A DNA stretch of 41,539 bases from NCBI GenBank assembly GCA_937125455.1, contig CAKZLK010000024.1:1-41539 (forward strand). The letters are read 5' to 3'. Positions within the stretch are counted from its first letter, which is position 1, and each line of letters begins with the position of its first letter. This document shows positions 1 to 41,539 of this stretch, piece after piece. Position numbers and translations under genes: made by a program. The DNA is from an uncultured Aequorivita sp. Lineage in GTDB: Bacteria; Bacteroidota; Bacteroidia; Flavobacteriales; Flavobacteriaceae. The notes under the pieces were generated by a model. The model worked only from the letters and a program-made list of their open reading frames with translations. It was not told the origin of the DNA and ran no database searches.

Positions 1-2
1 GT

Positions 3-227
3 TCGGGTACGGCCAGAAAGGTTGACTTGCTGCAAGTAGGCCGTATTGCCTTGCTCGCGCAAACAACAGACAAAGAAGTAACGGCAGCGTGGAGTGATGG
101 CGCATGGCAGGAGCTAGACAGCGGTAGTTACCGCGGTGCAGTTTCAAAAGGTATTCGTATTGCCAAGAAACAAGCCGCAATTGACATAATGACTTTGCCG
201 ATTCCAGCTCCGGAGGCAGCACAATGA
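3..227 (+). CDS. DUF3450 family protein, C-terminal part (5' truncated by window edge)
   Basis: The open frame runs in from the left edge (first full codon at 3) and stops at 225-227. The visible residues carry the DUF3450 tail pattern: a VDLLQVGRIALL stretch, then a QTTD turn, a conserved tryptophan, and GIRIAKKQAA before an APE-rich end. In gammaproteobacteria DUF3450 is a periplasmic coiled-coil protein encoded just upstream of the TtpC/ExbB2/ExbD2/TonB2 energy-transducing genes. The stop overlaps the next start as ATGA (224-227), which implies translational coupling. Base composition differs from the rest of the window: a hand count of 121-180 gives 29 of 60 G/C, against 21 of 60 at 1081-1140. 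The true start lies outside the window. Family assignment is from recognition of the pattern, not from a search. Confidence 0.7.
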   Translation, partial: SGTARKVDLLQVGRIALLAQTTDKEVTAAWSDGAWQELDSGSYRGAVSKGIRIAKKQAAIDIMTLPIPAPEAAQ

Positions 228-1426
228 AAAATAAAATGAAACTACTCGGCGTCGCTATTGGCGCACTCGTTCTAGCCACAACAGGCACAGTGAGCGCCCA
301 AGATAAGCCGCGATCGCTTGATCAGTTGCTACGCCTGGTTCAGCAAGGTAAAACCTCAGAAGCTCGTCAGAATGGCAAGCGCGAGGCAGAGTTTAAGCAA
401 GCGAAAAATCGTCAGGCGGCGTTGTTGAGCCAAGCTAAGCAGACGCGCGTTAATGAAGAGAATCGCAGTGCTCGTCTTGAAAAGAACTTCGAAGAAAACG
501 AAGTGTCGGTTGCCACTAAGCAGGCCGCATTGAAGGAAAAACTTGGTTCGTTGACTGAGTTGTTCGGTCACATTACGTCGGCGTCGGGTGACTTACGAGC
601 CAATCTCGAAACGTCTTTGACCAGTGTTCAGTATCCCGGTCGTGAAGTGTTTCTAGACGGGTTGGTAGAGAAGATGAGTGGCAACGACAAGCTGCCAAGC
701 ATCGAGGAAATCGAAAGACTATGGTTCGAGTTGCAGCGTGAAGCTGTTGAAACAGGCCGTATTGTTAAATTCTCCACCGAAGTATCTAAGCCAAATGGCG
801 ATACATCAACCACGGACGTTGTGCGTATTGGTAGTTTTAATATCGTTTCTGCAGACGGCCAGTATTTGAAATTCGACAATCTTGAAAACAAACTGAAAAG
901 TCAAACCACGGGAGCGAATGGAATAGGCAAAATAACCGCAGCCTGTGATCAGGCTCATGTTGTTCAGGCTTTCAAAATGGGCTATGAGAGTAATGCCGAA
1001 ACCGTACCTTCTTCAAAAAAAGGAGAAAAGAGCATACGCATAGCGCTTCGTCCAATAGACGAAATTGTGGAAGGCGATATGGTAAAACTAAACCCAATAC
1101 TATTTGACTTTGATAAGCACAATATCAAACCACAAGCAGCATTTGAACTGGATAAGTTAGTAGAACTGATGAAGAAAAATCCAGAAATGGTTATTAAAGT
1201 TGAAGGCCATACGGACAATCGCGGCACTGATGCCTATAATTTAGATTTATCAGAAAGACGTGCACGAAGCACTGTTCAATATGTAATTTCAAAAGGAATT
1301 GCTAAGGATAGAATAAGCGGAAAAGGTTTTGGTGAATCTAAACCTGCAATAGATTGTGGTAACAACTGCACCGATGAACAATATCACAAAAACAGACGTT
1401 CCGAGTTTATTATTGTAAAAAAATAA
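224..1426 (+). CDS. Chimeric ORF: TtpC/long-ExbB N-terminal region joined in frame to an OmpA C-terminal domain
   Basis: The 400-residue frame starts at ATG 224 with a GGAGG ribosome-binding site at 212-216. Residues 1-25 are a signal peptide. Residues 30-105 are a charged coiled coil of the kind found at the N-terminus of gammaproteobacterial TtpC (MotA/TolQ/ExbB family). LTSVQYPGR and LPSIEEIERLWFELQRE belong to the same domain, and VVRIGSFN near residue 205 is its last clear hallmark. From about residue 232 the protein is flavobacterial: a GYESNAETVPSSKKGE stretch, then an OmpA peptidoglycan-binding domain (about 285-400) with ILFDFDKHNIKP, GHTDNRGTDAYN, LSERRA and NRRSEF. The proton-channel membrane segments of TtpC are missing, and so is the N-terminal half of the OmpA protein. 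No single-protein family known to me has this architecture. It is most likely an assembly join near 880-945. Confidence 0.75.
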   Translation: MKNKMKLLGVAIGALVLATTGTVSAQDKPRSLDQLLRLVQQGKTSEARQNGKREAEFKQAKNRQAALLSQAKQTRVNEENRSARLEKNFEENEVSVATKQAALKEKLGSLTELFGHITSASGDLRANLETSLTSVQYPGREVFLDGLVEKMSGNDKLPSIEEIERLWFELQREAVETGRIVKFSTEVSKPNGDTSTTDVVRIGSFNIVSADGQYLKFDNLENKLKSQTTGANGIGKITAACDQAHVVQAFKMGYESNAETVPSSKKGEKSIRIALRPIDEIVEGDMVKLNPILFDFDKHNIKPQAAFELDKLVELMKKNPEMVIKVEGHTDNRGTDAYNLDLSERRARSTVQYVISKGIAKDRISGKGFGESKPAIDCGNNCTDEQYHKNRRSEFIIVKK

Positions 1427-1463
1427 GGAATCAATAGTTATTAACTGGCAACCAACCAGAAGA

Positions 1464-1506
1464 AAAAACCCTTGCTCACCACTTTCTAGGTTTTGCAGGG
1501 GTTTTT
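1464..1506. terminator. Probable bidirectional terminator after the OmpA-domain gene
   Basis: AAAACCCTTGC at the left pairs with GCAGGGGTTTTT at the right across a loop of about 19 bases, with one G-T pair. The stem is flanked by an A run on the left and a T run on the right. It can therefore serve both the OmpA-domain gene on the plus strand and the convergent DUF5689 gene on the minus strand. Confidence 0.65.
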
Positions 1507-1533
1507 GATTTTCTAGTAATAGGATTTAATTAA

Positions 1534-2973
1534 TTAATTGGAGTTTATTTCTATTTCATCAAATTCATAAGTCCCATCAAAAGCTTCATCACCACTACCC
1601 ACATATTTGAGGGCAATGTAACCGTTTCCTGAAATACAGTCCAAATCAACATTTCCCGAAGGAAACCAAGGTCCAAAAGCATCATCGTCTTGCGTTATGT
1701 ATGCAGCTGAAAGAATTTCCCAATTGGCAGAAAGAACATTATCTGGATTTCCATCCCAATCAGTTGATATAAATATTTCAAGCGTGCTTCCGTCTGCAAA
1801 ACTGTTTGATGTTTTAAAGTTTAAAGTTTCGCCTTCTTGGGCATCAAAATTTATTTGAGGAGTAATCAACCAAGCAATATTGCTGGAATCGCCGGAATTG
1901 TAAGCCTGCATTCTGGCAGAAATACCAAGAGACGGGCTGCTTCCAGTTGAGGTGAATGCCTCCCATTGTTCTGAACCAGCTTCTATATAATTTGTCCAAC
2001 CGTTTCCAGAGATGGGATCTCCTGTAGATTGCGTTTCAAAAAAATCACTGAAAAGTATATTTGTTCCCGTGGTTTCGGCTAGACCGCAATTAATTTCAGC
2101 TGGATCGCAGCGGTCTTCATTTTCAAAATAAATTGTAGAAGGGTCATTGACTGTAATGTTGAAATTTTCGCCGTAGAAATCATAGGTTAAAATTCCATCC
2201 ATCATCCCTCTTCCGGTTGGCAAAAGCACCGTTTTATAATCAGCATACGTACTTGTGCTAAAAGTTGCAGTATAACCAGAGTCACAACTCTCCAGTTTTC
2301 GTTCTGCATCAAATTGATCACCAGGCTCTGCAGCAAACGTTTTGCGATTGTCTCCCAATGCATCGTGTCGCTCAAATTGAACATCTGTCAAACGCACAAA
2401 AAGATTTGTTTTATCATCCGAAAAATCGAGAATAGAAATGGGAATTGCTTCTATTGTGGCCACATCCACATCACGGATTAGAAAATCGAAGATAGCAGAC
2501 TCTGCGATTTTATTTATAGTTGTTCCGTCTCGTAGTCCAAGAGTTAAAACTCCGCTGTTTAAACCTACAGTCAAGCCATCAAGTTTTACATACACTTTTC
2601 TTCCAAATTCAAAAGTTGTGAAAAGAGGATTCACGTCAAGCAATATTTTCACTCCAGTATTTGGGTTTGATGAACTGTTTTGAATAATTAATTCTTCAAA
2701 AAAGTTTCCGCCTTCATCACTGGAAATTACATAACCTGTAATGTATTTGTTGGTTTCTTCCAACGTTAAAATTGCATCTGGATTTTCAGTATTTGTTTGT
2801 TCCTGTAACAATAAACTTCTTAATGATGAAATTTCTATTACATCACTTGGATTGATTTCTGGTGCAATTATTTCTGTATTTGGCACATCATAATCATCGC
2901 TTTTTACACAAGAAAGTATTGCTATTAAAGTGAAGAATAGCGTAAATGGTTTGTAGAATTTTCCTGTTTTCAT
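1534..2973 (-). CDS. DUF5689 domain-containing lipoprotein with C-terminal jelly-roll-like domain
   Basis: A 479-residue surface or periplasmic lipoprotein. The lipobox is ILSC, with the lipidated cysteine at residue 22. An acidic stretch follows (SDDYDVPN), then the DUF5689 region (about 38-250), recognisable by YITGYVISSDEGGNFFEELIIQ, VYVKLDGL and VRLTDVQF. From about residue 300 a second domain resembles the cleaved-adhesin or choice-of-anchor-J fold (FFETQ, NGWTNYIE, SNIAWLITPQINF). The function is not known. In flavobacteria DUF5689 lipoproteins usually accompany TonB receptors, as here: the receptor stop lies 18 bases upstream. A GTG sits directly before the chosen ATG, but the ATG at 2973 is preferred. 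It is probably an accessory ligand-binding partner of the receptor; that role is inferred from context. Confidence 0.8.
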   Translation of the reverse strand: MKTGKFYKPFTLFFTLIAILSCVKSDDYDVPNTEIIAPEINPSDVIEISSLRSLLLQEQTNTENPDAILTLEETNKYITGYVISSDEGGNFFEELIIQNSSSNPNTGVKILLDVNPLFTTFEFGRKVYVKLDGLTVGLNSGVLTLGLRDGTTINKIAESAIFDFLIRDVDVATIEAIPISILDFSDDKTNLFVRLTDVQFERHDALGDNRKTFAAEPGDQFDAERKLESCDSGYTATFSTSTYADYKTVLLPTGRGMMDGILTYDFYGENFNITVNDPSTIYFENEDRCDPAEINCGLAETTGTNILFSDFFETQSTGDPISGNGWTNYIEAGSEQWEAFTSTGSSPSLGISARMQAYNSGDSSNIAWLITPQINFDAQEGETLNFKTSNSFADGSTLEIFISTDWDGNPDNVLSANWEILSAAYITQDDDAFGPWFPSGNVDLDCISGNGYIALKYVGSGDEAFDGTYEFDEIEINSN

Positions 2974-2991
2974 CACTAAAGTATTTATTTG

Positions 2992-5829
2992 TTAAAATCT
3001 TACGTAAAAATTTAGGTAATAAGTAGCTCCATAACCAAAGAAATATCTGTTTCCAAAAATTGGCATGTTTCTGTTCTGGTCTACCTGTACTTTTTTATAA
3101 TCTGCCAATCGCGAGTCTTCAAAACCACCCGTTTTATAGTGTTGGTCCAACACATTGCCCACGGCTGCAAAAAACCCAACGTAATAACCTTTGATTCTCC
3201 ACGATTTTCCACCAACCACATTTATGAGTATATATTCCCCAAAATCCTCTTGCTTCAAAAGGGTTTTGGCTACATCTGGATCGTAATCGCTATATGTTTG
3301 GCCGTCGCCATCAAAAGTAAAAGCGTCAGATCTTCGCAACGTGCTTACATCGATATATGCGTTTGAAAAATAGTTTCCCGTAATCCCAACCCACCAATAG
3401 GCTGGATCGCGATACTCAACACCAAATTGGTATGCTCTTTCTGGACCACTAGCTACATGATAGTTTTTCAGCTTTGTGGTTTTATCGCCGAATGTAAGAA
3501 TGTCGAAATCATCGCTGGTTAAATATTGATTCGGATTGTTCGTATAAACATTTTCTCCGAAAGCAGCGGCAGCTTTCAATTTGAATGTCGGGGTTAATTG
3601 CGCTTCAACCCCTAATTCAGCCCCCATTTTTCGAGTGTCGATTCTAGTAATTACTTCCTGCACAAAGGCGTATCCATCTTTATATCCTTGTGCAGATTCC
3701 GTGAAAAAAAAGTTGATGTCCGTTTGATTTTGAATCGTGTTGTAATATCCAGTAAGACGTGCTTTTACAATTGGCGAACGGAAAATATAGCTCAAATCCA
3801 CATTTTGAATCTTTTCAGACTCCAGCCCAATTACTGTTTCATTACTCTGCCTTGAATTGCTGAAAGCATTTCGAATTGTGGGTGCTTTGGTGAAATAACC
3901 AGCATTAAAATCAACCAAATGTCTTCCTGTTATTTTATAAAGGACGCCAGCCTTACCTCCAAAATTGGTAAAACTCAATTTTTCACTTTCCCCAAGCGAA
4001 AGATTTCCGGGAAAATTCCCATTTTCAAAAAGACCAATGCGCTGATAACTGGTTTGCGAAGCAGTTGCAGCCACATAGAAATTCATTTTGCTGTATTTAA
4101 ACTGCCCTTGCGCAAAACCTGAAATTACGTTGGCATTCAATTCAAAATTATATTTATAGCGATCGCCTTCGGTTACAATTCGGTTTCTGTTTTGCAAATC
4201 GCTTTGGGCTACATCACCGATAATTGTATTGTTTACGCCTTCGGCAAAATAATCTATATCTAAATATCCCGTTCCGCCTAAAAGATCATTCAGTTCTGCG
4301 AAGTTTTCACTTTTTAAATTACGATAGTTTAGGTTTGCATTCAGACTAATATTCTCATTAATTTGACTGTTCAAAATCATATTTGCCATTAATTGCGTGT
4401 CGTCCTGTCTATCTTCTTGAATGGCATATATTGAATTTCCACCAGTGTTGATTGCAATTCTATTGGCTTCGTAAAGCGAGCTCCAATCCAATTGTCCGTC
4501 ATTTATAAGTTCCTGTTCCGCCAAATATGCCAACTCATAATTGTAAGACGTTGGACTTTCAAAACGAAGAAAATAACTTGGTAAACGCTGGTAATAATTA
4601 GGGTACGGATTACGAGCGCCGCCAATATATGCCTGCTGTCCGTTAACTTCAATTAAACGGGTTCCTCCATAATCAATTCTGGTATTTCCAATTTTTCCAA
4701 ATTGATACCCCAGGTTTGTATTCAGGGAAGTTTTATCGCTTATATTCCAAAAATGGTTAAGCATAATCACCGGTTCTTCCACGGTTTTCATTTTTGAATT
4801 ACGAACATCGCCATTTTGATAACCCCAATTTGGATTGTAATCAATTCCTTTCAAATTTTCAACCTCAGCTGTAACGGGAGCAGATTTTCCACGGTTGTTG
4901 GGCGTATAAAATGTGGTAAAATTAAGACTGCTGTTTTCACCGAAATTTTTCTCAACGGAAGCAAAAAAAGAGTTGGCATCATAAATAGTTCCTTCCTGAA
5001 AACCGCCGTCACCAAAGCGACGCGAAAGTAAAACAGAATAAGCCCACCCTTTTTTACCTTGACCGCTATTATAGGAACCCATCACACGACCACGATAACT
5101 TCTGTTTGAAGTTGCATATGAAACCCTACCTCCCTTTCGATACTGTGAAGCGCGCATTATAATATTTGTAGTTCCTGCAACATCTCCAAAAGTATAATCA
5201 TTGGCCTGCAAACCCATAGAGAATATTTGATTGCGCTGCACATCGTTCAAGCCGCCCCAATCTGCCCATTGTGGACGTCCGTCGTATTGTTTATTCATTT
5301 CTAGACCATTTATCAGCACTTTTCCATAAGCATTGTCAAAACCGCGCGGATTGAAAAAAGTAGTGCTAAAATCATAGGCCGCTGCTCTCAAAAAAACATC
5401 ATCGGAGGCTTGCAACAGTCCCGAAACATTATAGGATGTTCCGTCATCATCATCATTTAATTCATTATCGGAAAGACTAATTATACCTATCTGCTGCTCC
5501 ACTTCGCGTAGATCGATCTCCATTAAAATAGGGTCCAAATTAATTGTAGCATCGTTCCTTATAATTATTGGTAGCTTTAAAGTTATATAGCCTACTTTTG
5601 AAATTGAAAGTATTTGTTGACCTTGCGGAAGATTTTCCTGAAGGAAATAAAACTCACCCAAAGAGTTTGTTACGGTATTGAATATACTTTCCTCTATGGT
5701 TATTTCAACATCAACAATGGGCTCATACGAATTGGTTTCCAGTACCCGTCCTTTTACAGTAGCCTCTTGGGCGAATGAAGATATTACACCCAAAAAAACC
5801 ACACAACCGATAAAAATGAAGCGTTTCAT
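2992..5829 (-). CDS. TonB-dependent receptor with CarboxypepD-like N-terminal domain
   Basis: A 945-residue outer-membrane receptor. A signal peptide ends near SSFAQ (about residue 20). A CarboxypepD regulatory-like beta domain follows (about 22-110: VKGRVLETNSYEPIVDVEITI), then an acidic linker (NELNDDDDG). The plug domain spans about 150-235 (FFNPRGFDNAYGKVLINGLEMN, GDVAGTTNIIMRA). The rest is barrel, rich in alternating aromatic and polar residues and ending in phenylalanine, as outer-membrane barrels do. It is transcribed with the downstream DUF5689 lipoprotein and diverges from a secreted EEP-family nuclease or phosphatase. No SusD is nearby, so the DUF5689 protein may play the lid or partner role. 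The substrate cannot be read from the sequence; a phosphoester or nucleic-acid product is a guess from the neighbour. Confidence 0.88.
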   Translation of the reverse strand: MKRFIFIGCVVFLGVISSFAQEATVKGRVLETNSYEPIVDVEITIEESIFNTVTNSLGEFYFLQENLPQGQQILSISKVGYITLKLPIIIRNDATINLDPILMEIDLREVEQQIGIISLSDNELNDDDDGTSYNVSGLLQASDDVFLRAAAYDFSTTFFNPRGFDNAYGKVLINGLEMNKQYDGRPQWADWGGLNDVQRNQIFSMGLQANDYTFGDVAGTTNIIMRASQYRKGGRVSYATSNRSYRGRVMGSYNSGQGKKGWAYSVLLSRRFGDGGFQEGTIYDANSFFASVEKNFGENSSLNFTTFYTPNNRGKSAPVTAEVENLKGIDYNPNWGYQNGDVRNSKMKTVEEPVIMLNHFWNISDKTSLNTNLGYQFGKIGNTRIDYGGTRLIEVNGQQAYIGGARNPYPNYYQRLPSYFLRFESPTSYNYELAYLAEQELINDGQLDWSSLYEANRIAINTGGNSIYAIQEDRQDDTQLMANMILNSQINENISLNANLNYRNLKSENFAELNDLLGGTGYLDIDYFAEGVNNTIIGDVAQSDLQNRNRIVTEGDRYKYNFELNANVISGFAQGQFKYSKMNFYVAATASQTSYQRIGLFENGNFPGNLSLGESEKLSFTNFGGKAGVLYKITGRHLVDFNAGYFTKAPTIRNAFSNSRQSNETVIGLESEKIQNVDLSYIFRSPIVKARLTGYYNTIQNQTDINFFFTESAQGYKDGYAFVQEVITRIDTRKMGAELGVEAQLTPTFKLKAAAAFGENVYTNNPNQYLTSDDFDILTFGDKTTKLKNYHVASGPERAYQFGVEYRDPAYWWVGITGNYFSNAYIDVSTLRRSDAFTFDGDGQTYSDYDPDVAKTLLKQEDFGEYILINVVGGKSWRIKGYYVGFFAAVGNVLDQHYKTGGFEDSRLADYKKVQVDQNRNMPIFGNRYFFGYGATYYLNFYVRF

Positions 5830-5949
5830 CTTTAAAAAGTGATTTTTAATTAAGGGGAGAATTTACCGGGAAGAACATAAATTTAATAAAAAAATTATTA
5901 TATATACATTAATAATGTTAACTTTTTGCTTTAAATTTTAAATTTGACA

Positions 5950-7008
5950 ATGAAAAAACTTTTTCAATACCCTCTTTTTGTTTGTTTATTCTATGTTACC
6001 TTTTCATTTTCTCAAACCGAAAAAGAGTATAAAATAAACACGATTGCTTTTTACAACCTAGAAAATTTATTTGACTATGATGATGATCCAATTACTTTTG
6101 ACGATGACAGGACGCCAGAGGGAAAAGATCACTGGACTAAAGAAATCTATCAAGCGAAGTTGGCCAATATGGCAAAAGTGATTTCTGAAATTGGTCAGGA
6201 TGTTACAGGAACTTCGCCTGCATTAATTGGCGTAAGTGAAATTGAAAATCGTCGTGTACTAGAAGATCTGCTGAATCAAAGCCCATTGCTAAACCAAGAT
6301 TACGGAATTGTACATTTTGATAGCCCAGACAGGCGCGGGATAGACGTGGCATTACTTTATCAGAAAAAATTATTTACTCCCATAGCCTCCAAGGCTTATG
6401 AATTGTTACTGTATGACGACAACGATAAAACAAAGCGGATCTATACTCGAGATCAGCTTTTGGTAAGCGGAATGCTTGATGGCGAAAAATTAAATATAAT
6501 TGTAAACCATTGGCCTTCCCGAAGCGGTGGTGAAGAAAAAAGTCGTCCAAAACGTATAAAAGCTGCGCAACTCAATAAGCACATAATAGACTCATTGTTT
6601 AGCGAAGATCCATACGCAAAAATTATAACTATGGGCGATTTAAATGACGACCCAATAAATCCAAGTGTAAAGGATGTATTGAAAACAAAAAACGAAAAAA
6701 AAGATTTGAAACTAAAAGAACTGTACAATCCAATGGAAGATATGTATAAAAAGGGAATGGGCACACTAGCCTATCGCGATGCTTGGAACCTCTTTGACCA
6801 AATAATAATTTCAACAGAACTGACAATAAAAGATTATTCTTCCTATCGTTTTTACAAAGCAGGAATTTTCAATAAAAATTATTTGACAACACCGCGAGGG
6901 AAATACAAAGGCTACCCTTTTCGAAGTTTTGTTAATGGATTTACGGGAGGGTATAGCGATCACTTTCCTGTTTATATTTATTTAATAAAGGAAAAGGTTC
7001 CGCACTAA
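5950..7008 (+). CDS. Secreted endonuclease/exonuclease/phosphatase (EEP) family protein
   Basis: A 352-residue protein with a signal peptide ending near SFSQ (residue 22), followed by the complete EEP catalytic set in order: FYNLENLFD (about 34-42), EIENR (the metal-binding glutamate), DRRGIDVALLY, NHWPSRSGG, GDLNDDP (Asp/Asn) and a terminal DHFPVY (catalytic histidine). Members hydrolyse phosphodiesters or phosphomonoesters, such as DNA, RNA or phospholipid head groups, with Mg2+. Export puts it in the periplasm or outside the cell. A TTG two codons earlier (5944) also opens the frame, but ATG 5950 followed by lysines is the natural signal-peptide start. It diverges from the TonB receptor and DUF5689 pair. 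Bond specificity cannot be decided; nuclease is the commonest role for this secreted type. Confidence 0.88.
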   Translation: MKKLFQYPLFVCLFYVTFSFSQTEKEYKINTIAFYNLENLFDYDDDPITFDDDRTPEGKDHWTKEIYQAKLANMAKVISEIGQDVTGTSPALIGVSEIENRRVLEDLLNQSPLLNQDYGIVHFDSPDRRGIDVALLYQKKLFTPIASKAYELLLYDDNDKTKRIYTRDQLLVSGMLDGEKLNIIVNHWPSRSGGEEKSRPKRIKAAQLNKHIIDSLFSEDPYAKIITMGDLNDDPINPSVKDVLKTKNEKKDLKLKELYNPMEDMYKKGMGTLAYRDAWNLFDQIIISTELTIKDYSSYRFYKAGIFNKNYLTTPRGKYKGYPFRSFVNGFTGGYSDHFPVYIYLIKEKVPH

Positions 7009-7074
7009 AAAATACAGAAATCCAAATAATCCCGAATCCGCTCAATAAAGTTGTTTTTTATTCGTTAAACATTT

Positions 7075-7476
7075 GTGTTAAAAACGCTAAAAATTCTCTT
7101 CCTATCCTTTTACACATTGGGAACTTTTTGTTTGCCCATGGGGAATTTTTCAGTACTAACAGATCTCCCCGAAATGTATAGCCACTGTAAAGCACAAGAA
7201 GATAAAGACATGACTCCTTTCGATTTTGTGACAGATCATCTTTTAAATTTTGACGGAATATTTGACAAACACGATAACGGCGACGAACAAAAACCCCACA
7301 CCCCACTCCAAACGCAGAATCATATTCAAATAACCTTATATCAATTTATAAGTCCGTTTACTCTTAAAACAACTACTTTCAAAAATATTGAACCAAAAGA
7401 AATCATTTATACTTCAGAGAATCTTTTGGTTTCCAATTACACTTCAAAGGTTTTTCACCCCCCTATAACTGCTTGA
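7075..7476 (+). CDS. Hypothetical small exported protein
   Basis: A 133-residue frame with a GTG start, a hydrophobic N-terminus (LKILFLSFYTLGTFCL) that looks like a signal peptide, and a polar acidic/His middle (FDKHDNGDEQKPHTP) before a short C-terminal FHPPI. I do not recognise a family. Its plan (signal peptide, charged middle, a double proline at the end) resembles the His-rich protein at 21690-22106, but no clear sequence identity is visible. It lies 66 bases after the EEP gene and 66 before the PepSY-like gene on the same strand. The start is uncertain, because no ATG is available near the signal peptide. Confidence 0.5.
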   Translation: MLKTLKILFLSFYTLGTFCLPMGNFSVLTDLPEMYSHCKAQEDKDMTPFDFVTDHLLNFDGIFDKHDNGDEQKPHTPLQTQNHIQITLYQFISPFTLKTTTFKNIEPKEIIYTSENLLVSNYTSKVFHPPITA

Positions 7477-7542
7477 TTTATATTTTTATAACTTCGTTTT
7501 AATTTTAAGCGGAGCAATCAGTATTAACTTAAACAAGCAAAA

Positions 7543-7983
7543 ATGAAAAATATATTTTTCTTTGTATTGGCTATTATATTTGCCAGTGCAACAGGTTGTG
7601 CACAAAAAAAGGTGCCAGCCGAAGTGGATTCCGCTTTCAAAATAAAATTCTCTAACGCCACAAATATTTCTTGGGATAAAGAAAATGACCACGAATATGA
7701 AGCCGAGTTCAAAATAAGCGGCGCAAAATATTCTGCAAACTTTTCTGATGCTGGAAAATGGTTGGAAACCGAATATGTAATTACCTATAATCAATTACCC
7801 CAAGCAATAAAGCAAAACTTTATGGCCACCCATAAAGAAGCCAAAGTGAAAGGAGTTGCAAAAATAGAAACTTCAGTAGGCTCTACGCATTATGAAATAG
7901 AGATAAAGCAGCTTTTTGGAACTAAAGAATTATTTTATGATGTAAATGGAAAAGAATTTCAGGATGAGGATTCAGAGAATTGA
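7543..7983 (+). CDS. PepSY-like domain lipoprotein
   Basis: A 146-residue protein with a lipoprotein signal (SATGC, cysteine 19). It carries two half-repeats of the PepSY-like (DUF2874) pattern: VPAEVDSAFKIKFSNATNISWDK with YEAEFKISGAKYSANFSDAGKWLETE, then LPQAIKQNF with HYEIEIKQLFGTKELFYDVNGKE. Such proteins are periplasmic or outer-membrane-anchored in Bacteroidetes, often near signalling or phosphatase genes. Their biochemical role is unknown and may be ligand binding or protease inhibition. The gene precedes the PAP2 phosphatase by 58 bases on the same strand. Confidence 0.8.
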   Translation: MKNIFFFVLAIIFASATGCAQKKVPAEVDSAFKIKFSNATNISWDKENDHEYEAEFKISGAKYSANFSDAGKWLETEYVITYNQLPQAIKQNFMATHKEAKVKGVAKIETSVGSTHYEIEIKQLFGTKELFYDVNGKEFQDEDSEN

Positions 7984-8041
7984 TTTAACACCAAAGGTAA
8001 CGCATAATAATGGGTTGCCTTTTTTAAAACCCAAAGAGATT

Positions 8042-8806
8042 ATGAAAGCTAAACTCGTAATTCTATTATTATTCCTTACAATCAATACTGTTTTTTCTCA
8101 GGAAATTATAAAAACAGATAGTATTGTAACTATAAAAAAGGAATATCTAAAATTTGATTATAAAGCATTAATTATTCCTTCCGCATTGTTGGCTTATGGA
8201 ATTGTTGGCATTGAGAGCGATGGTTTAAAAGGGCTTAACGCCAATATTCAGGAAGAAATAACGGAAGACATTGACGATAAATTTACTATTGATGATTTCT
8301 CACAATACGCTCCTGCATTGGCGGTTTATGGGCTTAATCTTTTTGGCATTGAAGGCAAAAATAATTTTAAAGACCGAAGCATTATTTTGGGAACTTCCTA
8401 TTTACTTATGGGAACTTGGGTTACCGTAATGAAAAAAACAACCCGTATTCAGCGACCCGACAAGAGTGGTTTTAACTCCTTTCCCTCTGGCCACACAGCG
8501 ACCGCTTTTGCAAGTGCGGAATTTTTATGGCAAGAGTATAAAGACGTGTCTTTATGGTATGGAATATCAGGATATGTGGTTGCTACGGGAACGGGATTTT
8601 TCAGGATATATAACAATAAACACTGGCTTACGGACGTGGCAATGGGTGCTGGTATTGGCATTATATCCACAAAAATCGCGTATTGGGTTTTTCCACTTAT
8701 AGACAAACACATCTTTAAGTCAAAAGAGAACAAAACTACTGCAATGGTTGCGCCTTTTTACAACGGAAAACAGCTAGGGGCAGGAATTCTGCTTAACATT
8801 AATTAA
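8042..8806 (+). CDS. PAP2-family phosphatase
   Basis: A 254-residue protein. The open frame extends upstream to 7946 and overlaps the previous gene, but the signal peptide (MKAKLVILLLFLTINTVFSQ) fixes the start at ATG 8042. All three PAP2 phosphatase signatures are present: K131-x6-R138P139 (KKTTRIQRP), P148SGH151, and R188-x5-H194 with D198 (RIYNNKHWLTD). Hydrophobic segments surround the motifs, consistent with a membrane-bound lipid phosphatase or undecaprenyl-/phosphatidate-type enzyme working at the periplasmic face. The substrate is not determinable. The gene sits between a PepSY-like lipoprotein and a COG4705-like membrane protein on the same strand, 10 bases before the latter. Confidence 0.9.
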   Translation: MKAKLVILLLFLTINTVFSQEIIKTDSIVTIKKEYLKFDYKALIIPSALLAYGIVGIESDGLKGLNANIQEEITEDIDDKFTIDDFSQYAPALAVYGLNLFGIEGKNNFKDRSIILGTSYLLMGTWVTVMKKTTRIQRPDKSGFNSFPSGHTATAFASAEFLWQEYKDVSLWYGISGYVVATGTGFFRIYNNKHWLTDVAMGAGIGIISTKIAYWVFPLIDKHIFKSKENKTTAMVAPFYNGKQLGAGILLNIN

Positions 8807-8816
8807 AAATAAAAAT

Positions 8817-9560
8817 ATGAAAACCTTAAATAAAGTAGCAGAGATTACATTAATCTTCTGGTTAATGAAAATTATTGCTACGACGCTTGGTGAAACCCTG
8901 GGTGATTTTTTATCAATGACTCTTAACTTGGGATATGCAATAGGTATTGGCATAACGGCAGTTTTCTTTTTGACTGTTCTCTTGATACAGTTGTTTTCAA
9001 AAAAATACATTCCCGTTTTTTATTGGCTGGTCATTATAGCAACTACAACTTTGGGAACTGAGATTTCAGATTTTATGGATCGTAGTTTGAATTTGGGCTA
9101 TACCCTTGGCAGTATTATACTTTTTACATTATTAATCACAACACTATTACTCTGGTATAACAAATTCAAAAATTTGAGTGTATTTCCTATATATAAAAAA
9201 GAAAAGGAGCTTTTTTATTGGATTGCAATTCTATTTTCAAACAGTTTGGGGACCGCCTTTGGTGATTACCTTAGCGACGTGATTGGAATGAGCTATTTGA
9301 ACGGTGCTTTGGTTACTGCGAGTATCATTTTAATTGTAGTTCTGCTCCATTATTTTACCAAAATAAACCAAATTATCCTGTTTTGGACTGCCTTTATATT
9401 CACCCGGCCTTTTGGTGCGACGTTTGGCGACTTTTTAACCAAACCAATTTCAAAAGGAGGATTAGATCTTGGTACCTTAAACGCCTCAATTGTTTCTATT
9501 GTTCTAATCGGCATATTAATCGTAGTGTCCCACAAACGCTTGAAAAGCATAAACGGATAG
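8817..9560 (+). CDS. COG4705-like integral membrane protein with four internal repeats
   Basis: A 247-residue, highly hydrophobic protein with about eight predicted membrane helices. A 20-residue unit recurs at about 14-33, 69-88, 134-153 and 189-208. Each copy starts with an aromatic pair (FW/YW), continues through T-x-(L/P)(L/F)G, and ends in a (G/S)DF/Y or DFM motif: TTLGETLGDFLS, TTLGTEISDFMD, NSLGTAFGDYLS, RPFGATFGDFLT. Spacing of 55, 65 and 55 residues suggests two successive duplications. This is the plan of the uncharacterised membrane-anchored COG4705 group. The repeated Gly-x-x-x-Asp units on helices are reminiscent of an ion-binding site, but function is unknown. It ends just before a strong terminator. 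Confidence 0.75.
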   Translation: MKTLNKVAEITLIFWLMKIIATTLGETLGDFLSMTLNLGYAIGIGITAVFFLTVLLIQLFSKKYIPVFYWLVIIATTTLGTEISDFMDRSLNLGYTLGSIILFTLLITTLLLWYNKFKNLSVFPIYKKEKELFYWIAILFSNSLGTAFGDYLSDVIGMSYLNGALVTASIILIVVLLHYFTKINQIILFWTAFIFTRPFGATFGDFLTKPISKGGLDLGTLNASIVSIVLIGILIVVSHKRLKSING

Positions 9561-9564
9561 ATAA

Positions 9565-9597
9565 AAAAATCCTGCTGTTATTTTCAGCAGGATTTTT
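9565..9597. terminator. Bidirectional rho-independent terminator
   Basis: A perfect stem (AAAAATCCTGCTG with CAGCAGGATTTTT) encloses a 7-base loop. A run on the left and a T run on the right allow it to act for the COG4705-like gene (plus strand) and the convergent gene at 9618-10058 (minus strand). Confidence 0.9.
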
Positions 9598-9617
9598 ATT
9601 TAAAGACTAATAAATTT

Positions 9618-10058
9618 TTAAAACCATTGGTTCCACGGAATTCTGCTTAGCATTAAAACCAGTGCAATGGTATAAAAAATGGCCAAGATTTTGAATTTTC
9701 CATGGGAAAGCAATTTCTTTTTATGTTTTGAATATCCAACTGTAATAAAAATTACTGTCAAAATCATCACGAAAGGGTGTTCTATAGCGTACAATCTATA
9801 TTCTGAATTCTTCATTACCTCACCCATCCCCACGGTAGAAATATTTTGTAATCCCAAAGGAGAGACAAAATACAAAACAAGCCCAATGAGCAACTGAATA
9901 TGTGTAACAATTAGGGCGAAGAGTGAAATTCTAAAATCTTTGGCACCGTATTCTCTTTTTGAAAAGAATCCTGCAAGTGCATTGAATGTTGCAAGCAACA
10001 CAATGAGCAATACTAAATACGCCCAGTAAGAATGAATAAATTGAATAGTTGTATACAT
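9618..10058 (-). CDS. Four-helix membrane protein, uncharacterised (b-type cytochrome-like layout)
   Basis: A 146-residue protein with four hydrophobic helices and conserved-looking histidines near helix ends (IQFIHSYW, VTHIQLLIG, IEHPFVM), plus a C-terminal RIPWNQWF. From memory, close flavobacterial relatives are sometimes labelled '50S ribosomal protein L27', which this clearly is not: there is no ribosomal motif and the protein is a membrane protein. Paired histidines in helices could bind haem, which is speculation. The frame opens at TTG 10085, but a TAnnTTTG element lies on top of that codon (10083-10090), so ATG 10058 is the likely start. It stands alone between two terminators. Confidence 0.75.
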   Translation of the reverse strand: MYTTIQFIHSYWAYLVLLIVLLATFNALAGFFSKREYGAKDFRISLFALIVTHIQLLIGLVLYFVSPLGLQNISTVGMGEVMKNSEYRLYAIEHPFVMILTVIFITVGYSKHKKKLLSHGKFKILAIFYTIALVLMLSRIPWNQWF

Positions 10059-10082
10059 ATTTAACTGTTTTTTGAAGTCTTC

Positions 10083-10090
10083 CAAAGATA
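10083..10090 (-). promoter_or_regulatory. Candidate -7 promoter element for the gene at 9618-10058
   Basis: On the minus strand the sequence reads TATCTTTG, an exact match to the Bacteroidetes TAnnTTTG -7 element, 24 bases before ATG 10058 and just after the terminator of the upstream gene. Upstream is a T-rich stretch rather than a clear TTTG at -33. Confidence 0.45.
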
Positions 10091-10106
10091 AGGTTTATAA
10101 ATAAAA

Positions 10107-10134
10107 AAAATGCCCCAAAAATTTGGGGCATTTT
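10107..10134 (-). terminator. Rho-independent terminator of the TonB receptor gene
   Basis: A perfect hairpin (AAAATGCCCCAAA with TTTGGGGCATTTT, 2-base loop) lies 20 bases after the receptor stop at 10154. On the minus strand it is followed by a run of eight T. Confidence 0.9.
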
Positions 10135-10153
10135 CTAAACAATCAAATAATTA

Positions 10154-12784
10154 TTAGAAGTCGTAACGGATACTTGCGTTCCAAGTTCTTCCGTTACCGT
10201 AAAAGTAACCATAAGAATCTTTTTGGCTCAAGTACATTTCGTTAGTAGCGTTATAGCAGTTTGCTCTAATTGTGAAATCATTGCCTCCAAAATCAAATTT
10301 GTAAGTAATTCCAGCATCTAAAACACTATAAGCAGGCAAACGTTCTGCTTGGTATACATCACCAGCTAATGATGCATCAACCACATCGCCAGCATCAACA
10401 AAACCGTAAAGATCTGTATAGATGTTATAATCTGCATCTACACTAAGACCACCGATAACATTGTATTTGAAACCAAAACCGAAAGACGTTTGTGGTGCAT
10501 TGCCCACTTTTGTTCCACTTAAGTTTACAGAACCTTCTTCCAATACTACATTGGTTTCATTATCTCTGGTTTGGAAAGGTGTTTTACCATCGTATTTCCA
10601 GTTACCAATACTTCCGAAAGCTCTGAACATAAAATCACTTGAATAACGGTATTTACCTTCAAACTCAAAACCTTTGTGAACTTGAGTAATATCAGTAAAT
10701 CTTTGGTAACGATCTACTTGCTCAACTGGATTAGAAGAAGTTGGATCTGCTGCAATAAAACCTCCTTGAAGGAATCTGTTACCCCAGCTGGTGTAGTAAC
10801 CGTTTAAATCTAAGCTAAATGCTCCTGCACGAAGTCTATAACCAACTTCAACACCTAATATTTCTTCATTATCAATTTCATTATCACCTTGTAAAATGTA
10901 GTTTGAGTTTCTGATATCATCAAAAATATTATCTAAGAAAGGTTGTCTTGAGTAATATCCTGCATTTACGAAAATAGTATTGTTTTCGATGAAGGTGTAA
11001 CCCATTCCTCCTTTAACATTATAACCCAATTTATTTACTTTATCAGATTTTCCAAGACCGTTTACGCCTTCTATTTCAGTTCCTTGTGCACGGCCCTCTC
11101 TTTGGTAGCTCTGTGTAGAAACTGCACCTTGTACAAAAGCGGAGAAATTATCTGTTTTATATTCAGCTTGTCCGAAACCACCGATGTAATTGATGTATTC
11201 TGAATAGTCATAGTTGAAACGTTGACTCTCATCTGCAGATTTGAATAAAGCTGCCCAAGGATTTGCTTCAAAAGTATCGCTAATAACATAGTTGCTATCT
11301 CTTTGGTCACCATAACCAAAGTTATCTGCATAACCTTGAAGACCTAATAGATTATTCATTTGATAAAAGTGGGTACCTTTATACATACGTGTATCAAGAC
11401 CAATATTTACAGTGAAGTTATCACTTACATTGCTTTCTAGGTTGGTAAGGAAACCATACCAGTTATGGTTGTTTACAGACATTCTTCTTGCAAGAGAGCT
11501 ACCGTAGTTACCAATACCGTTTTCAGCAGATTCAATGTTATTGTCAATGATAGCATTGAAATCTATTTCGCCATTATTATCACGAATAATATTTCTTGAG
11601 CTACCTGCAGGTCCTGTTCCACCTCCACGACCAAAAGAGGCATAAGCAACAGAAGACAAGTTAGTCTTTTCACTTATGGTCCAATCCCAGTTAAGGTTTA
11701 AAATTGGTTTGTGGTAGTAGTTTCTTCTGATAGTATATCTTTCGCCATCCAAAAATCCAGAGTTGTTGTTATAGCGTTTTCCGTACTGTGCGTAATCCTC
11801 TAAAGACTTTGAGAAGTTCTGGTCGTGCCATTGTGGGGCTCCAGTTAATAAAAAGTTGAAAGAGTGCTTGTCGTTTGGCACATAACCTACGCCAATAAAA
11901 TAGTTCTGACCTTGTCCTGCAGTTCCATCAGAATATTTTCTGTGTGCTTGCCAGTGGTCAATCAAAAATGAGTAAGCCCATTTTCCTTGCAAACCAGAGT
12001 CATAACTTAATGTTCCTTTGAAATAACTATCGTTACCTGTCATAAAACGTGCAAATCCACCTTCTTTTCTACCAGCGGCACGAGAAACGATGTTAACGGT
12101 ACCTCCAACAGACGAAATAGCCAGTTTTGAAGAACCTAAACCACGCTGCACCTGAACTGCATTTGCAACGTCGGACATTCCAGACCAGTTGGACCAGTAC
12201 ATTCTTCCATCTTCCATACCATTAATAGGTTGTCCGTTCAAAAGGAATGCAGTGTTTGTTTGGTCAAAACCACGCAAGAACATTTGTGAGTCACCAAAAC
12301 CACCAGCTTGATTAGAAACATAAACACTAGGTGTACTTTTTATAGCTTCAGGGAATTCCACATTACCTATAGCTTTAGCTTGGATTTCAGCAGATGTAAT
12401 AGTAGAAACGGCAATAGGAGTTTGACGATCTTTCGCCATATCTATAATTCCTTTTCCTACAATAACTACTTCTTCAAGAGCATCAGAGTCTACAGTAATT
12501 TTAACAGTACCTAAGTTAGCTGTTCCATTTGTAATTTTGAACGGTACTTTTTCAATAGTATATCCAATGTATGAAATTGTAATTGTACCCGTTTTAGCAG
12601 AAGTTTGAAGTGTGAAATTTCCATCAAAATCGGTAATGGCACCATTAGTTGTGCCTGTCTCAACCACATTGGCTCCCGCCAAAGGATCATTTGATTCAGA
12701 ATCAATTACTGTTCCAGTAACAGTTGATTGTGAAAAAGCGGCAAAACCGCCCAATAGAAAAACAAGAAGTAAAAGTTTTCTCAT
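10154..12784 (-). CDS. TonB-dependent receptor with CarboxypepD-like domain
   Basis: An 876-residue outer-membrane receptor. The frame is open for 21 codons upstream, but the signal peptide (MRKLLLLVFLLGGFAAFSQ) sets the start at ATG 12784. It has a CarboxypepD-like beta domain (about 20-95: VTGTVIDSESNDPLAGANVVETGT, DFDGNFTL), a linker with VVIVGKGIIDMAKDRQTPIAVSTI, a plug (about 130-235: FPEAIKSTPSVYVSNQAGGFGD, FLRGFDQTNTAFLLNGQPING, GTVNIVSRAA), and a long barrel ending in NASIRYDF. The substrate cannot be read from the sequence. It is monocistronic: it has its own promoter with a palindrome at -33 (12821-12863) and a strong terminator. No SusD-like partner is adjacent. Confidence 0.92.
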   Translation of the reverse strand: MRKLLLLVFLLGGFAAFSQSTVTGTVIDSESNDPLAGANVVETGTTNGAITDFDGNFTLQTSAKTGTITISYIGYTIEKVPFKITNGTANLGTVKITVDSDALEEVVIVGKGIIDMAKDRQTPIAVSTITSAEIQAKAIGNVEFPEAIKSTPSVYVSNQAGGFGDSQMFLRGFDQTNTAFLLNGQPINGMEDGRMYWSNWSGMSDVANAVQVQRGLGSSKLAISSVGGTVNIVSRAAGRKEGGFARFMTGNDSYFKGTLSYDSGLQGKWAYSFLIDHWQAHRKYSDGTAGQGQNYFIGVGYVPNDKHSFNFLLTGAPQWHDQNFSKSLEDYAQYGKRYNNNSGFLDGERYTIRRNYYHKPILNLNWDWTISEKTNLSSVAYASFGRGGGTGPAGSSRNIIRDNNGEIDFNAIIDNNIESAENGIGNYGSSLARRMSVNNHNWYGFLTNLESNVSDNFTVNIGLDTRMYKGTHFYQMNNLLGLQGYADNFGYGDQRDSNYVISDTFEANPWAALFKSADESQRFNYDYSEYINYIGGFGQAEYKTDNFSAFVQGAVSTQSYQREGRAQGTEIEGVNGLGKSDKVNKLGYNVKGGMGYTFIENNTIFVNAGYYSRQPFLDNIFDDIRNSNYILQGDNEIDNEEILGVEVGYRLRAGAFSLDLNGYYTSWGNRFLQGGFIAADPTSSNPVEQVDRYQRFTDITQVHKGFEFEGKYRYSSDFMFRAFGSIGNWKYDGKTPFQTRDNETNVVLEEGSVNLSGTKVGNAPQTSFGFGFKYNVIGGLSVDADYNIYTDLYGFVDAGDVVDASLAGDVYQAERLPAYSVLDAGITYKFDFGGNDFTIRANCYNATNEMYLSQKDSYGYFYGNGRTWNASIRYDF

Positions 12785-12820
12785 GAAATTAAATTTTAAG
12801 TTTAAGTTTAAAAATTTCTG

Positions 12821-12848
12821 CAAAAATACAATCTTAAATAACCTCAAA
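12821..12848 (-). promoter_or_regulatory. Promoter of the TonB receptor gene (TTTG / TATTTTTGC)
   Basis: On the minus strand TATTTTTG (12828-12821), followed by C, matches the TAnnTTTG -7 element exactly. TTTG (12848-12845) lies 16 bases upstream in the -33 position. The leader to ATG 12784 would be about 30 bases and is A/T-rich with no Shine-Dalgarno sequence, as is usual in this phylum. Confidence 0.6.
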
Positions 12849-12863
12849 CCAATAAAATTGGTT
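12847..12863. promoter_or_regulatory. 17-bp palindrome overlapping the -33 element (operator candidate)
   Basis: AACCAAT-AAA-ATTGGTT is a perfect 7-bp inverted repeat with a 3-base centre. It overlaps the TTTG of the receptor promoter by two bases. There is no T tract after it and no gene end nearby, so a protein-binding site is more plausible than a terminator. Confidence 0.4.
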
Positions 12864-12978
12864 AAGAAATCTTTAAGAGAAATATATCAGAATAAAAGTA
12901 AAATTTAATGGTTAAATAACTGAATATGTGAAGTTTATTTAATAACAAGGTTATTAACATATTAAGTTAAGGTAAAAA

Positions 12979-14202
12979 TTAAAATGAAATACAGTCTAAT
13001 TTTTCCTTCAACGGAAGCAGATTTGCGAAATATTGTTCGTGTAACTCTTTCGGAAGTGGTTGCGAAAATGGAGTGTCTTCTTTAAAAGGATCTACCTCTT
13101 TTCCGTTTTTCCAAAAACGGTAACATACATGTGGGCCACTTGTATTTCCAGTCATACCAATCCAGCCAATTACATCACCTTGACTTACGTGTTGTCCTAC
13201 TTTCACATTCCGGGCTTTCATATGAAGATATTGAGTTTCGTAAGTGCCATTATGTCTAATTTTTACATAATTTCCATTACCCCCTCTTCTTTCAGATTTT
13301 GTGACAACACCATCTGCCGTAGCCAAAATGGGTGTACCAATTGGAGCCGCAAAATCAGTTCCGCGGTGTGGTCTAAGTTTAAAACCGTAATATTTTATAC
13401 GCCTGTTAGGATTGTAACGCGAAGATATTCGACTGAATTTTACGGGAGCTTTTAAAAACGCACGTTTTAAGTTGTTGGCCAATTCATCATAATAGCCAGA
13501 TACTTTTTCCAAGGAATCTGAAGTGAACTTAAATGCGTAAAGCGGTTTGCCACGATGTTCAAAATAGGCAGCCTTTATTTCTTGAAGTCCTCCAGGAATG
13601 GTATCATTAATAAACTTTTCAGTGTAAACAACCTTAAAGCGATCTCCAGGCTGCAATTTAAAAAAGTTAATGGTCCAAGCGTAGATATTGGCCAGTTGAT
13701 CCGTCATATACGGACTTAAATTTTGCTCCTCCATGGTTGCTGAAAGCGAACTAGTTATAACACCTGAAGCTTCTCTTTCCTCATAACGAACAGGCTTTTG
13801 ACTATTGTAAATTGAAAGTGTATCTCTAAAATCTACAACTGCATAGTCTACTTTGTTGGTCTCGTATATAAAAACTTGGGTTTTGTTGAGTGAATCTTTG
13901 GAATTGAGAAGCACATAGGGTTTCCCAACCACAATTTTCCGAACATCAAAACTATCACGGAATTTAGTAGCCACTTCCATGATTTTTTCTTGGGGAACTC
14001 CGTTGGCAAAAAGAATGTCCCCAAAAGTATCTCCCTTTCTAATAGTATCCCGTATAACATTAAAGTCATTCAGGATATAACCGTACTGTTCAATTTCCGG
14101 TTCTGCGACCACTTCATTTGTGTCGGCTAGATTTTCTTTTGTATTGTCGCAAGCGGCAGTAAGTATGGTAAGGATTAGTGAGGCTAAAATTAAATTCTTC
14201 AA
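12979..14202 (-). CDS. M23 (LytM-type) metallopeptidase lipoprotein
   Basis: A 407-residue protein with a lipobox (LTAAC, cysteine 18), an N-terminal LysM/OapA-like part (RKGDTFGDILFANGVP, about 58-75), a middle region with LSPYMTDQLANIYAWTINFFKLQPGD, and the M23 domain at about 260-385. Zinc-site residues are H279 and D283 (HRGTDFAAP), H327 (YLHM) and H358. The last motif reads H358-V-C360-Y-R-F, so a cysteine stands where the usual HxH has its second, zinc-binding histidine. I believe this HVCYRF form recurs in Bacteroidetes. M23 enzymes cut cross-bridges in peptidoglycan during cell growth and division. The gene follows the DUF3108 gene by 27 bases, probably in one operon. Confidence 0.9.
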   Translation of the reverse strand: MKNLILASLILTILTAACDNTKENLADTNEVVAEPEIEQYGYILNDFNVIRDTIRKGDTFGDILFANGVPQEKIMEVATKFRDSFDVRKIVVGKPYVLLNSKDSLNKTQVFIYETNKVDYAVVDFRDTLSIYNSQKPVRYEEREASGVITSSLSATMEEQNLSPYMTDQLANIYAWTINFFKLQPGDRFKVVYTEKFINDTIPGGLQEIKAAYFEHRGKPLYAFKFTSDSLEKVSGYYDELANNLKRAFLKAPVKFSRISSRYNPNRRIKYYGFKLRPHRGTDFAAPIGTPILATADGVVTKSERRGGNGNYVKIRHNGTYETQYLHMKARNVKVGQHVSQGDVIGWIGMTGNTSGPHVCYRFWKNGKEVDPFKEDTPFSQPLPKELHEQYFANLLPLKEKLDCISF

Positions 14203-14229
14203 TGCGGGGGAGTTTTCGGTATTATTATA

Positions 14230-15003
14230 TTAATCTGCCAATATTTTAAAGGAATGTTGCAATCCCTTAAATTCGGTCAGGGTTGCTTTTAGGGAACCCA
14301 CAGCCAAATCTGCTTTTATAAGCAATGGTATTTTGTTTTTATCGTCGCTAACCCAGACAGTTAGACTTTCTTTTTCTTTAAAAACACGCCCCGATTGAAC
14401 GTAGGGCCTAAAAATCAAGGTGCGAACGCGCCCAAAATTAGTATCTAATATTTCTTTTCCAAGGAATTTTAACCTGAATTTGTAATTTTCTTTATCAAAA
14501 AACATGTTCATTTCTATAACATCTCCCTCTTTGATATTTTCAGTGTCCAATTTATTCCGAAGATAATAAAACGCCGAAACCATATCCTGTGTTTCTTTAG
14601 GAAATGAAAACACATTAATTTCATTGTGTTTTTTATCGTTTACTCTAGCCTTATTAGTAGTATGATTAAAATCTATTTGGATATTTTTGGTATAGCCGCC
14701 TTCATCAATTTTTCGAATAAAGCGATATGGAATATCATTTTCCTTATCAATATAGGATTGATAATCGTCTTCAACTTTAAAAAACCATTTTGAAACCCCC
14801 ACTGTTTCACCATAGCCACGAACATGAAAAACACTCTTTCCATTTAATGTGGCATTTTTTACATTTAGGGTTGCATAGCCAGCTGTAACAAAACCATAGT
14901 GCACACGGAATTTGAAATATTCACCGTCGCCAAAAGCTCTTTCCTGTGCGGAAAGAAAAGACATACTAGAAAAAAGAGCTAAAAACGCGAGCAGCTTTTT
15001 CAT
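14230..15003 (-). CDS. DUF3108 domain-containing exported protein
   Basis: A 257-residue protein with a signal peptide (MKKLLAFLALFSSMSFLSAQ) followed by the DUF3108 pattern: AFGDGEYFKFRVHYGFVTAGYATL, VRGYGETVGVSKWFFKVED, DKENDIPYRFIRKIDEGGY, MVSAFYYLRN, and a C-terminal LTVWVSDDKNKIPLLIKADLAVGSLKATL. DUF3108 proteins are probably periplasmic beta-rich proteins of unknown function, often next to cell-envelope genes. Here it is directly upstream of the M23 peptidase on the same strand, pointing to an envelope role. No clear promoter motif was found just upstream. Confidence 0.85.
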   Translation of the reverse strand: MKKLLAFLALFSSMSFLSAQERAFGDGEYFKFRVHYGFVTAGYATLNVKNATLNGKSVFHVRGYGETVGVSKWFFKVEDDYQSYIDKENDIPYRFIRKIDEGGYTKNIQIDFNHTTNKARVNDKKHNEINVFSFPKETQDMVSAFYYLRNKLDTENIKEGDVIEMNMFFDKENYKFRLKFLGKEILDTNFGRVRTLIFRPYVQSGRVFKEKESLTVWVSDDKNKIPLLIKADLAVGSLKATLTEFKGLQHSFKILAD

Positions 15004-15061
15004 AAAGAGAGACTTTGGGAATTTATGATTTTCAAATTACAACTACCATTCCAAAAAAAAT

Positions 15062-15093
15062 AAAACCCCACCTTCTTAAGACGATGGGGTTTT
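15062..15093 (-). terminator. Rho-independent terminator of hmgA-hppD
   Basis: AAAACCCCA pairs perfectly with TGGGGTTTT across a 14-base loop. On the minus strand the stem is followed by ATTTTTTTT. It lies 15 bases past the hppD stop. Confidence 0.85.
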
Positions 15094-15107
15094 CCAATTG
15101 TTACATA

Positions 15108-16268
15108 TTATAAAGTTCCTCGTTGTTCTTGTTCCCGCTCGATAGATTCAAAAAGTGCTTTAAAGTTTCCCGCTCCAAATCCTTTTGCTCCCATACGCTG
15201 TATAATTTCGAAAAATAGGGTCGGTCTGTCTTCCAAAGGTTTAGTGAATATTTGAAGTAAGTAGCCTTCTTCATCAGCATCAATCATAATAGAGAGATTT
15301 TTTAGCTCGTTGATGTCTTCTTTCATCATTTTCATATGATCGCCCAATCGGCGAGGTATATCGTCATAATAAGCTTGAGGTGGTGGTGGCAAAAATTCGA
15401 TGCCGCGTTCTTTAAGCTGGCTTACGGTTTTTATAATATCATCTGTTGCAACTGCTAAATGTTGCACTCCAGAGTCTTCATAAAAATCCAAATATTCTTC
15501 AATCTGCGATTTCTTAATTCCTTTAGCAGGTTCGTTTATTGGGAATTTAATACGTCCGTTACCATTGCTCATAACTTTACTCATCAGCGCTGAATATTCC
15601 GTGTGGATTTGTTTGTCATCAAATGAAAGGAAGTTTACAAAGCCCATTACGTCCTCATACCATTTTACCCATTTATTCATTTGACCCCAACCTACGTTGC
15701 CAACCATATGGTCTATATACTTAAGACCCGTTGGAGTTGGGTTATAATCACTTTTCCATTCACGGAAACCTGGCAGAAATTTTCCGTTGTAGTTTTTACG
15801 TTCCACAAAAATATGTACAGTTTCGCCATACGTGTAGATTCCGCTGCGCAATACTTCACCGTGTTCATCTTTTTCTACGGTAGGTTCCATAAAAGGTTTG
15901 GCACCTCGTTTGGTGGTTTCTTCAAAAGCGCTACGTGCATCCTCCACCCAAAGTGCAATAACTTTTACGCCATCGCCGTGTTTAACTAAATGGTCGTTTA
16001 TTGGGGATTTGCTATTTAAAGGTGTGGTAAGCACCAGCCTAATTTTATCCTGTTTTAAAACATAACTTACAGAATCTCGCGAACCCGTTTCCAAACCTTT
16101 ATAGGCGTATGATTGAAATCCGAAGGCCGTTTTATAAAAATGGGCACTTTGTTTTGCGTTACCCACGTAAAATTCTACGTAATCAGTTCCTAATAAAGGC
16201 AGAAAATCTTCAGCGCCTTCAAATATTTTTTCCAGTCCGTAATTGACTGATTTTACTTCTTTGCTCAT
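15108..16268 (-). CDS. hppD: 4-hydroxyphenylpyruvate dioxygenase
   Basis: A 386-residue cytosolic Fe(II) enzyme that turns 4-hydroxyphenylpyruvate into homogentisate in tyrosine breakdown. It has two VOC (glyoxalase-fold) domains: an N-terminal one (about 25-160: DYVEFYVGNAKQSAHFY) and a catalytic C-terminal one. The iron ligands are H187 (YIDHMVGN), H270 (VQHLAVATDD) and E354 (FFEIIQR). The C-terminal signature GAKGFGAGNFKALFESIEREQ closes the active site. Length is typical for the family. It is 21 bases downstream of homogentisate dioxygenase, the next enzyme of the pathway, and shares its terminator. Confidence 0.97.
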   Translation of the reverse strand: MSKEVKSVNYGLEKIFEGAEDFLPLLGTDYVEFYVGNAKQSAHFYKTAFGFQSYAYKGLETGSRDSVSYVLKQDKIRLVLTTPLNSKSPINDHLVKHGDGVKVIALWVEDARSAFEETTKRGAKPFMEPTVEKDEHGEVLRSGIYTYGETVHIFVERKNYNGKFLPGFREWKSDYNPTPTGLKYIDHMVGNVGWGQMNKWVKWYEDVMGFVNFLSFDDKQIHTEYSALMSKVMSNGNGRIKFPINEPAKGIKKSQIEEYLDFYEDSGVQHLAVATDDIIKTVSQLKERGIEFLPPPPQAYYDDIPRRLGDHMKMMKEDINELKNLSIMIDADEEGYLLQIFTKPLEDRPTLFFEIIQRMGAKGFGAGNFKALFESIEREQEQRGTL

Positions 16269-16289
16269 AATATTAAGTATTGAAATTTT

Positions 16290-17450
16290 TTAATGTTCTA
16301 GCCAACTTTGGTAATACGTTCCGTCCGAAAGTTTTAATCCATCCTCTGTAACCTGCAGTGGTTTGAAGGTATCTACCATGACGGCTAGTTCTTCTGTTTC
16401 AGTTTTACCGATACTTCGCTCTGCCGCTCCAGGGTGTGGTCCGTGAGGAATTCCCGCTGGGTGAAGGGTGATTTGGCCTGCTTCAATATCGTTACGGCTC
16501 ATAAAGTCACCATCAACATAATACAACACCTCATCGCTATCAATATTACTATGATTGTATGGCGCTGGAATGCTGTCTGGATGATAATCATAAAGCCGGG
16601 GCACAAAACTGCAAACTACAAACGCATCTGTTTCAAATGTTTGATGCACTGGTGGCGGTTGATGAATTCGGCCCGTAATAGGTTCAAAATCGTGGATTGA
16701 AAAAGCGTACGGAAAATTATAGCCGTCATAACCCACTACATCAAATGGGTGTGTGGCGTAAACCATTTCAAAAATATCGTCGTGCTTTTTCACTTTTACC
16801 AAAAACTCTCCTTTTTCGTCATGGGTCTCAAGTTCTTGCGGTTTGCGAATATCACGTTCACAAAATGGTGAATGTTCCAGTAACTGTCCAAACCAATTTC
16901 TATATCTTTTCGGGGTATAAATTGGTCTTCGCGATTCAACGATAAAAAGTCGGTTGTCTTCGGTTTCAAAATCTATTTGGTAAATAATCCCGCGAGGGAC
17001 TAAAAGATAGTCGCCGTATTTAAAATCGATATTCCCTAAAAAGGTTCGCAGTTTTCCGCTCCCTTTGTGAATGAATATCAATTCATCAGCATCCGTATTT
17101 TTATAAAAATAATTTTTTAGAGATTCTTGGGGTGCGGCAAGTATGATACTGCAATCACTATTTGTAAGTACTGTTTTTCGGCTGTTGAGATAATCTTTTT
17201 CGGGTTTAACATCAAAGCCCTTCAATCGCAAAGATTCCATATTATTGGTGCGTGCAATCTTTGGTGCAACACTGTACTGTTTCTTTATTTCCTTTACCTG
17301 TGTGGGTCTGTACTCGTGGTAAATATTACTATACATCCCATCGAAACCAATAGTGCCAAAAAGTTGCTCTGAATAGAGGCTTCCATCCGGTTTTCGGAAT
17401 TGGGTATGGCGTTTGGGCGGTATTTTGCCCAGTTTATGATAGAAAGGCAT
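16290..17450 (-). CDS. hmgA: Homogentisate 1,2-dioxygenase
   Basis: A 386-residue cytosolic Fe(II) ring-cleaving enzyme that opens homogentisate to maleylacetoacetate. It is of the shorter bacterial type, starting MPFYHKLGKIPPKRHTQFRK. Cupin-like motifs include EQLFGTIGFDGMYSN, HKGSGKLRTFLGNIDFKYGDYLLVPRG and PPPVHQTFET. The probable iron site is formed by His in PYNHSN, Glu in SDEVLYYVDG and His in HPAGIPHGPHPGA. It is first in a two-gene operon with hppD; no fumarylacetoacetase or maleylacetoacetate isomerase lies in the window. Upstream, GATATTTG on the minus strand (17470-17477) is a near match to the -7 element. Confidence 0.97.
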   Translation of the reverse strand: MPFYHKLGKIPPKRHTQFRKPDGSLYSEQLFGTIGFDGMYSNIYHEYRPTQVKEIKKQYSVAPKIARTNNMESLRLKGFDVKPEKDYLNSRKTVLTNSDCSIILAAPQESLKNYFYKNTDADELIFIHKGSGKLRTFLGNIDFKYGDYLLVPRGIIYQIDFETEDNRLFIVESRRPIYTPKRYRNWFGQLLEHSPFCERDIRKPQELETHDEKGEFLVKVKKHDDIFEMVYATHPFDVVGYDGYNFPYAFSIHDFEPITGRIHQPPPVHQTFETDAFVVCSFVPRLYDYHPDSIPAPYNHSNIDSDEVLYYVDGDFMSRNDIEAGQITLHPAGIPHGPHPGAAERSIGKTETEELAVMVDTFKPLQVTEDGLKLSDGTYYQSWLEH

Positions 17451-17511
17451 AATTTGAATATTTTATACACAAATATCGGAAAAATATTGGAGCTAAACGT
17501 TTAAGTTTTTG

Positions 17512-19746
17512 CTAAAACCGGTAGCCCAAAGCCACATACCATTCGCTTTTATCTAGCTCGGGAGAATAGGAGTATTTAATTTCCATAGGACCCAAAACGG
17601 TTTCCAAACCATAGCCAGCGGAAAACCCCGAATAATCTACGCCATCTATCCACTGCCCGTTTTCAAAAAGATTGTTTCCTACATTAGCAATGTTTGCGGA
17701 AAAATTTATGTGGTTTTTTCTAAAAATTTCATAATCTAAGGTAAGGGTGGATTTAAGATAGGTATTTCCACGCAATGATATAGCTTCGTATCCCAAGAAA
17801 GGAATGATATTGTTCATTTCCTTAAAACCATAACCACCCAAAGCAAAATCAAGTGTTTTGGTTTCTGGGCCGCCCCATTTAAAACCTCCTTCAGCAGTTA
17901 AGTTTGCTGAAATATTTTTGAAAAAAGTACGGGCATATCCCAATTTTGCTTTTGCAATCGAAAACGGTTCAAAATCTTTATTCCGCCCATTGGCCAAAAG
18001 ATACCAGTGAAAATCACCTGAAAAATACACGCCACTCTTAGGAAAAAAGCTGTTGTCATAACTGTCGTACTTCAGAAAGCCTAAGGCACTGTAGTAATTA
18101 GTGCTTTCAAAAATGGTCCGCGGAAGGTTGTTTTCATCAGTGCCAATAGTCTCTGACAAATACCGAAGATATTTATGTTCTCCTCCCAACCCAAAAATAA
18201 AAGTTCTGCGGAAAAGGGTCTCAAAATAAAGTTGATTGGTAAAGTCGCTATATTTTATAGAGAGTTTATTGATGGGCAATGTAAGTTCGGCATTAAAATC
18301 TGCACCAATGAAACTAAGCGGCACATCAGTTTCAAAGAAATGATATTTTGAATTGAAGCCCACACTCCAGTAAAAACCTTTGTCTATATAATATTCAAAA
18401 TTATAACGAAGATTATCTCCCGCTATCAAATCCAAAGAGGCAATATCGTTATTGGTAAATAGACGTTTTTTGGTAATGTTTATTAATGCCGCCGTTCGGA
18501 ACAAATCGTCATAATGTGCCGCAAAGCGAAGCATCATAGACGAGTTGCTCTCCCTTAAATGCAACAATAAGGTATTTTCGTTATTCTCGTCTTCAATAAA
18601 CTTATAGCTTATATCTTGAAAATTGCCAGTTGCAGAAAGATTGTTGATGCTTTCACTAAAATCATCATATGTAACCTTATCTGGGGTTCGCAATTTAAGT
18701 TTTCCCAAAACATAACTACGGGTATATTTTTCAATACCCTCGATCTTTACTTCTTTTATAAAAATAGTGTCTTGGTTTTCGAATCTAATTTTCTTGCTTT
18801 CTGTATGTTTTTGCTGAGAAGCCAGTTTATCTAGTTTCTCCCTGAAAGAATCTGCAGCATCAACTCCAGATGCTACAATATTTTTTCCTTCATCAAAAGA
18901 AACAACTGAGAAGTCCTCAATATTTGGGTGAATATAGATATCTGTTTTTTTTCGCTTTTCAATCATGTCCCTGATGGTCCTGTAATTATTTATTTGCACC
19001 AAAACATCAAAAGCTGATTTTAAACTATTGCGACTTTTAAGGCTGTCTTGTACATCCACACCTATAATAACATCCATCCCTTTGGCCCGTACCTCGTCTA
19101 TTGGATAATTATTTACCACACCCCCATCAATTAGCACCATATCATTGATCATTACCGGACTAAAAAGCGAAGGCAAAGCTCCGCTAGCAGTTACAGCACG
19201 GGGAAGGTTCCCATGGTCCAATATTACCTCTTTACCAGACTCCACATTGGTAGCAATGCAGAAAAAAGGAATGGGAAGCTTGCTAAAATCTGTAACCGTA
19301 CTCACATGACTGGTTAACTTTGAAAGCAAGTTATAGACATTTTGACCCTTTGAAAGCCCAGAAGGAAAACCAACTTTAAATTTATCAAAAGGAAGCACCA
19401 ACGCATATTTTTCAGCCTCCTTTTTTTCGTAAAAAGTTTTTGCGCTGCGCGGGATGTCGTCTTGTATTAATGTGCTAAAATCAGTTTGTTTAAAAATACT
19501 GTCCAACTGTTTGGCAGAATAACCTGAAGCGTACAAAGCACCAATAATAGCACCCATACTTGTACCGCCAATATAATCTATACGAACGCCTGATTCCTCA
19601 ATTACTTTTAAAGCGCCAATGTGGGCCAGTCCTTTGGCTCCACCACCGCTCAATACAAGACCTACTTTTATATCTTTTTCTTCTTTCTCTTGCGAAAAGG
19701 AAAACGTTGAAATTAATAAGAATACTATAAAAAGTATTTTCTTCAT
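17512..19746 (-). CDS. Patatin-like phospholipase with C-terminal outer-membrane barrel
   Basis: A 744-residue protein with a signal peptide (ends FSFSQ, residue 19) and a patatin domain (about 28-220): oxyanion loop GGGAKG (34-39), nucleophile S63 in GTSMG, and catalytic D207 in DGG. A POTRA-like segment follows (about 310-380: IFIKEVKIEGIEKYTRSYVLGKLKL), then a BamA/Omp85-type barrel ending in WYVALGYRF. This is the plan of PlpD-like type Vd autotransporter esterases, in which the barrel anchors the lipase at the outer membrane. It probably hydrolyses phospholipids. It starts 10 bases after uvrC, so the two are almost certainly co-transcribed. Confidence 0.92.
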   Translation of the reverse strand: MKKILFIVFLLISTFSFSQEKEEKDIKVGLVLSGGGAKGLAHIGALKVIEESGVRIDYIGGTSMGAIIGALYASGYSAKQLDSIFKQTDFSTLIQDDIPRSAKTFYEKKEAEKYALVLPFDKFKVGFPSGLSKGQNVYNLLSKLTSHVSTVTDFSKLPIPFFCIATNVESGKEVILDHGNLPRAVTASGALPSLFSPVMINDMVLIDGGVVNNYPIDEVRAKGMDVIIGVDVQDSLKSRNSLKSAFDVLVQINNYRTIRDMIEKRKKTDIYIHPNIEDFSVVSFDEGKNIVASGVDAADSFREKLDKLASQQKHTESKKIRFENQDTIFIKEVKIEGIEKYTRSYVLGKLKLRTPDKVTYDDFSESINNLSATGNFQDISYKFIEDENNENTLLLHLRESNSSMMLRFAAHYDDLFRTAALINITKKRLFTNNDIASLDLIAGDNLRYNFEYYIDKGFYWSVGFNSKYHFFETDVPLSFIGADFNAELTLPINKLSIKYSDFTNQLYFETLFRRTFIFGLGGEHKYLRYLSETIGTDENNLPRTIFESTNYYSALGFLKYDSYDNSFFPKSGVYFSGDFHWYLLANGRNKDFEPFSIAKAKLGYARTFFKNISANLTAEGGFKWGGPETKTLDFALGGYGFKEMNNIIPFLGYEAISLRGNTYLKSTLTLDYEIFRKNHINFSANIANVGNNLFENGQWIDGVDYSGFSAGYGLETVLGPMEIKYSYSPELDKSEWYVALGYRF

Positions 19747-19756
19747 TTAATGAATT

Positions 19757-21553
19757 TTATTCGTCTTGCTGAAAATGTGCAATCAGCTTTTTTGCTCTGC
19801 TACTTCCTACAACTTTCGAAAGTTCTTCAAAACTGGCAGAAGCAATTCTTTTTGTACTTTTAAAATGCTTCAGCAATTCAATAACCGTTTTTTCTCCAAT
19901 ACCTGAAATGGTTTCCAGCTCTGTATTTAGTGCCTGTTTGCTTCTTTTGCTCCTGTGAAAGGTAATGCCAAAACGGTGCGCTTCGTTCCTTAATTGTTGT
20001 ATTATTTTTAAAGTTTCGCTTTTCTTGTCCAAATACAACGGAATGGGATCATTTGGATAAAACAATTCTTCCAATCGTTTTGCTATACCGATAATGGCAA
20101 TTTTTCCACGCAACTCTAACTTATCCAAACTTTTCAAAGCCGAAGAAAGCTGTCCCTTCCCTCCATCTATGATGATGAGTTGCGGCAATGGTTGCTCTTC
20201 TTCAAGCAATCTTTTGTAACGTCTGTAAACCACTTCTTCCATCGAAGCAAAGTCATCGGGGCCTTCCACGGTTTTAATATTGAATTTTCGATAGTCTTTC
20301 TTGCTCGGCTTTCCATTTTTAAAAACCACACAGGCTGCAACTGGATTTGTGCCTTGAATGTTACTGTTATCAAAACACTCAATATGTCGTGGTTCCTCGC
20401 TCAACCTTAAATCTTTTTTCATCTGCGCCATAATACGCTTTTCGTGACGGTCTGGATCTACAATTTTAGCTTGCTTAAAACGCTCCATTCGGTAATATTT
20501 TGCGTTTCTTTCCGAAAGATCGAGAATCGCTTTTTTGTCACCAAGCTTTGGCACGTGGACTTTTATACCTTCACCTAACTCTAATTCAAAAGGTACATAA
20601 ATTTCTTTTGAAAGCGAATTGAACCGTTGCCGAAGCTCAACAATGGCTAGTTGAAGTAATTCTTCATTGGTTTCATCCAATTTCTTTTTTATTTCCAAAG
20701 TATGCGAACGAATGATCGCTCCGTGTGAAAGCTGAAGAAAATTTACATACCCATAACTTTCATCTGAAATGATTGAAAACACGTCTACATTGTTGATTTT
20801 CGGGTTTACAACGGTTGATTTGCTTTGGTAATTTTCTAAAATATCAATTTTTTCCTTTACACGCTGCGCCTGTTCAAACTTTAAATCGGCCGCCAATTCT
20901 TTCATCTGGCTTTTGAATTTATGTAGCGAATCCTTAAAATTCCCTTTTACGATATTTCGGATGGCCTCAATGTTTTCATGATATTCTTTTTCTGAAAACA
21001 TACCTTCGCAAGGTCCCGCGCAGTTTCCTAAGTGATACTCCAAACACACTTTATACTTTTCTGCTCTAATTTTTTCTTCGGAAAGATCGTAGTTGCACGT
21101 TCGCAAGGGATACAATCCCTTAATTAAATCCAACAACGTGTGCACGGTTTTCATACTGGTGTACGGTCCATAATATTCTGAGCCGTCCTTAATCATTCTT
21201 CGGGTTGGAAAAACTCGCGGAAAACGTTCGTTTTTAATACAGATCCACGGATAAGTTTTGTCATCTTTCAGCATTACGTTGTAACGCGGCTGATACTTTT
21301 TAATCAAATTGTTTTCCAATAAAAGCGCATCGGTCTCGGTTTTGACTACAATGTGTTTTATGGTTTCAATTTTTTTTACAAGAATTCGGGTTTTGCCATT
21401 ATCCTGTTGCTTGTTAAAATATGAAGAAACTCTTTTTTTTAAGTTTTTTGCCTTGCCCACATAAAGCAATTTCCCCTCTTTATCATAGTATTGATAAACA
21501 CCGGGCGAATCGGGAAGTGTTGAAATTTGAAGTGTTACCGAAGCATTGGCCAT
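19757..21553 (-). CDS. uvrC: Excinuclease ABC subunit C
   Basis: A 598-residue nucleotide excision repair nuclease that makes both incisions around DNA lesions with UvrB. Domain order: GIY-YIG nuclease (about 12-95; GVYQYY and LLYVGKAKNLKKRV), a four-cysteine region around CNYDLSEEK, CLEYHLGNCAGPCEG (about 155-185), a UVR helix pair (about 200-240), an RNase H-like second nuclease (HIECFDNSNIQGTNPVAACVVF, and LIIIDGGKGQL), and tandem helix-hairpin-helix motifs at the C-terminus (ISGIGEKTVIELLKHF). Two exact TAnnTTTG elements lie upstream (21559-21566 and 21603-21610). The nearer one would give a leaderless message. Confidence 0.98.
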   Translation of the reverse strand: MANASVTLQISTLPDSPGVYQYYDKEGKLLYVGKAKNLKKRVSSYFNKQQDNGKTRILVKKIETIKHIVVKTETDALLLENNLIKKYQPRYNVMLKDDKTYPWICIKNERFPRVFPTRRMIKDGSEYYGPYTSMKTVHTLLDLIKGLYPLRTCNYDLSEEKIRAEKYKVCLEYHLGNCAGPCEGMFSEKEYHENIEAIRNIVKGNFKDSLHKFKSQMKELAADLKFEQAQRVKEKIDILENYQSKSTVVNPKINNVDVFSIISDESYGYVNFLQLSHGAIIRSHTLEIKKKLDETNEELLQLAIVELRQRFNSLSKEIYVPFELELGEGIKVHVPKLGDKKAILDLSERNAKYYRMERFKQAKIVDPDRHEKRIMAQMKKDLRLSEEPRHIECFDNSNIQGTNPVAACVVFKNGKPSKKDYRKFNIKTVEGPDDFASMEEVVYRRYKRLLEEEQPLPQLIIIDGGKGQLSSALKSLDKLELRGKIAIIGIAKRLEELFYPNDPIPLYLDKKSETLKIIQQLRNEAHRFGITFHRSKRSKQALNTELETISGIGEKTVIELLKHFKSTKRIASASFEELSKVVGSSRAKKLIAHFQQDE

Positions 21554-21558
21554 AGGTT

Positions 21559-21566
21559 CAAAGATA
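21559..21566 (-). promoter_or_regulatory. Candidate -7 element immediately before uvrC
   Basis: The minus strand reads TATCTTTG, then AACCT, then ATG. This matches TAnnTTTG exactly, with the start codon only 5 bases further. If used, transcription would begin at or next to the start codon. A second exact match, TATTTTTG, is at 21603-21610 and would give a normal leader; neither has a clear TTTG at -33. Confidence 0.35.
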
Positions 21567-21689
21567 CTTGCTATTTTGCTTTTTAAGGAATTTTTCTTGA
21601 ATCAAAAATAGTTAAGAAACGATTAAATGGAATATATTAAAATCCGAACTAGCAAATATTGCGTATCTATTACAACCAACTAAACAAAA

Positions 21690-22106
21690 ATGCCCAAAAG
21701 CAATTTCCATAATTCTTTTAAGAAGCATTTAGTGCTTTTCCTTTCTATTTTGTATTTGTTCAACCCAATGCAAAAACAAATTGCAGAAGGAATGCACACT
21801 TTTTCGCACGTGATGACGCATACTGATTATGGGCATCATGAACAAGACCATTTGTTGGGTCTCGAACACACTCATGAACACAAAATGATCACCTTTTTCT
21901 CCAAAATATTTTCTTCCGAAGAAAAAACAGACGATCATGACGGAGTGTTTTTCAACTATACTTTGGACAAACACTTTGCACAAGAATATCCTGTATTCGA
22001 TTTCAAGTTTAAATCAATAGTTACACACACATATTATTACACTTTTCATGTTTCGAAAAGCATTAAAACCATTCCCAGTCCGCCTCCGGAAGTGTTCTTT
22101 TCATAA
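21690..22106 (+). CDS. Histidine-rich small exported or membrane-anchored protein
   Basis: A 138-residue protein with one hydrophobic N-terminal segment (HLVLFLSILYLFNPM, about 13-27), followed by a histidine-dense stretch with nine His in residues 36-64 (HTFSHVMTHTDYGHH, LEHTHEHK). An acidic/His patch follows (EEKTDDHDG), and the C-terminus has a triple proline (SPPPE). No named family is recognised. A His-rich exported protein next to a TonB receptor points to metal handling (zinc, copper or nickel), which is inference. It diverges from uvrC and is followed 212 bases later by the receptor. Confidence 0.65.
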   Translation: MPKSNFHNSFKKHLVLFLSILYLFNPMQKQIAEGMHTFSHVMTHTDYGHHEQDHLLGLEHTHEHKMITFFSKIFSSEEKTDDHDGVFFNYTLDKHFAQEYPVFDFKFKSIVTHTYYYTFHVSKSIKTIPSPPPEVFFS

Positions 22107-22155
22107 ACTTTGGTTAATTTTTTAATGCGATTTCTAAAGTCGATTATTTACAAGA

Positions 22156-22214
22156 TGTCAGTCTGAGCTTGCCGAAGACATTTTCATTGGCACTTCGACA
22201 GGCTCAGTGTGACA
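22156..22214. repeat. REP-like imperfect inverted repeat
   Basis: Two 22-base arms, TGTCAGTCTGAGCTTGCCGAAG and the complement of CTTCGACAGGCTCAGTGTGACA, pair at 18 of 22 positions across a 15-base loop. The CTTCGACAGGCTCAGTGTGAC core is, to my knowledge, a dispersed intergenic repeat common in flavobacterial genomes. There is one copy in this window, between the His-rich gene and the TonB receptor. It has no T tract, so it is not a standard terminator. Confidence 0.7.
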
Positions 22215-22318
22215 AAGAGCTGCAAATTAGCATTTAAAATATTTTACCAGACGTTTTTTTATGATTGAAAGAAATCCTCTTTCATCACATCATTTATTTT
22301 AATTTAAACCAATCACCC

Positions 22319-24541
22319 ATGAAAAGAACAGTCTTATGGGGGCTGTTACTATGCTTTGGAATTGCGCAATCGCAATCGCTTAAAGGAAAAGTAGTGGCAC
22401 CAAATAATACACCTTTGGAAAACGTGGCGGTTTTTGACCGGAATTCCGGCAACCACACGCACACCGATTCCTCTGGAAAATTTTCACTTGAAAATGTGAA
22501 AGAAAACGATAATATCAGTTTCTCTATTTTAGGTTTCGCAACATTTGAATATTCTGTTACGTCTGAAAGTTTTGCACAGCCATTAAATATTATTTTAGAT
22601 GAAGCTGCGGTTTCTTTGGAACAAGTAACCATAACGCCTGAGGTTAACACACTCAGCCAAATTGTGGCCGTCGATCTTAAAACCGCACCCGTTAAATCAT
22701 CGCAAGAAATTTTGCGAAAAGTCCCAGGACTTTTTATTGGTCAACACGCTGGCGGTGGAAAGGCCGAGCAAATATTTCTGCGCGGTTTTGATATTGACCA
22801 CGGAACAGATATTAATCTGACTGTAGATGGAATGCCTGTAAATATGGTCTCCCACGCACACGGGCAAGGGTATAGCGATTTGCACTTTGTAATTCCAGAA
22901 ACCATTGACAAAATTTCCTTTGGAAAAGGTCCCTACAATGTAGAATACGGCGATTTTGCAACTGCGGGTTTTGTGAGTTTCAAAACCTTGGATAAGCTTG
23001 ACAAAAGCTCCGTTTCTGTGGAATATGGTCAGTTTGACGCTTTTAGAACCGTCGGCCTTTTCAATCTTTTGGATTCCAAAAATAGCAATGCTTATGTTGC
23101 AGCTTCGCTGAATACATTCAACGGCCCTTTTGAATCGCCTCAGAATTTCAACCGTTTCAATATGATGGCTAAATACAATCTGATTTTACCCGACAATCAA
23201 AAATTGAAACTTACCGCTTCGCATTTTCAGAGCAAGTGGGATGCTTCGGGGCAAATTCCGCAACGTGCAATTGATAATGGCTCAATTGATCGTTTTGGCG
23301 CCATTGACGATACCGAAGGTGGAAACACGAGTCGAACAAATTTCCTCGTTAATCATTCAAAACTGCTTTCGGACAACAAAAAATTGACCACCAACGCATA
23401 TTTTTCACATTACGAATTTGAACTGTTTTCAAACTTCACTTTCTTTTTGGAAGATCACGTAAATGGCGATCAAATTGCTCAGCGCGAAAAACGAAATATT
23501 ATGGGTTTCCAAACCGCATTTTCAGATAAAATAAATACTGAAGGTTTCGATTTTGGGTATACAGCAGGAATTGGCGTAAGATATGATGACGTAAACAACG
23601 ACGAGCTTTCACACGTAAAAAACAGATATGAAATTTTAGACAGACTTGCTTACGGAAATGTGGACCAAATAAACAGTTTCGCATTTTTAAATACGGAGTT
23701 TGGATTTGGCGATTTCAAAATAAATCCAGCACTGCGACTTGATTATTTCAAATTTGATTACGAAAACAAACTTTCGCCAACTTACGATAATCGTAGTGAA
23801 AGCAAGGTTTTTGCGAGTCCGAAACTGAATTTTATTTATAGTCCAAACCGCGGTTTTCAATTGTATTTGAAAACGGGAATCGGTTTTCACTCAAACGATT
23901 CGCGCGTAGTTGTTGCCAATAGCGGCGAAGATATTTTGCCTGCCGCTTACGGTGCAGATTTAGGTGGAATCTATAAATTGACTGACAATCTGATTTTGAA
24001 TACCGCACTTTGGATCTTGTTTTTGGAACAGGAGTTTGTTTATGTTGGTGATGCAGCAGTAGTTGAACCCAGTGGGAAAACTCGCAGAATGGGTGCTGAT
24101 TTCGGCCTTCGTTACGAAGCTCTGGATTGGCTGTATTTTTACGGAGATATAAATTATACCAACGCTCGAAGCACTGAGGAACCTAAAGGCGATGATTATA
24201 TTCCACTTGCACCAGATTTAACCTCAACGGGCGGAATTGCGGTTGAAAATCTTGCAAATTTTTCTGGCGGATTGAATTATCGTTATATAAAAGATAGGGC
24301 TGCAAAAGAAGACAATAGCATTATTGCAGAAGGTTATTTTGTGACCGATTTCAATATAAATTATACATTTCGAAATTTTGTTTTCGGAATTGCTATTGAA
24401 AACCTATTCGATACCGAATGGAACGAAACACAGTTTGCAACCGAAAGTAGATTGTTCAACGAACCGGAATCTGTAGAAGAAATACACTTTACACCCGGAA
24501 CGCCATTTTTCCTTCGAGGAAAGGTAACCGTTAATTTTTAA
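22319..24541 (+). CDS. TonB-dependent receptor, probably for metal or metal-chelate uptake
   Basis: A 740-residue receptor. The frame opens at 22265, but the signal peptide (MKRTVLWGLLLCFGIAQSQ) sets the start at ATG 22319. It has a CarboxypepD-like domain (about 20-100: LKGKVVAPNNTPLENVAVFD), a plug (about 115-230: SSQEILRKVPGLFIGQHAGGGKAEQIFLRGFD), and a barrel ending in LRGKVTVNF. The plug has an unusual His/Asp-rich loop, DIDHGTDINLTVDGMPVN then VSHAHGQGYSDLH, suited to binding a divalent metal. A His-rich exported protein precedes it. The metal role is inferred from these two facts; no metal-responsive operator was recognised. It is shorter than the two other receptors in the window. Confidence 0.88.
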   Translation: MKRTVLWGLLLCFGIAQSQSLKGKVVAPNNTPLENVAVFDRNSGNHTHTDSSGKFSLENVKENDNISFSILGFATFEYSVTSESFAQPLNIILDEAAVSLEQVTITPEVNTLSQIVAVDLKTAPVKSSQEILRKVPGLFIGQHAGGGKAEQIFLRGFDIDHGTDINLTVDGMPVNMVSHAHGQGYSDLHFVIPETIDKISFGKGPYNVEYGDFATAGFVSFKTLDKLDKSSVSVEYGQFDAFRTVGLFNLLDSKNSNAYVAASLNTFNGPFESPQNFNRFNMMAKYNLILPDNQKLKLTASHFQSKWDASGQIPQRAIDNGSIDRFGAIDDTEGGNTSRTNFLVNHSKLLSDNKKLTTNAYFSHYEFELFSNFTFFLEDHVNGDQIAQREKRNIMGFQTAFSDKINTEGFDFGYTAGIGVRYDDVNNDELSHVKNRYEILDRLAYGNVDQINSFAFLNTEFGFGDFKINPALRLDYFKFDYENKLSPTYDNRSESKVFASPKLNFIYSPNRGFQLYLKTGIGFHSNDSRVVVANSGEDILPAAYGADLGGIYKLTDNLILNTALWILFLEQEFVYVGDAAVVEPSGKTRRMGADFGLRYEALDWLYFYGDINYTNARSTEEPKGDDYIPLAPDLTSTGGIAVENLANFSGGLNYRYIKDRAAKEDNSIIAEGYFVTDFNINYTFRNFVFGIAIENLFDTEWNETQFATESRLFNEPESVEEIHFTPGTPFFLRGKVTVNF

Positions 24542-24598
24542 CTAATGATTTTATCGGCAATGTTCTTTTTGGTTAAATTGCACACACAATAACTATCT

Positions 24599-25471
24599 AT
24601 GAACATTGCCATTTTATCGCGCGGAGAAACACTTTATTCCACCAAAAGTCTTTTAAATTCTGGCGAATCTCGAAAACATACTATGGAGGTTTTGGATCCT
24701 TCCCACTGCAATTTAGCTGTGGAAAATGGAAAAGCAATACTCTATTTTCAGAATGAATTGGTGGATGATCTTGATGCAATTATTCCGCGAATTGGTGCTT
24801 CAAATACCTATTTCGGAACCAATGTAGTTCGGCATTTTGAGGCTATGGGCGTTTTTACAGTGGCTTCTTCCGAAGGCATAACGAATAGCCGCGATAAATG
24901 GATATGCTTTCAAATATTGGCAAAGAACCAAATTCCAGTGCCGAGAACTTTTTATGCCTCTTTTTTTGAATTTGAGGAACAATTAAAAAAATTTAACGGC
25001 AAACCAATAATCATAAAACTTTTGGAAGGTACACATGGCGAAGGTGTAATTCTTTCCGAAAGTCCTCAAAATGCCTTAGCGACTATTGAAACCTTGAACG
25101 CAGCAGGTGTTAAATTTTTACTTCAAGAATATATTGAAGAAGCCAATGGCGCTGATGTGCGCGCTATTGTGGTTGACGGTGTGGTGGTTGCTGCTATGAA
25201 ACGGAAATGCAAAATCGGAGATTTTCGAAGTAATTTACATCGTGGCGGAACTTCTGAAATGATTTCGCTTTCTTCCTCAGAGGAAAAAATTGCTATTAAA
25301 GCTGCAAAGGCAATGAATTTGGGTTTTTGCGGTATAGATATTCTGCAATCGAAAAATGGACCTTTGGTATTGGAAATCAATAGTACACCGGGATTGGAAG
25401 GTATTGAGCATACTTCAGGAAAGAATGTTTCAAAAAGCGTGATTGGTTATATTGAAAGAAATAAGAAGTAG
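24599..25471 (+). CDS. RimK-family ATP-grasp ligase, first paralog
   Basis: A 290-residue enzyme of the RimK alpha-L-glutamate ligase family, starting MNIAILSRGETLYST. It has a preATP-grasp part (about 1-95, [18 protein letters not shown]) and an ATP-grasp fold with [19 protein letters not shown] (phosphate-binding loop), [33 protein letters not shown], and the Mg-binding LVLEINSTPGLEGIE. These match E. coli RimK almost word for word. RimK adds glutamates to the C-terminus of ribosomal protein S6, while relatives (CofF, MptN) glutamylate cofactors. A second RimK lies at 26018-26890; this copy is separated from the rimB-like gene by 124 bases. The substrate is undetermined. Confidence 0.9.
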   Translation: MNIAILSRGETLYSTKSLLNSGESRKHTMEVLDPSHCNLAVENGKAILYFQNELVDDLDAIIPRIGASNTYFGTNVVRHFEAMGVFTVASSEGITNSRDKWICFQILAKNQIPVPRTFYASFFEFEEQLKKFNGKPIIIKLLEGTHGEGVILSESPQNALATIETLNAAGVKFLLQEYIEEANGADVRAIVVDGVVVAAMKRKCKIGDFRSNLHRGGTSEMISLSSSEEKIAIKAAKAMNLGFCGIDILQSKNGPLVLEINSTPGLEGIEHTSGKNVSKSVIGYIERNKK

Positions 25472-25595
25472 TGTTTTTAACAAACATGTGCTGTATTTCA
25501 AACTCATAGTTAAAAAATCGCATTGAATTTATTCTTGTTAAAATATAGCAATAGGACTTTTATTATTTAAATTGCGATTATAAAACCACTAAGAA

Positions 25596-26021
25596 TTGAA
25601 AAGAAACATAGGAAGAATAGACAAAGCAGATTTTCCAATGCTGAACCTTTTTGACATTGAAGTGAAAATTGACACGGGCGCCTACACTTCTTCTATTCAT
25701 TGTAAAAACGTGAAAGTGGAGGATTGCTATTTAAAATGTACTTTCTTGGATGAAGAACATCCCAGTTATCACGAAAAAGAAATTATTTTTGACGAATATG
25801 ACGTAAAAGTAGTCAAAAGCAGCAATGGCCAATCTGAAGCCAGATACAGAATAAAAACAGAAATCGTTCTTTTCGGAAGGACACAACCAATTTATTTAAC
25901 ATTGAGCGATCGCGAAGAAATGCGTTTTCCAGTGCTTTTGGGAAGAAGCTTTTTAAGCAAAAAATATATAGTGGATATAAACAAAACCAATCTTTCCTTT
26001 AAACTAAAAACCAAAAAATGA
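25596..26021 (+). CDS. RimB-type retropepsin-like (ATP-dependent zinc) protease
   Basis: A 141-residue protein of the Zn_protease/RimB family (PF05618): [32 protein letters not shown] carries the retropepsin-like D-T-G-A active-site motif (D27), and [15 protein letters not shown] is the matching C-terminal half. In Pseudomonas RimB removes glutamates that RimK added to ribosomal protein S6. The start is TTG 25596, because the conserved [10 protein letters not shown] begins within five residues and the next ATG (25638) would delete it. It overlaps the second rimK by 4 bases (ATGA, 26018-26021), so translation is coupled. Confidence 0.85.
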
Positions 26022-26890
26022 ATATTAAGATATTATCGGCAAACGCAAATTTATATTCCACTAAGCGTCTTGTAGAAGCCGCCAAAGCCAGAAAACATGA
26101 CGTAGAGATTATAAATCACGCAAAGTGCGACATTGTAATTGAAAAGAAAAACCCAGTAATTTATTACAAAGGCCACAAATTAGACCATACCGATGCCATT
26201 ATCCCGAGAATTGGAGCTTCGGTAACTTTTTATGGAACCGCGGTGGTGCGCCAATTTGAGATGATGCACGTTTTCACAACAACGGAGTCTCAAGCCTTGG
26301 TTCGCTCAAGAGACAAATTGAGGAGTTTACAGATACTTTCCCGCGCAGGATTGGGATTGCCAAAAACCGTTTTTACAAACTATTCCAAAAACGTAAAGGA
26401 AATCGTGGACCAAGCTGGTGGTGCGCCTGTAATTATTAAATTGTTAGAAGGAACCCAAGGGATTGGCGTTATTTTGGTTGAAACCCGAAAAGCTGCGGAA
26501 TCAGTGATCGAGGCATTCAACAACCTACAAGCTCGTGTAATTGTTCAAGAATTTATAAAAGAGGCTGGTGGAGCAGACATTCGTGCTTTTATTGTAGACG
26601 GACAAGTTGTTGGCGCCATGAAAAGACAAGGAAAAGAAGGCGAATTCAGGAGTAATTTGCACCGAGGTGGCACAGCAACAGTTATCAAACTTACCGATGA
26701 AGAAGAAACTGCAGCCCTAAAAGCTGCTAAAGCGATGGGGTTGGGAATTGCAGGAGTAGACATGCTTCAATCCGCCCGTGGACCGCTTATTTTGGAAGTT
26801 AATTCGTCTCCTGGCTTGGAAGGTATTGAACTGGCTACCGGAAAAGACATTGCGAATTCTATAATAAAATATATTGAAAGGAACGTTTAA
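26018..26890 (+). CDS. rimK: RimK-family alpha-L-glutamate ligase, second paralog
   Basis: A 290-residue ATP-grasp ligase. Motifs are [62 protein letters not shown] (positions about 183-227), GVDMLQS, and [15 protein letters not shown]. It is of the same length as the first paralog and collinear with it, but clearly diverged (for example GEFRSN against GDFRSN, and different N-terminal helices). Of the two it is nearer to canonical RimK in the KRQGKEGEF region. It is coupled to rimB upstream (4-base overlap) and lies 2 bases before the zinc hydrolase gene, so these three form a tight unit. It likely adds glutamate to a protein or cofactor; S6 is the textbook target. Confidence 0.92.
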
Positions 26891-26892
26891 CT

Positions 26893-27894
26893 ATGGCTAA
26901 AAAGGAAGAACGCGATATTGTAATATTAAATGAGCATGTAGCTCTTGGTGAAAGCAAAACAATTGATTTTAGTATTGCAAAACTTTACACTTTCACGAAA
27001 GTTGATATTCCAATTATCATTGAACGTTCCAAAATTCCTGGGCCGACTGTTCTTATTACTGCAGCGATTCACGGCGATGAAATAAACGGTGTTGAAATTG
27101 TTCGACAGCTCATTGCCAAAAAAATGAACAAGCCGAAACGAGGGACCATTATTTGTATTCCTATTTTAAACGTATTCGGATTTTTAAACGGAGACCGTTT
27201 CTTTCCTGATGGACGTGATCTAAACAGAGTTTTTCCAGGAACCAAAACAGGTTCATTGGCGAGCCGCGTTGCATATCAATTCACCAAAAAGGTCTTACCT
27301 CACGCAGATTATTGCATAGATTTTCACACAGGCGGTGCGAGTCGTTTTAATGCTCCGCAAATACGCATAAAACCAAGTGACGAAAAATTATTGGAGCTTG
27401 CAAAAGCTTTTAATGCCCCTTTTACGGTATATTCAAATACCATTGAAAAATCCTATCGAAAAACCTGTCAAAAAATGGGTATTCCAATTCTTCTTTTTGA
27501 AGGTGGAAAAAGCCGCGAAAGCAATAAACATATTGTAAAGGAGGGTGTAGATGGTATCCTTCGTTTTTTGGAGCATTTAGACATGTTAGGGAAACGACAT
27601 GTTGCACCAGATCCGTTTACTAAAACTGTTATTATTGAAAAAAGTAAATGGATTCGCGCCCATCGAAGTGGTTTACTTCACGTAAAGGTAGACTGCAATA
27701 AACATGTTGAAAAAGGTGAATTTTTGGCGACGATTACAGATCCTTATGGAAAAATGCGGTTCAAGGTTACTTCGCCCAACGAAGGTTATATTATTAATGT
27801 GAACCAATCACCAATTGTTAATCAGGGCGATGCTATTTTTCATATTTCAACGATGAATACAGCAAATACAGAAGGAGAAGAAATGGAAGACTAA
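26893..27894 (+). CDS. Succinylglutamate desuccinylase/aspartoacylase-family zinc hydrolase
   Basis: A 333-residue AstE/AspA (M14-like) protein. The zinc site is formed by HGDE (ITAAIHGDEINGVE, about residue 59) and the FHTG histidine (YCIDFHTGG, about 145). NRVFPG is the family's arginine-bearing loop, and GKSRE follows the catalytic-glutamate region LLFEGG. A C-terminal beta/lipoyl-like tail (RSGLLHVKVDCNKHVEKGEFLATI, GYIINVNQSPIVNQGDAIF) is normal for this branch. Members cleave N-acyl or peptide-like bonds of aspartate or glutamate. The gene is 2 bases after rimK. The RimK/RimB/AstE-like trio recurs in several bacterial lineages, suggesting the hydrolase works on the RimK product. Confidence 0.88.
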   Translation: MAKKEERDIVILNEHVALGESKTIDFSIAKLYTFTKVDIPIIIERSKIPGPTVLITAAIHGDEINGVEIVRQLIAKKMNKPKRGTIICIPILNVFGFLNGDRFFPDGRDLNRVFPGTKTGSLASRVAYQFTKKVLPHADYCIDFHTGGASRFNAPQIRIKPSDEKLLELAKAFNAPFTVYSNTIEKSYRKTCQKMGIPILLFEGGKSRESNKHIVKEGVDGILRFLEHLDMLGKRHVAPDPFTKTVIIEKSKWIRAHRSGLLHVKVDCNKHVEKGEFLATITDPYGKMRFKVTSPNEGYIINVNQSPIVNQGDAIFHISTMNTANTEGEEMED

Positions 27895-27911
27895 AAAGAT
27901 TATAGAAAATT

Positions 27912-28496
27912 ATGATTGATAAAAAAACACTTCGATTGAAATACAAAAAACTTCGCGAAACCCTTTCGGAAGAATCTGTTGAAGAAATGAGTCTTCAAAT
28001 TGCCAATCAAGCTTTGAAACTTCCTATTTGGGACAAAGCCTATTATCATGTTTTTCTTTCTATGGCACCAAAAAAAGAAGTTAACACAGAATATATTATG
28101 CATATTTTACAGGGAAAAGATAAAAGCATTGTTATTTCAAAAGTAGATTCTAGTTCAAATGAAATGCAGCATTTTTTATTGCAGGAAAACACCGTTTTGA
28201 AAACATCAAAATACGGAATTCCAGAACCTTTATCTGGGATTGAAATTGCGCCAGAAATACTGGATATAATTTTCGTTCCACTTTTAGCTTATGACCAACA
28301 AGGAAATCGTGTTGGTTATGGAAAAGGGTATTATGACCGTTTTTTGGCAAAATGCAATCCCAATGCAGTATTTGTAGGACTTTCATTTTTTGATCCCGAG
28401 CCTAAAATTCTTTTCAACGATACAGATGTGCCATTAAATTTTTGTATCACATCAAAAAAAATATTTGATTTTCAAAATAACCCATTATCTTTATGA
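27912..28496 (+). CDS. 5-formyltetrahydrofolate cyclo-ligase
   Basis: A 194-residue enzyme of the MTHFS/YgfA family that converts 5-formyl-THF to 5,10-methenyl-THF with ATP. Signatures are the basic N-terminal helix (KKTLRLKYKKLRETLS), the middle KYGIPEP, and the C-terminal VPLLAYDQQGNRVGYGKGYYDRFLAKC, whose YGKGYYDRFL binds ATP. Length is typical. It lies 17 bases after the AstE-like hydrolase, so it probably belongs to the same operon as the RimK genes. That neighbourhood raises the question of folate as a glutamylation substrate. Confidence 0.95.
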   Translation: MIDKKTLRLKYKKLRETLSEESVEEMSLQIANQALKLPIWDKAYYHVFLSMAPKKEVNTEYIMHILQGKDKSIVISKVDSSSNEMQHFLLQENTVLKTSKYGIPEPLSGIEIAPEILDIIFVPLLAYDQQGNRVGYGKGYYDRFLAKCNPNAVFVGLSFFDPEPKILFNDTDVPLNFCITSKKIFDFQNNPLSL

Positions 28497-28529
28497 GGTT
28501 AAATGATTATTAACCAACCAAATAAAAAA

Positions 28530-28817
28530 ATGGAAACAGACAATCAACCTATAGGAACCCCGCCAGACAATAATCTGGTTTGGGCAATTTTATGTACCGT
28601 TCTATGTTGCCTACCTTTGGGAATCGTATCAATAATAAAAGCAACCAAAGTAAGAGAACTCTGGGCAATGGGCGATACTGTTGGTGCACAAAAAGCTGCG
28701 GATGATGCAAAGAAATGGGCGATTTGGGGCGCAATTATTGGTCCAGTACTATATGTACTTTTTTGGATTTTGTACTTTATGGTATTTGCCGGTGCTTTAG
28801 CCTTTGGAAACTACTAA
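28530..28817 (+). CDS. CD225/dispanin-family membrane protein
   Basis: A 95-residue protein with two hydrophobic segments. The CD225 core runs NNLVWAILCTVLCCLPLGIVSIIKATKV, then a short cytoplasmic loop (RELWAMGDTVGAQKAADDAKKW), then the second helix. The double cysteine in the first segment is where animal members (IFITM proteins) are palmitoylated. Function in bacteria is unknown. The frame opens at ATG 28503, but ATG 28530 follows an A-rich leader and is preferred. It overlaps the next gene, DUF2752, by 14 bases. Confidence 0.85.
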   Translation: METDNQPIGTPPDNNLVWAILCTVLCCLPLGIVSIIKATKVRELWAMGDTVGAQKAADDAKKWAIWGAIIGPVLYVLFWILYFMVFAGALAFGNY

Positions 28818-29217
28818 ATTTTTAAAAATAGCCCTTCTAGCTTGCCTGCTTGGGGGCTTTTTCTTTATATACTATTCTTTCAATCCTTCCCTTAATTCCT
28901 TTTTCGTTCCCTGCCCTTTTCATTACATAACGGGTTTTTATTGTCCGGGTTGTGGCTCGCAACGTGCTATCCATTTATTGTTTCATGGAGATTTTATGGG
29001 GGCTTTTAGATTCAATCCATTAATGGTTTTAACTTTGCCAATTCTGGTTTATGGATTGGGGATTACCATTGCCAATTGGATATTTGGCACAAACTATCGG
29101 TTTATGCTTTTTTATAGCAAGCTCTTTATATTTGGATATTTTGGATTGGTGATTTTATATTGGGTTCTAAGAAATTTACCTTTTTATCCCTTTGATTTGC
29201 TTGCACCTACTAGCTGA
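28804..29217 (+). CDS. DUF2752 membrane protein
   Basis: A 137-residue protein with about three membrane helices and the DUF2752 hallmark CPFHYITGFYCPGCGSQRA (residues about 37-55), then HLLFHGDFMGAFRFNPL. Function is unknown; the CPGCG-x-R motif suggests a metal-binding or redox site. It starts with TTG inside the end of the CD225 gene (28804-28817), so the two are translationally linked; this pairing also occurs elsewhere in Bacteroidetes. It converges on lspA with only 6 bases between stops, and I see no hairpin terminator there. Confidence 0.85.
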   Translation: METTKFLKIALLACLLGGFFFIYYSFNPSLNSFFVPCPFHYITGFYCPGCGSQRAIHLLFHGDFMGAFRFNPLMVLTLPILVYGLGITIANWIFGTNYRFMLFYSKLFIFGYFGLVILYWVLRNLPFYPFDLLAPTS

Positions 29218-29223
29218 AAAAAT

Positions 29224-29835
29224 TTATTCAGAAATCTCTTTCTTTGGAAATGCCTTTTTATTGAAAATCAATAATAAAATAACTCCAACACTAATGGAAG
29301 AATCTGCGATATTGAAAACTGGATCAAAGAAAGTAAAATACTCTCCACCCCAAAAAGGAAACCATTCAGGAAGCGTACCGCCATACAATGGAAAATATAG
29401 CATATCTACTACTTTTCCGTGAAATACTGTTCCGTAGCCACCACCTTCGGGGAATAACGTAGCTACTTGATGATGACTGTCGTTGAAAATTATTCCGTAA
29501 AATACAGAATCAATAATGTTTCCCAGCGCACCGGCAAAAATTAAAGCAATGCAAAAAATTAAAATACCCGGTAAATTTTTGCGAACGGAATCCCACAGCC
29601 AATAGCCAATTCCACCTATAGCAACAATTCTGAAAAGGGTTAAAATAAGTTTTCCGTACTGTCCGGGAATTTTGGCGCCCCAAGCCATGCCTTCATTTTC
29701 AACAAAAAGAATACGGAACCAATCAAATACTCGAATTTCTTCGCCTAAAAAGAAGTGCGTTTTGATATAAAACTTTGAAATCTGATCGACCAATAGGACC
29801 AGAATAATAATTAGAGTAGCTTTTTTTAGGCTCAT
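29224..29835 (-). CDS. lspA: Lipoprotein signal peptidase (signal peptidase II)
   Basis: A 203-residue inner-membrane aspartic protease that removes signal peptides of lipoproteins after lipidation. It has four helices, with DQISKFYIK at the first, VENEGMAWG after it, catalytic D109 in GNIIDS, and catalytic D178 in FNIADSSIS. The segment between the two aspartates is longer than in E. coli (about 115-170, FNDSHHQVATLFPEGGGYG), as is usual in Bacteroidetes. It follows ileS and dksA on the same strand with a small secreted-protein gene in between. Lipobox proteins in this window (1534, 7543, 12979, 34626) are its expected clients. Confidence 0.97.
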   Translation of the reverse strand: MSLKKATLIIILVLLVDQISKFYIKTHFFLGEEIRVFDWFRILFVENEGMAWGAKIPGQYGKLILTLFRIVAIGGIGYWLWDSVRKNLPGILIFCIALIFAGALGNIIDSVFYGIIFNDSHHQVATLFPEGGGYGTVFHGKVVDMLYFPLYGGTLPEWFPFWGGEYFTFFDPVFNIADSSISVGVILLLIFNKKAFPKKEISE

Positions 29836-29910
29836 AGGATTATTGACTTTCTCTTTCTGAAAAAATTAGAATGTGAAATTTGTCATTTTACAATTATTTC
29901 AGAAACGACG

Positions 29911-29938
29911 GCATCCCTTTGCAAAGGCTACGGAATGC
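29911..29938. repeat. Intergenic hairpin containing a 12-bp palindrome
   Basis: GCATCCC (29911-29917) pairs with GGAATGC (29932-29938) with one G-T pair. Nested inside is the perfect palindrome CCTTTGCAAAGG (29916-29927), so two alternative foldings exist. It lies between the lspA start and the end of the preceding gene. No T tract follows. It could be a dispersed intergenic repeat or a regulatory structure; I cannot tell which. Confidence 0.35.
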
Positions 29939-29957
29939 GAAGGCAAAAATAGCAATA

Positions 29958-30581
29958 TTATTTGGTTTGCAGTAGCGAAATACTGCCATTGACACTTTCT
30001 GCTTCAACAAAAAATTTACCTTGCTCTGAAAGCTTATTTTCAACAGTTCCATTCATTGAAATTCCTTTCCCCGAAACGTTTTTTTGAGCCAGGACAGTTA
30101 TGTTGCCCATTATTGTTTTTAACTGGGCACTTCCTGAAAAATCATTTAAAATACAACTCCCGTTTTCTAAAGAAAAGCTGAGATTTTTAAAGGAGCCATA
30201 GGCTAATATAGATGCTAATTTCGATTTGACATCAACAGCCATTTCATTTGGAAGGGTCATTTGCAATTCTATAGCCATTACTTTGTGGGCAGCAAGTTTG
30301 TCGTTTTCCAAAATAAAAAAAGGTGCAAATCCCGTTTTCAATGAAAGTTTTCCATTTATAATTTTTTCTTCAATAATTATGCTTTCCGCATGTTCGCCCG
30401 AAATATGTACCGAAACTTTAATCGTGGATTCTTCAGAAGAATGAATTGTAACTTTATAAATAGCATCATCATTAATAGACAAGGAGTGAATCCCTTCCGC
30501 AGAAAATTCTTTTTGAATCACTTTTTGTGCGCTACAAAAGGTAATTCCAAAAAATAAAAATATAAATACTGTTTTCAACAT
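29958..30581 (-). CDS. Exported protein with DUF4097-like or beta-helix character, uncharacterised
   Basis: A 207-residue protein with a signal peptide (MLKTVFIFLFFGITFCSAQ), then beta-strand-rich sequence with short repeated strands: IHSLSINDDAIYKVTIHSS, IIEEKIINGKLSLKTG, MTLPNEMAVDVKSKLASILAYGSFKNLSFSLENGSCILNDFSG. The late part (alternating GSF/GSC/GNI turns) resembles DUF4097 or DUF2807 adhesin-like beta-helices. No catalytic motif is seen. It interrupts the usual ileS-dksA-lspA order. Its ATG directly follows the T tract of a terminator hairpin (30588-30610), so its expression may depend on read-through. Confidence 0.7.
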   Translation of the reverse strand: MLKTVFIFLFFGITFCSAQKVIQKEFSAEGIHSLSINDDAIYKVTIHSSEESTIKVSVHISGEHAESIIIEEKIINGKLSLKTGFAPFFILENDKLAAHKVMAIELQMTLPNEMAVDVKSKLASILAYGSFKNLSFSLENGSCILNDFSGSAQLKTIMGNITVLAQKNVSGKGISMNGTVENKLSEQGKFFVEAESVNGSISLLQTK

Positions 30582-30610
30582 AAAAAAAGCCCCATCAAAA
30601 GAGAGGGGCT
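30582..30610 (-). terminator. Terminator or attenuator between dksA-like gene and the exported-protein gene
   Basis: On the minus strand AGCCCC-(11-base loop)-GGGGCT is followed by seven T (the last stem base plus T run occupy 30588-30582), and the very next bases are the ATG at 30581. It lies 38 bases after the dksA-like stop. Its position makes it either an intergenic terminator with partial read-through or an attenuator of the downstream gene. Confidence 0.75.
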
Positions 30611-30648
30611 GTGTTTTTTATACTTCATTTTGTGAAGGAAATAAAATG

Positions 30649-31032
30649 CTATTTCTGCATATTTTTTGCTTCAATACTCAAAGTAGCGTGCGGAACGAGC
30701 TTCAAACGTTCCTTGTTGATTAATTTGCCCGTAACTCGGCAAACGCCGTAGGTTTTGTTTTCAATACGCACTAAAGCGTTTTTAAGGTCGCGAATAAACT
30801 TTTCTTGACGAATGGCAAGTTGTGAATTCGCTTCTTTGCTCATTACTTCACTACCTTCATCAAAAGCTTTGAACGTAGGCGAAGTATCGTCCGTACCGTT
30901 ATTGCTATCATTTTTATAGGAACTTTGAATCAATTCCAACTGTTCCGTAGCTTTCTTTATTTTATCATTCAAAAGGGCTTTGAATTCTTCCAGCTCGGCA
31001 TCTGAATATCTGGTTTTTTCTGTATCTGTCAT
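30649..31032 (-). CDS. TraR/DksA-family transcription regulator with degenerate zinc finger
   Basis: A 127-residue protein with an N-terminal coiled coil (about 10-90, DAELEEFKALLNDKIKKATEQLELI) and a C-terminal DksA-type globular end (TYGVCRVTGKLINKERLKLVPHATLSIEAKN). DksA proteins bind in the RNA polymerase secondary channel and modify promoter response to ppGpp. Only one of the four zinc cysteines remains (C98); the partner positions are T101, H115 and others, as in some flavobacterial DksA proteins. It is only 3 bases after the ileS stop, so it is in the same operon. Confidence 0.9.
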   Translation of the reverse strand: MTDTEKTRYSDAELEEFKALLNDKIKKATEQLELIQSSYKNDSNNGTDDTSPTFKAFDEGSEVMSKEANSQLAIRQEKFIRDLKNALVRIENKTYGVCRVTGKLINKERLKLVPHATLSIEAKNMQK

Positions 31033-31035
31033 AAT

Positions 31036-34000
31036 CTAATGTTTTTTAATACTTATTTGTGTTTCAATATCGTCAAATGCAATTTCCATTCCTTCAATAA
31101 TTTGGGGCTGAAATTGCAAAACCTCCGTTAATGTTTCTTCTTTTATATACTTCAGGTTTTGGCTAACTGCTTCCTTTAGTCTTTCATTTTCCTGAATTGT
31201 TACTTCAATTCGATCCGTTACTTCAAAACCGCTGTCTTTTCGCAGGTTTTGGATTCTGTTTACCAGTTCTCTGGAAATTCCTTCATTTTTCAAATCTGGT
31301 GTTATCGTAACATCCAGTGCCACAGTAACTCCGTCTGCATTTGCAACCAACCATCCTTCAATATCCTGTGAACTTATGATTACATCATCGAGCGCCAAAG
31401 TAGTATTTTTTTCATTAATAAAAACAGTTATTTCACCATCTTTTTCCAGCGTTGCAATTTGTTTCTGATCAAAGCCTGAAATAGTTGCTGCCACTGCTTT
31501 CATATCTTTTCCAAAACGTGGGCCAAGAGTTTTAAAATCGGGTTTTATCTGTTTTACCAACATTCCCGAGCCTTCGTCAATCAGCTCAATTTCCTTTACG
31601 TTCACTTCACTTTTTATCAAATCTGAAACAGCAAGGATTTCTTCTTTTTCGGAATCTTCCAAAACCGGAATCATTATTTTTTGAAGTGGTTGGCGCACTT
31701 TTATCTTCTCTCTTTGTCGTAACGAAAGCACCAACGATGATATTGTTTGCGCCTTCTGCATCTTGTGCTCCAACTTTTTATCAATGAACGAGGTGTCTGC
31801 TTTTGGAAAATCGGTCAAATGTACCGAAGCAATTTTGCCTTTTGTTGTTCCCTGCGTTAAATCTATGTAAAGCCTATCCATAAAGAAAGGTGCTACGGGA
31901 GCTCCTAATTTGGCAACGGTTTCTAGACAGGTATATAGCGTTTGATATGCCGAAATTTTATCGTCATTATAACTTCCTTTCCAATATCTTCTTCGGCTCA
32001 AACGAACAAACCAGTTGCTCAAATTTTCCTGAACAAATTCTGAAATAGCACGTGTTGCCTTGGTTGGTTCATAATCTGCGTAATAATCATCCACTTTTTG
32101 GATAAGTGTGTGCAATTCTGAAAGAATCCAGCGGTCTATTTCCGGACGCTTTTCTAGCGGAAGATCTTCTTCAAGATACTGAAAATTGTCGAGATTGGCA
32201 TAAAGGCTGAAAAAACTATACGTATTGTAAAGGGTTCCAAAGAATTTATTGCGCACTTCCGAAATTCCGTCCTGATCAAATTTTAAATTATCCCACGGAT
32301 TGGCATTACTTATCATATACCAACGGGTAGCATCTGGACCATAAACATCTAAAGTTTCAAAAGGGTCCACGGCATTTCCAAGACGCTTGCTCATTTTTTG
32401 GCCGTTTTTATCTAAAACCAGCCCATTTGAAACTACATTTTTATACGCAACATCGTCAAAAATCATGGTTGCTATTGCGTGCAGGGTATAAAACCAACCA
32501 CGGGTTTGATCTACGCCTTCTGCTATAAAGTCTGCTTTTCGCCAAACATTTTCAACCTTTTCTTTGTTTTCGAAAGGATAGTGCCATTGTGCATAAGGCA
32601 TGCTCCCGCTATCAAACCAAACGTCTATCAAATCGGCTTCGCGCTTCATTGGTTTTCCGCTTGGTGAAACGAGAATTATTTCATCTACAATATTTTTATG
32701 AAGATCTACTTTTGCATAGTTTTCTTCGGAAAAATCGCCAGGCTTGAAACTCTCAAAAATATCCTGCTCCATTAATCCTGCTACTACCGATTTCTGCATT
32801 TCGGTTTTAAGCTCTTCAATAGAACCTATGATGATTTCTTCTTTCCTGTCCTCAGTTCTCCAAATTGGCAATGGAATTCCCCAATAGCGTGAGCGCGAAA
32901 GGTTCCAATCGTTGGCGTTTGCAAGCCAATTGCCAAAACGACCTTCGCCAGTTGATTTAGGCTTCCAGTTTATTTCTTTGTTCAATTTGAACATTCTATC
33001 ACGGAAATCGGTCACTTTTATAAACCACGAATCCAAAGGATAGTATAAAATTGGTTTGTCGGTTCGCCAGCAATTTGGATAGCTGTGTAAATATTTTTCA
33101 ACTTTGAAGGCTTTATTTTCAGTCTTCAGTTTTATGGCAATTTCTACGTCAACAGATTTTTCTGGAACTTCAGAATCTTCATAATATTCGTTCTTCACGT
33201 ACTTGCCAGCAAGCTCCTTCATTTCTGGACGAAACTTTCCTTGTAAATCCACAAGCGGAACTAGATTGCCGTTTTCATCTTTTACGAGCATCGGCGGAAT
33301 TTCTGGCACCGCTTCCTTTGCAACCTTGGCATCATCTGCACCAAAAGTTGGCGCAGTATGCACGATTCCCGTTCCGTCTTCCGTAGTCACAAAATCTCCA
33401 GCGATTATTCTAAAAGCATTTTCAGGATTGTCATGCGGTTTTGCATAATCTAGTAGCTGCTCGTAACGAATTCCTATTAAATCTGCGCCTTTGAATTCCT
33501 TCGAAACAAAATATGGAATCATTTTGTCGCCCTGAGTAAAGGCTTCTAATGATTCCTCGTTGGGTTTTTCTTCGAATTTATTCGCAAATTGACTCGCAAC
33601 CAAGTTTTTCGCCAGGACCACATTTATGGGTTGAAAAGTGTATTGGTTGAACGTTTTCACCAAAACGTAATCAATCTTCGCCCCAACAGTCAACGCAGTA
33701 TTGCTTGGAAGCGTCCAAGGCGTAGTGGTCCAAGCAAGGAACCAAATATTGTTTGATTCTTCTGCAAGGAAATCGGGCAAGGTTTCGGCCATTGCCTTAA
33801 ATTGGGCAACAACGGTTGTATCTGTAATATCTTGATAGGTTCCCGGTTGGTTCAATTCGTGTGAACTCAACCCAGTTCCCGCTTTTGGGGAATATGGTTG
33901 AATTGTGTAACCTTTATAAAGTAGATTTTTGTTATATATTTTTTTTAGTAACCACCAAACGGTTTCCATATATTTTGGCTCGTAGGTAACATACGGATCG

Positions 34001-34440
34001 CTCATATCTACCCAATAGCCGTAGCTTTCGGTTACTTTGTTCCACACGTCGGTGTAGCGCATTACTGCTTTTTTACAGGCCGCATTGTAATCTTCAACCG
34101 AAATCTTTTTGCCAATATCCTCTTTCGTTATACCGAGCTCTTTTTCAACACCCAATTCTATAGGCAAACCGTGTGTATCCCATCCTGCTTTTCTATCTAC
34201 CTTAAATCCTTTTTGGGTTTTATAGCGACAAAAGATATCCTTAATGGCCCGTGCCATTACGTGATGGATTCCTGGAAGACCGTTTGCGGACGGTGGTCCT
34301 TCAAAAAACACAAACGGAGTTTGCCCCTCGCGAATGGAAATACTCTGTTCAAAAATGTTTTCTTTATCCCAGAAATCGAGTACTTCTTGCGCCAGTTTAG
34401 GGAGGTCTAGCCCTTTGTATTCTTTAAATTTTGTGCTCAT
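31036..34440 (-). CDS. ileS: Isoleucyl-tRNA synthetase
   Basis: A 1134-residue class I synthetase charging tRNA-Ile. The frame is open 19 codons further upstream, but ATG 34440 (MSTKFKEYKGLDLPKLAQEVL) is the conserved start and lies 3' of a good -7 element. The HIGH motif is GIHH (residues 57-60, PPSANGLPGIHHVMARA), and KMSKR is at 682-686. The CP1 editing domain lies between, with WTTTPWTLPSNTAL. The C-terminal anticodon region has GISRELVNRIQNLRKDSGFEVTDRI. The overall sequence follows the eukaryote-like type 2 IleRS (FFEGPP, WDTHGLPIE, MRYTDVW). It is first gene of the ileS-dksA unit. Confidence 0.97.
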   Translation of the reverse strand: MSTKFKEYKGLDLPKLAQEVLDFWDKENIFEQSISIREGQTPFVFFEGPPSANGLPGIHHVMARAIKDIFCRYKTQKGFKVDRKAGWDTHGLPIELGVEKELGITKEDIGKKISVEDYNAACKKAVMRYTDVWNKVTESYGYWVDMSDPYVTYEPKYMETVWWLLKKIYNKNLLYKGYTIQPYSPKAGTGLSSHELNQPGTYQDITDTTVVAQFKAMAETLPDFLAEESNNIWFLAWTTTPWTLPSNTALTVGAKIDYVLVKTFNQYTFQPINVVLAKNLVASQFANKFEEKPNEESLEAFTQGDKMIPYFVSKEFKGADLIGIRYEQLLDYAKPHDNPENAFRIIAGDFVTTEDGTGIVHTAPTFGADDAKVAKEAVPEIPPMLVKDENGNLVPLVDLQGKFRPEMKELAGKYVKNEYYEDSEVPEKSVDVEIAIKLKTENKAFKVEKYLHSYPNCWRTDKPILYYPLDSWFIKVTDFRDRMFKLNKEINWKPKSTGEGRFGNWLANANDWNLSRSRYWGIPLPIWRTEDRKEEIIIGSIEELKTEMQKSVVAGLMEQDIFESFKPGDFSEENYAKVDLHKNIVDEIILVSPSGKPMKREADLIDVWFDSGSMPYAQWHYPFENKEKVENVWRKADFIAEGVDQTRGWFYTLHAIATMIFDDVAYKNVVSNGLVLDKNGQKMSKRLGNAVDPFETLDVYGPDATRWYMISNANPWDNLKFDQDGISEVRNKFFGTLYNTYSFFSLYANLDNFQYLEEDLPLEKRPEIDRWILSELHTLIQKVDDYYADYEPTKATRAISEFVQENLSNWFVRLSRRRYWKGSYNDDKISAYQTLYTCLETVAKLGAPVAPFFMDRLYIDLTQGTTKGKIASVHLTDFPKADTSFIDKKLEHKMQKAQTISSLVLSLRQREKIKVRQPLQKIMIPVLEDSEKEEILAVSDLIKSEVNVKEIELIDEGSGMLVKQIKPDFKTLGPRFGKDMKAVAATISGFDQKQIATLEKDGEITVFINEKNTTLALDDVIISSQDIEGWLVANADGVTVALDVTITPDLKNEGISRELVNRIQNLRKDSGFEVTDRIEVTIQENERLKEAVSQNLKYIKEETLTEVLQFQPQIIEGMEIAFDDIETQISIKKH

Positions 34441-34465
34441 AATGTGCGTGTTGCAATAAAGTCTG

Positions 34466-34473
34466 CAAAAGTA
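34466..34473 (-). promoter_or_regulatory. -7 promoter element of ileS
   Basis: The minus strand reads TACTTTTG followed by C, an exact TAnnTTTG match, 25 bases before ATG 34440. The -33 region is T-rich without a clear TTTG. It supports the start chosen for ileS, because the upstream alternative start would precede the promoter. Confidence 0.5.
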
Positions 34474-34571
34474 AGGTTTTTTGAAGAAAAAGACCATCGC
34501 TCTTGACTATGAGTTTATGAAGAAAATAAAACATCAAGTTTTGAGTCCTTAAATCATTCAAAAATTATTGT

Positions 34572-34602
34572 AAAAAAAAGCTACCCCAAATTTAAGGTAG
34601 CT
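34572..34602 (-). terminator. Terminator of the lipoprotein gene
   Basis: AGCTACC (34579-34585) pairs perfectly with GGTAGCT (34596-34602). On the minus strand a run of eight T follows. It is 24 bases after the lipoprotein stop at 34626. Confidence 0.85.
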
Positions 34603-34625
34603 CTAAAATGTTATTTACAAATTGT

Positions 34626-35138
34626 TTATTGCTTAGTAAATACGAATTCTTCAGTATAAACAGTATTGTCGCCGTTTGGCTGAGTGGTTGTTTCTGACAA
34701 ATTGATTTGAAATCCTGTAGAACTAAAATTGCTCACTTTATATGTTGAACCATCTATTGTCAATTCAGTAGTTGCAGCATTAACAACGTAACCGCTAGTT
34801 TCGTTACTAAGAACAACTATATATGCATCCGTTGTACTTTGATTGCCTTGCGTTACTGTTTCAGTAACTCTATAACTCCCGTCTAACGTAACAGTATTAT
34901 TTGAAGCAAAAACAGCAGTAACATCAAAAGTATCTCCAGTTGAAGTAGTAGTAGTAACCACATCAAATCCACTTACATTTACGGTCTCAACTTCTTGACT
35001 TTGGTAAGATATAAGTTTGTAGGTACCTGTAAGGTTGTCTTTGTTATAATCATAAGAAGTATCATTATCATCATCTTTACTACAACTAATAACTACAACA
35101 GAAAGGATAAAAAGAAATATCAGTTTTGTTAATTTCAT
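34626..35138 (-). CDS. Lipocalin-like lipoprotein, uncharacterised
   Basis: A 170-residue lipoprotein with lipobox VVISC (cysteine 19), followed by an acidic tether SKDDDNDTSYDYN and a beta-rich domain starting LTGTYKLISYQSQ, the usual opening of Bacteroidetes lipocalin-like lipoproteins. It ends YTEEFVFTKQ. Threonine and serine are very frequent (TTTTSTGDTFDVT, TVTQGNQSTTD). No catalytic residues are seen. It is transcribed alone; TATATTCG on the minus strand near 35165-35172 is a near match to a -7 element. Confidence 0.75.
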   Translation of the reverse strand: MKLTKLIFLFILSVVVISCSKDDDNDTSYDYNKDNLTGTYKLISYQSQEVETVNVSGFDVVTTTTSTGDTFDVTAVFASNNTVTLDGSYRVTETVTQGNQSTTDAYIVVLSNETSGYVVNAATTELTIDGSTYKVSNFSSTGFQINLSETTTQPNGDNTVYTEEFVFTKQ

Positions 35139-35531
35139 AATCTTTAGGTTTTTAAATTTTCGGCGAATATAGCACCATTTCAGATATTAACATTAAAACT
35201 GTGATTTTATTATGATTTGATTTAATATTGATACGGTATGTGCCATATCTTGAAAACAATAATCGCCCATTTAAAACAATAGAATTAATTTTTTCTTTCT
35301 GAATTATAGAATATAGAATCAAGCTGTATCGCTATATTCATAAAAAAATGAAGGTTTTTTCCTAAAATCACATCATAATTTTGAATACTGCATTTTTTCC
35401 CTCAAATTTGATGTCCGCTAAGGATTTACATAATTTTATTCCCTAATGAAATGCCCATTAATAATAACAACCTAATTAATGATAAATAGATAGGGCATTA
35501 CATCTTCCTATTTATCAGATATTAAATTAAG
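35139..35531. other. 393-bp AT-rich divergent intergenic region
   Basis: There is no gene here. It separates the lipoprotein (minus) from dsbD (plus). TAATTTTG at 35376-35383 is an exact TAnnTTTG match on the plus strand, about 150 bases before dsbD. An inverted repeat, GATAAATAG (35481-35489) with CTATTTATC (35508-35516), lies 15 bases before the dsbD start. Everything else looks unstructured. There are no tRNA-like or small-RNA-like elements that I can see. Confidence 0.5.
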
Positions 35532-37616
35532 ATGAAAAAAATATATCTCTTTCTCCTCCTCGCCACAGTTTCGCTTGCTTCCGTTCAATCTCAGATTCTT
35601 GACCCTGTAAAGTGGTCCACAAGTATTAAAAAAATATCGGAGACTGAATACGATTTAATTTCCAAAGCCACCATTGAAGATAAATGGCACCTTTATTCGC
35701 AGGTAGTTCCAGACAACGGACCATTGCCAACGAATCTAACTTTTGAAGAAAACAGTGCTTACAAATTAGTGGGAAAGGCGAAGGAAAGCAAAGGCCACAC
35801 CGTTCACGACCCTGTGTTTGATATGGTGATTACCTTTTTTGAAAACAGCGCCACCTTTACCCAACGTATTAAATTAACTGGAGAAAAAGGCACCACGGTA
35901 AAAGGCGAAGTAGAATTTATGGTTTGTGACGATACGCGTTGTTTGCCACCGAGTTATGTGGATCTGATTTTTAATATTCCCGCTCCCGAAAAAAGTGAAG
36001 AAACAGCAGTAACCCCTGAAAAAACAGAAAATACCGAAACAACCGAAGCTGTTCCAGAAAAAGCTGAAGACACTGTGGCAATTGACACTGTAAAAAATGA
36101 AATTGTAAAAGACACCGTTCAAGCTTCCTCAGAAAATTCACTTTCAGCGGTTGAACAAAACCAAAAACAAGATGAAAAAGGCCTTTGGACCATCTTTTTC
36201 TTTGCCTTTCTTTCAGGGTTTGCCGCATTGCTTACGCCTTGCGTATTCCCAATGATACCTATGACTGTAAGTTTTTTTACGAAGCAAAGTAAAACAAAGG
36301 CAAAGGGCATAAAAAATGCTATTATTTATGGTGTTTCAATAATTATTATTTATGTCTTATTAGGCATTCTAGTAAGTTTAATATTTGGACCCCAAGCACT
36401 AAATGCCCTATCAACCAATGTTTGGTTTAATCTTATCTTCTTTGTTTTGTTAATTGTATTTGCAGTTTCCTTTTTAGGTGCTTTCGAAATTATGCTTCCA
36501 AATTCATGGGCAAACAAAGTGGACTCGCAAGCTGATAGAGGTGGTTTAATAGGCATCTTTTTTATGGCTCTTGCTTTGGCTATTGTATCGTTTTCTTGTA
36601 CTGGGCCTATTGTTGGAACTCTTTTGGTTCAAGCAGCTGCTGGTGGAAGTCAAGTAGGACCTATTGTTGGAATGCTTGGATTTTCTTTAGCTATAGCGCT
36701 ACCTTTCGCATTGTTTGCAGCATTTCCAGGATGGATGAATTCGTTGCCAAAATCTGGAGGTTGGTTAAACACCGTAAAAGTATTTTTAGGCTTTTTGGAA
36801 CTCGCTCTGGCTTTCAAATTTTTATCAAATGCCGACCTTGTCCTTCAACTTCACTGGCTTGAAAGAGAGGTATTCCTCGCTATTTGGATTGCCATTTTTG
36901 GGGCTCTGACCCTCTATCTCTTTGGAAAAATCAAATTGCCACATGATTCGCCATTGACGCATATTTCGGTTGGTCGACTTAGCCTTGGGCTTCTGGTATT
37001 AGCATTTACCGTTTATATGATTCCCGGACTGTGGGGCGCACCCTTAAACCTAATTAGTGCTTTTCCGCCGCCTTTAGATTACGCAGAATCGCCTTATGGA
37101 GTTGGTAATTCCAAAGGTGGAGGAGGGATTGTTGCGAACGAACACCAAGACGTACCTGAAGGCGCACACCTATTGGCACCCCATCAAATTTTAGCATTTA
37201 ATGATTATGACAAGGGTCTTGCATATGCAAAAACAGTAGGTAAACCAGTAATGATTGATTTTACGGGTTGGGCCTGTGTTAATTGCCGAAAAATGGAGCA
37301 GAACGTTTGGGTAGACGATAAGGTATTGAATATGTTGAAAAATGAAGTGGTCCTTATATCATTATATGTTGATGACAAACGTAAACTTGCAGATGATGAA
37401 ATTGTTGAATCACGTTTAAAACCCGGTAAAAAGCTTAAATATATCGGTCAAAAATGGAGCGAGTTACAAACCATAAAATATAAAACCAACTCGCAACCCT
37501 TCTATGTTTTGATGGGCCACGATGAAGAAAACCTAATTGATCCAGTTGGTTATACCCCAGATGTCGAGGAATATTATGAATGGCTTCAAAAAGGAATTGG
37601 CGCCTTCAAAAAATAA
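35532..37616 (+). CDS. dsbD: Thiol:disulfide interchange protein, DsbD family
   Basis: A 694-residue inner-membrane reductant conduit that passes electrons from cytoplasmic thioredoxin to the periplasm. It has a signal peptide (ends VQSQ, about 20), then a periplasmic alpha domain (about 25-150) with cysteines C132 and C137 (CDDTRC). A Glu/Pro/Thr-rich linker follows (about 152-205, the EKTENTETTEAVPEK type), then a CcdA-like eight-helix domain (about 220-500; LTPCVFPMIPMTV and SCTGPIVGTLL hold the paired cysteines). The C-terminal thioredoxin fold carries C582-V-N-C585. All redox pairs are present. It stands before the class V aminotransferase-fold gene by 64 bases; whether they share a transcript is unclear. 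Confidence 0.95.
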   Translation: MKKIYLFLLLATVSLASVQSQILDPVKWSTSIKKISETEYDLISKATIEDKWHLYSQVVPDNGPLPTNLTFEENSAYKLVGKAKESKGHTVHDPVFDMVITFFENSATFTQRIKLTGEKGTTVKGEVEFMVCDDTRCLPPSYVDLIFNIPAPEKSEETAVTPEKTENTETTEAVPEKAEDTVAIDTVKNEIVKDTVQASSENSLSAVEQNQKQDEKGLWTIFFFAFLSGFAALLTPCVFPMIPMTVSFFTKQSKTKAKGIKNAIIYGVSIIIIYVLLGILVSLIFGPQALNALSTNVWFNLIFFVLLIVFAVSFLGAFEIMLPNSWANKVDSQADRGGLIGIFFMALALAIVSFSCTGPIVGTLLVQAAAGGSQVGPIVGMLGFSLAIALPFALFAAFPGWMNSLPKSGGWLNTVKVFLGFLELALAFKFLSNADLVLQLHWLEREVFLAIWIAIFGALTLYLFGKIKLPHDSPLTHISVGRLSLGLLVLAFTVYMIPGLWGAPLNLISAFPPPLDYAESPYGVGNSKGGGGIVANEHQDVPEGAHLLAPHQILAFNDYDKGLAYAKTVGKPVMIDFTGWACVNCRKMEQNVWVDDKVLNMLKNEVVLISLYVDDKRKLADDEIVESRLKPGKKLKYIGQKWSELQTIKYKTNSQPFYVLMGHDEENLIDPVGYTPDVEEYYEWLQKGIGAFKK

Positions 37617-37680
37617 GATCATAAGCCGCTTGTTTTAAACAACTTTGATTAATTTTAAATAAATTTTAAATCAACGTACG

Positions 37681-39174
37681 ATGATTTCTTCAGAAGAAAA
37701 AGTAAGAACCAACTCGCTGGAAAAATATTTTGAACCTTTCCGAAAAAATATCGTTGGCATCAATCAAGAATTTGATTCGCCCTTCGGAAGAAAAAAAATT
37801 ATTTATACAGATTGGACAGCTAGTGGTCGCTTGTATGGTCCCATTGAAGAAAAAATGCTCAAGGATTTTGGGCCATTTGTTGCAAACACTCATACTGAAA
37901 CTTCAGTAACGGGAACTGCAATGACCAAAGCGTATCACGAAGCCCGAAAAATCATCAAAAAACACGTGAACGCCAATGATCACGACGTGCTCATTACCTG
38001 TGAAAGTGGAATGACTGGTGTGATTAATAAGTTCCAACGGATTTTAGGGCTTAAAATCCCCGAAAACTTAAAACCATATACTACTATTCCTGATGAAATT
38101 AGACCAGTGGTTTTTGTTACCCATATGGAACATCACAGCAACCAAACCTCCTGGCTTGAAACCATTGCTGAAGTTATAGTAATTCCGCCAAATGATGAGG
38201 TCTTGGTCTGCATGAAAACCTTTGCCGAAACACTTAAAAATTACAAAGAACGTCCTATAAAAATTGCGTCAGTTACGGGATGTTCGAACGTTACTGGAAT
38301 TCAAACCCCTTATCACGAAATTGCAAAATTGATGCACCAAAACGGTGGTCTTTGCTTTGTGGATTTTGCGTGCTCGGCACCGTATATTTCAATAAACATG
38401 CACCCCGAAGACGAAGGTGCTCATTTAGATGCAATTTTCTTTTCACCCCACAAGTTTTTAGGTGGGCCTGGATCCAGCGGCGTACTCATTTTCAATAATA
38501 ATCTATATAAAAATACCATTCCAGACAATCCCGGAGGTGGAACAGTTTCGTGGACCAATCCGTGGGGAAACCACAAATACATTGACGATATTGAAACAAG
38601 AGAAGATGGTGGAACGCCAGGTTTTCTTCAAACAATTCGAACTGCACTTTCCATTCGCCTAAAGGAAAAAATGGGGGTTAAAAATATTTTACAACGCGAA
38701 CACGAACTTTTGGATATTGTTTTTGAAAAACTGAATGACATCCCCAATCTTAAAATTTTAGCGCCAAATACACAAAATAGACTTGCAGTAATAAGTTTTT
38801 ATATTGACGATTTACATTTCAATCTAGGGGTGAAATTGCTCAACGACCGGTTTGGGATTCAAACTCGCGGCGGATGTTCCTGCGCTGGAACCTATGGTCA
38901 CTATTTGCTTCACGTAGATCAGGAAACTTCAAAACGCGTTACCTGTGAGATTGACCAAGGAGATCTTACCCACAAACCAGGCTGGATCCGTATGTCCATC
39001 CACCCAACAACTACAAATGAAGAAATAAAATATGTGTGTGATTCCATAAAACAACTGGCAGAAAATTTTTCAGAATGGAGCAAAGAATACACATACAATT
39101 CGCATAGCAATGAATTTTTCCATAAAAAAGAAATAGCTGACAACAAAATTCAGGATTGGTTCACATTTCAATAA
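37681..39174 (+). CDS. Class V aminotransferase-fold PLP enzyme (cysteine desulfurase-like)
   Basis: A 497-residue PLP-dependent enzyme. YTDWTASGRLYGPIE opens the family fold. THMEHHSNQTSW and FVDFACSAPY are cofactor-contact regions, and K258 in SPHKFLGGPG is the probable PLP lysine. A cysteine-containing loop, RGGCSCAGTYGHYLL (about residue 396), is where cysteine desulfurases have their active or metal-facing cysteine. The length (about 90 residues longer than SufS) comes from N- and C-terminal extensions. The reaction is not certain: desulfurase, lyase or transaminase. No Suf/Isc genes are adjacent, so a housekeeping Fe-S role is not supported. Confidence 0.85.
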   Translation: MISSEEKVRTNSLEKYFEPFRKNIVGINQEFDSPFGRKKIIYTDWTASGRLYGPIEEKMLKDFGPFVANTHTETSVTGTAMTKAYHEARKIIKKHVNANDHDVLITCESGMTGVINKFQRILGLKIPENLKPYTTIPDEIRPVVFVTHMEHHSNQTSWLETIAEVIVIPPNDEVLVCMKTFAETLKNYKERPIKIASVTGCSNVTGIQTPYHEIAKLMHQNGGLCFVDFACSAPYISINMHPEDEGAHLDAIFFSPHKFLGGPGSSGVLIFNNNLYKNTIPDNPGGGTVSWTNPWGNHKYIDDIETREDGGTPGFLQTIRTALSIRLKEKMGVKNILQREHELLDIVFEKLNDIPNLKILAPNTQNRLAVISFYIDDLHFNLGVKLLNDRFGIQTRGGCSCAGTYGHYLLHVDQETSKRVTCEIDQGDLTHKPGWIRMSIHPTTTNEEIKYVCDSIKQLAENFSEWSKEYTYNSHSNEFFHKKEIADNKIQDWFTFQ

Positions 39175-39203
39175 TAGATTCTCAATAATTACTAGTAAAT
39201 AAT

Positions 39204-40115
39204 TTGAAAAAACTTCTACTTCTAATTTTACTATTTCCATTTTTCATTTCTGCCCAGGAATATGTAGATATTTTTCGAATTGGTTATGGACAAACATTCA
39301 ATAATAATTTTGAGGGGGTTGACAGCAGTACCAATGTAAAATCGTTTGAGGCTGGATTTACATTTCCTATCGTTCTTAATGAAAATCACGCATTAATAAC
39401 AGGTGCAGATTTCAGCAGAAATAATCTACAACTTTTTCCCGAAACTCAATACACCAGCCTTTACAGCACGAATCTTAAATTAGGCTTGGCTTCCACTTGG
39501 TCTGAAAAATGGAGCACGACCATTGTGTTACTTCCAAAAATAGCTTCCGATTACAAAAATATTTCAAGTGCTGATTTTTATTTTGGAGGTTTCGCACTTT
39601 TAAAATTAAAGAAAAGTGAAAATCTAAAATATCGTTTTGGACTTTATGCTACACAGGAAGCTTTCGGACTTTTTACAACACCTATTTTGGGTTGGTACTA
39701 TTTAAGCCCAAACAAGCACTTTGAAATGGATATGAGTTTGCCTATTTCAGCAGACGTAAGCTACAAATTGGGCATTACTACAGTTGGGGTTGATTATTTT
39801 GGCATTGGACGCAGTTTCAACGTTCATTATGAAAATCTTCCAACATTGTACGCTGACCTCAGTTCATTGGAATTTGCGGGCTATTTGCAATTCAATACTT
39901 TAGAAGAAAGTGTTTTGCTACGTGCAAAATTAGGCTATTCAAGCAATAATTATGAAATGTATGCCGAAGGTGATAAAATTGATTTAGGTGTTTCAGCATT
40001 TAGTTTTGGAGATGACCGCACGCAATTGAATCCTTCTTTAAACGGCGGAGTTTTTTTTAAGTTTGAAGCGATTTATAGATTTCATATAAAAGAAAAAACT
40101 ACTCCCAAAAACTAA
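39204..40115 (+). CDS. DUF6268 family outer-membrane beta-barrel protein
   Basis: A 303-residue protein with a signal peptide (KKLLLLILLFPFFISAQ) and about a dozen amphipathic beta strands (FRIGYGQTFNNNFEG, YFGGFALLKLKK, YRFGLYATQEAFGLF, SVLLRAKLGYSSNN), ending in FKFEAIYRFHIKE. The pattern fits DUF6268, a barrel family of unknown function in Bacteroidetes. The start is TTG 39204, the only start in front of the signal peptide. It lies 29 bases after the PLP enzyme and may share its transcript. Confidence 0.8.
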   Translation: MKKLLLLILLFPFFISAQEYVDIFRIGYGQTFNNNFEGVDSSTNVKSFEAGFTFPIVLNENHALITGADFSRNNLQLFPETQYTSLYSTNLKLGLASTWSEKWSTTIVLLPKIASDYKNISSADFYFGGFALLKLKKSENLKYRFGLYATQEAFGLFTTPILGWYYLSPNKHFEMDMSLPISADVSYKLGITTVGVDYFGIGRSFNVHYENLPTLYADLSSLEFAGYLQFNTLEESVLLRAKLGYSSNNYEMYAEGDKIDLGVSAFSFGDDRTQLNPSLNGGVFFKFEAIYRFHIKEKTTPKN

Positions 40116-40190
40116 TATTGAAATAGTTTTAAAGTCACCAAACATCTTTTCACAGTTTATCTTTTCCGAAAAAAATTCTATCTTTAAAAG

Positions 40191-40544
40191 ATGGAAAGGA
40201 CCTGTCCGGAATGTGGTGATAGAATAATAGGGCGTGCTGACAAAAAATTCTGTAGCGATGCTTGCCGAAATGCACATAACAATTCGCTCAATAAGGATAA
40301 GAAAAACTTGGTTCGAAACATCAACAATCGGCTTCGGAAAAACTACCGTATTCTTGAAACTTTAAATTCTGAAGATAAGACCAAAACTACAAAGGATAAG
40401 CTTCTGCGAATGGGTTTTAGTTTTGAATATTTCACTGGAATTTATACCACTAAATCCGGTTCTACTTATTACTACTTATATGATCAAGGCTATCTTGCCT
40501 TGGACAATGATTTTTATCTTTTAGTAAAAAAAGACCTAAAGTAA
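40191..40544 (+). CDS. Small zinc-ribbon protein, uncharacterised
   Basis: A 117-residue cytosolic protein. Residues 5-25 form a zinc ribbon, C5-P-E-C8 and C21-S-D-A-C25, with H28 nearby. A basic helix follows (NKDKKNLVRNINNRLRKNYRIL, about 34-56). The C-terminal part (DKLLRMGFSFEYFTGIYTTKSGSTYYYLYDQGYLALDNDFYLLV) is compact and aromatic. The ribbon plus basic helix suggests nucleic-acid or ribosome binding, but that is inference. I recognise it as a recurrent flavobacterial hypothetical and can give no named function. It starts ATG 40191, 75 bases after the barrel gene. Confidence 0.7.
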   Translation: MERTCPECGDRIIGRADKKFCSDACRNAHNNSLNKDKKNLVRNINNRLRKNYRILETLNSEDKTKTTKDKLLRMGFSFEYFTGIYTTKSGSTYYYLYDQGYLALDNDFYLLVKKDLK

Positions 40545-40685
40545 TTTTTAAAACCATACCTATAAATTCGTATTCGAAAAACTTCTTTTAGAAATTTGGC
40601 TTATTCTTATAAATTATCTAACAGTCTTTTAACCCGCGTAACTTCATATATCGGGTAACTTTACATTCTAACAAAAAATTAAACT

Positions 40686-41225
40686 ATGAATATGAAAACG
40701 AAAAATTTTTTAATGATGGCGATGCTGTTTTTCAGTATTTCGCTTTTTGCTCAGAATGCAGATGATAAAAAAGTAATTAAAGGCGCAGAACAAGCGAAAG
40801 CTGATTTTCTTAAGGCCAATCCAAAACTGCAAAGCTATTTTGATGATGCAAAGGCATATGTATTATTTCCAAATGTTGGAAAAGGAGCCTTAATAATTGG
40901 AGCTGCCTCTGGCAACGGAGCAGTTTATGAACGCGGTGTTCTTGTGGGAATGGCAAACATGAAACAAGTAGATGTAGGAGCGCAGATAGGCGGAAAAGCA
41001 TTTAGCGAAGTAATCTTCCTAAAAACAGATAAGGCGGTTCAAGATTTTATGAATGATAAGTTTAAATTTGGATCAAACCTTTCTGCAGTTGCTGCAAACC
41101 AAAGTGCACCTTCATTTGATGTTACTTATACTGATGGCTTCGCCGTATTCACTTTGCCAAAAGAAGGATTAATGGCAGAAGTATCCGTAGGTGGACAGAA
41201 ATTTGATTTTGAAGATTTTGATTAA
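40686..41225 (+). CDS. SYLF-domain (YSC84-related) lipid-binding protein, exported
   Basis: A 179-residue protein with a signal peptide (ends SLFAQ) and the SYLF/YSC84 bacterial domain: AKAYVLFPNVGKGALIIGAASGNGAVYERG (about 56-85), QVDVGAQIGGKAFSEVIFLKTDKAVQDFM, FKFGSNLSAVA, and GFAVFTLPKEGLMAEVSVGGQKF. Domain members bind phosphoinositides in eukaryotes; bacterial ones are exported and of unclear role. ATG 40692, two codons on, is an alternative start. A strong terminator follows at 41257, and a short repeat of GTAACTT lies upstream (40636-40660). Confidence 0.9.
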   Translation: MNMKTKNFLMMAMLFFSISLFAQNADDKKVIKGAEQAKADFLKANPKLQSYFDDAKAYVLFPNVGKGALIIGAASGNGAVYERGVLVGMANMKQVDVGAQIGGKAFSEVIFLKTDKAVQDFMNDKFKFGSNLSAVAANQSAPSFDVTYTDGFAVFTLPKEGLMAEVSVGGQKFDFEDFD

Positions 41226-41256
41226 CTAAATTTATAATAATCCATTAAATATTATT

Positions 41257-41293
41257 AAACCGTTTAACCATTGAAATGGTTAAACGGTTTTTT
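41257..41293 (+). terminator. Rho-independent terminator of the SYLF gene
   Basis: A perfect 14-bp stem (AAACCGTTTAACCA with TGGTTAAACGGTTT) with a 6-base loop ends in six T. The gene stop is 32 bases upstream. Confidence 0.95.
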
Positions 41294-41388
41294 ACATCAA
41301 TACTAAATTTGAAAAAGAAGGAATACTATTAATTTACTTTAATATAAATAGTATTTAGCATCAACTCTTTCTCCATTTAATATCAAAA

Positions 41389-41419
41389 AGATCGCCCGAG
41401 GAAATTCCTCGGGCGATCT
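41389..41419 (-). terminator. Terminator of the T9SS cargo gene
   Basis: A perfect 13-bp stem (AGATCGCCCGAGG with CCTCGGGCGATCT) has a 5-base loop. On the minus strand it is followed by a T run (stem-final T plus TTTT). It lies 30 bases past the stop of the gene at the right edge. Confidence 0.85.
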
Positions 41420-41449
41420 CACATTTTAACAATCAACAATTATGAAAAA

Positions 41450-41539
41450 CTATTCTTTTAATAGTCGTTTTGTTATCTGTCCGTCCTTGCCTGAGATCTT
41501 AACATAGTAAGAAGCAGCAGCAAGCTGGTGCACGTCTAT
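41450..41539 (-). CDS. T9SS type A sorting domain protein, C-terminal end only
   Basis: Only the last 29 residues and the stop (41450-41452) are inside the window. They read IDVHQLAAASYYVKISGKDG, then QITKRLLKE, the classical end of a type A (Por) C-terminal sorting domain: an alternating strand, Y-x-V-K-I, a Gly turn and a basic K-R-x-x-K tail. Such a tail directs export through the type IX secretion system. The cargo itself lies beyond the window edge. Confidence 0.85.
   Translation of the reverse strand: MDVHQLAAASYYVKISGKDGQITKRLLKE

What the first reader, a model, noticed from the sequence alone, without database searches (positions are those of the whole stretch)
880..945. In-frame join of gammaproteobacterial and flavobacterial sequence
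Up to about 890 the DNA encodes DUF3450 plus the N-terminal region of a TtpC/long-ExbB protein, with a clear Shine-Dalgarno and an ATGA overlap. After about 945 it encodes a flavobacterial OmpA domain, and base composition drops (29/60 G/C at 121-180, 21/60 at 1081-1140). The TtpC channel part and the OmpA protein's own N-terminal half are both missing. The simplest explanation is an assembly chimera between two community members; a true transfer with gene fusion would be remarkable.
Basis: partly seen in the sequence, partly recalled or inferred. Interest (0 to 1): 0.75.

Follow-up and report, generated by a model that had tools for sequence, protein, structure and literature searches.

The report
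Assembly chimera at a contig end
The odd fused gene at the start of this contig is almost certainly not a real gene: a piece of a gammaproteobacterium's gene appears stuck onto part of an ordinary Aequorivita outer-membrane gene by a sequencing or assembly error, and other contig ends of the same draft genome show the same kind of error.

Summary
The join is real in the sequence, at window 871-879, just left of the given range. It lies 0.9 kb from the left end of contig C24 (the whole window) in a 63-contig draft genome of an Aequorivita-like bacterium. Left: a DUF3450 tail and the N-terminal part of a long ExbB-type protein, 97% identical to a Pseudomonadales MAG. Right: the C-terminal part of an Aequorivita OmpA-family protein, then Aequorivita gene order. 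The missing OmpA residues 1-418 lie at the left end of contig C17, there joined to different, unidentified DNA; on Aequorivita CIP111184 the two halves are 83 bp apart. No reported match in 27 same-genus genomes reaches left of window 871 (600-2000 tested). A SulP gene is split the same way between C49 and C58, about 10 bp apart, with other foreign DNA on each end, partly Vibrio-like. C60 shows a further join. Contigs that connect overlap by exactly 77 bp, as in a k=77 assembly; the join shares at most about 9 bp. Which step made the join needs reads.

The parts
1..227 (+). Foreign: 3' end of a DUF3450 gene, cut by the contig end
   Evidence: Pfam PF11932 E 2.1e-18, profile 174-240 of 241; similar DNA stands upstream of the long ExbB gene in gammaproteobacterial MAG locus L008 (window 17-227, 81%)
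224..870 (+). Foreign: N-terminal region of a long ExbB/MotA/TolQ-type protein ('TtpC' is a recalled name); the channel part is absent
   Evidence: 97% identical to P0002 over 55% of the query; P0002 is 457 aa with PF01618; window 600-870 has no reported match in 27 same-genus genomes
871..879 (.). Junction; the switch lies within these 9 bases, which fit both sides in part (about 5 to 9 bp shared)
   Evidence: DNA alignment with Aequorivita loci L002, L003, L005 and comparison with the P0002 protein; neither the source's own DNA nor the native DNA of this genome at this spot was available, so the shared length is inferred
880..1426 (+). Native: C-terminal part of an Aequorivita OmpA-family protein (about residues 450-630 of 630)
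   Evidence: 94% identical to P0004; PF00691 E 2.5e-21; window 851-1423 matched P0004 440-630 at 92%
1427..7400 (.). Native flank in Aequorivita gene order (DUF5689 protein, a 945-aa protein and further genes)
   Evidence: L003 aligns with window 871-7400 at 88.8% in one piece; same ORFs; DUF5689

Best explanation
The fused ORF is an artefact. The assembly broke the Aequorivita OmpA-family gene at one spot, and the two contig ends that should meet there (C17 left, C24 left) each run on into unrelated DNA: Pseudomonadales-like DNA on C24, unidentified AT-rich DNA on C17. Shown: both gene parts, the gap between them as measured on relatives, the unrelated caps, and the same pattern at a second gene. 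Inferred: that the sample was a mixed community, and that chimeric library molecules or a gap-closing step made the joins, since the shared stretch (at most about 9 bp) is far below k=77. The open frame through the join needs no function; a random join keeps strand and frame in about 1 case of 6.
For: The missing OmpA residues 1-418 lie on G000:C17:1682-2935(-), 1.7 kb from that contig's end. In L003, C17 aligns down to base 5916 and the window from base 6000, leaving 83 bp; in L002 and L005, 84 bp. In one search, 25 of 27 same-genus genomes matched window 600-2000 and no match began left of 871. In one search, 24 of 27 relatives matched C17 1-3000; the gene match starts at 1681-1689 in 23 and at 1843 in one. 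SulP residues 1-175 are on C49 and 179-539 on C58, about 10 bp apart on L173. In one search, 26 of 27 relatives had a match with C58 1-2200; in 24 it starts at 1067-1072. C49's ORF joins SulP, a histidine-kinase sensor domain and a peptidase M15 domain in one frame, followed by a gene whose named relatives seen in the list are Vibrio, up to 87% (120 of 8000 listed). C60: M32 peptidase piece, then DNA shared with relatives from base 836 on (15 of 27 matched, none left of 836). The 14 exact terminal overlaps counted are all 77 bp. G000 contamination is given as 2.85%.
Against: No reads were available, so no coverage step and no lack of spanning pairs was shown. The gammaproteobacterial source was not found at DNA level: best 73% in 390 genomes drawn from the order, 98 of which matched at all; the family holds only the same two genomes. 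The C17 cap is called foreign only because relatives lack it and it starts abruptly; its source is unknown and its G+C (30-37%) is near the native 37%. Four of 27 relatives have a 39-base match and one a 46-base match in it, and one has a 42-base match in the C58 cap, all with E about 1e-4. The chimeric ends have no 77-bp overlap, but nor have most ends: 95 of 122, the native C50 end among them, so this says little. C50, GC-rich over its first 600 bases, is native, so base composition alone proves nothing.
Confidence: 0.96

Rival explanations
1. A real horizontal transfer: a large foreign segment inserted into the OmpA gene, its two edges seen at C17 left and C24 left, making a true fused gene.
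For: Both edges of one native gene carry unrelated DNA, as an insertion would give; the frame is open through the join.
Against: The two edges carry DNA of different kinds. The SulP gene would need a second, equally mosaic insertion. No same-genus match crosses the join. Integrases and terminal repeats at the edges were not searched for.
Confidence: 0.02
2. Strain mixing alone: the left end belongs to another Aequorivita strain that carries these genes.
For: The bin may hold more than one strain (contamination 2.85%).
Against: The left side is 97% identical in protein to a Pseudomonadales MAG, and window 600-870 has no reported match in 27 same-genus genomes.
Confidence: 0.01
3. Within the artefact reading: the assembler's gap closing joined short end overlaps, rather than chimeric DNA molecules in the library (confidence given the artefact).
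For: A few shared bases at the join. That some assemblers close gaps on short overlaps is recalled, not looked up.
Against: Multi-part mosaics such as C49, with three unrelated segments, fit chimeric molecules equally well.
Confidence: 0.35

Closest known systems
Inter-genome chimeric contigs in short-read metagenome assembly (known kind; one search gave a listing of papers only)
   Same: Two taxa on one contig, sharp join near a contig end, the native continuation at another contig end
   Different: Here both broken ends of the same gene are capped by unrelated DNA, twice in one assembly; the cause was not traced in reads
Chimeric library molecules joined at microhomology (start of the abstract of PMC8674242, seen in the listing)
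   Same: Unrelated DNA joined at a few shared bases
   Different: That paper treats formalin-fixed tumour samples; the sample here is unknown
Aequorivita OmpA-family protein (630 aa, P0004)
   Same: The native right side is its C-terminal part, 94% identical
   Different: The rest is on another contig; the best NCBIfam models (CHU_0125 OmpA, PorE) score below their cut-offs

Membership tests
Assembly or library chimera | The two sides match different taxa | tested here: met
   Pseudomonadales MAG protein at 97% versus Aequorivita at 94%
Assembly or library chimera | The native continuation exists elsewhere in the same assembly | tested here: met
   OmpA residues 1-418 on C17; 83-84 bp gap on three relatives
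Assembly or library chimera | Join absent from relatives | tested here: met
   25 of 27 same-genus genomes matched, no match left of window 871 (window 600-2000 given); none of the other 119 listed proteins covers more than 58% of the query (120 of 4019 listed)
Assembly or library chimera | Similar joins recur in the assembly | tested here: met
   C17, C58, C49 and C60 ends; C50 tested and native. Six of 126 ends were followed closely, five capped by unrelated DNA: C24 was given, C58, C60 and C50 were picked for GC steps, C17 and C49 because they hold the other part of a split gene; no rate can be drawn from this
Assembly or library chimera | Coverage step or no proper spanning pairs at the join | not testable with these tools
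   No reads available
Transferred gene fusion | Same fusion in an independent genome | tested here: not met
   Not seen (120 of 4019 listed; 8 loci; 27 relatives)
Transferred gene fusion | Inserted segment coherent, from one donor | tested here: inconclusive
   The C17 and C24 caps differ in base composition, 30-37% versus 49.5% G+C, and in content, but the source of the C17 cap is unknown

The most novel reading that the evidence does not exclude
A recent insertion of gammaproteobacterial DNA into the Aequorivita OmpA gene made a working fusion of a long ExbB N-terminal domain with a peptidoglycan-binding OmpA domain.
Probability: 0.02. Interest if true: 0.6.

Novelty: not a real feature. Interest (0 to 1): 0.06.

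Why it matters
It matters as a warning. This draft genome, rated 99.97% complete, carries unrelated caps at several contig ends that make false fused genes and false gene transfers. Trimming about 0.9 kb from C24, 1.7 kb from C17, 1.1 kb from C58, 0.8 kb from C60 and 2.5 kb from C49 would remove the cases found here.

Tried and rejected
Source genome of the left side: no close DNA match in 390 genomes drawn from the order or in the family (2 genomes); the best protein lies on an NCBI contig that I could not reach. Source of the C17 cap: the one ORF tried had no phage match by tblastn and no relative in viral contigs; the other had one weak PHROG match (E 1.5e-4). A recalled likeness to crAss-like phage is therefore unconfirmed. 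GC steps as evidence: rejected as sufficient, because C50 is GC-rich at its end but native. Lack of a 77-bp overlap as evidence: rejected, because 95 of 122 ends have none. In-frame joining as a sign of function: rejected. Three joins keep the frame (one in C24, two in C49), while the C58 join is to a gene on the opposite strand. Papers: listings and abstract beginnings only; no paper was opened.

Full report
What is there. The window is the whole of contig C24 (41,539 bp) in a genome of 3.73 Mb and 63 contigs, completeness 99.97, contamination 2.85. An open frame runs from 224 to 1426. Its N-terminal 55% matches a MotA/TolQ/ExbB protein of a Pseudomonadales MAG at 97% (P0002, 457 aa), and its last 46% matches Aequorivita OmpA-family proteins at up to 94% (P0004, 630 aa). 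A DUF3450 tail stands in front of it; similar DNA stands at that place in the gammaproteobacterial locus L008. DNA alignment puts the switch at 871-879. All nine bases match Aequorivita L003; in L002 and L005 the match is shorter on the left. They are also compatible with the codons of P0002, whose DNA I did not have. About 5 to 9 bases are therefore shared; this is inferred.

Where the rest of the gene is. Residues 1-418 of the Aequorivita OmpA protein are on contig C17, bases 1682-2935 on the minus strand, preceded by the same 305-aa gene as in L003. In L003 the C17 side ends at 5916 and the C24 side begins at 6000. C17 bases 1-1681 are something else: AT-rich DNA with two plus-strand ORFs (398-1697) and a minus-strand ORF (3-365), none with a Pfam match. 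Its source is unknown. So both ends that should meet in this gene run into unrelated DNA, of different kinds.

Relatives. Of 27 other genomes of the genus, 25 matched window 600-2000 and no match began left of window 871 (window 1-599 was not given to that search). With C17 1-3000, 24 of 27 matched; similarity began at 1681-1689 in 23 and at 1843 in one, apart from stray matches of 39 bases (four genomes) and 46 bases (one) further left. Among the 120 proteins listed of 4019 found, no other covers more than 58% of the fused query. In genome contigs, 8 loci matched, six on the Aequorivita side and two on the gammaproteobacterial side, none on both.

It is not the only one. Contig C58 begins with about 1,066 bp holding an ABM-domain gene and a GntR/UTRA regulator, then a SulP gene cut at its N-terminus. 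Of 27 relatives, 26 had a match with C58 1-2200; in 24 it starts at 1067-1072, one has only a short match further right, and one only 42 bases in the cap. SulP residues 1-175 are on C49, about 10 bp away on the relative L173. There the frame runs on into a histidine-kinase sensor domain and a peptidase M15 domain, and a gene follows whose named relatives seen in the list are Vibrio at up to 87% (120 of 8000 listed). C60 starts with about 835 bp of an M32 peptidase gene, whose two closest proteins are unnamed at 80%. C50, also GC-rich at its end, is native. I read the ORFs of ten ends and followed six of 126 ends closely: C24, C17, C58, C49, C60 and C50. Five of these six are capped by unrelated DNA. 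They were not drawn at random, so this is no estimate of the rate.

How it arose. Among 122 readable ends, 14 pairs overlap exactly, all by 77 bp; two of these pairs are the two ends of one contig. That fits a de Bruijn assembly with k=77 (general knowledge). None of the five capped ends has such an overlap, but 95 of the 122 ends have none, so this is weak. A shared stretch of at most about 9 bp cannot join paths at k=77, so the join needs either chimeric molecules in the reads or a gap-closing step; this is inference. In-frame continuation has a chance of about 1 in 6 per random join and needs no function.

Verdict. It should not be read as gene transfer.

Noticed in passing
G000:C17 1-1681 (L021): Second capped end: AT-rich unidentified DNA (two plus-strand ORFs, no Pfam match), then an ORF on the other strand, possibly from a further source.
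   Followed up: partly
G000:C49 right end (L144:2471-5000) and G000:C58 left end (L108:1-1066): SulP transporter gene split between two contigs, each capped by unrelated DNA; C49 has a false 472-aa ORF of three unrelated domains and Vibrio-like DNA after it.
   Followed up: yes
G000:C60 1-835 (L110): Piece of an M32 carboxypeptidase gene, 56% G+C, joined to 36% G+C native DNA.
   Followed up: partly
G000:C21 right end (L126, last 1.2 kb): GC-rich tail (49-58%) with a Gly-Tyr-Asp repeat ORF and a DUF6948 domain; may be another foreign cap or a mobile element.
   Followed up: partly
G000:C10 (44,026 bp) and G000:C44 (6,865 bp): Each contig's two ends overlap exactly by 77 bp, so both may be circular (plasmid or phage) or repeats.
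   Followed up: no
window 41387-41539: The right end of the window repeats at 99% over 153 bp near the end of contig C52, and in part at C54 and C55; a repeat may explain that contig break.
   Followed up: no
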